A stretch of 64,000 bases of DNA from an uncultured Lachnospiraceae bacterium (GCA_949740725.1 CATJIO010000107.1:48592-112591), one strand, 5' to 3'; counted from the stretch's first letter, positions 1 through 64,000 are shown. Numbers and translations: made by a program. The notes: generated by a model not told the origin, from the sequence alone.

Positions 1-1
1 T

Positions 2-685
2 CCGGCAGTCTTGTCCATCCACGGAGGCCCCAGGACCATCTACGGCCCCACCTTTTACCATGAAATGCAAATGCTGGCCAGCGCCGGCTTCTTTGTACTT
101 TTCTGTAATCCGGAGGGCTCCAGCGGATGCGGCAACGTATTCGGAGATCTGAGAGGAAAATATGGAACCATTGACTACGAAGATCTTATGGCCTTTACTG
201 ATGTAGTGCTAGAGAAGTATCCGCAGATTGACAAAAAACGGATGTGCGTCATCGGCGGATCTTACGGCGGCTTTATGGTTAATTGGATTATTGGACACAC
301 GGACCGGTTTGCTGCCGCCATATCCCAGCGTTCCATTTCCAACTGGGTTTCTTTCTGTGGGTACTCGGATATTGGCCCCTGGTTCGGTCTGGATCAGCAG
401 GCGGCTACTCCTTATGACGGTGTAGAGCGGATGTGGGAGCATTCACCTTTAAAATATGCCAATCAGGCAGTCACCCCCACTCTGTTTATTCACTCTGACG
501 AAGATTATCGATGCAACATGCCGGAGGGCATCCAGATGTACACCGCACTGATGAACCACGGGGTCCCTTGTCGCTTCTGCTACTTCCGGGGAGAAAACCA
601 TGATCTTTCCCGGTCCGGAAAGCCGCTACACCGAATCCGCCGGCTCCAGGAGATTTTAAACTGGCTGATAAAATATACCGAATAA
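2..685 (+). CDS. S9 family peptidase (prolyl oligopeptidase/acylaminoacyl peptidase), C-terminal part, 5' truncated by window edge
   Basis: Frame open from base 2 (PAVLSIHGGPRTIYG); GGSYGGFMVNW nucleophile elbow (GxSxGG), late Asp (SDEDYRC) and His (GENHDLS). Confidence 0.9.
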   Translation, partial: PAVLSIHGGPRTIYGPTFYHEMQMLASAGFFVLFCNPEGSSGCGNVFGDLRGKYGTIDYEDLMAFTDVVLEKYPQIDKKRMCVIGGSYGGFMVNWIIGHTDRFAAAISQRSISNWVSFCGYSDIGPWFGLDQQAATPYDGVERMWEHSPLKYANQAVTPTLFIHSDEDYRCNMPEGIQMYTALMNHGVPCRFCYFRGENHDLSRSGKPLHRIRRLQEILNWLIKYTE

Positions 686-702
686 CTCACCGGCATAAAC
701 AG

Positions 703-726
703 ATAAGGGGGCTTTTGCCCCCTTAT
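703..726. terminator. Bidirectional intrinsic terminator between convergent S9 peptidase and lacI-type gene
   Basis: Perfect stem ATAAGGGGGC-TTTT-GCCCCCTTAT between convergent genes. Confidence 0.75.
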
Positions 727-1715
727 GTACTCTCCCGTATAATCAGTTCTCCTTTATACAGCCGATCCTCTGGCTGTTTTCCATTAACCAGCTGATCCAG
801 GGCCTTCGAAACCTCTCGGGCAAACAGTCCAATCTCACAGTCTACTGTGGTAAGCTCCGGTGAGGTAATGGTAGAACTTGGAATATTCCCCCACCCAATC
901 ACCGCCATATCCTCTGGCACTCTCATTCCGAATTTTTTTAGATACTGCATTACCTGTGCCGCCAAATGATCGTCCCCTACCACAAAGGCTGACGGAGGAT
1001 TATTGGTCCCGGTTATCATCGTATACACATCCTCCAGAATGCTGGCGACGGTCTTCGTATGAACACAGAACCAGTCTGGGTTCACTTCCATATTATGGAA
1101 TCGCAGAGTATCCACATAGGCCTTGGCGCGAAAGTCATTTCCCGTGACACCCGCCGTCTTATACTTTAGCGGAGGAATATAGGCGATCCTTTGATGTCCC
1201 TTCAAAATAAGATAATTCAACGAACGTTTCACCCCATCATAGAAGTCTGGGGCCCGAATCACGATTCGGGAATCCAGCCCTTTATATTCCCGGCTTTTGT
1301 ACAGAATCAGCGGAACCCCACTCTCTACAATCTTATTGAGATTCCTCACATCAAAACCATTGCTAGTCATAAACACTGCGTCAAAGCGTGCATCTATGAT
1401 TCGCTGGATAAAGGCATCCTCCATCTGGCTATAAAAAAGGCTGGCATAATATCCCAGTTCAAGGAGCCTGGAAGCCAGCTCTCCAAACAGCTCTCCCTGA
1501 AGGGAATCTCCTACAAGGGCGATCTGATTAGAACGGTTCGTCTTCAAACTTTTGGCAAATACATTCGGCGTGTATTCCAACTCCTGGATGGCTTTAAGCA
1601 CTGCCTCTCTCTTATCCTTACTGACATAGTTGGAATCGTTCATTACATAGGAAACCACAGCAGGAGAAACCCCTGCCAGCTTTGCGACATCATTTCTTGT
1701 AACATTTCGTTTCAT
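723..1715 (-). CDS. LacI/GalR family transcriptional regulator
   Basis: N-terminal LacI HTH (VTRNDVAKLAGVSPAVVSYVMN) followed by periplasmic-binding-like effector domain. Confidence 0.93.
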   Translation of the reverse strand: MKRNVTRNDVAKLAGVSPAVVSYVMNDSNYVSKDKREAVLKAIQELEYTPNVFAKSLKTNRSNQIALVGDSLQGELFGELASRLLELGYYASLFYSQMEDAFIQRIIDARFDAVFMTSNGFDVRNLNKIVESGVPLILYKSREYKGLDSRIVIRAPDFYDGVKRSLNYLILKGHQRIAYIPPLKYKTAGVTGNDFRAKAYVDTLRFHNMEVNPDWFCVHTKTVASILEDVYTMITGTNNPPSAFVVGDDHLAAQVMQYLKKFGMRVPEDMAVIGWGNIPSSTITSPELTTVDCEIGLFAREVSKALDQLVNGKQPEDRLYKGELIIREST

Positions 1716-1788
1716 GGATCTTCTCCCTAACTGACATTAGTTCCATAGTACCATTGGAAACTTTTTTTGTCAATGAAGCGCAGCAGCA

Positions 1789-2184
1789 TCAACGGCTCAG
1801 CTTTTCATGCTCCTCCATCAGCTCTTTGTACAAATGGTAAAATGTCCACTCCGCATTCTGTGAGGTAAGCACTGCCTTTAAGTTGATCTTTGCCCCTCCA
1901 GATTTTCTCAGGTTGGAAAGAAGCATATCCATCCGGGCGCTGGTAAAATTCTGCAGAACCAGCACATCCTGAGCAATAGGAGGGATCGGCTCACCTTTCT
2001 CCTTCTGCCGAGAAAATCCCGGTATCCCTGCCAGATATCCTACCTGTTCCCCAATCTGTTCTGTACGGATATTCTTAATCCGCACTCCCATGCGAACCAA
2101 CACGCTTTTCAGCAGGCGTACTTCCCTTTCCTCTTTCTCTTTATCCCCATGATAGTATAATACACTTTCCTGCAATTTTCCCAT
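1789..2184 (-). CDS. DUF3783-like small protein
   Basis: C-terminal VLVLQNFTSARMDMLLSNLRKSG...KAVLTSQNAEWTFYHLYKELMEEH resembles DUF3783; start at MGKLQESVLYYHG avoids overlap with the upstream gene. Confidence 0.6.
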   Translation of the reverse strand: MGKLQESVLYYHGDKEKEEREVRLLKSVLVRMGVRIKNIRTEQIGEQVGYLAGIPGFSRQKEKGEPIPPIAQDVLVLQNFTSARMDMLLSNLRKSGGAKINLKAVLTSQNAEWTFYHLYKELMEEHEKLSR

Positions 2185-2206
2185 ATCCGCTCCTATCTTC
2201 TCTTGC

Positions 2207-3238
2207 TTACAATGTAAACCGCTGTTTCCTTCCTCTAGCCGGATTTCCCCCTTCCGGCCTTTTCCCTCTGGCATCCATTAAAATTCCCAAAGCCTGGGCG
2301 TCTCCCTTCCTCCGGCCTTCCTGGATCATCTCATCCAAACACCCAACAGTACACCAAGACGACGCCGCAATAAACTGAAGCGCCTTCAAGTCCCTCCCTT
2401 TCTCTGCAGCCAGAAAGAGCTCCCGACCATGGCTGGCGGCATATTCCTCATAAACCGTTTTCCTCTCTGGATCCAGCTGGATCGGATACATCAGCCGTCC
2501 TAGTACCAGCTCTGCCACCAGCTCCGGTTTCTCCTGTACCTGAATATGAGGAAACAACCGGTCATAAGCCAAATACTGAAACTCTGTACCGCTGAAGGCA
2601 TTGCGGTATCGATGGCCGCAACCATGCATTTCCTGGGTCAGAATTCTGGCCGGGGTATTTTCCACAGATTCTTCATAGTACTCGGGAAAGAGAAGCTTTG
2701 CCCGTACCTCTCCCTGCTCATCCAGACAGCTTACTCTGAGTGTCTGCCGCAGCTCTGACAGCACCTCCTTAAGACAGGATTTTCCTTGAGGGGACGGAAA
2801 AACCTCCAGATGGCGGATCCTGGCGCATCCAGTAAACAGCCCTGCGCCCAGATCCTCAAGCCCTCCCCAGAAACGCAGCCGCTCCAGATTCCCGCAGTTA
2901 TAGAAGGCGTAGGCTCCCACCCGCTGAAGGCAAGGCGGCAGGCTAACCGAACAAAGCATATCCCCCTGGAGGGCAGGAGTACCATCCGCCAGGGTTTCTG
3001 CCTTAAGTAGCGCCTCTTCTGCAGGCACCTCCCTCTGGCTTTCCCCCTCCCCCCAGCTGATTTCTCCTTGAAATTTCTCTCCCGGTATCACCCTCCGGAG
3101 GGTCTGGGAAAAGGCATAAGGCCCCAGCTCCTTCACATCGTTTCCGCAAATTCTCTCAGGTATCTCCACTTGTCCGTCATAGCCAAACCACCGTAGAATC
3201 CGGATACCATCCTTCACCTTATCATAAATTACCCTCAT
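2207..3238 (-). CDS. Leucine-rich-repeat (BspA-like) domain protein
   Basis: Repeat-like segments VEIPERICGNDVKELGPYAFSQTLRRVIPGEKF and LQRVGAYAFYNCGNLERLRFWGGLEDLGAGLFTGCARIRHLEV. Confidence 0.65.
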   Translation of the reverse strand: MRVIYDKVKDGIRILRWFGYDGQVEIPERICGNDVKELGPYAFSQTLRRVIPGEKFQGEISWGEGESQREVPAEEALLKAETLADGTPALQGDMLCSVSLPPCLQRVGAYAFYNCGNLERLRFWGGLEDLGAGLFTGCARIRHLEVFPSPQGKSCLKEVLSELRQTLRVSCLDEQGEVRAKLLFPEYYEESVENTPARILTQEMHGCGHRYRNAFSGTEFQYLAYDRLFPHIQVQEKPELVAELVLGRLMYPIQLDPERKTVYEEYAASHGRELFLAAEKGRDLKALQFIAASSWCTVGCLDEMIQEGRRKGDAQALGILMDARGKRPEGGNPARGRKQRFTL

Positions 3239-5474
3239 TAGAACCCTCCAGTTTAATCCCTGCCAGAGCTTGGGCAAAGGCATTATTAATGGGCTCGCTG
3301 GCCTCCCGCTTCTGCTGATTCAGATATCTTGCCACGTCCTTTTTCGATACACCGGCTCCTTCCTTCTTTCTTCGCTCCTGAAAGGCGGTCAGCTTTTCCT
3401 TATGGCCGCAGGCACAGACGAAAATCTGTCCCTCCCCCTTCCCCCGAAGCTCCATCCTTTTATGACAAACCGGGCAGCGGGCATTGGAGATGCGGGAGAT
3501 AGTCTCCCGGTGACCGCAGGCCCGATCCTGGCATACCAGCATCTCGCTGTTTTTTCCCTTCACCTTTAGCATCCGCTTACCGCAGGCGGGGCATTTGGTA
3601 TTGGTCAGGTTGTCGTGACGGAAGGTCCCTTCTCCAGATCGGATCTGAGATAGCAGCTCCTGAGAATATTGCCGTATATCACACATAAACGCAGCCCGGT
3701 TGATTGTGCCCTTGGCAATCCCAGAAAGCTTCAACTCCCACCGGGCGGTCAGCTCAGGCTTCTTTAAATCCTCCGGCACCAGTTCTAGCAGCTGCCGCCC
3801 TTTAGAGGTCACAAAAATATCTTTTCCTCTCTTTTCTATCAAAAAGCTAGAAAATAGCTTTTCGATGATATCCGCCCTGGTGGCCACTGTTCCCAGCCCC
3901 CCAGTTTCCCCCAGAGTTTTAGCCAATGCCTTATCTTTCGTCTCCAGAAATGCAGATGGGTTCTCCATCGCGGATAAGAGCATCCCCTCATTAAAGGGCG
4001 CCGGCGGTTTCGTCCTTCCCTCAGTCAGAGTATAGTTTAGTCCCTCCAGTCGGTCCCCTTGCTTCACTTCCGGAAGTTGCTGGCTCCGGATCCCTGTTTC
4101 CGCTAAATCCATATCTTCCCCACAGTCCTCATCTGTGCTGACGCTATCCTCACTTTCATACACCAGCTTCCAGCCTAAGGTTTTCACCAGGATCCCAGTA
4201 GCCACGAATCGTTCCTTTCCTACCTGGACTGCCAGGCTGAGCTGCTCGTACTCATAGGGCGGATACAGTACTGCCAAAAAACGTCTTACTACCAAATCAT
4301 AGATCCTTCGCTCATCAACGGTCATATGATCTAGTTGGACATACTGCTCTGTGGGAATAATAGCGTGATGGTCAGACACTTTGCTGTTATCTACAAAAAA
4401 GGGATTTGTTGGAAGAGACCGCTGCAAAGCCTGGGCCGCCGCCTTTTTATATGGGCCTGTCCCGCAGGCCTTTAAGCGCTCCTTAATGGTAGGCAGGATG
4501 TCACTGCTTAAATAGCGGGAATCGGTTCTTGGATAAGTAAGCACTTTGTGATTCTCATACAGCCGCTGCATGATATTCAGTGTCTCCTTCGCCGAATAAT
4601 TAAATTTTTGGTTCGCCTCCCGCTGAAGCTCTGTTAAATCGTAAAGGAGAGGCGCCTGCTTTTTCCTGTTCGTCCTCTTTATCTCCACCACCTTTCCGTC
4701 CTGGCCCTTCAGTTCTTTAACAAGTGCTTCCATCCTGGCTTTGTCAAAGGAGCGAAAGCTTTTTGACCCTTGTTCCTGCCAGGTTAGGAGAAAAGAAGCC
4801 GTACCTTTTCCACCCCATTTCGCCTGCAGTCCATAGTATGGCCTGGGGACAAAGGATTTAATCTCTTTTTCCCTGGCGGCAATCATAGCCAGCGTAGGCG
4901 TCTGTACCCGGCCACAGGACAGTTGGGCATTATATTTGCAAGTTAACGCCCTTGTGGCGTTGATCCCTACCAGCCAGTCTGCCTCCGCCCGGCACATGGC
5001 AGCATCATACAGATAATCATACTCTCTGCCGTCCTTAAGGTTTGCAAACCCCTCCCGAATCGCCTTATCAGTCACAGAGGATATCCAAAGCCGTTTGATC
5101 GGCTTGCGGCATTCTGCCTTCTTTAAAATCAGTCGAGCCACCAGCTCCCCTTCCCGTCCAGCATCGGTGGCAATAATCACCTCCCGGATATCCTTCCGGT
5201 AAAGCTGCATCTTCACTGCCTGATATTGCTTAGCTGTCTGCCGGATCACCTCCAAATGGAAGGGATCCGGAAGCATGGGAAGATCCTCCATCTTCCACTC
5301 TTTATATTTCTTGTCATAATCCTCCGGGTCAGCCAGGGTCACCAGATGTCCCAATCCCCATGTCACCACATAATCCGAGCCCTCGATGGCGCCGTTTATC
5401 TGCTTGTTACATTTTAGTACTCTGGCAATATCACGGGCTACAGAGGGCTTTTCTGCAATTACTAACGCTTTCAT
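3222..5474 (-). CDS. topB: DNA topoisomerase III (type IA)
   Basis: MKALVIAEKPSVARDIARVL Toprim start, ATDAGREGELVARLI, TYPRTDSRYLSSDI active-site Tyr region, C-terminal Cys4 zinc motifs; start trimmed to 5474. Confidence 0.95.
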   Translation of the reverse strand: MKALVIAEKPSVARDIARVLKCNKQINGAIEGSDYVVTWGLGHLVTLADPEDYDKKYKEWKMEDLPMLPDPFHLEVIRQTAKQYQAVKMQLYRKDIREVIIATDAGREGELVARLILKKAECRKPIKRLWISSVTDKAIREGFANLKDGREYDYLYDAAMCRAEADWLVGINATRALTCKYNAQLSCGRVQTPTLAMIAAREKEIKSFVPRPYYGLQAKWGGKGTASFLLTWQEQGSKSFRSFDKARMEALVKELKGQDGKVVEIKRTNRKKQAPLLYDLTELQREANQKFNYSAKETLNIMQRLYENHKVLTYPRTDSRYLSSDILPTIKERLKACGTGPYKKAAAQALQRSLPTNPFFVDNSKVSDHHAIIPTEQYVQLDHMTVDERRIYDLVVRRFLAVLYPPYEYEQLSLAVQVGKERFVATGILVKTLGWKLVYESEDSVSTDEDCGEDMDLAETGIRSQQLPEVKQGDRLEGLNYTLTEGRTKPPAPFNEGMLLSAMENPSAFLETKDKALAKTLGETGGLGTVATRADIIEKLFSSFLIEKRGKDIFVTSKGRQLLELVPEDLKKPELTARWELKLSGIAKGTINRAAFMCDIRQYSQELLSQIRSGEGTFRHDNLTNTKCPACGKRMLKVKGKNSEMLVCQDRACGHRETISRISNARCPVCHKRMELRGKGEGQIFVCACGHKEKLTAFQERRKKEGAGVSKKDVARYLNQQKREASEPINNAFAQALAGIKLEGSNEGNL

Positions 5475-5709
5475 ATGTGAATCCTTTCTGAATCTGATTA
5501 ATGCTCCGGCCCCGGCTGTTTGATACCGGGGCGCTTTGACGGCATTTGCTTTTGGGGATATTCTATCATATCTGCAATGATTTTTCATTATTCTATGTTG
5601 GAAAAATGCTGCTAATTTACGGAATCCCGCAGATTAGGATTAAACGCAAATACAGCCAAGGCTTCCCAAAACTCGGGAGTCCTTGGCTTTTCTTAATTAT
5701 CCTTTCACC

Positions 5710-6216
5710 CTATACTGCCTCTGCCTCCTTCTCCTTTCCCAGCCTACGCAACATGGTTTTCTTTACTGCACGGAAAATATTCTCATACCCTGTGCACCGG
5801 CACAAATGGCCAGACATCCGCTTGCGGATTTCCTCGTCAGGAATCTCTCTTTTTTCTTCCAGGATTTCCACTGCGCTCATAATAAAACCAGGGCTGCAGA
5901 AACCACACTGCACCGCCGCCTCATCCATAAATGCCTGCTGAATATCCGAGAGCTCCCCATTGGGGCCGGCAAGCCCCTCCAGGGTAAGAATCTCCTTCCC
6001 CTGGGCCCATACAGCCAGGTAAATACAGGAGTTAAAGCATTCTCCATTGATGATCACATTGCACGCCCCGCACTCTCCTACCTCACAGCCCTTTTTCACA
6101 CTGGTGAGCCGGTAGTCATCCCGAAGCATATCCGTGAGAGATGCCCGGACATCCACCATCTTTTCTACCGGTTTCCCATTAATAATACAAGAAACCAATT
6201 TATACTGCTTACTCAT
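5710..6216 (-). CDS. Xanthine dehydrogenase-type molybdenum hydroxylase, [2Fe-2S] small subunit
   Basis: GCEVGECGACNVIINGECFNSC and CGFCSPGFIMSA...GHLCRCTGYENI, the two 2Fe-2S motifs. Confidence 0.93.
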   Translation of the reverse strand: MSKQYKLVSCIINGKPVEKMVDVRASLTDMLRDDYRLTSVKKGCEVGECGACNVIINGECFNSCIYLAVWAQGKEILTLEGLAGPNGELSDIQQAFMDEAAVQCGFCSPGFIMSAVEILEEKREIPDEEIRKRMSGHLCRCTGYENIFRAVKKTMLRRLGKEKEAEAV

Positions 6217-7096
6217 GGATCTCACCTCCTGCTAGTTCAATGGATTTCCTCAATGCCCGCTCCGCCAGGACCACTGCGATATGCTGGCGGAAAGCCTTGG
6301 ATGCCCTCCAGCTGTCCCGAGGCCGGATATCCTCTAATACAGTCTGGGCAAATGCCTTCACATATTCCGCCTCTGCCGGCTTCCCTTTCGCCGCCTGCTC
6401 CGCCTTAAACGCGCGCAGGGGAACTGGCCCTGCCACCCCATAGGCAATCCGTACATCCTCCATGATCCGCTTATCCGGAGATAATTTCACATTTACCGAG
6501 CAGCCTGTGGTGGCTATGTCCATAGCGTTACGCATAGCGTATTTAATATAATGGCCGAAATATCCTTCATAGGCCGCCTTGGGGATAATTATTGCTGTCT
6601 GCAGCTCTCCCGGCCGCAAATCTACCGTTCCCGCCTTGATATAAAATTCATGGATGGGGATTCTCCGCACCCCCTCTGGCCCGGTAATCTCCACAATGGC
6701 ATCCCACGCATGGAGGGTGGAGGCAGAATCTGCAGAAGTCACTCCATTGCAGGTATTTCCTCCAATGGTTCCAATATTCCGAATTTGAGGACCGCCCACC
6801 ATGTCAACTGCCTCCCCCAGCACATTGATATGTTCCTGAATAATGGGATCCTTTGTAATGTGGGAAAAGCTGGTAAGGGATCCGATGCGAATAGCCCCGT
6901 CTTCCTCATAGCTGACGCCCCGCATTGCATCGATTCCATATATGCTGACCAGCTCCTTCCCGGCACGTTTTCCTTCCCGCATCTGTACCAGGACATCGCT
7001 TCCCCCCGCAATGATCTGTGCCTGGGGATGCTCAGTGAGGAGACGAATCGCCTGCTCTACGCTCTCCGCCTCGTAAAGTGCTTTGATATCATACAT
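6209..7096 (-). CDS. Xanthine dehydrogenase-type FAD-binding subunit
   Basis: AQIIAGGSDVLVQMREGK and IRNIGTIGGNTCNG, CO dehydrogenase flavoprotein signature. Confidence 0.93.
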   Translation of the reverse strand: MYDIKALYEAESVEQAIRLLTEHPQAQIIAGGSDVLVQMREGKRAGKELVSIYGIDAMRGVSYEEDGAIRIGSLTSFSHITKDPIIQEHINVLGEAVDMVGGPQIRNIGTIGGNTCNGVTSADSASTLHAWDAIVEITGPEGVRRIPIHEFYIKAGTVDLRPGELQTAIIIPKAAYEGYFGHYIKYAMRNAMDIATTGCSVNVKLSPDKRIMEDVRIAYGVAGPVPLRAFKAEQAAKGKPAEAEYVKAFAQTVLEDIRPRDSWRASKAFRQHIAVVLAERALRKSIELAGGEIHE

Positions 7097-9407
7097 GATG
7101 AAATCCTCCTTTCCCTGTACCGGCAAACATACCTTCTTCCGTAAACCGGCGGAATAAATTGTGGGGATTTACGGGTGCATCATTCACCGCCACCCCAGTA
7201 GCATGGTAAACCGCGTTCCGGATTGCTGGCGCTACCGAGCAGGCCGGCGGTTCCCCCAGCCCCTTTGTTCCAAATGCGCTGGTCGGCTCAGGATTCTCTA
7301 CAAACAGCGCGCGCAGCCGGGGATGATCCATAAAGGTAGAAAGCTTATAATCCAGAAGATTATCATTCAGCGCACGTCCTGTTTTCTGATCAAAAAGTAG
7401 TCGTTCTGACAGCCCAAATCCAATTCCCATGCTCATTCCTCCATGAACCTGCGCCTCCGCCAGTGCCGGATTTATCAAGGTTCCTGCATCATGGACATTC
7501 ACAATATCCAGAAGCCTTACCTTGCACATAGGGATATCCACCTCCACCTCCGCAATGGTGCATCCGAAGGAATAAGCATTGGACTTAATCTGGGAGGTGC
7601 TTTCCGCAGACAGATGCTGGCTATTGGTTAGGCTGTACAGTGCCTCAGTAGAAAGCTCCTCTAAAGTCATCAATACCCGTCCATCTGTGGTACGAATGAT
7701 ATTGCCGTCCACAATGTCCAGATTATAGGGCGGCATGCGGGTCAGTTCATGGGCATAAGCCAAAATTCTCTCCCGGAGAAGAAGCGCCGTCTGGCGAATG
7801 GCAAAGCCCGCCGTGTACGTCTGCCTGGAAGCATAAGCGCCGGTTCCAAAAGGCGTTACATCCGTATCCTGGCAGGAGACAACATGTACTGCCTCCAGCG
7901 GAACTCCCAGAACATCAGCCGTCATCTGGGTATATGCAGTATCCGCCCCCTGGCCAATCTCTGTCTCCCCCAGCTGCACTTGAAGAGAGCCGTCCTGATT
8001 CAACACCATGCGGCAGGAAGACGTTTCTAGAGAAATGGGCCAAACTGCCGTATTATACCAAAAGAGAGACAGGCCGATTCCCTTCCGGATGTCTCCGGCC
8101 TGATTTTGATATTCCTGATATTTTCGCTCAAAATCCGTAGCCTCCAGCGCTTTGTCTAGGCATTGATTAAAGGTGTCATGATACAGTTCATTCTTCGAGA
8201 AGGGGTCCATATAGCCTACCGGCATCACATTCTGCCGCCGGAATTTCACCGGATTTATGCCCATCTTGGCGGCCACATCCTCGGTATGGCATTCTACTGC
8301 CCACATGGCCTGAGGAATGCCATAGCCCCGCATAGCCCCTGCCACGGATTTATTCGTAAATATGGTATAGGCATCCACCTCCACGTTCTCGCAGGGATAA
8401 AGCTGAGGAAAAGCCCCCGCCCCTTTAGCGACAATGCTGTGTCCATGGGACGCGTAAGCCCCCTGATCAGAAAACGCCTCCAGCTTACGGGCAGCATAGG
8501 TGCCGTCCGGCCGTACCCAGGATATAATATGGCTTCGGATCCCATGGCGCACGCGGTTAGATACAAAGGTTTCCTCCCGGGGAACATCCAGTTTCACCAG
8601 ATGCCCTCCCAATTTCCTGCACAGCCATGCGCACAACGGCTCATACAGCACATCCTGCTTATTCCCAAAGCCGCCGCCGATGTAGGGCTTTATCACCCGC
8701 ACTTTTCCCCATCCGATTCCCAAAGCCTGGCCTACTACCCGGCGAACAATATGGGGAATCTGGGTGGAAGATACCACAGTGATCCGGTCCCCCTCCATCT
8801 GAGCATAGCAGATAAAATTCTCTATATGGCAGTGCTGTACCACTGGTGTCTCATACCATCCTTCCACCTTAGTCAGCCCTGGCTCTTGAATCGCCTTCTC
8901 ATAATTCCCCTTTCGGATGGTGGTATGCTTCAGAATATTATTGGGATATTCCTTGTGAAGCTGAGGGGCTCCATCTTTCATCGCCTCCTGTACATCCAGG
9001 ACAAAGGGATATTCCTCGTACTCTACCTGAATCGCCCGTAACGCCTGTGCCGCCGATACCTCATCCTCTGCCACCACCGCGGCAATATCGTCCCCGTAAA
9101 AGCGCACCTCCTCTGTCAGCACCCGCCGATCCGCTACATCCTGATGGTCAGGATCCGTAGACCAGGGATGGCCCGCCGTGGGAAAATATTGGGTGTCCCT
9201 CACGTCAAAGCAGGTAAATACCCCGACTACCCCCGGGATCTCTTCTGCCTGCGAGGTGTCCATAGAGATCACCCGTCCATGAGCGATGGTGGAATGGAGC
9301 ACACGGACGATATATGCGCTTTTATCGCACAGATCATCCGTGTATTTCGTCCGTCCCAGAACCTTATCCCGGGCATCCACACGAGTTACATTCTTTCCTA
9401 CATACAT
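7089..9407 (-). CDS. Xanthine dehydrogenase-type molybdopterin-binding subunit
   Basis: MYVGKNVTRVDARDKVLGRTKYTDD, GGGFGNKQD, AMRGYGIPQ, GETEIGQGADT, GTKGLGEPP motifs. Confidence 0.94.
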   Translation of the reverse strand: MYVGKNVTRVDARDKVLGRTKYTDDLCDKSAYIVRVLHSTIAHGRVISMDTSQAEEIPGVVGVFTCFDVRDTQYFPTAGHPWSTDPDHQDVADRRVLTEEVRFYGDDIAAVVAEDEVSAAQALRAIQVEYEEYPFVLDVQEAMKDGAPQLHKEYPNNILKHTTIRKGNYEKAIQEPGLTKVEGWYETPVVQHCHIENFICYAQMEGDRITVVSSTQIPHIVRRVVGQALGIGWGKVRVIKPYIGGGFGNKQDVLYEPLCAWLCRKLGGHLVKLDVPREETFVSNRVRHGIRSHIISWVRPDGTYAARKLEAFSDQGAYASHGHSIVAKGAGAFPQLYPCENVEVDAYTIFTNKSVAGAMRGYGIPQAMWAVECHTEDVAAKMGINPVKFRRQNVMPVGYMDPFSKNELYHDTFNQCLDKALEATDFERKYQEYQNQAGDIRKGIGLSLFWYNTAVWPISLETSSCRMVLNQDGSLQVQLGETEIGQGADTAYTQMTADVLGVPLEAVHVVSCQDTDVTPFGTGAYASRQTYTAGFAIRQTALLLRERILAYAHELTRMPPYNLDIVDGNIIRTTDGRVLMTLEELSTEALYSLTNSQHLSAESTSQIKSNAYSFGCTIAEVEVDIPMCKVRLLDIVNVHDAGTLINPALAEAQVHGGMSMGIGFGLSERLLFDQKTGRALNDNLLDYKLSTFMDHPRLRALFVENPEPTSAFGTKGLGEPPACSVAPAIRNAVYHATGVAVNDAPVNPHNLFRRFTEEGMFAGTGKGGFHHV

Positions 9408-9423
9408 AGTCTTACCCCTCCTT

Positions 9424-10134
9424 TTATGTATTCTCGCCATTAATATAGTATCCAATATGCTGTTTCATCTGAAGATATCCCTCTTCCCCGATCACGATCT
9501 TCCCCTTCTTTATCTGAATGAAATCTTCTTCTTTCAGCCTTTTAATGTTACGGTTTAACGTTTTCACTGAAAAGCCAATTTCCTCGGATAGCTGCTCCCT
9601 GCTCTGCTTTAACTCCAGCAGCTTTTTCGGAGGCTGCTTTTGCTCATATTTCCGGATCAAATGCATCATCAGACGTTCTCTGCCCTCAATGAAAAGATAT
9701 TTCCGCGCGTCTGCTGTCTGTTCGATTAGCCTGCGCATGTTTTCCTGGGTTCGAAGGTATAATGCTTCCACATCATTCTGAAGCCATTCCATGTAGTAGA
9801 CCACCGGAATCACCGCTACCCGGCATCTGCTTACCGTCACCACGCTAATCCGGTAATTGGTAAGCCCCGCAAAATACTCAATTTCTCCAAAAAAGTCCCC
9901 AGGGCTATAATCTTTAAAGAAATAGGGGCGCTCCTTCATGGGCCACTCGATCCCGGTAACCCTGCCGGATAAAATGATATAAATATTGCTACATCTCTCC
10001 CCTGCTTCGATCAAGGTTTCCTCCTCCCCCACCTCTATCACCCTCATATAATACTTCACTTCTTCTGTACAATTTTGAAATAATCGTTCCATGTATGCCT
10101 GCATTTTAGGCGGCAGCTCTTGAAATATCTCCAT
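9424..10134 (-). CDS. Crp/Fnr family transcriptional regulator, probably first gene of the Mo-hydroxylase operon
   Basis: cNMP-binding domain (GDFFGEIEYFAGLTNYRISVVTVSRCRV) and C-terminal HTH (REQLSEEIGFSVKTLNRNIKRL); 16 bp upstream of the Mo-subunit start. Confidence 0.85.
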   Translation of the reverse strand: MEIFQELPPKMQAYMERLFQNCTEEVKYYMRVIEVGEEETLIEAGERCSNIYIILSGRVTGIEWPMKERPYFFKDYSPGDFFGEIEYFAGLTNYRISVVTVSRCRVAVIPVVYYMEWLQNDVEALYLRTQENMRRLIEQTADARKYLFIEGRERLMMHLIRKYEQKQPPKKLLELKQSREQLSEEIGFSVKTLNRNIKRLKEEDFIQIKKGKIVIGEEGYLQMKQHIGYYINGENT

Positions 10135-10296
10135 GACCTTACCTCTTTACCTACTGTATGTTTATTATAGCGAATGACTGGACGGAATAAAAAGGACGAA
10201 TGACCTAAATTCTTAATATTATTCAAATATGGCAAATTTAACAATTCTGTCTTTCTTTTCTACTATAGTATACCACACCTTTGTGCATATTGCCCA

Positions 10297-10339
10297 CAAA
10301 AAAATACTGCTCACCGCTATTTTAAGCCATGAGCAGTAT
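10297..10339 (-). terminator. Intrinsic terminator downstream of cupin gene
   Basis: On minus strand ATACTGCTCA-loop-TGAGCAGTAT then TTTTTTT. Confidence 0.75.
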
Positions 10340-10455
10340 CGTTTATCCTGCTGATCTGTTCGCTTGTCATACGATTTTCATGTGGATCTCCCGTCCTTTG
10401 ACCTCAACTGCCAAAGCCCCATCCCTGGTAAATTTCTTGAAAACCGTAGCAGCGC

Positions 10456-10812
10456 TTAATCCTGGGCAACTGCATCATCCATGGTATAGCCTTCGAGAGA
10501 ATTCTCCCTTACCTGAATACATGCAAAACGGATCCCTGAATCCTCTGCCGCAAAAAAGCGTCTGTTCCCTGCCGGAGAAATACGTATCCAATCACCTGCC
10601 TTAAGCTCTACCTCCTCTCCATCAATTATCGCCTTCCCCTTTCCCTCCAGCACCACATATATCTCCTCATTATGCTTATGGGAATGAGTAAAGGGTACGC
10701 TTGCACCTGCCAGCAGATAATTTACACTGACTTCTGCTCCAGTTAAAGATAGTTTGTCGTGAAGTTCTGTTCTTCCATCCTCCGTCACATTAACCTTGCT
10801 ATAATTCGCCAT
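10456..10812 (-). CDS. Cupin domain protein
   Basis: PFTHSHKHNEEIYVVLEGKGKAIIDGEEVELKAGDWIRISPAGNRRFF, cupin motifs 1 and 2. Confidence 0.88.
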   Translation of the reverse strand: MANYSKVNVTEDGRTELHDKLSLTGAEVSVNYLLAGASVPFTHSHKHNEEIYVVLEGKGKAIIDGEEVELKAGDWIRISPAGNRRFFAAEDSGIRFACIQVRENSLEGYTMDDAVAQD

Positions 10813-10834
10813 ATGTTTTACCTCCAAAATTTTA

Positions 10835-10895
10835 TTGTAACTTTTATTGATACAACTATCGTACCATCCTTTTGTTGTAATGTCAATAGTTACAA
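10835..10895 (-). promoter_or_regulatory. Promoter/operator region of cupin gene with two 21-bp inverted repeats
   Basis: TTGTAA-N9-TTACAA (10875-10895) and TTGTAA-N9-ATACAA (10835-10855); on the minus strand TTGACA-N17-TACGAT sits between and overlaps them. Confidence 0.6.
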
Positions 10896-10911
10896 TAAGA
10901 TTTTGTCCCTG

Positions 10912-11730
10912 CTATTTTTTCCTTACCGGAAAGCAGATCTCTGTCACCAGCTCCTCCGGATTATCCGTCTGCCCTGGGCTCACATGGTAGATGCAAAAAG
11001 ACTTTCCATCGAAATCATATCCGTTAGCAACCACCCAATTTGCCACCGCCGCATTTACCTTTGTTATCTGGTCATAGCTTCCTTTATATGTGGCGGATGC
11101 AATCTGGATTGGCGGCACCATTTTAAATTTTACATGTTCCGTATCCTGATACTTTCCTAATACTGTGCTCTGGATTTCCACCTCCGGGTCATGCTCTTTA
11201 AATCCTTCATCATGAAAAACCGCCATCCCATAGTTAGGAACCGCATACTGCACATGTTGTGGTTCCAATTCCCTGTGCAGGATCTCCCATAACATCCCCT
11301 CGCAGTGATAAGCGGGAATTACCTGACGTACACTCGCCACATAGCGCTCCGGTACTGTTTTTAATGTTACATTATAATCCATAAGGTTACCATCCTTTCT
11401 GAACCATTCCAATGTACTGTCAAGGAGCTTCTGCTTCTGCTGTATCTCCACCGCTTCCTTTTCCAGTTCCTTCCGCTTCAAAAGCAGGAACTGCTCCATT
11501 TCCTGTACGTCCTCATACTTGACCAGTATATCCTTTATTACAGAAAGCCCAAATCCCAGGTTCTTTAATGCCTGTATCCTCTCTGCCAGCGGGAGCTGGG
11601 ATTCACGGTAATATCGGTATCCGGTAAAATTGTCCACGTATTCCGGATGGAGGATTCCTATCTCATCATAATGTCGCAGCATGCGTATGCTGATTCTTGA
11701 CAGCTTTGAAAAATCTCCTATTTTTAACAT
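10912..11730 (-). CDS. MerR family regulator with C-terminal GyrI-like effector domain
   Basis: MLKIGDFSKLSRISIRMLRHYDEIGILHPEYVDNFTGYRYY MerR HTH, coiled-coil, then YVASVRQVIPAYHCEG...EVEIQSTV GyrI-like region. Confidence 0.9.
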   Translation of the reverse strand: MLKIGDFSKLSRISIRMLRHYDEIGILHPEYVDNFTGYRYYRESQLPLAERIQALKNLGFGLSVIKDILVKYEDVQEMEQFLLLKRKELEKEAVEIQQKQKLLDSTLEWFRKDGNLMDYNVTLKTVPERYVASVRQVIPAYHCEGMLWEILHRELEPQHVQYAVPNYGMAVFHDEGFKEHDPEVEIQSTVLGKYQDTEHVKFKMVPPIQIASATYKGSYDQITKVNAAVANWVVANGYDFDGKSFCIYHVSPGQTDNPEELVTEICFPVRKK

Positions 11731-11934
11731 GATTCCTACCTCACATATATGTGTATTTCTGAGCTCAATTTTACTCTATAATATACCATAGTGTGAGAGT
11801 CAAGCCTCAAATTTTTGTCCTGAACCTACCAGCGCCTTTAGACTCTGGCTAAGGACTTTTCTTCCCGCAATTTTAACGAAACCTCCTGCTCATCTGCTAT
11901 CTTCTAAAATCCCTTCGTTTATATCTAAATTATC

Positions 11935-12195
11935 CCGCATCCTCGTAATCATACAATGTACGGTCTTGCATCTAACAAAGCAGCCAACCGTCTATAAGGT
12001 CCATCAATTACATAATGATAATTTTCAAATTTGATGCTTCTCTCTTTTTTATCTTGACAAACCATTTTTATAAATTATATCCCCTAAGTTTTCAGATTCA
12101 TTCCAAGGCGTATCTATGATTAAATTATAATTACGATAATCTAAATTATCTATCTGATAAATCTCTTTAAACCTTACATCCTCCAACATATTCAT
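11935..12195 (-). pseudogene. Decayed gene fragments (possible nucleotide kinase-like and ParB-like pieces)
   Basis: Minus-strand reading gives MNMLEDVRFKEIYQIDNLDYRNYNLIIDTPWNESENLGDIIYKNGLSR*, then in another frame IKFENYHYVIDGPYRRLAALLDARPYIV*; no intact ORF. Confidence 0.35.
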
Positions 12196-12210
12196 ATCTT
12201 TTTTCTGAAA

Positions 12211-12263
12211 TTGACAACCAGATAACTAACATCTATAATATATTTATTACATTCGTAAGATTT
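12211..12263 (+). promoter_or_regulatory. blaI promoter with BlaI/MecI-type operator
   Basis: TTGACA (12211-12216)-N17-TATAAT (12234-12239); operator-like TATTACATTCGTAAGATTT at 12245-12263, near-identical to a site at 16551-16569. Confidence 0.75.
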
Positions 12264-12277
12264 AAGGAGGGTTCGAA

Positions 12278-12664
12278 ATGAGCGATTTGCCACAGATTTC
12301 TGAAGCTGAATTTGAAGTTATGAAAATTGTATGGAAACATGCGCCGATCAGTACCAATGAAATCACGGATAAATTATTACAGACCACAAGCTGGAGCCCG
12401 AAAACGATACAGACTTTAATCAAACGTCTTGTGACCAAAGGCGCTCTGACTTATGAAAAACAAAGCCGGGTGTTTGTTTACACCCCAGTGGTGAAAGAAC
12501 GCGAATACATTGGCCAGGAAAGCGACTCTTTTCTGGAACGATACTATGACGGGGATATCACTGCCATGCTGTCTGCATATATAGAAAATGACAAACTGTC
12601 CGAAACAGAAATAGACACCCTCCGCTCCCTTCTTTCCAAAAGGTCAAAAAAAGGAGACAACTAA
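12278..12664 (+). CDS. blaI: BlaI/MecI/CopY family transcriptional repressor
   Basis: LPQISEAEFEVMKIVWKHAPISTNEITDKLLQTTSWSPKTIQTLIKRLVTKGALTYEKQSRVFVYTPVV; intact, good RBS (AAGGAGG). Confidence 0.94.
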   Translation: MSDLPQISEAEFEVMKIVWKHAPISTNEITDKLLQTTSWSPKTIQTLIKRLVTKGALTYEKQSRVFVYTPVVKEREYIGQESDSFLERYYDGDITAMLSAYIENDKLSETEIDTLRSLLSKRSKKGDN

Positions 12665-12665
12665 C

Positions 12666-13383
12666 GTGTCTAATTTTATGATACGCTTTTTCATATGCAA
12701 TCTGTTTGTCGGCGGTATCATCGGAATTCTTTTGATAGCCAAGCGGATATTCAACAACAGCCTTTCCAGCCGGATGCAGTATAATCTGTGATTCCTGCTG
12801 CTTATGTTGTTGATCGTTCCCTTTATACCGTTCCGTCTTATCGGATTTTTGCAAATCTTCTTGTGGCTCAGATACTTAAGAAGTTCTCCCGCATCCGGCA
12901 TTGGATCCACTATGAGAGAAGCCGCGGGGACCAATCCAACGGGAAATGCAAACTGGATAAATGGCTTTGCCCTTTCGGTAAATAGTGAGACTCCATCCAT
13001 TGTCGGATACATATTATTGTGGGTATGGATTGTCGGTATTCTTGCAATGATTATATTGGTAAGCAAATCCGCTCTCCATCTACGCGGTTTGGAAAAATCT
13101 GCACTTCCCCTTCAGAACAAGGAAGCCCGCAGACTATATAATCATTGTTTAGAAGAAATAGAAATCCACAGAGATATTCCTGTTTACAGCACTGCATTTT
13201 TGAAACCCCCGGTTATTGTGGGCCTTTTGAAATCATGTATTTATTTACCGATTCATCGGATCTCTGATTATAACGAATCCAACATGCGGTATATACTGTT
13301 GCACGAACTGCAGCATTACAAGCACCACGATGCTATCGGAAATTTCTTAATGAACCTCGCCGGAGTGGTATACTGGTTCAATC
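12666..13383 (+). pseudogene. blaR1: BlaR1/MecR1-like M56 sensor peptidase, interrupted and 3' truncated
   Basis: GTG start at 12666; in-frame TGA at 12789-12791; same frame continues LLIVPFIPFRLIGF...LKSCIYLPIHRISDYNESNMRYILLHELQHYKHHDAIGNFLMNLAGVVYWFN (HELQH = HExxH), then family similarity is lost. Confidence 0.88.
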
Positions 13384-14063
13384 GTCTTCTGATTTATCCA
13401 ATTTGCAGTGTTCAAAACAGCAATCATAGGAGGCAGATGCATATCGTCATCATATTCTCCATTCGCATTGCCATCTATCCAAACAGTCATATCATTACTA
13501 CTGTCTGTGTCATAATCAATGAGATACGTTTTTCTCTCTCCAACCTCATTTTTTCCATATATGGATGCATAAATACTTTGAATCGTTCCGTTCCCATCAA
13601 ATGACACCTGAAATTTATTTGCAATATAAAGTTCCTCTGGCAGTTCCAACACTTCATCTAAATCCATCAGAACCCCTTCTACACCATCCTCAAAAATATT
13701 ATTATGTTTCAATTCTACCTCTTTTTTGCGCATCCACTCATCAAGTTCCCAAGACAGTGCCCCATGATATGGAATTGCAGAATAAACGATACGTCCACCA
13801 AAGAATAAAGTTGCTGCTATAAGGAGTATCATTTCCATATAGAAAAATTTCTTATTTTGATTATCTCTTAAATCAACTTTTTGATTATACCTTCTCGAAA
13901 TCAGCCAGAGAACCAATGTGCCAACCAATCCTATTATACCTAACACCAACACCGGTATATGGCTTCTCAAGCTACCATATTGGCATAGATGCCAGAGTTG
14001 ATACAAATTAGATATATAGAATAATAAGCTTACTTTTCCCGTAATTTTATAAATATATTTCAT
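13347..14063 (-). CDS. Hypothetical membrane protein, probably 3' truncated
   Basis: N-terminal hydrophobic helices, EF-hand-like DYDTDSSNDMTVWIDGNANGEYDDD; last residues (NQKTIEPVYHSGEVH) are antisense to the blaR1 relic. Confidence 0.6.
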   Translation of the reverse strand: MKYIYKITGKVSLLFYISNLYQLWHLCQYGSLRSHIPVLVLGIIGLVGTLVLWLISRRYNQKVDLRDNQNKKFFYMEMILLIAATLFFGGRIVYSAIPYHGALSWELDEWMRKKEVELKHNNIFEDGVEGVLMDLDEVLELPEELYIANKFQVSFDGNGTIQSIYASIYGKNEVGERKTYLIDYDTDSSNDMTVWIDGNANGEYDDDMHLPPMIAVLNTANWINQKTIEPVYHSGEVH

Positions 14064-14140
14064 ATAAATTTCCTTTTCTCATATCTGTAAAAATATCATA
14101 AAACACCAGTATTATCAAATCAAACTTTTTAAACTTACAA

Positions 14141-15409
14141 TTACTCCTCACGAACCCGGTATTGGTAGCCTGGTATATCTGTGATCCCATCATTCAGGAT
14201 TTCATTCCCTAAATACTGAAAACTGCCATCCTCTGCAAGCCGCACTGTAAGTTCATGGGTTATGACTGCATCATCGCAAATAACCATATCACATACTGCC
14301 TCTACTGTTAATGTCACTGTCCCATCACCATTTTCTTTAATATCAGTAACCTCCGGCAAAGAAGTTCCGAAGAACGTAGGAGCATAATTGAAGCACCCAA
14401 GTCTCGCCCAAAAGTAGGTCTGATTTTCCTCATCAAACGCTGCGTACTCCCGTATTTGCTCCACTGTTATGGGCAGATACTCCATAATCAAACTTTCAAA
14501 TTCCTCCTTGGGAATTCCATCTGGATAATCCCCTGAATTGAACTTATCTCCATATTTCATTGCATATAAATATTCATACATCCCATTGAAGTCTAATTCT
14601 TCCATATGATCCGCGTCCCAATTCGAACATAAAATGTTATTGCCCTGATAGCCAAGACCTCTCACGCATCTTTCTGACATTTCACGCTGTTCTTCTGTCA
14701 TTGGCTTTACTCTGATTAGGCTGCTTCCGTCCATGATTTCACTGACCTCTGGCGGCTCCGGCACACATAACTCATAGCAGAACCATCCCTTATCTGTATA
14801 TTCCCACTCTTTTATTCTGTTGTAGGATATATAGGACATTCCTGACTTACCCTTCTCATTCCATACACTTCTTGCACTTACAACATACATGTCTGTACTA
14901 TCAAAAATGAATTTCATTCTACCTATGCCACCATCATCATGTATCTCGTAAATTACTACAGAATCGCTTTTCCCAGCCGTACAATCCTCAAGAAAAGAAT
15001 CCACACTTTCATAATTTCCCATATTTGAATAGGTTACCAATGTAGCAACCGGATATCCCGTTTTCATTAACTTTTTCTGCAGTTCAAGAATGGTCTCATC
15101 AGTTAAAACAACATTGGATGCAGTTCCTCTATCTGCCTCTTTGTAAATCTCATAAATATGTTCCATCATCGCTCTGCAGTCATTCTCAGCTTCCTTTTCT
15201 TCCTGTTCGTCCACCGGAAGTCCATAACCCTTTTCCCACTGTTCTGCAGCCTCCTCCTCGGCACTTTTTGTTTTCTCTGCGGAAGATACCTCTTCCGTAT
15301 CTTCCGCAAGAGATTCACTCACAATGCTATCTTCTTTTCCACAGGCACACAGGTCGCACCCAATCAGAAATACCATAATTAGTAGAATACTCTTTTTCTT
15401 TAATACCAT
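14141..15409 (-). CDS. Putative lipoprotein (tentatively DUF6070-like)
   Basis: MVLKKKSILLIMVFLIGCDLCACGKEDS lipobox, acidic linker, IPKEEFESLIMEYLPITVEQIREYAAFDEENQTYFWARLGCFNYAPTFFG domain. Confidence 0.7.
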   Translation of the reverse strand: MVLKKKSILLIMVFLIGCDLCACGKEDSIVSESLAEDTEEVSSAEKTKSAEEEAAEQWEKGYGLPVDEQEEKEAENDCRAMMEHIYEIYKEADRGTASNVVLTDETILELQKKLMKTGYPVATLVTYSNMGNYESVDSFLEDCTAGKSDSVVIYEIHDDGGIGRMKFIFDSTDMYVVSARSVWNEKGKSGMSYISYNRIKEWEYTDKGWFCYELCVPEPPEVSEIMDGSSLIRVKPMTEEQREMSERCVRGLGYQGNNILCSNWDADHMEELDFNGMYEYLYAMKYGDKFNSGDYPDGIPKEEFESLIMEYLPITVEQIREYAAFDEENQTYFWARLGCFNYAPTFFGTSLPEVTDIKENGDGTVTLTVEAVCDMVICDDAVITHELTVRLAEDGSFQYLGNEILNDGITDIPGYQYRVREE

Positions 15410-15460
15410 AAAATCACCCTTTCGTTCTTGCTACCTCTGGCAGTTCCAATTCTATTTTCT

Positions 15461-15730
15461 CTATAAAATTAGAAAAATACTTAAAAATTCCATTTTCAAA
15501 TGGCTGAACCACAACTGTATTCCAAAAAGCAAGATCAGAATGATAATCCGACCAAACTCCACCCACGATAAGTGTGAACGTTCATACCTACAATACTCTC
15601 TCAGCTGTTCTACCGATACCGAAAAATAAGTGGTCATCATCCTTTCAAATTCCTCTTTTGAAATCCGATAAACTTCACTGACTGCCAGGTTATCATCTGC
15701 AATATCGGGAGCATACTGATCATTTATTTT
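15461..15730 (-). pseudogene. Fragment of a paralogue of the 14141-15409 lipoprotein
   Basis: RISKEEFERMMTTYFSVSVEQLREYCRYERS parallels GIPKEEFESLIMEYLPITVEQIREYAAFDEEN; fused in frame to a PBP remnant upstream. Confidence 0.65.
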
Positions 15731-16342
15731 TGGATAGAGAATGTCATTCCGATGTGCTGCATATCCAGTTCCCTTAGAACCATTTACAACCTTCTTTGTT
15801 CCTTCCAATACACGGCTTACTGTCTCATTAGAAACGACACCCGAAATCTACCAATACTCAGCTGCTGCTTCATTCTGATATACCAAACAAGGCTTTATGA
15901 CATTTCCCTCATTACAGAAAGCAGAATAGATACATGCCATATGTAATAGATTCACCAAAACCTGCCCTTGATCGTAACCACAGTCTGCTAACTGTATTTC
16001 CGTTTCAATTCCCTCTGAATTAGAATACTGCGACTCTGACATCTTAATCTCAAATGGCAGTTCCTCATTTAAACCAAGTCCGGTCAAAGAGCTCTCCATC
16101 TCTTCTGAACCAATCTTTAATGCTGCCTTTGCGAAATAAATATTGTCAGAATATATCCAGCTCAATCCTACGTTCCCATAATATTCCATATATTCTCTTT
16201 TGTTTCCAACATTCCTGCCACACATACTGCAGAAATTACCGCAGCTATTCCCATAATAGCAATCACAATCCATAGGAGCCTGCTTCTTGTTTTCTTTCGC
16301 TTGTTTCTGCTTTTTCCTTTCTTTATATTGGCCTCCACTCAT
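15731..16342 (-). pseudogene. Penicillin-binding protein (transpeptidase) relic
   Basis: One frame: MSGGQYKERKKQKQ...WIYSDNIYFAKAALKIGSEEMESSLTGLGLNEELPFEIKMSESQYSN...EIQLADCGYDQGQVLVNLLHMACIYSAFCNEGNVIKPCLVYQNEAAAEYW-TAG(15848-15850)-ISGVVSNETVSRVLEGTKKVVNGSKGTGYAAHRNDI; no SxxK-containing segment, ends before KTG. Confidence 0.82.
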
Positions 16343-16549
16343 TTTGCTTTGCTGATATGGCAATAGAGAAGCATGGTTACCATGTAGAAGCACAAGCCTG
16401 ATTTTTTGTATTATCAATATTTCACTGATAGCAGTCACTTTTATGAATGCTTTGTCGTGATGCTTTCATGATTGTTGAAAACATTTGTTGTCAAGGTTCT
16501 GTTCTTAGCTACGAGCTTTTTTCGTAACAGTGTACGCTATATCTTTAAA

Positions 16550-16578
16550 ATATTACATCAGTAAGATTTGTATGTCAA
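16550..16578 (-). promoter_or_regulatory. Promoter and BlaI-type operator upstream of the PBP relic
   Basis: Minus strand TTGACA (16578-16573)-N17-TAATAT (16555-16550); overlapping TATTACATCAGTAAGATTT (16551-16569), 17/19 identical to the blaI site. Confidence 0.75.
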
Positions 16579-16953
16579 GTTATCTTTATATAAAAAGGCC
16601 CCTACTGGGAAGTATCATATATTTCTGTAAAAGTGATACCTTTTAGCAAAAGCTTGTTATTCAGCAGAGTTTTAATCTTACTGCTACGATAATCAAATAG
16701 TTCACTCATAAGGCTGCAAAACACATATCCATTTTTGCTCTAAATCAGCAGAAACCTTTGATTTTACGAGGGCACTGAAAAGGGGCAGTCGGAAAATAAC
16801 GATTTAGGCCTCTGATAGGTAAAAAAGCAGTCCTTTAGAAATTCAGGTTCTTTCAATACTATGGATTTTTACTGGACTATTTCCTTCTTTGTAATAGTAT
16901 CTATTTTAGGGCGCAAAACCCCCTTGATTGGATTTTGAGGAGTGCTCCTTTAG

Positions 16954-17400
16954 CTAAGCTGCTTTCGCCTCCTTTTTCCCTCATATTTTTCGATTTCATG
17001 ACGTAGAAACCGGTGGCATTTCATGATGTTCCAGCCGATAGTTGAACCTCCGAAAGTCTTCGTTTTCCTTTATGTCTCCGAAGTGTCCTTCTGTCTGGAC
17101 GGAGCGCATCTGCCGTTTCAGGATACCCACTTCACTCTGGATGTTTGCATTGTATTGATAAAGACACTTGGCTTTGCGCCCACAGCCGCTGCAATCCGCA
17201 CATCCATATATTTCAAACGTCTGAGTATATCCATCCTGTTCTCTGCCTTCTGTCCAGATGTGGCACAGCTCCCCATCCGTCATGGCAAATGTAATAAGGC
17301 TTATCTTCAAAAACGGCGTAGGTCATTTTGTAATGCTTTCCGCTGTCTTCTTTGTATGCGCGGATCTTCCGCTTCTTATGCTCCTGGAGCTTAATATAAC
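16954..17400 (-). mobile_element. Degenerate IS1182-like transposase C-terminal remnant
   Basis: YIKLQEHKKRKIRAYKEDSGKHYKMTYAVFEDKPYYICHDG / ELCHIWTEGREQDGYTQTFEIYGCADCSGCGRKAKCLYQYNANIQSEVGILKRQMRSVQTEGHFGDIKENEDFRRFNYR / GWNIMKCHRFLRHEIEKYEGKKEAKAA*, spread over at least two frames. Confidence 0.82.
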
Positions 17401-17498
17401 TGCAGATTCTTTTTCATGCTTATATACCCTCAGTGAACAAGGGGCCACACTTATATACTAACACCACCTTCTCATTATCTGTATATACTGCATCGCAC

Positions 17499-20099
17499 TC
17501 ATAAATTTTTCATGATCTCCGCAAAATCATCCAGTTTATAGGAACCCTGCCCGATCGTCTTATCCTTGAACACCATAAAATACCGATACCTGCTCCCTGC
17601 ATGCGCTTGCCAAGCGCGTCCCAGTCGCAGTTTCGTCTCACTGTCATCACCATCCAGATGACTCCCTTTTGCCTCCACCAAGATAACCTTTCCCTTCTTT
17701 GTCATCACGATGAAATCAGGATAATGGTTAATAAACCCATTCAACCGAAAGCTATTCTCCTTGCGGTCAATAATCCTGTGCCACCACCGCACATTATCCA
17801 GACTCACAACCATATCCAACACATGACGTTCAAATAGGTTCATATCGTCTTTTTCCGCCTCATATAGTGAACATGGTACTGCATCCAAAGCTTGCGCCGG
17901 CGTGATCACTTCCGGAAAAAGATATTCTTCCCTGCAGATCACCTTCCCAGAATCCAGCCATTTAAAAAACTTTTCCTCACGATAATCGTCTTCTAAAGAC
18001 TCTATTTTCTTTCCAATTTTGTATGCATAGGTCGGCACATTGGACTGCATGGCAGTTATCTCGTCTTTATCCATGGCACCCACAATCCGCTTCACATACT
18101 CCATAAGATGGGCTGATGCAATCCGGTTGTTCCGATTCAGCTGATGGCAAATAGTATCAACACATAAGTTTACCCGCTTTTCTTCCGGATATTTTGATAT
18201 GAAATTCTTGATATACTCACTGTCATCCTGCTTTACCTTCTTGTATTTCGGCACAGCCTCCCCTTCATCTGCCACGTCAAACTGATAAATCTGAGTGGCA
18301 TCCAGCTCAAAATTGATCTCTGCATTCTGTCCGGATAAAGAAAATCCCTCTGACAATGCCTCTTTTTCCAAAAGCTCATATTCATCCCCAAATAGATCCG
18401 GCACCGTCTGTACAAAAAAATGCGGAATTTTTAAATCCCTGACTTCTTCTTGGTATTGCGATTGTACTTTATATTGTTTCAGCATGGATCCAAATTCTCC
18501 CCATGTATATTCTGAATGGCCTGTCTCTACATCTGTAAACCCTTCTTCATAATCTGTTGTAGCCTGCTCTGCGGTTCTAGCAATTTTCGCTACTTCCGGC
18601 ATAACCTCGCCTTCTGCGGATACGGAATCCGTACTGACTTCTGATGGGTCAATATCTTTAAAATCATCCATTGTCATCTGCATTCCCTCGGCAGGATTAT
18701 CCTCATTCTGCTGTACCGTCTCTTCCCTGATTCCCAGCCGAAAATCCTTCCTGCTAAACCCTGCATTATTAAGTCCCACCAAAATACTGTCTATCGTTTC
18801 CCGAAAATCCCGGGAACAAGTAAACACATATGACGAATTTAAAAGTGTCCCCGGGTGCCTCCTTGTATACGGCTGTCTGAGTATCCTCCCCAGAATCTGC
18901 TCCACATCAACTTTGGATGTCTTATTCGCTAAGGAGGCCAAGATATAAGCACAAGGACAATCCCACCCCTCTTTCAGCGCATTCACCGTGATGATGTAGC
19001 GTATCCTGCAATCAGGGCTCATCAAATCCAGCCTGCTGATATCGTCCACCTTGGATGTCTTTATCCCAATCTCTTCCTCCGGAATGCCCATGTTTATTAA
19101 AAGGTTTTTAATCTTGTCAAAAGTCTCGCTATCCTCATTCGTATTCGGTTGCGCTTGAAACAGCACAATGGGACGTATGTACTCCCCTCCCGCACTTTCT
19201 GTCGCTACAGCCTGGTTCTCCAAATATCCCCGAAACTGTATGGCATCCTGTATGACGCTTTGCCTGTCGTTCCTGAAATAGGCAATTACTGGAAGCTTCA
19301 CCATGTTTTCTTTTTTCAGTTCCCTCGCATCCACATAAGATATAATATTGCTGTTTTTCTTAGGTGTCGCCGTCAGATCAAGGATGAAAGACGGGTTCAG
19401 CCGCTCCAGCATCTCTACGCTTAAATCAGTCTGGGCATTATGGCTCTCGTCCACCACCACCACCGGCTCCATCTGCCGCAGCACCTGAATCAGTGCCGTA
19501 TCTGGTGTATCCGCCAAAAGGATGTCTTTCCTGCCAAAATACTCCGCAAACTTCAAAAGGTTCCCATTTTCCTGATAAACCTTGCGGACATCCTTCTTCC
19601 TGCTGTCAATCCGCAACGACCCATAACTCATGATGCAGACCGTCAGCATCCCCCGCACTGTGTCCGGCGAAAAATTCTGTCCGGAGAGCAGCATATCCTT
19701 TGTGTATACGCCAACACGCCCCGCAAAATCTGCATCCAGCCTCTGCCGGTAATCGTGTCCCACACTGGAAAGCGTCCTGATCGTCTGACTCAAGATAGAA
19801 TCCGACGGCACCAGCCACACCACCACTTTCGTCTTTTCCTCTGGCATCCCTGAAAATATTTTCCGAATAGATGCACAGGCCATAAAAGTCTTGCCTCCCC
19901 CGGTCGGAACTTTCATACACACATGCGGCACTCCTGAAATCGTGTCAACATATACCGGAGCTCCTCCAAAGCCCACACATACATCCTGCCTCGTCCAATA
20001 ATCTAACCATGCCGCCTTTATCCCCTGCGACCTGTCCAGAGAATCCATATAAGAAGTCAGATTCTTCATGACTTTCTTCTGATAATTCTTTAATTCCAT
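17499..20099 (-). CDS. res: Type III restriction endonuclease subunit (Res): DEAD/DEAH helicase plus C-terminal PD-(D/E)XK nuclease
   Basis: MKVPTGGGKTFMACAS (Walker A), VVVDESHNAQ (DExH), LDLTATP, ALKEGWDCPCAYILAS, EQILGRILRQPY, C-terminal HYPDFIVMTKKGKVILVEAKG. Confidence 0.92.
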   Translation of the reverse strand: MELKNYQKKVMKNLTSYMDSLDRSQGIKAAWLDYWTRQDVCVGFGGAPVYVDTISGVPHVCMKVPTGGGKTFMACASIRKIFSGMPEEKTKVVVWLVPSDSILSQTIRTLSSVGHDYRQRLDADFAGRVGVYTKDMLLSGQNFSPDTVRGMLTVCIMSYGSLRIDSRKKDVRKVYQENGNLLKFAEYFGRKDILLADTPDTALIQVLRQMEPVVVVDESHNAQTDLSVEMLERLNPSFILDLTATPKKNSNIISYVDARELKKENMVKLPVIAYFRNDRQSVIQDAIQFRGYLENQAVATESAGGEYIRPIVLFQAQPNTNEDSETFDKIKNLLINMGIPEEEIGIKTSKVDDISRLDLMSPDCRIRYIITVNALKEGWDCPCAYILASLANKTSKVDVEQILGRILRQPYTRRHPGTLLNSSYVFTCSRDFRETIDSILVGLNNAGFSRKDFRLGIREETVQQNEDNPAEGMQMTMDDFKDIDPSEVSTDSVSAEGEVMPEVAKIARTAEQATTDYEEGFTDVETGHSEYTWGEFGSMLKQYKVQSQYQEEVRDLKIPHFFVQTVPDLFGDEYELLEKEALSEGFSLSGQNAEINFELDATQIYQFDVADEGEAVPKYKKVKQDDSEYIKNFISKYPEEKRVNLCVDTICHQLNRNNRIASAHLMEYVKRIVGAMDKDEITAMQSNVPTYAYKIGKKIESLEDDYREEKFFKWLDSGKVICREEYLFPEVITPAQALDAVPCSLYEAEKDDMNLFERHVLDMVVSLDNVRWWHRIIDRKENSFRLNGFINHYPDFIVMTKKGKVILVEAKGSHLDGDDSETKLRLGRAWQAHAGSRYRYFMVFKDKTIGQGSYKLDDFAEIMKNL

Positions 20100-20110
20100 A
20101 AAAAGCCCTC

Positions 20111-21874
20111 CTACATTCTTGCAATGTCACGCGGAATCTTCTTAAATGTGATATGATACTTTTCCATTTCTCTGTTACTCAAAATACACGAGTCTGCATA
20201 AATCACATACCCGTCTGCCTTTATTTTCACTGTATGAAGAAAGTCACGGTTCAACGTTGTCAGCTTTTCCTTCTCGTAATAAAAATAATAAGCTGTCCCT
20301 ACGTGCATCCCCAAATAATATGGCTCATCCGTCTTATCAGTCGGCGCATTCTTCGTCTCTGTAAAATAAACATACTCCCGAATCTTCTCCGTACCAATCG
20401 ATTCATTGAGCAGTCCATCTTTCAGAAGCTCATCCCCCAGCTCATAAAAGCTGAAACTGCCGCCAGTGCCCTCTACAATATTATCTCCCTCCCCATAACC
20501 ATTAATGGCACGTTTCACACGCTCCGCTGTAATAGTATCCGCATAATCCATCATTTCAATGAGTATGAATTTGCGTGCCCCATAGCCTTCTGCATCTATA
20601 TTCAGAGTCGCATGTGCCGTGGTTCCTGAACCAGCAAAAGAATCTAAAACAATATCACCCTCAACTGTTGCTATTTTAATCACACTTGATATCAACTCTA
20701 TTGGTTTTGGATAATCAAATACTTTTGGTGACTCAGGAAATAACCGCTTTAGCATCTGAGTTCCATTTACCGTAAAGAATTGTTTTTCATTCCACATAGT
20801 AGGAACTTGCCCTCCTACTGTTTGGTTATCCCCAAATTTCAATGTTGGAACATTTTTTTCTTTCCCAACAATCTCTAATTCCCCTCGCTCTATCTTCTTG
20901 ATAACACCGCCCGGCAGATACTGCACACTGTATCTATTGGTAGAAGCCACATTTTTATTTTCAGATATCTTAATATATCCCTTTCCCCAATCTTTAATCA
21001 AACGACTAGAAATCTGTCTCCAAACACACTGTTTTCCTTTTGCAGTTATCGGCCAGATGGCAACCGTTCCCTCTGGGGCAACAGAATAATCATACTCAAA
21101 ATTTTCTTTATTACCAGTATAAGTCCCTTCATCTATAAGATCCTGAAGAGATTTTCCCACTCCCACCAAAGAACCATTTTCTTTGTCTATAAAAATAGGA
21201 TATGTTTGATTTGGTCGCTGCGTTTTATCGAACGTACTTAGTGTTAATCCTTCAAAAGGCGTCCTGCTATTTCCTCCCCACCAGTCCAATGCATTTGCCT
21301 TAAAATCAATAGGTACTATAAAAACAATATACTCATGTAGATAATTAAATCCCCCAGAAGGTTTTCCTCCTGATGTTTGAATGGTAACTGTTACAACCTG
21401 CATCGTTGAAAATATTTCTTTGCATATTTGTATCAAATTATTCAATTCATGATACCCAATACTAATCATCATACATCCGTCTTTACGAAGTAACTTTTGA
21501 AGCAGTCGTAATCGTGGGTACATCATACAAAGCCATTTGTCATGCCTGGACAAATCATCTCCTTCTTTACCAACAATCTCTCCCAGCCATTTCTTTATCC
21601 TCGGATCGTTCACATTATCGTTATATACCCAATTTTCGTTTCCTGTATTATACGGCGGATCTATGTATATGCATTTAATCCGACCTTCATATTTTGGCAG
21701 TAAAGATTTTAAAGCAATCAGATTATCTCCGTGGATAATCATATTCTCGCTACCATTATCTATTTCATGCTGTCCTGTAGCATCATAACTGTACCTTCTC
21801 TCCAAAACATGATATGGCACATCCAGATGATGGTTCACAACCTTATCTTTTCCAATCCAATCAAGCGTAGGCAT
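20111..21874 (-). CDS. mod: Type III DNA-methyltransferase (Mod), adenine-specific
   Basis: IYIDPPYNTGNENWVYNDNVNDPRIKKWLGEIVGKEGDDLSRHDKWLCMMYPRL (DPPY) and VLDSFAGSGTTAHATLNID (FxGxG). Confidence 0.94.
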   Translation of the reverse strand: MPTLDWIGKDKVVNHHLDVPYHVLERRYSYDATGQHEIDNGSENMIIHGDNLIALKSLLPKYEGRIKCIYIDPPYNTGNENWVYNDNVNDPRIKKWLGEIVGKEGDDLSRHDKWLCMMYPRLRLLQKLLRKDGCMMISIGYHELNNLIQICKEIFSTMQVVTVTIQTSGGKPSGGFNYLHEYIVFIVPIDFKANALDWWGGNSRTPFEGLTLSTFDKTQRPNQTYPIFIDKENGSLVGVGKSLQDLIDEGTYTGNKENFEYDYSVAPEGTVAIWPITAKGKQCVWRQISSRLIKDWGKGYIKISENKNVASTNRYSVQYLPGGVIKKIERGELEIVGKEKNVPTLKFGDNQTVGGQVPTMWNEKQFFTVNGTQMLKRLFPESPKVFDYPKPIELISSVIKIATVEGDIVLDSFAGSGTTAHATLNIDAEGYGARKFILIEMMDYADTITAERVKRAINGYGEGDNIVEGTGGSFSFYELGDELLKDGLLNESIGTEKIREYVYFTETKNAPTDKTDEPYYLGMHVGTAYYFYYEKEKLTTLNRDFLHTVKIKADGYVIYADSCILSNREMEKYHITFKKIPRDIARM

Positions 21875-21897
21875 AATTCAACTCCTTCCTCTCTGGC

Positions 21898-22122
21898 CTA
21901 ATTTTCCTCATTAAATTCATCATCTTTCGTGAATTCCATAATGTCTTCAATCCGGCAGTTTAAGCCATTGCAAACCCGCAGCAGGACATCCGTTGTTACA
22001 TTTTGCCCTTTCCCTAGCTTAGCAATGGAGGCAGAACTTATTCCCGTTAATTCTTTCAATTTATTTTTATTGATGTTCATATCAATCATGAGTTTCCATA
22101 AGCGATTATAACTAAAACGCAT
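21898..22122 (-). CDS. XRE/Cro-C1 family small HTH regulator, likely controller of the type III R-M operon
   Basis: MRFSYNRLWKLMIDMNINKNKLKELTGISSASIAKLGKGQNVTTDVLLRVCNGLNCRIEDIMEF; 23 bp upstream of mod. Confidence 0.88.
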   Translation of the reverse strand: MRFSYNRLWKLMIDMNINKNKLKELTGISSASIAKLGKGQNVTTDVLLRVCNGLNCRIEDIMEFTKDDEFNEEN

Positions 22123-22198
22123 TTCCGTTTCCTCCATTATCTATTTGAACTTTTAGTTTCTACATTACATGACCGGCCAAATAATTCATGCCCCGAAC

Positions 22199-22673
22199 TC
22201 AATTCCCATATCGTAGATGATTCTGAAATTTCCGGCACTTTATTTTCTCCGAACATGACTCGCTTTTATCAATAGCAATAAATACCTGTTTCTTGCTTTT
22301 ATTAATCAATTCGAATATTTTCAAAATAACATCGTCTGCAACCTGTTTCAAACTCATGATATATGTCTGACTGTACCTCTGGTGATTGAGAATCAACATA
22401 ATTTACAAATGGCTCCCATTTCACAAGTTCTCTTATTTTCCCCGCAAATCTTGATAACCTGCGCCCCACAGATCCTCTGCTAAAATATGATTTCAACGTC
22501 CTATCCATTACCTTTATCATTGGATTTTCTTCATCTGGAACATCATCTTGAATTATCAAAATATTTTCAAATAATTTTCCGGTAAATTCATAGTCTTTCT
22601 TACTTCTACCAATGATATCTTTAATTTTATGTATAAATTCCGAAAAATTCACGTTGGTCTCACCTCCATCCAT
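22199..22673 (-). pseudogene. Hypothetical gene split by a frameshift
   Basis: ORFs 22302-22673 and 22199-22399 overlap in different frames; ...SPEVQSDIYHEFE joined to QVADDVILKIFELINKSKKQVFIAIDKSE reads as one protein. Confidence 0.45.
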
Positions 22674-22908
22674 AATATGTCCATGTGTGTCTTAATGGGT
22701 AAATCAATCTTATAAATTAGTATATATTTATTAAAAAGCCACAGAGCAATGGTCTTTCTTCTAAATTTAAATACTCTGTGTTTAGTTTACTAGAAAATAC
22801 TGCAAAAATCAATTTATATTTGCGAACAGATTATAATTCTCTGTTTTAGTTAACTTTTTCAGCGTTATGTACTATCCAGATGCATGACATTAAACTGCTC
22901 ACCTCTTT

Positions 22909-22941
22909 AGAAGTGCCGAGCGCGAGCTGAACACTTCTTTA
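22909..22941. repeat. Small GC-rich palindromic element in AT-rich DNA
   Basis: AGAAGTG-CCGAGCGCGAGCTGAA-CACTTCT, 7-bp perfect arms plus partly self-complementary interior. Confidence 0.4.
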
Positions 22942-23359
22942 GGCAGGAACTAAATAATGTGCCAGCCATTTCAACATAATCGCTGTGTAGACTTGTAATT
23001 ATAACCGCTCTGTTCACAAACTTTTATAATATTGATTTTCTTTACTGCCATAGATGTGCCTGCCTAAACCGTAAATGAATATTTTACTTTAGAAATTATG
23101 TGTTCGCCACTCAATCTCAAAAATCAACCCAATAGTATCACCTCCCTCCAGCATGCTGCAGAACCAAAGTTTCTACGACTATTACGACACCTGCCAATGA
23201 CCTTCTGCGCAAGTATATGGTTCGCTTGGCTCGTTTTTTCGCAAAAAAATAACTGCCAATGTTTTCGCATCAGCAGCTATCGCCTTCGTTCAGTATATTA
23301 AATTGGTTATTCTCCCTGTTCCTTAATCCTATAGTAATCATCCATACTCAGGCTCAATT

Positions 23360-24820
23360 TCAATGGGTATCTGGTTTTGGTTTTCGGTTGCTCAAGAGGC
23401 ACACCGTTTCAACATGAACACACTCCCCAAATAAATCCACCGTCCTTACCCGTCTCACCACATACCCTCTCTCCCCCAAATACTTCACATCCCTAGCCAA
23501 GGTTGCTGAGTCGCAGCTCACATACACCACCCGCTCCGGGCCCATCTCCACAATCGTATCCAGGCAAGCCTTGTCGCACCCCTTCCGCGGCGGGTCCACC
23601 ACAATCACTTCCGCATACACCTTATTTTTGTGATACTGCTCTGGTAGAACCTCCTCTGCCTTTCCGACAAAAAATTCCGTGTTTAGAATCCCATTCTGTC
23701 TGGCGTTTTCCCTGGCATCCTGGATAGCAGCCGGGATAATCTCCACCCCGTACACCTTTTTCGCCCTTCTGGCCAGAAATAGGGAAATCGTCCCGATGCC
23801 GCAGTAAAGATCCCAGACTGTCTCCTTTCCCGTCAACCCGGCATATTCCAGCGCAGTCTGGTAAAGCTTCTCTGTCTGAACCGGATTCACCTGATAAAAG
23901 GACTGGGGAGAGATCCGATAAGTGATATTGCTGAGCGCATCTGTGATGTACCCCCTGCCATAGAGATTCACCACCTTTTCCCCCAATATCACATTGGTTC
24001 TCTCCTTATTCACATTAAAGGAAATATCGGTCATTCCCTTCACTACTTTCAGCCGCTCTACCAGCACATCCCCATGAGGAAGGCTCTCTCCGTTAATGAT
24101 CAGGCAGACCATAATCTCCCCGGTGGAAAAGCCCTTCCGAATCAATGCGTGACGCACCAAGCCAGTGTGGGAGCTCTCCTCATAGGGTGGGATATGAAAA
24201 TCCTCCATATAACCCTGGATAATCCCTAAGATGCCCTTATTCTCTTCCACCCCCAGCAGGCAATCCTCCTGCTGGATGATCGCGTGTGTCCTCCCCGCAT
24301 AAAACCCGTAGATAAGCTTGCCATTCTTGTCCCGGCCAAAGGGGAACTGCGCCTTATTCCGGTATCTCCAGGGATTTTCCATTCCGATAATCGGCTCCAT
24401 TTTTATCCATGGCTCCCCTTCTTCCCCTGCCACCGCCATATCCGGCCTTTGATCTTTTGAACGCGCATCCGAAGCCATCCTAAGTTTTTCTACTCCACCC
24501 AGACGTTTTAAATGATGATAGACCTTCCTTTCCTTAAAACGCAGTTGCTCCTTATAGGCCATTGCCTGAAGCTGGCATCCTCCACAGGCCCTGGCCGACG
24601 GGCACCTGGGCTCTACCCGAAAAGGTGATGGCTCCAATACCCGAATTAATCTGGCAAAACCATAGCTTTTCTTCACCTTCATCACACTGGCTTCTATCCT
24701 ATCGCCAATCACCGTATCCTTGACAAACCAGATGTATCCTTCTGTCCTGCCAATTCCGGCGCCCTCCTCACTGATATCCTCAATGGTCAAGGTAATCGCA
24801 TCATTCTTTTTCCAAGTCAT
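23360..24820 (-). CDS. rlmD: 23S rRNA (uracil-5-)-methyltransferase, RlmD/RumA (RlmCD-type)
   Basis: N-terminal TRAM, CPSARACGGCQLQAM Fe-S Cys motif, VWDLYCGIGTISLFLA, VVDPPRKGCDKACLD, VYVSCDSATLARD. Confidence 0.93.
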   Translation of the reverse strand: MTWKKNDAITLTIEDISEEGAGIGRTEGYIWFVKDTVIGDRIEASVMKVKKSYGFARLIRVLEPSPFRVEPRCPSARACGGCQLQAMAYKEQLRFKERKVYHHLKRLGGVEKLRMASDARSKDQRPDMAVAGEEGEPWIKMEPIIGMENPWRYRNKAQFPFGRDKNGKLIYGFYAGRTHAIIQQEDCLLGVEENKGILGIIQGYMEDFHIPPYEESSHTGLVRHALIRKGFSTGEIMVCLIINGESLPHGDVLVERLKVVKGMTDISFNVNKERTNVILGEKVVNLYGRGYITDALSNITYRISPQSFYQVNPVQTEKLYQTALEYAGLTGKETVWDLYCGIGTISLFLARRAKKVYGVEIIPAAIQDARENARQNGILNTEFFVGKAEEVLPEQYHKNKVYAEVIVVDPPRKGCDKACLDTIVEMGPERVVYVSCDSATLARDVKYLGERGYVVRRVRTVDLFGECVHVETVCLLSNRKPKPDTH

Positions 24821-25215
24821 CTTCTCTCTCCTGTTTCTTTCCTCTTTCAAAAACACAAAACTGCTGAAACGCCGCCATTTATCCCCCGCACGCTCCGTAA
24901 TACGCACTAGTGTACTATCTGCATTATCTTCCGGCAAGCCTGCTCGTCTATTCGCCCATCTGCTGCAAACACGGACGTTCACCTGCAATTTTATATCATT
25001 CCTTACAATTTCAAAGATTCATTAAGCAATTTGTAACAAATTTTATACTTCTTTCATTTATTTTCCATAGTTTATCCATAATTACCGACTATACTAAAGT
25101 CATAAAAGTTCTACCAAAGGTTTTCGAAATCAAAGGAAACATTTTGTAGTTCTACATAAAATGAGGGCGACGGCCAACAAGCGCGCGACCGGCTGCCGCA
25201 CTCGACTAACAATAA

Positions 25216-25264
25216 AAGCGTTCCAACTCACAGTCCATTGTGAAAGTAGAACGCTTCTTTTTAT
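25216..25264 (-). terminator. Terminator-like hairpin downstream of yhaM
   Basis: AAGCGTTC...GAACGCTT; minus strand AAGCGTTC-loop-GAACGCTTTTATT. Confidence 0.6.
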
Positions 25265-25314
25265 TTTTTCCAGCCGCAAAGAGGTTGACACAGCTGCATT
25301 ATCTGATGCAGCTC

Positions 25315-26256
25315 CTACTCTCCAGTTCTTCGGATATTAGTCTCCAGAAGCCGGTTAAAGCCCAGCCAGCCAAGATTATCATTTCCTGCATTCAATGCTT
25401 CGATCATGGTCTCCATCTTCGCGTCTGTATTGTCCGCAAAATTTAATGCCAAGGCCTCCAAGAGCGCCGGCTTTTTCGGTGAACCATACTCCAATTCTCC
25501 ATGATGCGCCAGAATACAATGCTTGAGCTCTGATGCCAGTTTAACAGGAAAGTCCTGAATTCCTTTGATCTGGTTGCTCACCATCTCTGTCCCGATAATA
25601 ATATGGCCTAACAGCTGGCCGTCGTCTGTATAGTCATTTTCCGGGAACTTGGATAGCTCCCACATTTTCCCGATATCGTGAAACATCGCCGCAGTAATCA
25701 GCAGATCCCTATTTAAAAGCGGATAATAACATGCATAATAATCACACAGCTTCGTCACCCCCAGGGTGTGCTCCAGAAGTCCCCCCACAAATCCGTGGTG
25801 CACTGTCTTCGCAGCTGAGTGAAAGCAAAATGCCTTTTCAAACTGAGGATTTCCAAAAAAATCCATGATCAGGCGGCTTAAGTAAGGATTTTGGATAGAG
25901 GCGGCAAAGCCCATCAGCTCTTGGTACATTTTCGGGATATCCCTTTTGGAAACTGGCAGATAGTCTGCTTCTTTGTATTCCCGCTCTGCTGCCTTGCGAA
26001 TCCGCTTAATATTCAACTGAAAGGAGCCCTGAAATAGGGTGACATCCGCTTCCACCTGAACATAGTTCATCGCCTCAAAGCTCCCCACACCTGGAGAATT
26101 TAAGTCCCAAATCTTTCCATCTATAGTCCCTGTTTTGTCCTGGAGCACCAAATTTCCGTACTCCTTTCCATTCTTCGTGATAGCTATCTGCTTGTTCTTA
26201 CATAAATAGATATCGGATGTATGCATACCTTCCCGAAATGTGTCAATATACTTCAT
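25315..26256 (-). CDS. yhaM: 3'-5' exoribonuclease YhaM family protein (OB-fold plus HD domain)
   Basis: OB fold (GNLVLQDKTGTIDGKIWDL) and HD motifs (HHGFVGGLLEHTLGV, AAMFHDIGKMWELS). Confidence 0.9.
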   Translation of the reverse strand: MKYIDTFREGMHTSDIYLCKNKQIAITKNGKEYGNLVLQDKTGTIDGKIWDLNSPGVGSFEAMNYVQVEADVTLFQGSFQLNIKRIRKAAEREYKEADYLPVSKRDIPKMYQELMGFAASIQNPYLSRLIMDFFGNPQFEKAFCFHSAAKTVHHGFVGGLLEHTLGVTKLCDYYACYYPLLNRDLLITAAMFHDIGKMWELSKFPENDYTDDGQLLGHIIIGTEMVSNQIKGIQDFPVKLASELKHCILAHHGELEYGSPKKPALLEALALNFADNTDAKMETMIEALNAGNDNLGWLGFNRLLETNIRRTGE

Positions 26257-26319
26257 AACCTACCCTCTTTTCCTGATCAGCGTCTACCATGCTGTCCAAT
26301 AATGAAGCCAGGAATTATA

Positions 26320-27642
26320 TTACCTGGCTCCGATCACAACTTCATATTCGATGGGCGTATACTCATCCCGCCCAAATCTCTGAATCTCCACTACCACCGT
26401 ATCCCCTGCAGACAGCTGATCCAGAGCGCTCTGAAACTCCTTCATGACGGTCAGCTTCTGATCTCCAATGCGGGTGATAATGTCACCGCTCTGAATCCCA
26501 GCATTATACGCCGGTCCATCTGCTACGCAGCTGTTCACAAAAATCCCCAGGGGAAGTCCCTCCTGATGCCGCGCTTCTGTGACCTCCACGCCCATTATTC
26601 CGAAATATGGAGCAGGGATACCATTCGACAAGTCTTCCAATACTCCCTTATAGTCTGATAAGGCTCGAACCACCAGCATGGAACTACCCTCTGATTGATA
26701 ATCATCTGTTGCCCAGCCGATCACCTGCCCCTTAATATTGAATACAAAGGTGCCCAAACTTGCTTCCCCCTTGGCATCAGCGTAAAATAACCGGCTTACG
26801 CCATCAACCACGGATACATTTTTCGCAATATAGGAGATATAGCCCATACTAACCGAATGAACCACTCCCGCCGGGCTTCCTCCGGCCAATATTAATTCGC
26901 CCTGCCTTACCGAATAGGAATTGCCCAGCTCCAGCACGTTTATCTGCTTTTTCATATCCTGATCCAGTTCGCTGGCCTCAAGATAGATTACCGCCATATG
27001 GGAGACTTGATCCTTTCCCTTCAGGTGTCCCACTACTCTCTCTCCTCCAGGCAGCGTAACCTCTAAGGAATCCGCCCCCTCCACTGCATTGATCGGAGTC
27101 AGGACCAGATACTCCTCGGGAGTTGAGGCAATGATCACCCCCGCATATACTCCGGTGGTCTCAATCGGATTATTAAACCAGTCCATCTGTGTCTTCACTG
27201 CATGGACTGTCACGATCCCCTTGTCAATTTCCTGGAACATATCATTCATCCCAGCATACATCTTCGCCATATCTTCCAGAGAAAAAGGATACCGTTCCAC
27301 TTCTTCCCGCACCATCTCCTCGATAGGCTCCGTTTCCGCCTCCGTGCTCTCCTCTGTCGTCTCCGGCTCTGTGACCGTTTCCGGCTCATCCTTTGGGATG
27401 GAAATAGCCACCGAAGAACTTTCTGTGGTTTCCTCTTCTGTCAGATATTTCTTTGCCAGTGGCTCTGACACAGCGAAGGTAACCGCCGCCAGAAAACCGA
27501 ATAGGACCGCCCCAGCTCCCCATAATAGAAGATGCCTGAAAATCTCAGCCTTTGTCATCTTCGGCCTTACAATTTTCTCACGGATAAAACGGTGTCTTTC
27601 TGATTTCTCTTTCAGCTCCTCCTCATCCGGCAACTGGAACAC
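26320..27642 (-). CDS. HtrA/DegP-like S1C-fold membrane protein with PDZ domain, predicted catalytically inactive
   Basis: TM helix; VLTPINAVEGADSLEVTLPGGERVVGHLKGKDQVSHMAVIYLE...FYADAKGEASLGTFVFNIKGQVIG aligns with the HtrA core; C-terminal PDZ (PAYNAGIQSGDIITRIGDQKLTVMKEFQSALDQLSAGDTVVVEIQR). Confidence 0.85.
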   Translation of the reverse strand: MFQLPDEEELKEKSERHRFIREKIVRPKMTKAEIFRHLLLWGAGAVLFGFLAAVTFAVSEPLAKKYLTEEETTESSSVAISIPKDEPETVTEPETTEESTEAETEPIEEMVREEVERYPFSLEDMAKMYAGMNDMFQEIDKGIVTVHAVKTQMDWFNNPIETTGVYAGVIIASTPEEYLVLTPINAVEGADSLEVTLPGGERVVGHLKGKDQVSHMAVIYLEASELDQDMKKQINVLELGNSYSVRQGELILAGGSPAGVVHSVSMGYISYIAKNVSVVDGVSRLFYADAKGEASLGTFVFNIKGQVIGWATDDYQSEGSSMLVVRALSDYKGVLEDLSNGIPAPYFGIMGVEVTEARHQEGLPLGIFVNSCVADGPAYNAGIQSGDIITRIGDQKLTVMKEFQSALDQLSAGDTVVVEIQRFGRDEYTPIEYEVVIGAR

Positions 27643-27711
27643 CTCCTCCCCAATAGCTTATTTCTATTATACGGTTCTTCCTGGTTTTATGCAAGAAAAA
27701 AGATATTTTCG

Positions 27712-28653
27712 TTACTCGATTGGCGCCTGGTAAAAGCTTCCGTAAAAGTTCTCTGTTTTTATCATATTGATAATAATATGGGGATCCACAGACCGAATCA
27801 AATCCACCACATCAGCGGCCTCATAGGAGGAGACTACCGTATGAAGCAGATACATCTTTTTATGGCTGTACCCGCCCATGGCATCCACGCAGGAAATTCC
27901 ATGGCGGTATTTAGAGACATAGGCCTTGATCACAGCCTCTGCCTTTGTTGTGGTAATCTGCAGTGTCACCCGCTCATAGCGATGGTGGAAGGTGGAAATC
28001 GTCCTTGTGGATATAAACTGGAATAAAATGGAATATCCCGCATAAATCCAGCCAAACAGCATGCCAAAGATACAAAGCAGAACAACATTAGCGGCAAATA
28101 CATATTCCCATATGGATCGGCCTGTTTTATTGGACACATACAGAGCGATAAAATCTGTGCCTCCAGATGAGGCATTTCCCCGCAAAGCCGCCGAAATTGC
28201 CAGCCCATTTAGAAACCCGCCAAAAATCACATTCAGCATCACATCATCAAACATGGGCTGAAACTTACAGACTGCCAGAAAAAAGCTGGATAAGAAAACT
28301 TGCATCAGAGAATAAAAGGTAAAGCGAAGGCTGATGCTGCGGCTGCATAAAGCCGCCACTGGAATATTCAGCATCAGCATCCCGACAGATACCGAAAAGC
28401 TCTTCCCAAACAGGGAAGCAATATTATCAAATAAAATCGCCACTCCGGTGAATCCTCCGGACAAGAGATGTGAAGGACGGATAAAGGTCTGAATGACAAA
28501 AGCTTGCATCAGCGCAGAGATGGTCACTGCCAGGACTGTGATGATCCTCCGAACGGTTTTATTGTTTTTGTACTTTCCTATCATGATTTGCACCAAGCGC
28601 GGGCAAAATGCCAGCTTCCTTTCTCCTTTTGTTTCCCTATTCAGAATACCCAT
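27712..28653 (-). CDS. YitT family membrane protein with C-terminal DUF2179
   Basis: IQTFIRPSHLLSGGFTGVAILFDNI and C-terminal HGISCVDAMGGYSHKKMYLLHTVVSSYEAADVVDLIRSVDPHIIINM. Confidence 0.9.
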   Translation of the reverse strand: MGILNRETKGERKLAFCPRLVQIMIGKYKNNKTVRRIITVLAVTISALMQAFVIQTFIRPSHLLSGGFTGVAILFDNIASLFGKSFSVSVGMLMLNIPVAALCSRSISLRFTFYSLMQVFLSSFFLAVCKFQPMFDDVMLNVIFGGFLNGLAISAALRGNASSGGTDFIALYVSNKTGRSIWEYVFAANVVLLCIFGMLFGWIYAGYSILFQFISTRTISTFHHRYERVTLQITTTKAEAVIKAYVSKYRHGISCVDAMGGYSHKKMYLLHTVVSSYEAADVVDLIRSVDPHIIINMIKTENFYGSFYQAPIE

Positions 28654-28824
28654 TCTATTCCGCTCTCAATCAGATACTTTATTCTACCAATTTTTTTTTG
28701 GAAAATCAATGTACTGCCTGTGGTTTCTTAGTTCGTGCTTCCCCCAAAATGTAATTTATGATATAATGAAAAAGCTTAGAAACCATTAGCTTGATACCGA
28801 GATAAAGGAAAAAGGAAATTAACG

Positions 28825-31215
28825 ATGAATCAAAAAGCATTACAAACCTTAGAATATCATAAAATTGTCACTCAGCTTTCCGATTTTGCCACTTCTGCCC
28901 TTGGTCGAACGCTGTGCGAAGCGCTGCTCCCCTCCTCGGATCTGAGGGCGATCCAGTGTGCCCAGGAAGAAACGACCGATGCCGTCAGCCGCATCCGCAT
29001 GAAGGGAAGCCTTTCCTTTGCCGGCTGCAGACATGTAGGGGATTCTCTAAAACGGCTGGAGATCGGAAGCTCTCTGAGTATTCCGGAGCTTTTATCCATC
29101 AGCTCCCTTTTGACGGTTTCCGCCCGGGCTAAGTCTTACGGACGTCACGAGGAGGATGTGCAGGCCCCAGATTCTCTGGAGGAACGGTTCTGCGCTCTGG
29201 AGCCCTTAACCCCAGTGAATACGGAGATCAAACGCTGCATTCTCTCGGAGGATGAGGTCAGCGATGATGCCAGTCCTGGTCTTCACAAAGTGCGACGGGC
29301 AATTAAACATGCAGAAGATAAACTCCATGGCCAACTGAACTCCATTTTAAACGCGAACCGCTCCTTTTTACAGGATGCCGTAATTACTATGCGTGACGGA
29401 CGCTATTGCCTTCCAGTTAAGTCCGAATATAAGAATCAGGTTCCGGGGATGGTTCACGACCAGTCCTCCACTGGTTCCACCCTTTTTATTGAACCTATGG
29501 CCATTATAAGACTGAATAATGAGATACGGGAATTGGAGATTGCAGAGCAGAAGGAGGTGGAAGCTGTACTGGCGGATTTAAGTAATCAGCTCTCTCCCTA
29601 TCTGGAGGAAATTCGCATGAACCAGCAGCTTTTGGGCGAATTGGACTTTATTTTTGCCAAGCCTATTTTTTCCCGCCATTATAAAGGAAGCCAGCCTGTC
29701 TTTAATGATAAGGGCATCATTTCCATTAAGGACGGCCGCCATCCGTTGCTAGACCCGAAACAGGTTGTTCCCATTACCCTGACTTTGGGCAAAGATTTTG
29801 ACCTCCTGATTGTCACTGGTCCCAATACTGGCGGAAAAACGGTCTCCTTAAAAACCGTGGGGCTCTTCACCCTGATGGGCCAGGCTGGTCTCCATATCCC
29901 AGCCTTCGAAGGCTCCCAGCTGGCCGTATTTGAGGAGGTCTTTGCTGATATCGGGGATGAGCAGAGCATTGAACAAAGCCTAAGCACCTTTTCTGCCCAC
30001 ATGACCAACATTGTTCGGATCCTGGCTCAAGCCGACAACCACTCTCTTTGCCTCTTTGACGAGCTGGGCGCCGGAACAGACCCCACAGAAGGCGCTGCCC
30101 TGGCCATTTCCATCTTAAGCTTTCTTCACAATATGAAGTGCCGCACCATGGCCACCACCCATTACAGCGAATTAAAGGTATTTGCCCTTTCTACCCCTGG
30201 CGTCGAGAATGCCTGCTGTGAGTTTAATGTGGAAACCCTGCAGCCCACCTACCGTCTCCTCATCGGCATTCCCGGCAAGAGCAACGCCTTTGCCATCTCT
30301 AAAAAGCTGGGGCTGCCGGATTACCTTATTGAGGGTGCCAAAAGCCACCTGAAAGCGGAGGATGAAGCTTTTGAGGATTTAATCGCCCATCTAGAAGAAA
30401 GCCGCGTCACCATTGAGAAAGAGCGGGAGGAAATCCAATCCTACAAGGCAGAAATCGCCCAGCTGAAATCCCGCCTGACACAAAAAGAAGAGCGGTTGGA
30501 CGAACGAAAGGAAAAACTGATACGGAATGCTACGGAGGAGGCCCAGCGCATCCTGCGGGAGGCAAAAGAGACTGTAGATCAGACCATCAAGCAGATCAAT
30601 AAGCTCTCCACAGAATCCGGCTTAAACCGCCAGTTGGAGGCAGAACGGACAAAGCTACGGGATAAATTAAAAGAAACGGATCAGAAGCTTGTGGTAAAGC
30701 AAAAAGGCCCCAAGCAGCCTATCTCACCGAAAAAGCTAAAGATCGGAGATGGCGTCAAGGTTCTGACTATGGGCTTAAAGGGCACGGTAAGTACTCTCCC
30801 CAATGAAAAAGGCGATCTGTTTGTACAGATGGGAATCCTCCGTTCCCTGGTGAATATCAAGGATCTGGAACTGCTCCATGAGCAAGATGTCACCGCGCCT
30901 TCCTACACCCCCTCTTCCAAGAGCCATTCAGGAGGAGGTAAGAGCCGGATCGCTATGTCAAAATCCGCCACTATCTCACCGGAAATTAATCTCATCGGCA
31001 TGAATGTAGATGAGGCCTGCTTCCAGCTGGATAAATATCTGGATGACGCCTATCTCTCCCACCTTCCCTCAGTTCGTATAGTACACGGCCGGGGTACTGG
31101 GGCGCTGAAGTCTGGAATCCACAAATATTTAAAGCGTCTGAACTATGTGAAGGAATTTCGTTTGGGGGAATTTGGAGAAGGCGACAGCGGCGTCACCATT
31201 GTTACCTTTAAATAA
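28825..31215 (+). CDS. mutS2: Endonuclease MutS2
   Basis: LLIVTGPNTGGKTVSLKTVGL Walker A, LFDELGAGTDPTEGAAL, MATTHYSELK; C-terminal Smr domain (VRIVHGRGTGALKSGIHKYLK). Confidence 0.96.
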   Translation: MNQKALQTLEYHKIVTQLSDFATSALGRTLCEALLPSSDLRAIQCAQEETTDAVSRIRMKGSLSFAGCRHVGDSLKRLEIGSSLSIPELLSISSLLTVSARAKSYGRHEEDVQAPDSLEERFCALEPLTPVNTEIKRCILSEDEVSDDASPGLHKVRRAIKHAEDKLHGQLNSILNANRSFLQDAVITMRDGRYCLPVKSEYKNQVPGMVHDQSSTGSTLFIEPMAIIRLNNEIRELEIAEQKEVEAVLADLSNQLSPYLEEIRMNQQLLGELDFIFAKPIFSRHYKGSQPVFNDKGIISIKDGRHPLLDPKQVVPITLTLGKDFDLLIVTGPNTGGKTVSLKTVGLFTLMGQAGLHIPAFEGSQLAVFEEVFADIGDEQSIEQSLSTFSAHMTNIVRILAQADNHSLCLFDELGAGTDPTEGAALAISILSFLHNMKCRTMATTHYSELKVFALSTPGVENACCEFNVETLQPTYRLLIGIPGKSNAFAISKKLGLPDYLIEGAKSHLKAEDEAFEDLIAHLEESRVTIEKEREEIQSYKAEIAQLKSRLTQKEERLDERKEKLIRNATEEAQRILREAKETVDQTIKQINKLSTESGLNRQLEAERTKLRDKLKETDQKLVVKQKGPKQPISPKKLKIGDGVKVLTMGLKGTVSTLPNEKGDLFVQMGILRSLVNIKDLELLHEQDVTAPSYTPSSKSHSGGGKSRIAMSKSATISPEINLIGMNVDEACFQLDKYLDDAYLSHLPSVRIVHGRGTGALKSGIHKYLKRLNYVKEFRLGEFGEGDSGVTIVTFK

Positions 31216-31249
31216 TTACACCACAAAAAACAGATAAAGGAGGTTTCCC

Positions 31250-31960
31250 TTGGCAGAGAAACAACGAATTTTGATTGTTGACGATGATGCCAACATTGCA
31301 GAATTAATTTCCCTATATTTATTAAAAGAATGCTATGAAACCCGAATTGTCGGCGATGGCGAGGAAGCCCTCCAGGTTTTCCCCGGCTTTAAACCCCATT
31401 TAGTTCTGTTGGACTTAATGCTTCCCGGAATTGACGGCTATCAGGTCTGCCGGGAGCTTCGAATGACCTCCCAGGTCCCCATCATCATGCTGTCTGCAAA
31501 GGGTGAAATCTTTGACAAGGTGTTGGGACTGGAACTGGGTGCCGATGACTACATGATTAAGCCCTTTGATTCCAAAGAGCTGGTAGCTCGGGTTAAAGCT
31601 GTGCTGCGGCGCTATCAGGCAGTCCCGGCAGTTCCCGCCCATTCGACGGACCAGCAGGGGGACTATGTAGAATATCCGGATTTAATTGTAAACCTGACGA
31701 ATTACTCCGTCATCTACATGGGGCGTTCAGTGGAAATGCCCCCGAAAGAGCTGGAGCTTTTGTACTTTTTGGCCTCCTCCCCCAATCAGGTATTTACCAG
31801 GGAGCAGCTCCTGGATCACATCTGGGGATATGAATACATCGGGGATACCAGGACGGTGGATGTCCACATCAAGCGCCTCCGGGAGAAAATCAAGGATCAT
31901 AAAAGCTGGTCTCTGTCAACGGTCTGGGGAATTGGTTATAAATTTGAGGTTAAACGATGA
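31250..31960 (+). CDS. OmpR/PhoB-type response regulator
   Basis: ILIVDDDANIAELI, LVLLDLMLPGIDGYQV, C-terminal winged helix (DTRTVDVHIKRLREKI...VWGIGYKFE). Confidence 0.95.
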   Translation: MAEKQRILIVDDDANIAELISLYLLKECYETRIVGDGEEALQVFPGFKPHLVLLDLMLPGIDGYQVCRELRMTSQVPIIMLSAKGEIFDKVLGLELGADDYMIKPFDSKELVARVKAVLRRYQAVPAVPAHSTDQQGDYVEYPDLIVNLTNYSVIYMGRSVEMPPKELELLYFLASSPNQVFTREQLLDHIWGYEYIGDTRTVDVHIKRLREKIKDHKSWSLSTVWGIGYKFEVKR

Positions 31961-33360
31961 ACCGCTCTCTCTATTATAAGTTCATTCTTGGATATGTAAT
32001 CTTCGGCATGCTGGGATTTCTTTTGATCAGCACATTTTCCTTTGAAATTACCTATGACTATCTTCTTCAGGAAAAAGCTGAACTTCTTTACGACGAGGCA
32101 AACCGGCTGGCCGCGGACTGCGGCGCGATTTACAATGGGCGGACGCCCCGCCTGGAAACCGTTTCCGCTCAGCTTACCACCTTGGCCCCTTCTCTTCAGT
32201 CGGAAATCTGGGTGGTGAACCGGTCAGGCACCGTCACCGTTGATTCCCAGAGTGGCTCTCGAAAGGGCTTATCGGTAGCGTTTGACCCCACGGCCCTGGG
32301 TAATCAAAACTACGGCATCGGTAATTTTTATGGTTCCTTTCCCTATGATGTGCTCAGCGTATCTGCTCCCATCGCCGGGAACTATACTATTTATGGCTAT
32401 GTCCTGATCCATATGCCCATTAGCCAGATCCAAACCTCCAGAGATCGAATTTTGGATATTGTGTACCTTACCTATGGCATTATTTTTATTTTATCCTTAA
32501 TTATCCTGTTGATTTTTACCTTGACCGTATATTTCCCCCTAAAGAAAATCACAGCCGGAGCCAATGAGTATGCCGCTGGAAATCTGGAATACCGAATCCA
32601 GCTGCCTTCTCACGATGAGATGGGATATCTGGCGGAAACCCTAAACTACATGTCAGATAAACTAAATCAAATGGAGGAATATCAAAAGACCTTTATCGCC
32701 AATGTCTCTCATGATTTCCGCTCCCCTCTTACTTCAATCAAGGGTTTTCTGGAGGCTATCCTGGACGGAACTATTCCCCCGGAAATGCAGGAAAAGTATC
32801 TTAATCGAGTCATCACGGAAACTGAACGTTTAAACAAACTGACGCAGGGAATGCTTACTTTAAATTCCCTTGACAGCAAAGGGCTTTTGTTCCGCACCAA
32901 TTTTGACATAAACCGGGTTATCAAAGATACGGCGGCTTCCTTTGAAGTGGTATGCAGACAGCGAAACCTATCTTTTGAGCTCACTTTTGGAGACAATATA
33001 CAGATGGTATATGGGGAACTTGGAAAAATCCAACAGGTTTTGTATAACCTCATCGACAATGCCATCAAGTTCAGCCAAAACGGGGCTACCATCTATATCC
33101 AGGCAGCTCCAAAGCATGAAAAGATTTTTGTCTCTGTGAAAGACACGGGAATCGGCATTCCCAAGGATAGTATCAAGAAGATCTGGGAGCGTTTTTACAA
33201 AACAGACATTTCCCGAGGCAAGGATAAAAAGGGCACCGGGCTGGGACTTTCTATTGTGAAAGAAATCATACAGGCCCATGGTGAGAATATTGATGTGATC
33301 AGTACAGAGGGAGTAGGCACCGAATTTATTTTCAGCCTTCCCCGGCCTACAAATTTGTAA
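31957..33360 (+). CDS. HAMP-containing sensor histidine kinase
   Basis: Two TM segments, HAMP, NVSHDFRSPLTSIKGFLEAIL H-box, N/G boxes (LYNLIDNAIKFS, DTGIGIP, GTGLGLSIVKEI); 4-bp overlap with regulator. Confidence 0.95.
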   Translation: MNRSLYYKFILGYVIFGMLGFLLISTFSFEITYDYLLQEKAELLYDEANRLAADCGAIYNGRTPRLETVSAQLTTLAPSLQSEIWVVNRSGTVTVDSQSGSRKGLSVAFDPTALGNQNYGIGNFYGSFPYDVLSVSAPIAGNYTIYGYVLIHMPISQIQTSRDRILDIVYLTYGIIFILSLIILLIFTLTVYFPLKKITAGANEYAAGNLEYRIQLPSHDEMGYLAETLNYMSDKLNQMEEYQKTFIANVSHDFRSPLTSIKGFLEAILDGTIPPEMQEKYLNRVITETERLNKLTQGMLTLNSLDSKGLLFRTNFDINRVIKDTAASFEVVCRQRNLSFELTFGDNIQMVYGELGKIQQVLYNLIDNAIKFSQNGATIYIQAAPKHEKIFVSVKDTGIGIPKDSIKKIWERFYKTDISRGKDKKGTGLGLSIVKEIIQAHGENIDVISTEGVGTEFIFSLPRPTNL

Positions 33361-33472
33361 GAATATGAACGAATTTTTTCGTTCCCCAATCTGCAGACCT
33401 GTGATATAATAAATCTACTATAATTTTCAAAATTGTTTTTTCTGTTTTTCATACGGATGAAATGATTTTATC

Positions 33473-34444
33473 ATGAAAGCGAGGCATAGTCCATTGAAAA
33501 AGGCAAAATCACTGTTTTCACTGATAATGGCGGCGAGTCTTCTCTCGGCCCTGTCTCCAGCCAATGTATACGCCAGGGAAAAGATTGAACAGGTTTCTCT
33601 ATCCTTTAGTTTGGATAACAGCACCTGGACCGAATTAGATGTGGAGTGTGGAGACAGTGTTTATGAAGTCCGCAGCGTAGACTTATTCCCAGAGGGTACG
33701 AAAAATTCCTCCCATCCTTACGCTGTGGTGGTTTTAGACGCTCAGGAGGATTACTACTTTACCAGCATTAAAGGAAAATATTTTTCTCTTGAGGGAGAGG
33801 GCGCTACATTCCAGGAGGCGGCCAGGAGCAACAGCAACTCGACCATGACCTTGGCTGTCCGCTTAAAAGACCTGGGAGAGGGAGAGCTTTTAAGTCCAGA
33901 AAATCTGACCTGGACGGATACTGGTATCGCTACATGGGACGGTGTCCTTGGAGCAGGGAGCTATTCTGTGCGCATCCGCCGGGATGGACAGGCTGTAACT
34001 TCATCCAGTGCGCCTACCACAGAAGCCACTGTTTATAATTTTTCCACAAAAATCACCAAGCCCGGGAATTACACTTTCCAGGTCAAGGCCAATGGCCGCT
34101 TCCGGAAAACAAAGAGCAGCGATTGGGAGACCTCCCCTGTGTTGGCTGTGGATGAAGCCAAGCTGGCATACATTATGGAGCATGCCGCGACAGACGGTGG
34201 CGTCCCGGGGCAGTGGATGGAGGATTCCATCGGCGCATGGTATCAGTATACCACAGGAGAAATTCCCAAAAGCCAATGGCGTGAGATCGATGGCGCATGG
34301 TATTATTTTAATGAGTTGGGATATCGTCTGACTGACCAGTGGGTTGATCGCTACTATGTGGGAAGTAGCGGCAAGATGTTGGTTAATACCACCACACCCG
34401 ATGGATATTTTGTCGACGAAAACGGGGCATGGGCTCCGAAATAA
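33473..34444 (+). CDS. Secreted protein with C-terminal choline-/cell-wall-binding-like repeats
   Basis: Signal peptide (SLIMAASLLSALSPANVYA); C-terminal WYQYTTGEIPKSQWREIDGAWYYFNELGYRLTDQWVDRYYVGSSGKML. Confidence 0.8.
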   Translation: MKARHSPLKKAKSLFSLIMAASLLSALSPANVYAREKIEQVSLSFSLDNSTWTELDVECGDSVYEVRSVDLFPEGTKNSSHPYAVVVLDAQEDYYFTSIKGKYFSLEGEGATFQEAARSNSNSTMTLAVRLKDLGEGELLSPENLTWTDTGIATWDGVLGAGSYSVRIRRDGQAVTSSSAPTTEATVYNFSTKITKPGNYTFQVKANGRFRKTKSSDWETSPVLAVDEAKLAYIMEHAATDGGVPGQWMEDSIGAWYQYTTGEIPKSQWREIDGAWYYFNELGYRLTDQWVDRYYVGSSGKMLVNTTTPDGYFVDENGAWAPK

Positions 34445-34449
34445 ATAAA

Positions 34450-34492
34450 ACAGCCTCAGGCAGAGCAGGAATTTGCATCTGTCTGAGGCTGT
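34450..34492 (+). terminator. Stem-loop between convergent secreted-protein gene and glucokinase gene
   Basis: ACAGCCTCAGGCAG...CTGTCTGAGGCTGT. Confidence 0.6.
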
Positions 34493-34526
34493 TCGCCTCT
34501 GCCGGGCTGTGTACTCTTGGCCTCCC

Positions 34527-35471
34527 TTACTGGAGCATCAACCGGGCCGCACCATAAATTCCGGCATCATTTCCCAGTTTAGCCAAGGTTAAAATACCAG
34601 TATTTTGAGAGATCGCTGTATACCTTTTGTAGTATTTTTCTATCTTATCAATCAGGAACTGACCTGCCTTGGACCCTCCGCCGCCGATAACGAATGCCTC
34701 CGGGTCCACCGTCAGCGCGATCTGAGAAAGCGCCAGCCCCAGAAAGCGCCCCACGGTCTCCATCACCTCCAAAGCCAAAGCATCCCCTGCCTTGGCACAG
34801 TCTAGCACGTCCTTTGCCGTAATCTGATCCCCGAACGCCCTCATCGCAGAAGGCTGATCCTTTGCAGCCATAGCGCGCCTGGCTTCCCTAGCGATTCCTG
34901 TAGCAGAAGCCACCTGCTCCAGACATCCCATACCGCCGCAGTTGCAATGCTCTTTCTCCTCATCCCGAACATGGATATGTCCGATCTCTCCTCCCAGGCC
35001 ATGGCGGCCAGCCACTATCGACTCATTAATGATCACGCCGCCGCCCACGCCAGTTCCCAGCGTTACCATAACGATATCCCGATACCCTTTTCCGCCTCCC
35101 TGCCACATCTCGCCAAGGGCAGCCACATTGGCATCATTTCCACTGGAAACAGAAATCCCGCCTAGAAGCCGGCTAAGCTCCTCCTGAGGATTCATATCTC
35201 TCCAGCCCAGATTCACACAGACCTCCACATAGCCGTTGGGCAGCACCGGCCCCGGCACTCCCATACCAGCGCCAGCCACATCCGCCTTGCTGATCCCCAT
35301 CTGAGAAAGCTTCTCTAAAATTGATGCTGCCACATCCGGCAGGATATACTTTCCCTGCTCTTCCTTCCTGGTGGGAACCTCCCACTTTTCCAGGAGCGTG
35401 CCGTCTGTCTCAAAAATCCCGATTTTTACCGTTGTTCCTCCGATGTCAATTCCAATGCATTTTTTCTCCAT
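34527..35471 (-). CDS. ROK family glucokinase
   Basis: CIGIDIGGTTVKIGIF, VTLGTGVGGGVIIN, GHIHVRDEEKEHCNCGGMGCLEQVAS (ROK zinc motif). Confidence 0.94.
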   Translation of the reverse strand: MEKKCIGIDIGGTTVKIGIFETDGTLLEKWEVPTRKEEQGKYILPDVAASILEKLSQMGISKADVAGAGMGVPGPVLPNGYVEVCVNLGWRDMNPQEELSRLLGGISVSSGNDANVAALGEMWQGGGKGYRDIVMVTLGTGVGGGVIINESIVAGRHGLGGEIGHIHVRDEEKEHCNCGGMGCLEQVASATGIAREARRAMAAKDQPSAMRAFGDQITAKDVLDCAKAGDALALEVMETVGRFLGLALSQIALTVDPEAFVIGGGGSKAGQFLIDKIEKYYKRYTAISQNTGILTLAKLGNDAGIYGAARLMLQ

Positions 35472-35504
35472 GTTATTCTCCCTTCCTAAACGCGCTGAAA
35501 GAAT

Positions 35505-36803
35505 TTATTTCTGCAGCGTAATCTCGGTTATCTTCTGAGGGCTGACGATCCGATAGCTGTTGGCAAACCTGCCGGCCATCACCCTGGAAATAACAAAATC
35601 AAAGGTCCCGTGGAATTTTTCCACTCCAGACAAATTATATATCTGTAGGCTGTTATCATTCCATAAAAGGATCTGGTCTCCGTCAATAGATATATTCTGG
35701 TAAGGAAAATTAAATTCCTTTTTCAGCACAAGCTCCCCGTCAGGCCGATAGATTTCCATCCGATATGGAGCTTCCCCCGCCCCATTCATCACCACCATGC
35801 CCACATATCCATCAGAATAAAACAGGCTTTGGATCTCGCTTTCCACCACCGCCTGGGTCAGCAGCTCCGGGGAGGCAAGATTCTTGGAGCTAAAGAAAGA
35901 GAGGCCTTTATCTGAGCAGGCAAAGGAATATTCATCATTCAGAAAATGGACCCGGGGAACCATGCTCCCGGCAAAGTCTTCATCAAAACCGCCTACCAGA
36001 CGGATGGGGGACTCATTTTTTCCGATTTCTGAAAAATTATAAAAAACTACCCGGCAATCCAGCATCCCCTGCTTCAGATATATGTAAGAGCAGATCATCT
36101 GCGTCCCGTCGGGAGACAGGCAAAAGTCCAGAGGATAACCATTTCCAGAAAGACGTACTTTGATCGTAATATCCAGTGGCTCGCCATTTTTCTGAAACAT
36201 GGTGATATAATTCGATTTTGCATCTTCTAAAATAACCGCCGCCAACCCCTTAGCGGACACGCTTACCTTTAAGATAGGAAGCAGGGTTGTGGCGACTCCC
36301 TGGCAGCCATTTTTGTCACAGATATAAATACTGTTGCCCTGCTGATCCGCAATGGCAATGTAATCCCCATTCACAGCTACCACTGGAGACTTCATCTCAT
36401 AGGCTTGCACCCAGATAGTCTTGCCTTTTCCATCAATGTAGGAAGCCCCATCCTTAGTATATTTAATAATATTTTCACCAAAATTTACATATCCAGTAAA
36501 GCTGCCCTCTGTCCTGGCTCCATCCTCCCCTGTCCGCAGATCCGCCTCCCAGGAAATACTGTACTCTGCATATTGGTGATATGTTCTCCAGTAAATCACC
36601 CCGCCAGTAATCACGGCTGCAATCAAAAGGATTATCCCGCCCACAGTTACGCTGCGGCGAAGCGATGGAGGAGACTGGCCTACCTCTCCTTCCTCCTCAT
36701 GATATCCTTCTGGCAATGGACGCATCTGCGCAGGATTTTGTACAATTTGCTTTCTCAGCTGTTGCTTTTTCAGTTCCCGGTTAATCGAATTCATCTCTTC
36801 CAT
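35505..36803 (-). CDS. DUF5711-like membrane-anchored beta-propeller protein
   Basis: Single N-terminal TM helix then repeat-rich domain (YIDGKGKTIWVQAYEMKSPVVAVNGDYIAIADQQGNSIYICDKNG). Confidence 0.7.
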   Translation of the reverse strand: MEEMNSINRELKKQQLRKQIVQNPAQMRPLPEGYHEEEGEVGQSPPSLRRSVTVGGIILLIAAVITGGVIYWRTYHQYAEYSISWEADLRTGEDGARTEGSFTGYVNFGENIIKYTKDGASYIDGKGKTIWVQAYEMKSPVVAVNGDYIAIADQQGNSIYICDKNGCQGVATTLLPILKVSVSAKGLAAVILEDAKSNYITMFQKNGEPLDITIKVRLSGNGYPLDFCLSPDGTQMICSYIYLKQGMLDCRVVFYNFSEIGKNESPIRLVGGFDEDFAGSMVPRVHFLNDEYSFACSDKGLSFFSSKNLASPELLTQAVVESEIQSLFYSDGYVGMVVMNGAGEAPYRMEIYRPDGELVLKKEFNFPYQNISIDGDQILLWNDNSLQIYNLSGVEKFHGTFDFVISRVMAGRFANSYRIVSPQKITEITLQK

Positions 36804-36887
36804 GGGTATTGTTTACTTTCTCCTGTTCTGCGTTTTTTTATTATACAACAGATTTCGGAAAAACGCATTATCTTTTTCTCATGCTTT

Positions 36888-38306
36888 TTAAGGAATGATT
36901 AGCCTTCGCCCTGCCTCCAGCACATTTACGTCATCCAGACCATTAATTTCGCAAATCTCATCTACCTTGCTCAGATTTTGATAAAGCTGAAAGCAAATTC
37001 CGTACAAGGTTTCCCCCTCCTGTACTACATAAACACTCTGACCTGGAGCCGGCTCCAGCTGAATGGGCTTTGCTCCGGCCTCTTTTGCATCGGGTGCGCC
37101 TTCGCCCGTCTCCTGGCTCTCCTCTTCCTGTGACACATCTTCTCCAACGGCAGGCTCAGATTTTCCCTTGTCTGCCTCCTCTTCTGGAACGGCACCATCC
37201 CCCTCTGTTATCGGCCCAGATATTGATATATCCCCTTCTTCCCCAGCAGCCTGTCTGGATTCTCCAGGCACAATATTTTTTTCTGACGTGCTGTCTCCAT
37301 CCATCATCAAATTTGACGTATTTCCAGCTGGATCCTGTAAGGTTTCTTCATTTTTTTCCTTTTGGTATGCTATAGTGGGGTAGACATCCCCAGAGGCTTC
37401 TTCGATAATTACACCATTAGAGTCGTAGAATTTCTGACTTGCTTCTTCTTTCGATTTGGTTTCCTCCTGGGGACTTCCCAAGAGCCAGGAAAGATTACTT
37501 TTTCCTACATCGGCAATAGCGTCTGCATCCGGGAGGACAGAGGCCATTACTGCCTCCATATCTTGCATCCGCTCAAAACTGTTAAAGGCGGCCACGCCTC
37601 CTGCCAAAGCCAGAATCGCTAGACAGGCGCACAACCCTCTCAGGGTTTGGATAGTTCGGTTCTGACTTCCGGCACGCTCCTTTTTTTGTTCCATTTTCCG
37701 GCGGAAATCCCGGATAACCGGATCGCTTCCTCCCGCCTCTACTGGCCGGCTGTCCTTCCTTGTCACCATGTAATCCTGCATCATCTGGTTTCTCTCATAG
37801 TAGATGCAGTGTCCTCGCAGCTTATAGAATCCGTCGCTGGAGGTTATGTAAAGGGCTTCCTCTCCCTCCAGCCCACTGTTCAGATACATCACCTTACTTT
37901 GGCCGGAAAAGTATTGGCTGTGCTGTTTCCAGTAGTTCAGCGGGCTCAGCTGACATCCTGGCGCGCCGCATAAAAACCAGCCCTGTACCGTGCGTTTAGG
38001 GAACATCTCCTCTACCGCTTGGTAGGCCCGCTTCCATGCCTCCTCGGTAAAGAATACTTGTTCTCCTTCTTGGGTGATACCTTCCATCTCCAGCGCACCA
38101 TCAATGAAGACATAGGGAACCCCTCCGTGATCCTCCAGATTTCCAAGAAGAATCCCCACCCGTAGGTCTTGTCCTCCTCTAGGAAATAGCCGTTTTAAAT
38201 ACGTATTTACATAATCTTCCACATATACTCTGACAATATCATCCCGTTCTCCGATCTGCCGGATATTTTTCGGCAGCTTGGGATAAGGCTCGTATAATTC
38301 ACCCAT
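36888..38306 (-). CDS. LysM-domain membrane protein with N-terminal MPN/JAMM-like domain
   Basis: C-terminal YVVQEGETLYGICFQLYQNLSKVDEICEINGLDDVNVLEAGRRLIIP (LysM); TM helix LRGLCACLAILALAGGVAAF; N-terminal VGILLGNLEDHGGVPYVFIDGALEME...VQGWFLCGAPGCQLSPLNYWKQHSQYF. Confidence 0.8.
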   Translation of the reverse strand: MGELYEPYPKLPKNIRQIGERDDIVRVYVEDYVNTYLKRLFPRGGQDLRVGILLGNLEDHGGVPYVFIDGALEMEGITQEGEQVFFTEEAWKRAYQAVEEMFPKRTVQGWFLCGAPGCQLSPLNYWKQHSQYFSGQSKVMYLNSGLEGEEALYITSSDGFYKLRGHCIYYERNQMMQDYMVTRKDSRPVEAGGSDPVIRDFRRKMEQKKERAGSQNRTIQTLRGLCACLAILALAGGVAAFNSFERMQDMEAVMASVLPDADAIADVGKSNLSWLLGSPQEETKSKEEASQKFYDSNGVIIEEASGDVYPTIAYQKEKNEETLQDPAGNTSNLMMDGDSTSEKNIVPGESRQAAGEEGDISISGPITEGDGAVPEEEADKGKSEPAVGEDVSQEEESQETGEGAPDAKEAGAKPIQLEPAPGQSVYVVQEGETLYGICFQLYQNLSKVDEICEINGLDDVNVLEAGRRLIIP

Positions 38307-38396
38307 ATGCTCACCCTGCTTTCTTTAATTGTGGCTGGTAAAACCTTTCCACTCTATCATCCGGACAAGCATATCACATTCTCTCTGAAAAAAATG

Positions 38397-39008
38397 TCAA
38401 ACTGCAGAAGAAAAATCCCATAAGTTTTCGACAAGAAAAATACTTTCGCAGATACAGTCTGCCATGCGCATTACCACCGACAGCCGCACGCTTTGGAGCA
38501 TCACTGGATCAAAATTCCCGCAGCCCCCCACAATCCCTGTAATAAAAATATCGCCAACCTCCTGCAGCTCCTTACTCACCCCCAGGCCAGGCTTTAGCGC
38601 TCCTTTCCCCACAGTCACATAACCTACATGCTCTGAGCTACCGATGGAAGCATCCACTGCGATGATAATACGTCCCGGAAAATTTCTGACCACAAACTCC
38701 TGATACTGCTCCAAATTCATGGCATGGACTGGACGATCCAGCGTACCCAGCACTACGGCTCTCCGTTGATATCCCTGCCGCCGCTCCTGTTCCTTAAGCT
38801 TATATCCGATAAGAGGCCCCAGGCTGTCTCCGGTGGAACGGTCTGTTCCAATGCACAAAAAGACCACACCCTTTTTCCCCTTCTCCTCCTCTTCTTGGAT
38901 CAGCTCCATTAGCCGGCCTGCCAAAATCTCCGGATGAAACTGAGAACCTGTATGGTAATAATAAATTTCCGGCTTTGAATGAACGCTCAGATAATCGAAT
39001 AAACCCAT
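38397..39008 (-). CDS. yyaC: YyaC-like (DUF1256) sporulation protein
   Basis: VVFLCIGTDRSTGDSLGPLIGYKL...VHAMNLEQY...IIAVDASIGSSEHVGYVTVGKGALKPG. Confidence 0.9.
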   Translation of the reverse strand: MGLFDYLSVHSKPEIYYYHTGSQFHPEILAGRLMELIQEEEEKGKKGVVFLCIGTDRSTGDSLGPLIGYKLKEQERRQGYQRRAVVLGTLDRPVHAMNLEQYQEFVVRNFPGRIIIAVDASIGSSEHVGYVTVGKGALKPGLGVSKELQEVGDIFITGIVGGCGNFDPVMLQSVRLSVVMRMADCICESIFLVENLWDFSSAV

Positions 39009-39085
39009 GAAAAAAACCTGCCTGTACCTATTTTTTTCTATTATAGGTAACAAACAGGCTCTTTATTCATTTCTTTCCAAAAACA

Positions 39086-39574
39086 TTACCAATGAAGGTG
39101 ATGAAGCTCTCCTTTTTGTGTCATTTCCGGAAAACCATTCTGACGCAGCGCTTCATAAAGGAGGATCGCCGCTGAATTAGATAGATTCAATGATCGAATC
39201 TGGCCCCACATAGGAATCCTGACACAGTTGCTACGATATTTCACCAAAAGCTCCTCCGGTATCCCTCTGCTCTCCGGCCCGAACATCAGATAAGCATCCG
39301 GCTCATAGGAAACTTCCGTGTATACCTGCTCTGCCTTCGTGGTGGCCATATAAATCCTAGCGCCAGGATTCTTCTCAAGAAAGTCCTCAAAATCACAGTA
39401 TATCCTCACATCCAGCTGATCCCAATAGTCTAAGCCAGCCCGCTTTAAAGACTTCTCATTGATCTTAAAACCCAGAGGCTCGATCAGATGAAGCCTTGCA
39501 TTCGTAGCCACGCAGGTCCGCCCAATATTCCCTGTATTGGCCGGCATTTCAGGCTCATAAAGCACAATGTTCAT
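39086..39574 (-). CDS. trmL: tRNA (cytidine(34)-2'-O)-methyltransferase, SPOUT family
   Basis: MNIVLYEPEMPANTGNIGRTCVATNARLHLIEPLGF, LMFGPESRGIPEELL, RIPMWGQIRSLNLSNSAAILLYEALRQ. Confidence 0.94.
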   Translation of the reverse strand: MNIVLYEPEMPANTGNIGRTCVATNARLHLIEPLGFKINEKSLKRAGLDYWDQLDVRIYCDFEDFLEKNPGARIYMATTKAEQVYTEVSYEPDAYLMFGPESRGIPEELLVKYRSNCVRIPMWGQIRSLNLSNSAAILLYEALRQNGFPEMTQKGELHHLHW

Positions 39575-40743
39575 CATCCTTTTCCCTCCAGCCTCCAGAT
39601 AAACCGCTGGATTCTTCCCAGGGCCTCCTTTAAGCTTTTTAGAGAATAGGCATAGGATATCCTTAGATATCCCTCTCCGCAATCGCCAAAGGCAGTTCCC
39701 GGCACCACTGCCACCTTCTCCTCCTTCAACAGCCTGGTGGCAAATTCATCAGAGGTCATACCGAAGCGCTTGATGTTTGGGAAGGTATAAAATGCGCCGA
39801 AAGGCTCAAAGCACTCCAATCCCATTTCCTGATACGTGTGCATCAGGTAACGCCGACGCTGATTGTAGGACTCCCGCATCATCTCCACATCTCCATCCCC
39901 GTTCCTCAGGGCGGACACTGCAGCGTACTGGCTGGTGGTGGGTGCACACATGATAGCATACTGATGGATCTTCAACATTTGCTTTAAGATAATCTCCGGC
40001 GCGCAAGCATAGCCCAGCCGCCAGCCGGTCATGGCATATGCCTTGGAAAACCCGTTGATCAGTACGGTTCTCTCCTTCATTCCCCGCAATGCCGCAATCG
40101 TCGTATGCTGATTCTTATAGGTCAATTCTCCGTAAATCTCATCAGAAATCACAAAAAGATCCTTTTCCTTAATAATCTCTGCAATTACCGCCAACTCCTC
40201 CTTCTCCATAATGGCGCCAGTAGGATTATTGGGAAAGGGAAGAATCAGGATCTTGGTCTGGGGGGTAATCTTTTCCAATAATTTTTCTCTGGTCAGCTTG
40301 AACTGATCGGCTTCCTCCAGCTCAATGATTACTGGCTTCCCCCCTGCCAGGGTCACACAGGGAACATAGGAAACGTAACTGGGCTGTGGGACTAGCACCT
40401 CATCGCCGGGATTCACCATGGCCCGAAGCGCAATATCGATGGCCTCGCTCCCTCCTACTGTAACCATCACCTCACCATCCGGATCGTAGCTCACATCCAT
40501 GCGACGTTTTAAATAATTGCAGATTTCTGATTTTAGCTCCTTCAAACCGGCATTAGAGGTGTAAAAGGTCCGTCCCTTTTCAAGGGAATAGATCCCCTCC
40601 TCCCGGATATGCCAAGGGGTATCAAAATCCGGTTCCCCCACCCCCAGAGAGATGGCATCCTTCATCTCGCTGACAATGTCGAAAAACTTTCGGATTCCAG
40701 AAGGCGGGATAGACACGATGGTATCGGATAATGGGTTTCTCAT
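39574..40743 (-). CDS. Class I/II PLP-dependent aminotransferase
   Basis: FPNNPTGAIM, SDEIYGELTY, INGFSKAYAMTGWRLGY Schiff-base Lys. Confidence 0.94.
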   Translation of the reverse strand: MRNPLSDTIVSIPPSGIRKFFDIVSEMKDAISLGVGEPDFDTPWHIREEGIYSLEKGRTFYTSNAGLKELKSEICNYLKRRMDVSYDPDGEVMVTVGGSEAIDIALRAMVNPGDEVLVPQPSYVSYVPCVTLAGGKPVIIELEEADQFKLTREKLLEKITPQTKILILPFPNNPTGAIMEKEELAVIAEIIKEKDLFVISDEIYGELTYKNQHTTIAALRGMKERTVLINGFSKAYAMTGWRLGYACAPEIILKQMLKIHQYAIMCAPTTSQYAAVSALRNGDGDVEMMRESYNQRRRYLMHTYQEMGLECFEPFGAFYTFPNIKRFGMTSDEFATRLLKEEKVAVVPGTAFGDCGEGYLRISYAYSLKSLKEALGRIQRFIWRLEGKG

Positions 40744-41222
40744 GGTGTAATCAGCATCCTTTCATCCTGAGTCGGCTCTGCAATAACTGTGCCGTGATCT
40801 TTATATTTCTTTAGCACAAAATGGGTGGCTGTGCTCAGCACAGACTCCATAGGAGATAATTTCTCCGATACAAACTGTGCAACCTGGCGCATAGTCCTTC
40901 CCTCAATAAAAACCGTAAAATCATAGGCTCCGGACATCAAATATACCGCTTCCACCTCGCTATATTGGTAAATCCGCTCAGCAATCTTATCAAAGCCCAT
41001 CCCTCTCTGAGGCGTTACCTTCACCTCAATCAGCGCCACTACCTTCTCGTCGCTGGTATTATCCCAGTTGATCAGCGTATGATAACCGCAGATAATATGT
41101 TCCTTCTCCATGGCTGCGATCTCGTTGGCTACCGCCACTTCACTCTCTCCTAGTAATATCGCCAAGTCCTTAATATCAATCCGGCTGTTTTTTTCAATGA
41201 CTGCTAAAATCTTTTCTCTCAT
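40740..41222 (-). CDS. Lrp/AsnC family transcriptional regulator
   Basis: MREKILAVIEKNSRIDIKDLAILLGESEVAVANEIAAMEKEHIICGYHTLINW and RAM-like C-terminus; 4-bp overlap with aminotransferase. Confidence 0.9.
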   Translation of the reverse strand: MREKILAVIEKNSRIDIKDLAILLGESEVAVANEIAAMEKEHIICGYHTLINWDNTSDEKVVALIEVKVTPQRGMGFDKIAERIYQYSEVEAVYLMSGAYDFTVFIEGRTMRQVAQFVSEKLSPMESVLSTATHFVLKKYKDHGTVIAEPTQDERMLITP

Positions 41223-41854
41223 ATCTGCTCCTTTGTTTTCCATCCCCTTGTTATATCCAACTCTACTAAGCAGGAAGCCAGATCTCTGCCAAGTATCCGG
41301 CATAGTTCATCCTCCGTAGGCCGCTCCAGATATCCTGTCTCCTCCCCATGGCGGATCTCTCGGGTAATCCCTGGCATGATCTGTCCGATTACTGCTGCCT
41401 TAATCCCGGTTCGTGCGCACCGCTCTACCAGGGCTTCGCCTTTCCAGGCTACCGCAACCAGGCAATTTCCGCAGTAAAGCCGGTAAGGATTCCCTCCACA
41501 CCGTTCACAGATTTCTATAACTTCCTGTTTGATGGGAATCTGCTCCAGATAAAAGGATACGCCTACATGACAGCCACCGGATAACCCCCATATCGCCTTA
41601 AGGATCCCGCCCTCGCCAACTTCCTGAAACGCAGTCGCCCCCCATCTGTACAGACAGGGAAGAATAGATTGGATGTCTGGCTCCCGGTGCTGGGAAATCT
41701 CTGACAGGTAGCTGTCGGCAAACCACTGGCTCAATCTATCCCTCTTTGCATGGAGCAATGCCCTGGTTCCTATCTGTCCCACAGGGCCAGCCACCACCAG
41801 ATCCTGTCCCGGCTCTGCTTTTACCTCCTGGTTTCCTCTCTGTAATTCTGTCAT
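41219..41854 (-). CDS. AIR-synthase C-terminal-like (HypE/PurM_C fold) protein
   Basis: LVVAGPVGQIGTRALLHAKRDRLSQWFADSYLSEIS...GATAFQEVGEGGILKAIWGLSGGCHVGVSFYLEQIPIKQEVIEIC...GNCLVAVAWKGEALVERCARTGIKAAVIGQIM. Confidence 0.72.
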   Translation of the reverse strand: MTELQRGNQEVKAEPGQDLVVAGPVGQIGTRALLHAKRDRLSQWFADSYLSEISQHREPDIQSILPCLYRWGATAFQEVGEGGILKAIWGLSGGCHVGVSFYLEQIPIKQEVIEICERCGGNPYRLYCGNCLVAVAWKGEALVERCARTGIKAAVIGQIMPGITREIRHGEETGYLERPTEDELCRILGRDLASCLVELDITRGWKTKEQI

Positions 41855-41887
41855 AACTGTCTCCTACTCCCTTGTGCCTCTATAAAC

Positions 41888-43468
41888 TTATTCAGAAGGC
41901 CACCCTGCCCCCGGGGTTTCCAAAACTGCAGGAGGCGTCTCTGGCGCCGGCGCGGTAGCTGCCGGCGCTGGGGTGGTCTCTACTGGTACAATCACCGACG
42001 AGGGGGACTGGGTGGACGGCTGCTCATAGCCTGGTCCTTCCGGCATCACCGGAATTGTCTCCTGGATCGTGGTTTCTGGCGCTGTGGTCTCTGGAAGGGG
42101 AGCAGGTATAGGTTGAGGCAAAGCGATGGGTAGTGGCGGCCCCACCTGTACAATAGCCGGGGAGGCATTATAAGTATCCGTGCTCAGGATGGTCCGCTCC
42201 ACTTCTGTACCATCCACCCGGACCACCTTCCACAGCCTGGAGCGGATCCCTCTGTGGGCAGACTGCACCTGTCTCCGGCTCCCTGGGGCCATGGCACCAT
42301 TCACCACTTCCTTCGGCGCCCCAGGATTCACCACCCCGAGAGTCTCCGAGATAAATTCAATCTCCCGGTTCGCCGGGCGGGTCTCCTTTCCGTATATGGT
42401 AAAGGTCAGCGTACGCCCTTCTGTATACCCCTCCACATAAATGGGCGTATCGTAATTGTTCGTTACCTTAATATCTTTATACGTGCCAGCAATAGCCGCA
42501 TCTCTGGAGGGCTTTACATAGCCCACGCTCATGGAATGGTTCTGCCGCTGGGTGATTTCAATCTCCGCCAGAAGGGCGGCATTATATAGTGTGGTGGCGA
42601 TCTGGCATACACCGCCTCCGATACTATCCACTACCTGGCCATTTTCGTAGGCGGCGGCGGACTTATATCCGTTTGCCGCGGTAAAAGGCTGTAAGCATTC
42701 ATAGCCGGATAAGGTCTCTCCAGGCATCAGCACATGGCCATTTATCTTTCCCGCGCCTACAGAAAGATTCGTAGAGCGGGCAGCGCCACTGCTAGAAAAG
42801 TCAGTGGAAAATGTGCCCAGCACATCCTGGATCGTTTCTAAGTCAGCGGCAGTTATCTCCGGCTGACTCTCCTTCACCACTGCCTTTACCGTCACCTCCC
42901 GCTCCAACCCCTCTGCCAGAGCCTGGTTTAACTGTGCCGCCGTAGCTTCCAAATCCACCTCTATCCCCTTTACCTCCGGAGTGATCTGAAATGTGCCATT
43001 CTCCCGGACAATCGAGGCATTTTGACCCACGCTGACTGCATCCTTGCTATTTTCCTCCACAAAACTCTGGACAGCCTCTTCCTCTACGGATATCTCTAGG
43101 GGAAGCTCTACAGGGGATGTCTTTAGATCGGTCGCCATCATATACCGCTTTACCAGGTTCGCCTCTTCATACTGCCCTATTACTGCTTGAATCTCCTCAG
43201 AATTGCTCCAGTGAAATCCCAGCTCCCCTGCCGTAGTCCCTGCCTTTTCCCCCTGGACGTCTAAGATGACCAACTGCCCTGCCATCCCATCTACCCGTTC
43301 CTGGATTTTCTCCATTGCCTCCTGGAGGGTAAGCCCAGCTAAGCTTTCTCCTTCCACCTGGACTCCCTCCGGAAGTTTCGTGTCTGCGGCCCACGTCGGC
43401 CTGGCAACAAGCATACTCATAACAGCTGCGCAGAATACCGGCGCAGCTTTCCAATTACTCCTTCTCAT
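41888..43468 (-). CDS. VanW family exported protein with peptidoglycan-binding-like domains
   Basis: Signal peptide; VanW core GETLSGYECLQPFTAANGYKSAAAYENGQVVDSIGGGVCQIATTLYNAALLAEIEITQRQNHSMSVGYV; Pro/Thr-rich C-terminus. Confidence 0.9.
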   Translation of the reverse strand: MRRSNWKAAPVFCAAVMSMLVARPTWAADTKLPEGVQVEGESLAGLTLQEAMEKIQERVDGMAGQLVILDVQGEKAGTTAGELGFHWSNSEEIQAVIGQYEEANLVKRYMMATDLKTSPVELPLEISVEEEAVQSFVEENSKDAVSVGQNASIVRENGTFQITPEVKGIEVDLEATAAQLNQALAEGLEREVTVKAVVKESQPEITAADLETIQDVLGTFSTDFSSSGAARSTNLSVGAGKINGHVLMPGETLSGYECLQPFTAANGYKSAAAYENGQVVDSIGGGVCQIATTLYNAALLAEIEITQRQNHSMSVGYVKPSRDAAIAGTYKDIKVTNNYDTPIYVEGYTEGRTLTFTIYGKETRPANREIEFISETLGVVNPGAPKEVVNGAMAPGSRRQVQSAHRGIRSRLWKVVRVDGTEVERTILSTDTYNASPAIVQVGPPLPIALPQPIPAPLPETTAPETTIQETIPVMPEGPGYEQPSTQSPSSVIVPVETTPAPAATAPAPETPPAVLETPGAGWPSE

Positions 43469-43513
43469 AAACCCTTCCTGCACTCCTCATACAAGCTTCC
43501 CGTCTGAATCTTC

Positions 43514-43621
43514 CTACCGGATAAACTGAAGCACCATTGGTACCACCATGGCAAATACCAGTATCACCACAATAATGGTTGACATTATCTTTTTCGTCTT
43601 CTTATCGTTAAAGTTCATCAT
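43514..43621 (-). CDS. Small single-TM membrane protein (35 aa), not in supplied ORF track
   Basis: Minus-strand ATG (43621)..TAG (43514): MMNFNDKKTKKIMSTIIVVILVFAMVVPMVLQFIR; ATGA overlap with the exonuclease stop. Confidence 0.7.
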   Translation of the reverse strand: MMNFNDKKTKKIMSTIIVVILVFAMVVPMVLQFIR

Positions 43622-44340
43622 GGCTTCTCACCTCTTTTATACGCTTTATATTCCGATAGTATTTTATCGGTTAATCTGGACGCTTCATTCCTGGTCAAAT
43701 ACTCGATTTGCACAGGTGCTTCTATTTTATGATATTTTAGTAATTCCTGCAAGCGTTCTTTTTGCCTTTTTGAAGCCGGCTGCTCCTTTTTTACCTTGTG
43801 AGTCAGCTTCTTTGGTTCAAATAGCCCTGAACCATCCGCCCCATGGCAACGTTTTATCGCCTGGTAGAGTAAGTGCGCTGCTTCCGCATCATAAACTGCC
43901 TGATGGCTGGTTTTCATTTCTACATGGTAGAACTGGCAGGCCTCCCTGAGTACCTTGGACGTCCCCTCTGGCATAAAGCTCCGGCACAGGGGCAACGTAT
44001 CCACCCCATCCTTTTCCCATGAAATCCCCTGGTTTACTGCCGCCCGCTTTAAAAAGCTATAATCAAAGATCACATGGTGCCCTAGCAGAGGGAGATCCCC
44101 ACAAAATTTTGCCAGATCTCCGATAATTTCCTCAATTCCCTGGCCGTTCTCTACCATCTGGTCGGTTATCCCCGTTAACGCTGTAATCTCCGGGGATAAC
44201 TTCCTCCTGGGATTAACCAGGCGATGAAACCGTGCCTCCTCTGCCCCGTCAAGGATCCGCAACGCCCCGATTTCGATGATTTTCTCTGTCTTGGGATTCA
44301 GGCCTGTAGTTTCCAGGTCAATGGCAATATAAGAATCCAT
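43618..44340 (-). CDS. DEDDh 3'-5' exonuclease (PolC/DnaQ epsilon-like)
   Basis: MDSYIAIDLETTGLNPKTEKIIEIGALRI, LLGHHVIFDYSFLKRA, SHQAVYDAEAAHLLY. Confidence 0.93.
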   Translation of the reverse strand: MDSYIAIDLETTGLNPKTEKIIEIGALRILDGAEEARFHRLVNPRRKLSPEITALTGITDQMVENGQGIEEIIGDLAKFCGDLPLLGHHVIFDYSFLKRAAVNQGISWEKDGVDTLPLCRSFMPEGTSKVLREACQFYHVEMKTSHQAVYDAEAAHLLYQAIKRCHGADGSGLFEPKKLTHKVKKEQPASKRQKERLQELLKYHKIEAPVQIEYLTRNEASRLTDKILSEYKAYKRGEKP

Positions 44341-46129
44341 GACTTTCCATCTCCTCCTTCCATAGGGATTGGCCACTTAACTCAACGACAGCGGCATTAT
44401 GGCTTAATGGATCCCGGTTTTGATAATCAAACAGCAACACCTGGCCATCGGACAGTACCTCTATATGTGTCATTCTTTCCAGCTGCCTGGAATCATATCC
44501 CTCATATCCTTTTAAAAAGCTGTGCTTCTGCTCCTCCTCCCGGTAAAACCGTCGGAATCCCTCCTTATACCTGCTTAAATCCCTGGCAAAAGCAGGGCGG
44601 GATTTCGCCTTTTCCCGAAGGTAAACATCCATCGTAAGGGCATCCCGGATTTCTTCAATTTTCTGAGGATACTGTTCTTTAATCCATTCCAACAGGATTT
44701 CATATCTAGCCTGACGGCTATGACTGACATCCCATAGATTCTTCTCTTCATACCAATCTGCCATAGCTTCAAATATCTGGATTGGACGTGGAAATAAAGC
44801 TTCCAAGCACCGAAGGGTTTCCCTGAACTGGTCACTGTTGTAATGCACCTCCACCATTTCCTCAACCTGCTTTAGCCGCATCACATCATCAAAACTCAGC
44901 CACCTGGTGGAAAGTACCTCATAGGGAGGATGATGGGTGAACTGAAGCTGGTATACCTTCTTCTGTTCGTCCATATAAGAACCCTTCAACACCTTCAAAA
45001 AACCCAGCTGAAGCTGATGGGGACGCATCTGGTAAACCTGATCAAAGGAGCGCCGAAAACTCTCCAGATCCTCCAGCGGCAGCCCAGCGATTAGATCCAG
45101 ATGCTGATGTATATTTCCCCCAGCCCGCACCATAGCCGTCATCCGCGCCACTTTCTCTAAATCCATGGTCCGGCGGATTTCTCGGATGGTGTCCGGATTG
45201 GTAGTCTGAACACCGATCTCCAACTGGATGAATCCCGGCCGCATCCGATGAAGCAGGGCAATCTCCTCCTCATCGAGGCAATCGGCCCCGATCTCAAAAT
45301 GAACATTGGTAACTCCATTATCATGTTCTTCTAAATACTTCCAAATCTCCATTGCGTGACTCTTTTTGCAGTTAAATGTCCGATCTACGAATTTCACCTG
45401 ACGGACCTTCCTGTCCAGGAAAAACTGCATCTCCCGCTTCACCAAGCTGAGATCCCTGAAACGCACCCTTTTATCTATGGAGGAGAGGCAGTAGCTGCAG
45501 GAAAATGGACAACCCCGGCTGCTCTCGTAATAAACGATCCGATGCTGGAATTCCTGCCATCGCTCCTCCTCCCAGTCCTCATAGGGAAATGGCAGGCTGC
45601 TTAAATCCAGAGGGCTCCCGGGGGCTGTCCTTCGGATGCCCTTCCCTTCCGTAGCCTTAGTTCCTTTCAGATCTCCTGCGCTTCGGTACAGGATACCTGG
45701 TATCTCCTCCAAAGCCTCTGCTCTCGAAGACGCTTCATAAAACTGCACCAGCCGGCAGAACGTTTCCTCCCCCTCGCCTGCCATTATCCCGGATACCTGG
45801 GGAAATTCCTCAAGAATCGCCTCCCCATGATAAGAAACCTCTGGTCCACCCAGCCAGATTTTCGCCTGAGGCAGAATCTTAGGAAGATCGGAAAGAAGCT
45901 CCTTTACCAGCCCAATATTCCAAATATAGCAGGAAAACCCGATTACCTCTGGTTTCCTCCGATAAATATCCTTGAGAATTGACCCCAAAGAATGATTAAT
46001 CGTATACTCGCCGATTTCGATAGGGACCCCGGAGAAGCTTCCCTTTTTCCGGGCATAAGCCCTTAAGCTGTAAACACCCAGATTGGAGTGAATATACTTG
46101 GCATTAATCGCCACTAGTAAATACCGCAT
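44318..46129 (-). CDS. B12-binding-domain radical SAM protein (DUF4080-like)
   Basis: N-terminal B12-binding-like domain (GFSCYIWNIGLVKELL..IWLGGPEVSYHG), ESSRGCPFSCSYCLSSIDKRVRFRDL (CxxxCxxC). Confidence 0.92.
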   Translation of the reverse strand: MRYLLVAINAKYIHSNLGVYSLRAYARKKGSFSGVPIEIGEYTINHSLGSILKDIYRRKPEVIGFSCYIWNIGLVKELLSDLPKILPQAKIWLGGPEVSYHGEAILEEFPQVSGIMAGEGEETFCRLVQFYEASSRAEALEEIPGILYRSAGDLKGTKATEGKGIRRTAPGSPLDLSSLPFPYEDWEEERWQEFQHRIVYYESSRGCPFSCSYCLSSIDKRVRFRDLSLVKREMQFFLDRKVRQVKFVDRTFNCKKSHAMEIWKYLEEHDNGVTNVHFEIGADCLDEEEIALLHRMRPGFIQLEIGVQTTNPDTIREIRRTMDLEKVARMTAMVRAGGNIHQHLDLIAGLPLEDLESFRRSFDQVYQMRPHQLQLGFLKVLKGSYMDEQKKVYQLQFTHHPPYEVLSTRWLSFDDVMRLKQVEEMVEVHYNSDQFRETLRCLEALFPRPIQIFEAMADWYEEKNLWDVSHSRQARYEILLEWIKEQYPQKIEEIRDALTMDVYLREKAKSRPAFARDLSRYKEGFRRFYREEEQKHSFLKGYEGYDSRQLERMTHIEVLSDGQVLLFDYQNRDPLSHNAAVVELSGQSLWKEEMESHGFLYCH

Positions 46130-46136
46130 ATCCTTT

Positions 46137-46631
46137 TTACACCTGAATTTTAATCACCCGGCCGGTGGTATCATACTGGTAATACCGGACTCCTGCTGCA
46201 TTCAACATCCGCTTGGAGGCCCGGACTGCCGGAGTATCTGCATATTTATCGCTGCCATAAATCAAGGTTTTAATTCCCGCCTGGATAATCGCCTTCGCGC
46301 ACTCATTACAGGGAAACAAGGTGACATATAGCTTGCTTCCCTCCAGGCTTCCACCTCGATAGTTTAAAATGGCATTTAATTCACTGTGGGTGGTGTAAAA
46401 ATACTTTGCATTATATGGATCCTCCTGCTCATGCTCTTTATCCCAGGGAAATTCATTGTCTGAGCATCCTTTGGGAAATCCGTTGTACCCCATAGATAAA
46501 ATCTTATTGTCTTCGCTGACAATGCAGGCCCCCACCTGCGTGCTGGGATCCTTGGAACGCAGCGCCGACAGCTCCGCCACACCCATAAAATATTCGTCCC
46601 AGGTAATGTAATCTTCTCGTTTGCCTGACAT
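46137..46631 (-). CDS. dCMP deaminase (ComEB-like)
   Basis: TTHSELNAILNYRG (HAE-type, HSE) and LFPCNECAKAIIQAGI (PCxxC). Confidence 0.92.
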   Translation of the reverse strand: MSGKREDYITWDEYFMGVAELSALRSKDPSTQVGACIVSEDNKILSMGYNGFPKGCSDNEFPWDKEHEQEDPYNAKYFYTTHSELNAILNYRGGSLEGSKLYVTLFPCNECAKAIIQAGIKTLIYGSDKYADTPAVRASKRMLNAAGVRYYQYDTTGRVIKIQV

Positions 46632-46664
46632 AACGCCTCCTGCTTTCATAATTGTTTTCGTAAT

Positions 46665-47822
46665 TTATACCAACAGCACATGATAGCCTGCTGCCTTGCT
46701 TAGCCGGTTCATCACCGCCTGCCCCAAGTGGGTCTGTGAAAAGCTTTCTGAATAAATATAATCCACCTCTAATTCGTCAAACTCCCTTAACACCCCGTAC
46801 AAATTGTGCGCCAGAGAAGCTTCACTCTCCCGGGTTCCAATACTCCGCTTTACCACGATATGGTACTCCTCAATCGTTTCATCTGTACAGATTATCCCTA
46901 CAGACGCCCCGGTTCTCTCCTTTGCCTCTGCCGCCTGATTCACCTGGCTGGCCATATAATAGCTTTCTATATCCAGGCCGAGATTTCTCCCGCTATCTAC
47001 CATACTTTGGTAAACCTGACGGAAGAGAGGACTCTCCTGTGTCCTCAGCTGTGCCCTGGTCTCCTCTTTCAACTGGATAAGCACCAGCTCCCCCCTTGGA
47101 GCGTAATGCCTGTATTTCATCCCCGGCGCCCTGGGGCGGATTCCCTTTTCCACCGGACCAAAGACAGCTGGATCAATCAGGATTTTTCCCAGCTGTTCTT
47201 CCAACATTTCCTGAGTGATTGCCCCGGGACGCAGGAGAATCGGCACAGCTCCGGACACGTCTACAATCGTGGACTCCACACCGATTCCCACCGGGCCGCC
47301 GTCCACAATCATATCGATCCTCCCATCCATATCCTGTCTCACATGCTCTGCCGTAGTAGGGCTGGGCCTGCCGGATGTATTGGCGCTGGGCGCGGCTACC
47401 GGCACTCCTGCCAGATGAATCAGCCTTCTAGCAACAGGATCGCTGGGCATTCGAACTGCCACTGTATCCAATCCCCCTGTGGTGCTGTAGGGAATCTGCG
47501 CGCTTTTGGGAAATACCATGGTAAGCGGGCCTGGCCAGTACAACTTGGCCAGCAGCTCTGCTGCCTTTGGAATCTTCTCTACTAACGGTCCCAGCTCCTC
47601 CATACAGGAAATATGAGCAATCAGAGGATTATCCGAGGGACGGCCTTTCGCTGCATAGATTTTTTCCGAAGCCCGTTTATCTAGTGCATTTCCCCCCAGG
47701 CCGTAAACCGTTTCCGTAGGAAACGCCACCAGACCGCCCGTCCGTAATATTCGCGCCGCCTCAGAAAGCTCCTCATCTCTGGGGTGCTTTGCATCCTTAA
47801 TAATAATTCCTTTCGTCTCCAT
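46665..47822 (-). CDS. L-threonylcarbamoyladenylate synthase (Sua5/YrdC/YwlC)
   Basis: GGLVAFPTETVYGLGGNALD, KGRPSDNPLIAHI, YWPGPLTMVFP, APSANTSGRPSPTTAEHV, C-terminal Sua5 domain. Confidence 0.95.
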   Translation of the reverse strand: METKGIIIKDAKHPRDEELSEAARILRTGGLVAFPTETVYGLGGNALDKRASEKIYAAKGRPSDNPLIAHISCMEELGPLVEKIPKAAELLAKLYWPGPLTMVFPKSAQIPYSTTGGLDTVAVRMPSDPVARRLIHLAGVPVAAPSANTSGRPSPTTAEHVRQDMDGRIDMIVDGGPVGIGVESTIVDVSGAVPILLRPGAITQEMLEEQLGKILIDPAVFGPVEKGIRPRAPGMKYRHYAPRGELVLIQLKEETRAQLRTQESPLFRQVYQSMVDSGRNLGLDIESYYMASQVNQAAEAKERTGASVGIICTDETIEEYHIVVKRSIGTRESEASLAHNLYGVLREFDELEVDYIYSESFSQTHLGQAVMNRLSKAAGYHVLLV

Positions 47823-47837
47823 AAATGCACTCCTGTC

Positions 47838-47871
47838 AAAAAAAGAGAAGTCCCAGATATCTGTGGACTTC
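47838..47871 (-). terminator. Intrinsic terminator downstream of dnaB
   Basis: Minus strand GAAGTCCACAGATATCTGGGACTTC then CTTTTTTT. Confidence 0.7.
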
Positions 47872-47885
47872 CCGTCGTTTTTCGA

Positions 47886-49220
47886 TTACTGTTTCGCCAT
47901 ATTCACAAACTTGGTGAACTCCGGCCGCCAGAGAAGCTCCACCGTTCCGATCGGGCCATTCCTCTGCTTGGCAATAATGACTTCCGCCACATTGGGCCGA
48001 TCCGTGTCCTTATTATAATAATCGTCCCGATACAAAAACATTACCACATCTGCATCCTGCTCGATCGCCCCCGACTCCCTCAGATCCGACAGCATAGGAC
48101 GATGATCCTGCCGGGTTTCACATGCCCGGCTCAGCTGAGATAAGGCAATAACCGGCGCGTTCATCTCTCTGGCCAGCGCCTTTAAGGAACGGGAAATCTC
48201 GGAAATCTCCTGCTGACGGTTGTCGCCTCCTCTCCCGCTTCCGCTCATCAACTGCAGATAATCAATGATAACCATACTCAGACCATACTCCAATTTCATC
48301 TTTCTGCATTTGCTGCGGAGTTCAGAAATAGAGATACCGGGAGTATCATCGATAATCAGCTTGGAATTGCCGATAATCCCGATTCCCTCTACCACCGCGT
48401 CCCAGTCTGCGTCAGTCAGGCTACCCGTGCGCAGCTTCTGGGAATCCACGTTGGATTCCATGGAAAGCATACGGTTTACCAGCTGTTCCTTTGACATTTC
48501 CAAGCTGAATACCATACAGGGGAGTCCCTTCCTGACTGTCACATAATCCACCAGATTTAACACAAAGGCCGTCTTTCCCATGGATGGGCGAGCTGCGATA
48601 AGGATAAAGTCTGACGGTTGCATTCCAGACGTCTTATAGTCCAAATCAATAAAACCGGTTGGTATTCCAGTCACTGTCCCACCAGACTTAGAGGCTGCTT
48701 CGATTTTCTCCAAAACATTCAGCGCTACCTGGCGGATCGGCACAAAATCCCCTCCGGTCCGGCTCTGGAGCAGGTCAAAGATAGCCTTCTCTGTATAGGC
48801 TAAAATATCCTCCACCTTATCCTTTCCCACATAGCAGGTATTGGCAATCTCTTCATTAACCCGGATGAGACGACGCAGCACTGCCTTCTCCCGCACAATA
48901 TTCGCATAGGATTTTATATTGGCCGAGGTGGGAACGGTAGTGATAATCTCCCGGACAAACTCCAGGCTGCTTACCTCAGGAGGAACATCCTTTTCCTTCA
49001 GGCGATCCTGAAGGGTCACCAGGTCTACCGGATTCCCTTCATTAAACAGTTCAACCATGGATTCAAACATCACGCCATACTGATGCTGATAAAAGTCTTC
49101 TGGGGTGATGATCTCTGACGCGGCGATGACCGCCTCTCGATCCATCAACATAGCGCCGATGACTGACTGCTCCGCCTCAACGCTGTGGGGGAGCACTCGC
49201 TTTAATAAGGCTTCGTCCAT
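47886..49220 (-). CDS. dnaB: Replicative DNA helicase
   Basis: VLPHSVEAEQSVIGAMLMD, FILIAARPSMGKTAFVLNLV, VIIDYLQLMSG, DLRESGAIEQDADVVMFLYRDDYY. Confidence 0.97.
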   Translation of the reverse strand: MDEALLKRVLPHSVEAEQSVIGAMLMDREAVIAASEIITPEDFYQHQYGVMFESMVELFNEGNPVDLVTLQDRLKEKDVPPEVSSLEFVREIITTVPTSANIKSYANIVREKAVLRRLIRVNEEIANTCYVGKDKVEDILAYTEKAIFDLLQSRTGGDFVPIRQVALNVLEKIEAASKSGGTVTGIPTGFIDLDYKTSGMQPSDFILIAARPSMGKTAFVLNLVDYVTVRKGLPCMVFSLEMSKEQLVNRMLSMESNVDSQKLRTGSLTDADWDAVVEGIGIIGNSKLIIDDTPGISISELRSKCRKMKLEYGLSMVIIDYLQLMSGSGRGGDNRQQEISEISRSLKALAREMNAPVIALSQLSRACETRQDHRPMLSDLRESGAIEQDADVVMFLYRDDYYNKDTDRPNVAEVIIAKQRNGPIGTVELLWRPEFTKFVNMAKQ

Positions 49221-49223
49221 GCT

Positions 49224-49670
49224 CTATGCCTCAACCACCTTCACTGCCAGTTTCGCTGTCACATCCTTGTGAAGCTTAATGGGCACCTCGTGGGTTCCAA
49301 AGGTCTTGATTGGATCGGAAATCTGAAACTTTTTCTTATCGATCTCCATGTTAAGCTGATCGGCAATGGCTCTGCTAATCTCCTTTCCGGATACAGATCC
49401 AAAGGCTCTCCCACCCTCTCCTGCCTTCATCGATATGGTAATAGACAGCTTGGAAATCGTCTCCGCCAAATCTTTTGCTTCCGCCAGCTGCTGAGCCGCG
49501 ATTTTCTCCGCATTAGCTTTCTGAAGCTTTAGATCATTCAGATTCTTTGTGGTTGCCTCTACCCCCAGCTTTTTCGGCAGAATAAAATTTCTGGCATACC
49601 CATCATTCACCTTGACGATCTGCCCCTTTTTCCCTAACGACTTTACATCCTCTAATAATACAATATCCAT
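49224..49670 (-). CDS. rplI: 50S ribosomal protein L9
   Basis: [46 protein letters not shown]. Confidence 0.97.
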
Positions 49671-51715
49671 TATGAAACCTCTCCCTTCTCAAGCATTTCA
49701 TCAATTACCTGTTTAATCATTTGCTTTGCCTGATCCATGGTGACCCCTTCTAGCTGGGCCCCCGCCACAGCCCGATGTCCGCCGCCTCCTAAATGCTCCA
49801 TCATCACCTGGACATTGACCTCATCAATAGAACGGGCGCTGGCATAGATCATATGATTGTACTCGGTCAATACTACGGAAGCTTTTATCCCGTTGATTTC
49901 CAGTAAGTCATTCGCCGCCTGGGCTCCTACGATGGTTGGGCTAGCCAGCCCCTCTGCAGGGCAAGTACTGATAGCAAATTCCTTCCGGTACACTTCTGCC
50001 ATACGAACTGCGTTTGCCTTGGCCTGGTATTCCACCATATTATCCCGAAATAGTTTCCGCACCCGTGTGATATCCGCTCCGTTCCTCCGCAAGAAGGCAG
50101 CAGCCTCAAAAGTCCTGACTCCCGTCTGATTGGTAAAATTTGTAGTATCGATCACTATTCCCGCATACATGGCGTCTGCCTCTGCCGGACGGATGCGTAT
50201 TCCATCCGCGATATACTGAAGCACCTCCGCCACCATCTCACAGGCCGAGGAGGCGTAGGGCTCCACATAGGAGAGCACCGCATTCTCGATAATCTCGCTG
50301 CTCTGGCGATGATGATCAAGGACCACAATGGACTTCACCATCTTAAGGAGGGCCGGGGTGTCAGTAATGCTTGGCCGGTTTACATCCACTACTACCAGGA
50401 TGGTGTTATTGTCCACCATCTCCGCTGCCTTTGCACCATTCAGGAACAAATCCTCCGGATAATCCGGATTCCCGATAAACCGGTCCATCATGGGCTTAAT
50501 GGATGTGGTGACATCGTTAATTACAATATGCGCCTTCTTATTCAGTGAAGTGGCGATCCGATAGATACCAAGGGCGGCCCCAAAGGAGTCAATGTCTGCC
50601 ATCTTATGTCCCATGATCAATAATCGATCCTTGTTCTCCAGAAGCTCCCTGAGCGCATGTGCCTTTACCCTCGCTTTCACTCGGGTGGATTTCTCCATCT
50701 GCTGGGCCTTTCCGCCAAAGTACTGGATCTTCTCTCCATCCTTTACTACTGCCTGATCTCCGCCCCGGCCCAGAGCCATGTCGATAGCCGTTCGGGCAAA
50801 CTCATAATTCTGGCTGTAGGCTTCTCCATTCATGCCGATGCCAATACTCAGGGTAACCGCCATATCGTTTCCGATATTCACTGTCTTCACGTCCTCCAGA
50901 ATGGCAAAACGTTCTTCCATCATCTGTGGAACGTACTGCTGCTTAACCACAAAAAAGTATTTGTCCTTCTCCAGCTTTTTCACAATCCCGTTCAGCGCAG
51001 AAATCTGTTTATTAATCTTCCGGTCAATCAGGGCCGTAAGCAATGAACGGCGAACCTCCTCCACACTTTCCAACGCTTCATCATAGTTATCCAGATAAAT
51101 GAGGCCGGCCACCATCTTCTGCCGATCAATCTCCTTTTTATAATGGAGCACCTCTGTTTCATCCGTCAAATACACAGACAAAAGATATTCCTGGGAAAAG
51201 CCGCTTCCCAGAACCATATCCAATGCCGCCGCTTCCTTTAATGCCACCCATTTTAAGTCTGCCCGGTAATTCCGCTTTTCATATTCAATATGAACGCTGG
51301 TGTTCTCCCCTGTTTCCAAAAGATCCTTGGTAATCTCAGGAAACATGGTTAACAAGCTTTTCCGGCTGCGGTGATCCATCCCCAGAAGCTCCGCGAACAT
51401 CTGGTTCATCCACAGCAATCGCCCCTTATCATCCGCAATGGCGTAGGGCTGTATCATCTCTGATAATAGCCTCTTCTGAATCCATGCATATTCCGATGAA
51501 AACTCAACCAGTCCGGCTAATACGCTTTTTCTCTGATACAGATAAAGCCAAAAGGAAAGCAGAACATACAAAACGGTAAATGCACTTAATACGGCAGCGG
51601 CCTTAATATCGATAGCGGTGACTACCATCGTGGCAATAATCAGCAGGACGGAAAGTATCAGCGGCCACTGCAGATAGGCGCTCAACTGCCCCTTCACACG
51701 AACCTTATTCTTCAT
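49670..51715 (-). CDS. gdpP: DHH family cyclic-di-AMP phosphodiesterase
   Basis: Two TM helices, PAS, degenerate GGDEF region, [25 protein letters not shown] (DHH), [13 protein letters not shown] (DHHA1). Confidence 0.95.
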
Positions 51716-51840
51716 ATTCTTTCTCCTAGTACCCCTTTTAATCCTGTTTTGCTACTTAGGTTACAGACCTGCATGCGCATCAGCGCATTTTTCATTATAG
51801 CACAAAATACGAGTTCCGTCCATGGAAATTAAGCGCAACG

Positions 51841-51869
51841 AAAAACAGGCTGCCCCTAGGGACAGCCTG
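51841..51869 (-). terminator. Intrinsic terminator downstream of HAD gene
   Basis: Minus strand CAGGCTGTCCCTAGGGGCAGCCTG then TTTTT. Confidence 0.75.
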
Positions 51870-51888
51870 CCAAATTATTTTATTCTTT

Positions 51889-52536
51889 TTAGAATGAAAG
51901 CCATTCCTCTACTTCCAAAAGAGAGGATAAAATGATCTTTGTTTTCTTCCTCATCTCTTCTGTGGGGGGTAAAAGATCCACCACCATAATGGGCATAGCC
52001 TGGGCTTTAAATGCAGCCCGGATGCCATTATAGGAATCCTCTATGATATAAGTTTCTTTCGGGCTGCTGTTGATTTCCTGGCATGCCTTCAAAAAGATAT
52101 CTGGCTCAGGCTTACTCCGCTTTACCATGTCACCGCCAATTATCGCGTCAAACCAGGATATCAAACCAGCATTGGTCAATTCCCGAATAACTGTTTTCTG
52201 ATTGGTGGAAGAGGCTACGGCAGTTTTTATCCGATGTTTTTTTAACGTTTCCAGCAGCTCCCGGATACCTGGCTTTAAAGGCAGGCGTCCTTCTCCGTAG
52301 CGATGTTCAAAAAGGGCGTCAACCTGTGCACAGTAAAACTCAAAATCAAATGCTTCTCCATACTGTTCCTTAAAGATCGCCTTTACTGCCTGCTCATTGC
52401 TCCCCAAACATTTTTGTGTAGCCTTGTGAATGTCTGAAAGCTGGTATTTCTCTGCGATAACATCCCAGCACTCCCTGATTTTGGCCTCAGAATCAAAGAT
52501 AACGCCATCCATATCAAATACGACTGCGGTAAACAT
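51889..52536 (-). CDS. HAD-IA hydrolase, beta-phosphoglucomutase/phosphatase-like
   Basis: MFTAVVFDMDGVIFDSE, VASSTNQKTVIRELTNAGL, KPEPDIFLKACQEIN, IIEDSYNGIRAAFKA. Confidence 0.92.
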   Translation of the reverse strand: MFTAVVFDMDGVIFDSEAKIRECWDVIAEKYQLSDIHKATQKCLGSNEQAVKAIFKEQYGEAFDFEFYCAQVDALFEHRYGEGRLPLKPGIRELLETLKKHRIKTAVASSTNQKTVIRELTNAGLISWFDAIIGGDMVKRSKPEPDIFLKACQEINSSPKETYIIEDSYNGIRAAFKAQAMPIMVVDLLPPTEEMRKKTKIILSSLLEVEEWLSF

Positions 52537-52623
52537 GCTCTCCTCCTTCGCTCTTTCAGAGTACTTGTTCACATAGGAAGCCCCGGATTCACCGGGAGGG
52601 AATTCGGGGCTTGCATCCTTTAA

Positions 52624-53658
52624 TTAATACTCCATCTGACGATAATATCTTCTGGTGGTCAGAGGATGATTTCTCTCTTTTTCAATGTGGCAGCTCAGTC
52701 TCTCTGTGATAGCATACATAATCATCGGAGAAACGATCTTCCGGAACTCAGAATCGGTAAATGGCAGTTCAATTTCTTTTGTGTCAAACTTATTTACACG
52801 GATATTGGTGCCGAATTTCTCCTTAATGGTTTCCTCAGCAAACTTATCCACACGATCCATCAGCGGTCTGGTCTCATCCTCTCCGTAGAAGAGAATCAGG
52901 CTCATGCCCTCCTCTAAAAGCTCGATAGTGCCATGGAAGAATTCTGCCGCATGGATAGATTTGGTCTTGATCCACTGCATTTCCTCCAGGATGCACATTG
53001 CATAGTCATACGCCTCGCCCCAAAGCATACCAGATCCAATTACCATGTGATAATCTGTATCCTTGTGCTCTGCCGCCATCTTTGCACAGCGATCCTCGTA
53101 CTGCTCCTTGGCCTTTAAAAGATAGGGAACAATCTTGGCATACTCATCCATGAACTGCTCATATTTGGGGAATTCCCCTGCATTCTTCATAAATCTGGCA
53201 ATCAGAGTGATCATGTAGGTGTAGATAGCTTCGCACAGACAGTCATCCTCTGCAAAACTGAACAGCTTGTAATCGGCAAATTCACATACCGGAGTGTTGT
53301 CATTGGATACATAGACAACTGTTCTTGCTCCTGCTTCTTTACAGAACTTTGCTGCAGCCACGATCTCCTTGGTATTTCCGCTTCTGGTGGAGAATACACA
53401 TACAGAGTCCTTGGTAAATTTCTTTGGCGGCGCAGCCATAAACTCTGCGGCGATAACGCTTACCGTCTCAATGGAAGAAGAACCGTCCAGCCAGAATTTC
53501 ATGGGAAGGGAGTGGGCATAGGTGCCGCCACAGCCGATAAAGAAGATATTGGAATAACCATCTTTGCAGATCTGGTCTACTGCTGCTTCAATCTGGGGTC
53601 TTAATGCAATCGCATCATTTACCACCTTTTCATAACGCGGAACGTTAAAATTAAACAT
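52624..53658 (-). CDS. SIS domain protein, FrlB-like fructosamine-6-phosphate deglycase (copy 1)
   Basis: IFFIGCGGTYAHSLPMKFWLD, VFSTRSGNTKEIVAAAKFCKEAG, MCILEEMQWIKTKSIHAAEFFHGTIELLEE, ERNHPLTTRRYYRQMEY C-terminus as in FrlB. Confidence 0.85.
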   Translation of the reverse strand: MFNFNVPRYEKVVNDAIALRPQIEAAVDQICKDGYSNIFFIGCGGTYAHSLPMKFWLDGSSSIETVSVIAAEFMAAPPKKFTKDSVCVFSTRSGNTKEIVAAAKFCKEAGARTVVYVSNDNTPVCEFADYKLFSFAEDDCLCEAIYTYMITLIARFMKNAGEFPKYEQFMDEYAKIVPYLLKAKEQYEDRCAKMAAEHKDTDYHMVIGSGMLWGEAYDYAMCILEEMQWIKTKSIHAAEFFHGTIELLEEGMSLILFYGEDETRPLMDRVDKFAEETIKEKFGTNIRVNKFDTKEIELPFTDSEFRKIVSPMIMYAITERLSCHIEKERNHPLTTRRYYRQMEY

Positions 53659-53721
53659 ACTAATTTTCCTCCTGATTTTCATCTGATTTCCAGTGTAAAT
53701 ATTCTGGCGTAATTTTATGTA

Positions 53722-54726
53722 TTAATATTCCAGTCTTCTGTAATAGCGGCGGATGTCCATGGTGTGCTTGCGAATTTCAGCCAGATTCTTATAGGCCCTC
53801 GCGAAAATGGTCCACATTACGATGGGAGATAAAATCCAGCGGAATTTATCGCTGATGCCCGGAAGCTCATAATCCTTTGTATCAAAGATAAACAGCTGGT
53901 TTGTGTGCTTCTCCGCAAACCGGATTACTCTTTCATCCAAAGGCCTCGTTGGACCCTCGCCCATGCCTACGCATACCAGTACGCCCTTTTCCACCATCTC
54001 AATAGTTCCATGGAAAAATTCTGCAGAATTTACGGATTTGGTGCGAAGCCACTGGCATTCCTCTAAGATACACATTGCCATGGAGTATACAGGGCCCCAG
54101 GTAAGACCGGAACCAGTCCAGATCTGATATTCCTTATCTGCTTTATCAAATATCATGGCATAATCCATACCTTTGGCGTCGGAAGCCTTTGACACAGATA
54201 CCAGCGCATTGCCCAGATTCTTTAATTCGTCTGCAAACTGGGGATAATCCTGGAATTCGCCTTTGTTATACATAATCTTTCCCAAAACAAAGATGGCAAT
54301 CAGGTCATGGGGCTCCGCGTCCCCGTAGTATACAGAATAGGTGGTAGCCTCCTTTAAAGGAGAATCCTGCTCGCCGCAGAAGGAAATTGTCGTCACGTTC
54401 TTCTCCGCCAGCCACTTTGCCGCTGCAACCGTTTCTTTCGTGTCGCCGGATTTTGAGGTGAGAATCGCTACAGTCCTGTCGGTGATTTCTGCATTGTCGG
54501 TCAGCATCATCTCTGCCGGGATCTCCGTCAGTACCGGAATCTTGGACATGCTCTTCATCGTGTAAGCGTAGGGCTCCAGCGCAGCTAGAGATCCGCCTGC
54601 GGAAGTAAACAGGATATTGTCAAATCCCTTTTCACAAACCTTGTCTGCGATCGCCTCCAGCTCTCCTCTGAGGGCATACAGCTTATCCGCCTGCTCCACC
54701 ATGATTTTTTCATCAAAATCGATCAT
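53722..54726 (-). CDS. SIS domain protein, FrlB-like (copy 2)
   Basis: ILFTSAGGSLAALEPYAYTMK, LTSKSGDTKETVAAAKWLAEK, MCILEECQWLRTKSVNSAEFFHGTIEMVEKG, HTMDIRRYYRRLEY. Confidence 0.85.
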   Translation of the reverse strand: MIDFDEKIMVEQADKLYALRGELEAIADKVCEKGFDNILFTSAGGSLAALEPYAYTMKSMSKIPVLTEIPAEMMLTDNAEITDRTVAILTSKSGDTKETVAAAKWLAEKNVTTISFCGEQDSPLKEATTYSVYYGDAEPHDLIAIFVLGKIMYNKGEFQDYPQFADELKNLGNALVSVSKASDAKGMDYAMIFDKADKEYQIWTGSGLTWGPVYSMAMCILEECQWLRTKSVNSAEFFHGTIEMVEKGVLVCVGMGEGPTRPLDERVIRFAEKHTNQLFIFDTKDYELPGISDKFRWILSPIVMWTIFARAYKNLAEIRKHTMDIRRYYRRLEY

Positions 54727-54820
54727 TACCGTTCCTCCTGTTTTATGAAATAAGGTTTCTTTGTTTGCTAAACTTATATTAGCATGTCTTAATACATATG
54801 TCAACTGGTATTTTTAAAAT

Positions 54821-55648
54821 TTATCCTTTTACTGCTCCAGAATTTAAACCATCCACAAAATATCGCTGTAAGCAGATATACACGATCACCATGGGAAGTG
54901 CGGCCAGGGTCAATCCGGCGATAAGCACGCCCCACTGAGTTTGAGAGGTAGAGCGAATTGCGAAAATTCCCAGAGGAACTGTCTGCAATTTCCTTCCCTC
55001 TGTAAATACCAAGGCAAAGGCAAAATCATTCCAGATATACCGGGCGCTCATTACTGCCGTAGTGGCGATTACCGGTTTACTCATCTTAAGGACAATGCTA
55101 AAAAACACCTGGCTGATGGAGCATCCGTCAATGATCGCCGCTTCCTCTACCTCAATGGGGAGATTACTCATAAAGGACCACATCAGGAAAAAAGAAAACG
55201 GGATCCGATAGGCTATGTAGGGAACCAGCAGTCCGATCCTGGTGTTATACAGTCCCACCATAGACAGCAGCTTATAGATGGGGATCAGAGAGCACTGGGG
55301 CGCCAGCATCATCCCGGAAAGCACAAACATGAAAATGAAATATTTGTGCTTAAATTCAAAACGGATAATCGCATATGCCGCCATACCAGAAATTAAAACC
55401 ACAAAAAAAGTACCGACAATCGTAAAGAATAAACTATTGATTACCGTATTCTGGATATATGCGCTCCACACATAGGTGTAATTAGAAGTCTGCCATACTT
55501 CCGGAAGGCTCCAGGGAGAACCAAAGATATCGCTGTCTGCCTTAAATCCACTTACCGCCATCCAAAGCAGCGGAAATATGATCACCACAATATACAGGGC
55601 CATAAAGATATGAATAATCCATCGTTTTATCTTGGAACTAATACTCAT
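54821..55648 (-). CDS. Carbohydrate ABC transporter permease (MalG-type)
   Basis: Multiple TM helices with EEAAIIDGCSISQVFFSIVLKMSKPVI EAA loop. Confidence 0.93.
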   Translation of the reverse strand: MSISSKIKRWIIHIFMALYIVVIIFPLLWMAVSGFKADSDIFGSPWSLPEVWQTSNYTYVWSAYIQNTVINSLFFTIVGTFFVVLISGMAAYAIIRFEFKHKYFIFMFVLSGMMLAPQCSLIPIYKLLSMVGLYNTRIGLLVPYIAYRIPFSFFLMWSFMSNLPIEVEEAAIIDGCSISQVFFSIVLKMSKPVIATTAVMSARYIWNDFAFALVFTEGRKLQTVPLGIFAIRSTSQTQWGVLIAGLTLAALPMVIVYICLQRYFVDGLNSGAVKG

Positions 55649-55649
55649 C

Positions 55650-56549
55650 CTATCTTTCCCCCTTCATTGTTTCTTTTACATTATACATTCTCATTTGAAT
55701 AAAGGAAAAAGCAAATGTAATCACGAACAGCAGTACGCCGATGGCGCTGGCATAACCCATATTATCCTTTCTAAATCCAGTTTTATACATCAGGGTGGCC
55801 AGAACCTCTGTGGCATTGCCTGGCCCGCCGCTGGTCATAACGTAAACCTCATCAAATACCATAAATGCACCGATGATGGTAATTGTCGTATTCATAAGAA
55901 TGGTAGACTTTATCAGCGGAATGGTAATCCGGAAAAAAGTCTGGAGTCCGCTGGCGCCGTCGATCTTAGCTGACTCGTAAATCTCCAGGGGCACGCTCTG
56001 AAGCCCTACCGTATACAGCATTACCATCTCACCAATATACTGCCACTGGGATACCATGATAACCGACCACATAGCTGTCTTCGCATTTCCCAGCCAGTCG
56101 TTGGTCAGAGAGGATAAGCCGATTTTTTCCAGAAGAGGATTGACGAAACCGATGGACGGGCTATACCCGATTACCCACAAAAGTCCGATGGCTGTCAGCG
56201 ACACCACCGCCGGAATAAAGATAATTACCCTGGTCACAGCCGCATACCGGCTGTTGGCAAAGGAATTTAAAAGATACGCGATGATCAGGCCTAATCCTAC
56301 CTGAAAGATAATGGAGACGATTGCGTATTTTGCGTTATTCGTCACCGCGAGCCAGATAGTATCATCCGTAAACAGCTTTTTAATATACCGCAGGCCCACA
56401 AAATCCATTGTCTTCGAATACGCTGTCCATTTAAAAAGACTGTAATACACATTTACAATAACTGGAAGGAAAATCAGCAATGCTACAGCCGCCACAGCAG
56501 GAAGCAGGAAAACCAACAGCATCTTTTTATTTTTGTATAATGTCGTCAT
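55650..56549 (-). CDS. Carbohydrate ABC transporter permease (MalF-type)
   Basis: TM helices with YESAKIDGASGLQTFFRITIPLIKSTI EAA loop, VMTSGGPGNATEVLATLMYKTGF. Confidence 0.93.
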   Translation of the reverse strand: MTTLYKNKKMLLVFLLPAVAAVALLIFLPVIVNVYYSLFKWTAYSKTMDFVGLRYIKKLFTDDTIWLAVTNNAKYAIVSIIFQVGLGLIIAYLLNSFANSRYAAVTRVIIFIPAVVSLTAIGLLWVIGYSPSIGFVNPLLEKIGLSSLTNDWLGNAKTAMWSVIMVSQWQYIGEMVMLYTVGLQSVPLEIYESAKIDGASGLQTFFRITIPLIKSTILMNTTITIIGAFMVFDEVYVMTSGGPGNATEVLATLMYKTGFRKDNMGYASAIGVLLFVITFAFSFIQMRMYNVKETMKGER

Positions 56550-56615
56550 AGTTTTACCTCTCTTAGCGATATGTCCGGCATCCCTTAACGAGATGCCGGA
56601 CATCCGGTCCTTCAG

Positions 56616-57956
56616 TTACTTGTCTGCGGCAACCTCCTCAGCGGTGGCGCTTACATCCTTCATAATGGACTCGCCGGTCTCCGCGTCAAAAATGGTCTGG
56701 CAGCCGATCAAATAGGTATCCGCAACGGTCTGATCAATTGCACAGTCAAGCCACTCGGAGATACCAGGCGCTGCTAAGTTCTTTTCGATGATTTCCAGAG
56801 ACTCTGGCATACATTTTGACTCGTCTAATTCTACGCCAGTACAGGGAAGGAAGCCCAACTCATATACCATCTTGGACTGTACCTCGTCACTGGTAATCCA
56901 CTTTAAGAACTTAATTGCCTCATCAGGATGCTTGGACGCGGAATTTACCATAAATACATCTGGGCCGCCAGTGATATAGCCAGCCTCTCCTGCTGCTCCT
57001 TCAACCTCTGGGAAGTCAAAGTAACTCCAGTCATCTCCAAGAGCGTTCTCGTAGTTAACCAGGTTCTGCACTTCCTCATAAATCATAGCAGCCTTGCCTT
57101 CCTGTACCATAGCTTGGGACATCTCCCATGTACAGGAGTTAATATCTGCATTGGTGAATCCTTTGTCATACAGCTCCTTCACCATATCCAAAGCCTGAGC
57201 ATATCCGGGATCCGTATAGGCCACTTCCTCCATGGTATAGTTCTTATTGGTAACATCAGCAGGAACCAGCTTTCCATTTAAGGTGGTAAGGTAATGACAT
57301 ACTACCCAGCTATACTGATTTCCTACAGCAATCGGGGTAATTCCCATATCCTTGATCTTCTGGCAAGCATCCAAAAATTCTGTCCAGGTCTTGGGAACCT
57401 CGGTAATTCCAGCATCTGCAAAAATCTTCTTATTGTAAACCATCTCTTTAGAGGAATAATCCCAGGGAATCGCCCAATAGGATCCTTCCTTGATACAGCA
57501 ACCCAGCATTGACTGGTTAAAGCTATCCTTCCACTCTGTATCCTCTTCCAGATATTTTGAAATATCCATAGCGTTTCCAGAATCTACGTACTGAGTAATT
57601 CTCTCGCCACTCCAGGTGAAAAAGATATCCGGCGCATCGTCGCTTCCAAGAAGAACTCTTGTCTTATCCTTGATCTCCTCGTCGCCATATGCGGTCATCT
57701 CGATCTTAATGCCGGGGTTCTGCTCCTCAAATTTTGCAACCACTTCATTAAAGTACTGCATTCTCTTTTCTTCCGGGAACTTGTGGACAAACTTGATCAC
57801 CACATCACCGCCTGCTGCAGCCTGTCCGGAATTCCCACTATCTTCCTTCTGCTGGGGCTCTCCGCCTGCATTCTGGCCGCCGCCTCCACAGCCGGTAAGG
57901 ACAGCCATACTCAATGCCAACGCAGTAACGACTTTAATTGTTCTTTTCACTTTCAC
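56616..57956 (-). CDS. Extracellular solute-binding lipoprotein (family 1, carbohydrate)
   Basis: Lipobox LSMAVLTGCGGGG; solute-binding features (NPGIKIEMTAYGDEEIKDKTRVLLGSDDAPDIFFTWSG). Confidence 0.94.
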   Translation of the reverse strand: MKVKRTIKVVTALALSMAVLTGCGGGGQNAGGEPQQKEDSGNSGQAAAGGDVVIKFVHKFPEEKRMQYFNEVVAKFEEQNPGIKIEMTAYGDEEIKDKTRVLLGSDDAPDIFFTWSGERITQYVDSGNAMDISKYLEEDTEWKDSFNQSMLGCCIKEGSYWAIPWDYSSKEMVYNKKIFADAGITEVPKTWTEFLDACQKIKDMGITPIAVGNQYSWVVCHYLTTLNGKLVPADVTNKNYTMEEVAYTDPGYAQALDMVKELYDKGFTNADINSCTWEMSQAMVQEGKAAMIYEEVQNLVNYENALGDDWSYFDFPEVEGAAGEAGYITGGPDVFMVNSASKHPDEAIKFLKWITSDEVQSKMVYELGFLPCTGVELDESKCMPESLEIIEKNLAAPGISEWLDCAIDQTVADTYLIGCQTIFDAETGESIMKDVSATAEEVAADK

Positions 57957-58001
57957 TCTTTCTTCCTCCTTTTTCTTTTACTGCGGGTTACTCCATATCA
58001 A

Positions 58002-58023
58002 ATCTTGTATTATATCATGATAT
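58002..58023. promoter_or_regulatory. Candidate operator in the SBP-GntR intergenic region
   Basis: 12-bp perfect palindrome ATATCATGATAT (58012-58023) next to ATCTTGTAT (58002-58010), whose reverse complement ATACAAGAT recurs at 58205-58213 in the gntR promoter. Confidence 0.4.
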
Positions 58024-58250
58024 GATAATTGTTGAGCTTATATTAACACATTATATTACTACAGTCAAGCAAAATTATAATTTTTTTCACAGAAAAAATA
58101 TAAATCTCTCCGCTTTTTTGTTGAGTATTCACATTTCTTTTTCCTTCTTCCAATACAGATAAGAGAAAAATGGAATTTTTCTATTTTAAACTTGCATTAT
58201 GATGATACAAGATGTTATAATGGATGAAACGAGAAAGGGGGGATTCGACT

Positions 58251-59009
58251 ATGATTGAACATGAAAGTGCGATTCCGCTTTATCAGCAGATAGAAAACGA
58301 CATCAAGCAAAAGATCATGACCGGGGAATATCAGGCTGGACAGATGCTTCCTAGTGAAAGCAAGTTTTGCGAGATGTACCAGGTAAGCCGCGTCACCATC
58401 CGGAACGCCATAACAGACTTGGTGGATCAGGGCATCTTGATCCGCAAGCACGGCAAGGGTACCTTCGTGGAAAATCAGAAGATTACTTCCAATCTAGTTA
58501 CCTTCAGCGGCTTTACCACCACTTGCCGGGAAAATAATCTTCGAATTAACACCCATATCCTCTGTGTGCGCCGTCAGGAGGCCTCTATGTATGATATCCG
58601 TACTCTGCAGCTGGAGGAGGGAGACGATATCATCTATATCAAGCGTATCCGCTATGCCGACGGACATCCGGTGATTATCGAGCATGTCCACCTGCCTTAT
58701 CAGGAATACAGTTTCTTGTTAGAGGAGGATCTAGAGGACCGCTCTCTGTATGACACCTTGGAGAAGCACACCGGGGCAAACCCGGAGAATTACTGCCACA
58801 CTACCATTTGTCTGGAAGCCAGTGGAGCCACCCCGGAGGAGGCGCTCTTCTTAAAGCTGCAGCCTGGGAATCCGCTTTTTATTCTGAAGGAAACCATCAT
58901 TTCCGATGTGGGGCATCCGATTCACTGGACAAAGCAGATCATGTCAGGCAATTACTTTAAATTCTATCTGACTGATACTATAAATAAGCTGTCCATCAAT
59001 ATCGATTAA
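58251..59009 (+). CDS. GntR family regulator with UTRA domain (HutC/FrlR-like)
   Basis: IPLYQQIENDIKQKIMTGEYQAGQMLPSESKFCEMYQVSRVTIRNAITDLVDQGILIRKHGKGTFV; C-terminal UTRA. Confidence 0.93.
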   Translation: MIEHESAIPLYQQIENDIKQKIMTGEYQAGQMLPSESKFCEMYQVSRVTIRNAITDLVDQGILIRKHGKGTFVENQKITSNLVTFSGFTTTCRENNLRINTHILCVRRQEASMYDIRTLQLEEGDDIIYIKRIRYADGHPVIIEHVHLPYQEYSFLLEEDLEDRSLYDTLEKHTGANPENYCHTTICLEASGATPEEALFLKLQPGNPLFILKETIISDVGHPIHWTKQIMSGNYFKFYLTDTINKLSINID

Positions 59010-59022
59010 TTTATTTTCGGTC

Positions 59023-59071
59023 AAAAAAGACTGGAACATGTAAGTGGCTTTTTCATGTTCCAGTCTTTTTT
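59023..59071. terminator. Bidirectional intrinsic terminator between gntR and HAD gene
   Basis: AAAAAAGACTGGAACATG...CATGTTCCAGTCTTTTTT, 18-bp perfect arms. Confidence 0.85.
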
Positions 59072-59092
59072 GCTGTCAGCGAACATTGGCTT

Positions 59093-59950
59093 TTATCGGC
59101 TGCTTTCGATGAGATGGCAGATCACATCAGCGATACCGTCCTCATCATTGGAAGGAGCAATATACTGGGCTGCCTTCTTTAACGCGGGCTGAGCGTTGGC
59201 CATGGCAACCCCTATTCCCGCATAATCAATCATGGACAGATCATTAAATCCATCCCCACAGGCAATGAGATCCTTCTGCTCCCGCCCTAGACGCTTTAAC
59301 ATCCACTGCAATGTTTGGGCTTTATCAATCCCCTTTGCAGTAACTTCGAGGAAATATGGCTCTGACCGGCAAATGTTCAGACGTCCATTCCAATAGGCTT
59401 TCATACTTTCTTCCACAATCTTCAAATGTTCTTCTTCCCCGGTCATCAGACACTTGGTAACCGGAAAATTTACATATTCAGAAAAGTTTTCAGTCTGACG
59501 GATTTCCATGTGGTTAATCAGGCTTTCCTTTTGGCAGTACTTCTCCTCCGGATGCTCGGTAATAATATACTTGTCTTTATAGGTCATAATATTGACTTCA
59601 TACTCCCTTGCCTGGGTAGCCAAGGTATCCACCACTTCCTGATCTAAGGTTTGCTGATACAAAATACATCCTGTTTTGCAATCTGTTACACAGCCTCCGT
59701 TATAGGATAAAATATAGCCTCCCTTTTTTCGAAACTCCAGCTCCTCCGCTACTGGTATAACACCGTAGGTAGGACGTCCTGAAGCTAGGATGACCCGTCC
59801 GCCCAATGCCATAAATAATTTCAATGCCCATCGAACTACTGGGGTAACTTGTTTTTCTGAATTTGTCAGTGTACCATCAAGATCAAGAGCAAGCACACAA
59901 TCTGAAATCTTTCGTCTTTCTTTCTCGAATATTGTTCCCATTTTCCTCAC
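59093..59950 (-). CDS. Cof-type HAD-IIB family phosphatase
   Basis: VLALDLDGTLTNSEKQVTP, ILASGRPTYG, LIACGDGFNDLSMIDYAGIGVAMANAQ. Confidence 0.92.
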   Translation of the reverse strand: MRKMGTIFEKERRKISDCVLALDLDGTLTNSEKQVTPVVRWALKLFMALGGRVILASGRPTYGVIPVAEELEFRKKGGYILSYNGGCVTDCKTGCILYQQTLDQEVVDTLATQAREYEVNIMTYKDKYIITEHPEEKYCQKESLINHMEIRQTENFSEYVNFPVTKCLMTGEEEHLKIVEESMKAYWNGRLNICRSEPYFLEVTAKGIDKAQTLQWMLKRLGREQKDLIACGDGFNDLSMIDYAGIGVAMANAQPALKKAAQYIAPSNDEDGIADVICHLIESSR

Positions 59951-59974
59951 CTGCAGTTTTTGTTTGATAACCGT

Positions 59975-60892
59975 TTATTGCACTGAGCTCACTGGCACAC
60001 CGCATCCATAGGCTCCCTTAATCCGACAGGTAAAGCGCGCTTTTAAATTTCCCATACACATCCCTGTCTCGATCGCCTGTCTCCTCACATCTGCCTGATT
60101 CTCCTCCAGGATAAATTTCCCGTCAGATCCAGCGATCATATCCTCCATCCGCTTCGTAATTTCCACATAGGTGGTGATGAATCCGCTGATCCAGGAGTCC
60201 CCGCATCCGGTAGTATCTATGGCGCCGCCGCCGATATTATAAGGCTCCTTGGTGTAAATCTCCTTGCCGTCATATACCCATGCCCCCTTGGTTCCCATGG
60301 TCATGATCGCCATAGAACAGAAACGGGAATCCACCGCCTTCTTCAGAATGCTCAGATTCTCCTGCTGAGACAGATCATCCCTTCCGGAAAACAGGATGTA
60401 GTCCGCTACATTAGAAATCATTTCCACCTTTTCCTCGTTCCACTCTGTGGAAAAATCATAGAGGAGCGGAATCCCTGCCTCCTTGACCTTGATCAGCTGA
60501 TCGTCAATATAGCTGTAGCAGCTGGTATGGACAAGATCAAACCCCCCCAGATATGCCAAAATCTCATCTGTAACCTCCAGAGGATGGGACTTCACCAAGC
60601 CTCCATTATTTTCGTCGCCAATTACCCGATCTCCATCAATCAGATTAATGAAACAGCGCCCCGTCTCCCCTTGGAGCACTGGGCTCATGGTATACTCTAC
60701 CTTCTGTTTATCTAAGGAATCTGTCAGTACCTTCCCGTAAACATCATCCGCCAACACTCCTACATAAGCCGCCTTATGCCCCATCTGACTGCAGTACACT
60801 GCCACATTCACACAATTCCCGCCTGGATTTACAATCCCGTCAATATAGTTGATGTCCACCACGTTATCACCCATACATGCGATTTTAATCAT
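59975..60892 (-). CDS. PfkB family carbohydrate kinase, FrlD-like (fructoselysine 6-kinase-like)
   Basis: IACMGDNVVDINYIDGIVNPGGNCVNVAVYCSQMGHKAAYVGVLADDVYG and IDTTGCGDSWISGF (DTxGxGD). Confidence 0.85.
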   Translation of the reverse strand: MIKIACMGDNVVDINYIDGIVNPGGNCVNVAVYCSQMGHKAAYVGVLADDVYGKVLTDSLDKQKVEYTMSPVLQGETGRCFINLIDGDRVIGDENNGGLVKSHPLEVTDEILAYLGGFDLVHTSCYSYIDDQLIKVKEAGIPLLYDFSTEWNEEKVEMISNVADYILFSGRDDLSQQENLSILKKAVDSRFCSMAIMTMGTKGAWVYDGKEIYTKEPYNIGGGAIDTTGCGDSWISGFITTYVEITKRMEDMIAGSDGKFILEENQADVRRQAIETGMCMGNLKARFTCRIKGAYGCGVPVSSVQ

Positions 60893-60924
60893 TTTATACC
60901 CCCTCCTTATACTTAATCATTAAT

Positions 60925-61824
60925 TTATAAATATTCATCGCGTATTACAACCAAAATCCCCATCATAATCAGGATACACCCCAAAAGCTTCAGGGGATTC
61001 ATCGTCTCTCCCAACAGCACCACCCCTACAATCACACAAGTCATCGGCTCCAGCATAGAAAAGAGGGAGGCTGTTCCGCCTCCTGTATACCGCACACCAA
61101 ACTGGAACAGGATATTGGCAGCAACACCAGACAAAAGTGCGTGTGCCCCGGTCATCATCCATGCAGAACTAGTCAATGAGACCCACAGGCCGCCGGTAAA
61201 ACTTCCATAAAACAACGTCAACATCATCCGGATCAGCAGCATATAAAAGCCAAACCATATGTAATCTGCTTTTTGAAGCCCAGTCTTTTCCATCACTAAA
61301 ACATATCCAGCATAGGTAAAACCAGATAGCAGGGCCAACAGAATCCCCAAACCGGCCCCCTGTCCGGAAAGATCCGAGGTGAGTGCCACCCCTGCCAGGC
61401 TTAAGGCAAGAGCAATGCCCTTTCCAATTGTCAGCTTTTTATTCAGAATCCAAATACCAAGAATTGCCACATACACCGGATAGGTAAAGTGCAGGACCGT
61501 GGCAATCCCTGTGGATATCAGGTCAAAGGCGCTGAATAGTAAAAGAGTGGTCAACCCTCCGAAAAGGCCGTCCAGTAAAAGCCAGGGAAGCAGCTCTTTT
61601 CGCGGAAGAAAAGGAATTTTTTTCCAAATCATAAGTCCACCAAAGGCCAACACACTAAAAACAGAAGAATAAAAGGTGAAGGCAATAGGATTGCTTCCTC
61701 CTTCATAGGCATAGGTGGCAAACAGCGCATTAAATCCATATATTAATGCAGAGAGCATCGCCCCTCCTGCTCCTATCATTTCCATATTCCTGCTCCTGAT
61801 GCAGAAGCCCTCCCTCCTTACCAT
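60925..61824 (-). CDS. DMT superfamily (EamA) transporter
   Basis: About ten TM helices; EamA features (HFTYPVYVAILGIWILNKKLTIGKGIALALSLAGV, LEPMTCVIVGVVLLGETMNPLKLLGCILIMMGI). Confidence 0.9.
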   Translation of the reverse strand: MVRREGFCIRSRNMEMIGAGGAMLSALIYGFNALFATYAYEGGSNPIAFTFYSSVFSVLAFGGLMIWKKIPFLPRKELLPWLLLDGLFGGLTTLLLFSAFDLISTGIATVLHFTYPVYVAILGIWILNKKLTIGKGIALALSLAGVALTSDLSGQGAGLGILLALLSGFTYAGYVLVMEKTGLQKADYIWFGFYMLLIRMMLTLFYGSFTGGLWVSLTSSAWMMTGAHALLSGVAANILFQFGVRYTGGGTASLFSMLEPMTCVIVGVVLLGETMNPLKLLGCILIMMGILVVIRDEYL

Positions 61825-61967
61825 AATCTTCCTCTCTTTCTCCCCATAGTTGACAAAGTGGTATTCTACATGTATATTAATAACATCATATGACGTCTTT
61901 GTCAAGTACAAAAAAACAGAAGCTTCCTCTGCCTCTGTTTTTCCTCTCTCGTCTCTCTATTTTCTGT

Positions 61968-62516
61968 TTATCCTTCCATCTGCCGTCCTAAAAATCCGGC
62001 GGCTGTGGAGGCCAGCTTCATCTCCATATCTCCAAATCTCGCCCTGGGTTCCCGGCTTAAAATTGCCACCGCACCAATGGCATCTCCCTCACAGAGGATA
62101 GCGGTCACCACTTGGGCTGTCACACCTTCTAGCTCCTCGGTTACCAGAGGAATAAAATTCTTATCATCCTTTCCGGCGCAGACAGACTGCCGCTCATTGA
62201 TCAGCTGTTCCAGCTGCCGGCTGATGTTTTTCTGCAGAATATCCTTTTTCGGTCCGCCAGCTACGGCGATCACCTGATCCCGGTCAGTAATGCAGACCAT
62301 CAGTCCGGTTGACTGGGCCATGGCCTCTGCATACTGCCCTGCAAAAGCAGTCAGCTCCACCATGGGAGAATATTTTTTTAAGATAATTTCACCTTCCCGA
62401 TCAGTAAAAATTTCCAGCGGCGTTCCTTCTCGCAGGCGCAATGTACGTCGGATTTCCTTTGGGACAACAATTCGTCCCAGGTCGTCAATTCTTCTTACAA
62501 TTCCTGTAGCTTTCAT
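61968..62516 (-). CDS. spoVT: Stage V sporulation protein T-like AbrB/GAF transcriptional regulator
   Basis: MKATGIVRRIDDLGRIVVPKEIRRTLRLREGTPLEIFTDREGEIILKKYSPM AbrB domain plus GAF-like C-terminus. Confidence 0.93.
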   Translation of the reverse strand: MKATGIVRRIDDLGRIVVPKEIRRTLRLREGTPLEIFTDREGEIILKKYSPMVELTAFAGQYAEAMAQSTGLMVCITDRDQVIAVAGGPKKDILQKNISRQLEQLINERQSVCAGKDDKNFIPLVTEELEGVTAQVVTAILCEGDAIGAVAILSREPRARFGDMEMKLASTAAGFLGRQMEG

Positions 62517-62689
62517 ATACACATTCCTCCATTTCACTGTAATATGCTCCCGAAATTGGTTCATTCCGAAAGTACATTTCTATCCGTTTCTGGAAGTTAG
62601 TATTTGTAGAATGAAGGAATTTATACGAGAAAAATCATTTTCCCACATCTGATTGGGAACCGCCAGTCAACCAACTTATTTATATTCAC

Positions 62690-63475
62690 TCAGGCAAAGG
62701 TAATTACTGCCACCTCCGGTGGATTCCACATGCGGAATAAAAAATGATTTCCCAGACCTCGGCTGACCACCAGATGCCTTCCCTTTTCCAAAAAATGGCC
62801 CCCATCATATTTAGGAAAAAATTTTACTTCTGGTGACAAAAGTCCTCCCAACCTCGGTATGCGGATGATTCCCCCGTGGATATGCCCGGACAGAGTTAAA
62901 TCCGCTCCCCAGTCTCGGTAAGCAGGAAAATATAAGGGATTATGAGCCAAAAGGATCCGGAAACAGCCATCCTTCGGCTTACCTAAAAGTGTTCCGGCAT
63001 CCTCCGCCGAAAATTCTGCTCCCCATCGATATTCCCGGAACCAGTCCTTATAATACATCATCGGCATCACCAAACCATATACCTGAATACTAGTTCCCTT
63101 ATATGACAGCTCCTTCCAGCTGTTTCTCAGCTGGATTACTCCAGCCCGCTTTAATTCGCGGTGGAGGCAAATGTACTCCCTTCGTTTCAAACACTGCTCA
63201 TGATTTCCATCAATGAAGTATACTGGCCAATACCGGCACAACCGGCGACACAGATCAATCAGCCGTGGAATTGCTTCCAAACTCTGGTCCGCCATATCTC
63301 CAGTCATCATAATGCAATCCGGTGCGGCTTCTTTAATTTTTTGAATCAATACCTTATGGTTTTTGCCATATAACGCTCCGTGAAGATCTGATAGGTGGAT
63401 AATTCGATAACCGCGAAAGGGCTTCGGGAGGTTGGGCGATGAAATAGTATAATAGGAAGTTTTTATTTTTTTCAT
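62690..63475 (-). CDS. Calcineurin-like metallophosphoesterase
   Basis: RIIHLSDLHGALYG, MMTGDMADQ, FIDGNHEQC, LLAHNPLYFPAYRDWGADLTLSGHIHGGIIRIP. Confidence 0.92.
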   Translation of the reverse strand: MKKIKTSYYTISSPNLPKPFRGYRIIHLSDLHGALYGKNHKVLIQKIKEAAPDCIMMTGDMADQSLEAIPRLIDLCRRLCRYWPVYFIDGNHEQCLKRREYICLHRELKRAGVIQLRNSWKELSYKGTSIQVYGLVMPMMYYKDWFREYRWGAEFSAEDAGTLLGKPKDGCFRILLAHNPLYFPAYRDWGADLTLSGHIHGGIIRIPRLGGLLSPEVKFFPKYDGGHFLEKGRHLVVSRGLGNHFLFRMWNPPEVAVITFA

Positions 63476-63727
63476 AGTACTCCTTTCACTATGCAAAGCC
63501 ATAATCTTATAATCCTGATATTATGGCATATTTTACTATAGATATTCTCCAAATGCAAGGTAGAAAGAATGCGCTTTGGCGTCGTCTGAAAGGGATGAAG
63601 GCAATGGCCTTTGTACTCTTTCCGCGGGGCATAAATATTGCTATTTCGTTGAGTCGCTGGTGAGACGTGAAAAGCTAGGGAGTCGCGGGCTGACTTAAGG
63701 TGCAGGCGCAAATCGGCAGAAAGTGAC

Positions 63728-63866
63728 GCCCATGGCAGGCAGGTTCCCAACGTCACCCCGCTCTCGCTCCGCCGAAAGCGCAGCGGTGCGTAATGCCCTA
63801 AAAGACAGGGCCTAAGCACCGGCGGTTTCGGAGGGGATTCCTTTTGGGATCCTGCCTGCCATGGGC
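63728..63866. repeat. Long imperfect palindrome (hairpin-forming repeat element)
   Basis: Outer arms GCCCATGGCAGGCAGGTTCCC (63728-63748) and GGGATCCTGCCTGCCATGGGC (63846-63866), 20/21 complementary; inner arms CTCCGCCGAAAGCGCAGCGGTGC and GCACCGGCGGTTTCGGAG also pair imperfectly. Confidence 0.85.
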
Positions 63867-64000
63867 TGTTATCTCGTGGGTAGGCTTGCGGCTGGATTTT
63901 ATCGGATGCTGATTTGGTTTTGCCCAATCGGTTGGGCTATGTTCCCAATTCCTGACGGGAATCTCTCGCTCCTTCGTGGAATGCAGTGGTACATAGGGCC

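Follow-up and report, generated by a model that had tools for sequence, protein, structure and literature searches.

A probable Amadori-compound catabolic cassette with two diverged predicted deglycases and one ABC importer in an uncultured Lachnospiraceae bacterium

Gene content of the locus

The locus lies in a 64-kb stretch of DNA (64,000 nucleotides, here called the window) from a metagenome-assembled genome of a Lachnospiraceae bacterium (3.34 Mb, 185 contigs, 83% complete). Family profile searches found ten genes, all real open frames with the families first ascribed to them: two tandem SIS proteins, a UTRA-type GntR regulator, a FrlD-like PfkB kinase, two HAD phosphatases, an EamA transporter and a sugar ABC importer comprising a solute-binding protein (SBP) and two permeases, with no ATPase in the locus. 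The SIS motif block and tail had been described exactly; they read MCILEEMQWIKTKSIHAAEFFHGTIE with RRYYRQMEY and MCILEECQWLRTKSVNSAEFFHGTIE with RRYYRRLEY. The earlier note had placed the EamA gene within a locus ending at 60892; the gene is real, but it lies beyond that end. The features are as follows.

51889-52572, minus strand: HAD_2 (bPGM-like) phosphatase (HAD_2, 3.2e-35)
52624-53682, minus strand: SIS1, predicted deglycase of the Priestia frlCABDR deglycase lineage (likely start ~53661)
53722-54804, minus strand: SIS2, predicted GfrF-lineage fructosamine-6-phosphate deglycase (likely start ~54726)
54821-55648, minus strand: ABC permease, MalG/UgpE type, permG (BPD_transp_1)
55650-56603, minus strand: ABC permease, MalF/UgpA type, permF (BPD_transp_1)
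56616-57956, minus strand: CUT1-type solute-binding lipoprotein, SBP (SBP_bac_1, 8.5e-47)
58016-58026, minus strand: candidate operator ATCATATCATG, between the regulator and the SBP operon
58224-59009, plus strand: GntR/UTRA transcriptional regulator (Pfam GntR and UTRA)
59093-59950, minus strand: Cof-type HAD-IIB phosphatase (Pfam Hydrolase_3, 1.8e-65)
59975-60892, minus strand: FrlD-like PfkB kinase, predicted fructosamine 6-kinase (NCBIfam FrlD, 163 bits; DTTGCGDSW motif)
60925-61911, minus strand: EamA (DMT-family) transporter (Pfam EamA, 1.1e-37); probable internal start at ~61788, around MEMIGAGG
61885-61895, plus strand: candidate operator ATCATATGACG, upstream of the EamA-kinase-Cof operon

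The regulator is the only gene of the cassette on the plus strand and is divergent from the SBP operon. The minus-strand genes fall into two or more transcription units: EamA-kinase-Cof is one, SBP-permF-permG-SIS2-SIS1-HAD_2 another. A single-protein scan of genome contigs found only two relatives. Among named relatives, the closest is an uncultured Lachnospiraceae MAG carrying the same locus (L010), and the ten-gene set is also present in the congeners G1168 (L115) and G1163 (L116). Gene order is kept in L010/L115 and L116; L116 has a single permease pair and two SBPs, which share 71% identity; the additional SBP is encoded in the kinase operon. Compared with L010, nearly all genes of the cassette have a dN/dS of about 0.01-0.05: the permeases, SBP, regulator, kinase and Cof HAD have values close to those of the SIS genes, and HAD_2 has 0.05. 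EamA is looser, at 0.14. The conserved order and the low dN/dS show that the arrangement is not due to chance.

Two SIS lineages

Both SIS proteins are predicted fructosamine-6-phosphate deglycases. In the structure search, SIS1 matched PDB 2a3n (E ~8e-62) and SIS2 matched 2a3n/8glr (E ~7e-69), each over the full length, and for both proteins these entries outranked B. subtilis FrlB (3eua) and FraB-like chains. The PDB titles are generic; we regard 2a3n/8glr as GfrF of Salmonella, which is the fructoselysine-6-phosphate deglycase. This identification is supported by the second SIS protein of a Klebsiella gfr operon, which is 84% identical. Glu488 and His504 are catalytic residues of the GlmS isomerase; their counterparts are present in the alignment of both SIS1 and SIS2, and the S/T-x-S-G-x-T phosphate-binding loop is kept. 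Strong purifying selection against L010 (dN/dS 0.012 for SIS1, 0.024 for SIS2) indicates that both copies are in use. With 82 and 81 bits, the proteins score below the 430-bit cut-off of the E. coli FrlB equivalog (NCBIfam NF008481), as does a GfrF-supergroup protein of E. faecium (61 bits). We are aware of no biochemically studied protein in either the SIS1 or the SIS2 subclade.

The maximum-likelihood tree placed SIS1 and SIS2 in one group with Salmonella GfrF and the Priestia frlCABDR deglycase (support 100/99), and the group with GfrF was recovered after dropping the longest branches. In this reduced tree, SIS2 clusters with the PTS-associated GfrF of Salmonella and Klebsiella (97/98); the partner of SIS1 is the deglycase encoded by the Priestia plasmid frlCABDR cluster (95/91). 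A single SIS1-SIS2 clade, as expected from a recent tandem duplication, was rejected by the AU test (p-AU 3.8e-64). The two subclades share 77 fixed positions and have 59 fixed differences, which extend to the residues adjoining the catalytic His (HAAEFFHG versus NSAEFFHG). At these 59 diagnostic positions, GfrF matches SIS2 at 24 and SIS1 at 10, and the Priestia deglycase matches SIS1 at 31 and SIS2 at 9. Tree, AU test and diagnostic positions show that the pair was brought together from two lineages and did not arise by tandem duplication.

Neither protein belongs to the clade of B. subtilis FrlB, which clusters with FraB and STM0572 and is not part of the GfrF group (FrlB set as outgroup in the reduced tree; midpoint root in the fuller tree). 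A GfrE identity for one copy was ruled out as well: known GfrE-type proteins resemble GlmS, form a clade apart from the GfrF group and are 11-18% identical to SIS1 and SIS2. In E. faecium, GfrF is a FrlB homologue and GfrE a GlmS homologue (PMC12735817). Both copies from the window are placed within the GfrF group, apart from the GlmS-like GfrE clade; their genome neighbourhoods were also compared.

Related loci and partner proteins

GfrF-group enzymes were found in 34 of 397 sampled Lachnospiraceae versus about 1% in wider class or phylum samples; the window genome is itself included in these counts. The gene order is rearranged in L045 and L097. Genome G126 (L045) has a single run SIS2-SBP-permF-permG-kinase-EamA-SIS1-HAD. 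G291 carries this same run without SIS1 (L097); its SIS1 stands alone on a different contig, next to a GntR gene (L093). SIS1 without SIS2 is also found in G059 and G392 (L050, L094), together with a kinase of the same subfamily (45-48%), ribose-type (CUT2) importer genes and a FrlC-like epimerase. Besides L097, SIS2 occurs without SIS1 in L011 (58% identity), which has two Opp-type importers. SIS2-like enzymes are located beside PTS genes in L046-L048. One kinase subfamily accompanies SIS2-type as well as SIS1-type loci. Other two-deglycase combinations with ABC importers pair a FraB-type with a GfrF-type enzyme (L063, L096, L100).

The locus is a movable accessory cassette. It is flanked here and in G1168 by two genes which, from our own reading of the proteins, are presumably spoVT and gdpP. 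In congeners without the cassette, the gap between them measures about 0.4 kb (G1164) or 1.2 kb (G1161 and G1160). The contig that carries the cassette in G1163 contains neither spoVT nor gdpP.

FrlD is by far the best family for the kinase, with 163 bits and 54 bits for the next family (109-bit gap); the equivalog cut-off is 247 bits. The protein is 29% identical to E. coli FrlD and keeps the PfkB GxGD motif. An orphan MsmX/UgpC-type ATPase is encoded elsewhere in the genome (G000:C174, L111:1384-2499; 498 bits against a cut-off of 432), apparently without permease neighbours within the 4 kb read. In B. subtilis, either MsmX or FrlP powers the fructosamine importer FrlONM, and FrlR acts as a repressor (PMC12632257). 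The absence of an ATPase from the locus is therefore ordinary. Family profile searches detected no mannose-family PTS genes in the locus, and no FrlC epimerase was found in the window genome (assembly 83% complete).

HAD_2 genes recur beside deglycases in E. faecium, L046, L052, L053 and L095. On the E. faecium C10-7 plasmid, the order is SIS-SIS-HAD_2 behind a PTS. HADs in the collected loci are on the same strand as the SIS genes and at most seven genes away, although the profile was built from those very proteins. In L045 and L097, a single protein of 481-487 amino acids combines HAD_2 and Cof domains; another HAD_2-Cof fusion is present in L047 and L048, giving four fused loci in total. 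Taking the fused proteins as orthologues of both window HADs proved correct for one half at most: their Cof parts share 44-50% identity with the window Cof HAD, but the HAD_2 part of one fusion reaches only 27% identity to the window HAD_2 (139 residues, E 1e-4) and that of the other gave no match. The window HAD_2 is thus not clearly an orthologue of the fused domain. EamA neighbours are 63-72% identical in L010/L116, and diverged EamA proteins are present in L045 and L097 too.

A Cof HAD specific to deglycase loci was ruled out, as the fusion was matched in 171 of the 397 Lachnospiraceae genomes (E <= 1e-35). Nearly all matches listed cover only the Cof part; among them, those spanning the whole fusion are confined to the deglycase loci of G126 and G291. 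The HAD link could be incidental, since Cof HADs of similar identity are common in Lachnospiraceae without deglycases, and both HADs belong to generic families, which leaves their role unproven. Accumulation of 6-P-F-Asp, the FraB substrate, is toxic and poisons Salmonella fraB mutants (PMC4941530), which makes a safety-valve role attractive. The dephosphorylation or proofreading proposed earlier for the HADs is possible.

The motif ATCATATNAYG has two matches in the 64-kb window, one in each promoter region of the cassette. Both sites are kept in L010/L115; L116 has the motif ahead of EamA, and L097 and L093 also carry it in promoter regions. The motif was picked by eye after inspection, and 7 of 100 shuffles had at least two matches. 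Its positions are suggestive of an operator of the cassette.

Proposed pathway, alternatives and known systems

The earlier reading is supported in its main point, a locus for the catabolism of Amadori compounds that combines an ABC importer with two deglycase paralogues of diverged sequence. With good confidence, we propose an accessory cassette for import, C6 phosphorylation and cleavage by two separately acting deglycases for two fructosamine classes. The SBP and the two permeases would import fructosyl-amino acids, powered by the shared MsmX-type ATPase, and the FrlD-like kinase would phosphorylate them at C6. Each SIS deglycase, alone as a dimer, may split 6-phosphates into glucose 6-phosphate and the free amino acid. 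One deglycase may serve each fructosamine class, for example epsilon-fructoselysine and an alpha-fructosyl amino acid. EamA would probably export the released amino acid, and toxic sugar phosphates that stall in the pathway would probably be dephosphorylated by the HADs. GntR/UTRA may repress both operons until a phosphorylated substrate binds.

Two substrates taken up through one importer is the best reading of the SIS pair, and the two SBPs of the congener G1163 fit it. That there are two distinct substrates, one of the options raised earlier, is probable, because SIS1 and SIS2 are each found without the other and with different transporters. The other option was a heteromeric enzyme. The tandem order of SIS1 and SIS2 on the same strand in three genomes of the genus would suit an obligate mixed enzyme, but the lineages are deeply separate, the full catalytic pair is present in both proteins, and each occurs in genomes or loci of relatives without the other. 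An obligate heteromer is very unlikely. The two copies might instead act on the same compound, such as fructoselysine-6-phosphate, keeping a toxic intermediate low, as the HADs may do. Membership of both in one GfrF supergroup and the toxicity of 6-phospho-Amadori intermediates (PMC4941530) are in line with redundancy or dosage; the 59 fixed differences, set against 77 shared positions and including those beside the catalytic His, and the different transporter partners in other genomes make it unlikely.

A division between fructoselysine-6-phosphate and glucoselysine-6-phosphate, like that of GfrF and GfrE in Salmonella and E. faecium, is suggested by the tandem pair and by the same SIS-SIS-HAD order on the E. 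faecium plasmid. The earlier note had set the locus beside these double-deglycase systems. The parallel fails at the GfrE clade, separate and GlmS-like, which includes neither window protein; the glucoselysine branch is unsupported for this reason and its probability is very small. Hardly more probable is the degradation of another phosphorylated amino sugar or an opine, with the SIS proteins as isomerase or deaminase. Weaker matches to the GlmS and NagB-II models and the Opp-type importers flanking the SIS2 relative in L011 point in this direction. However, the deglycase structures beat GlmS and NagB-II by dozens of orders of magnitude, FrlD is the best family of the kinase, and many loci of the deglycase family carry FrlA, FrlC or FrlD.

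Two deglycases are known from gfr operons. The gfrABCDEF operons of Salmonella and E. faecium resemble the cassette in their two tandem SIS genes, SIS2 belongs to the GfrF lineage, and the plasmid version of E. faecium has a HAD after the SIS pair as well. They differ by a PTS with GfrE and GfrF, whereas the cassette combines an ABC importer and a kinase with two GfrF-type enzymes and no GfrE. The frlBONMD-frlP operon of B. subtilis shares the CUT1 ABC importer, PfkB kinase, SIS deglycase and GntR regulator, and its importer can be powered by MsmX, a multitask ATPase (PMC12632257), to which the orphan MsmX-type ATPase of the window genome corresponds. It has one deglycase, from a different SIS clade, instead of two, encodes FrlP at the operon, and its described form lacks EamA and paired HADs. 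Another gut member of the Clostridia, Intestinimonas AF211, has a fructoselysine cluster with ABC importer (AF_00952-00955), kinase (AF_00949) and deglycase (AF_00951) (PMC4697335); the published model has one deglycase, and the likeness to the cassette is by description, not sequence. Loci of the frlABCDR type (E. coli; Priestia plasmid copy L014) share kinase and deglycase; their FrlA permease and FrlC epimerase are absent from the cassette.

To call the architecture new, as had been done, is too strong, since the plan of ABC importer, kinase and deglycase is familiar from the Intestinimonas cluster and from frlBONMD of B. subtilis. The pathway type is known; new here are the paired deglycases from separate lineages and the recurrent HAD_2/Cof pair. 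No description of two separate-lineage GfrF-type deglycases with one CUT1 importer, EamA and HAD_2/Cof was found in the open-licence literature.

Amadori compounds of heated food reach the colon, and which bacteria degrade which compounds is an active question in nutrition. A wider reading for gut Lachnospiraceae is tentative and rather doubtful: deglycases of separate lineages would open two Amadori pools through one ABC importer, with HAD_2/Cof as a dedicated safety valve against toxic 6-phospho-fructosamines. If true, single markers (frlD, frlB) would under-count and mis-assign the Amadori capacity of Lachnospiraceae, and the paired deglycases would be a natural comparison for what determines the substrate range of a deglycase. 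Phosphatases acting as a safety valve would also bear on the 6-phospho-Amadori poisoning of Salmonella fraB mutants.

Insertion site and kinase of the cassette

The entire cassette fills the gap between spoVT and gdpP (window 51716-61967; both gene names are from our own reading of the proteins). In congeners that lack the cassette, only 0.4-1.2 kb separates these two genes. A search of the window for tRNA genes gave none. In SIS2-associated kinases, GCGD replaces the usual PfkB motif GAGD, namely in the predicted fructosamine 6-kinase (window 59975-60892, minus strand) and in the related loci L045, L097 and L011.

Fusion proteins and neighbours of deglycase genes

A HAD_2 phosphatase and a Cof-type HAD are fused in four proteins, all encoded in deglycase loci of relatives:
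L045:1537-3000
L097:3016-4461
L047:7955-9430
L048:12240-13676

YitT/DUF2179 membrane proteins repeatedly adjoin deglycase genes:
L046:13819-14685
L047:9409-10272
L063:10332-11216

A gfr-type operon with PTS, two SIS and a HAD phosphatase is also present on a conjugative plasmid of E. faecium (L114:5477-10770), with bile-salt hydrolase genes nearby.

Importers and substrates

Locus L011:329-17491 encodes two complete Opp-type importers with a SIS2 relative between them and, close to the latter, a 2,4-diaminopentanoate-dehydrogenase-like gene, together hinting at a different amino-acid conjugate, e.g., an ornithine derivative. Congener locus L116 encodes two solute-binding proteins with 71% identity:
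L116:14482-15846
L116:9835-11181
The two share a single permease pair, which suggests that ligand specificity is swappable.
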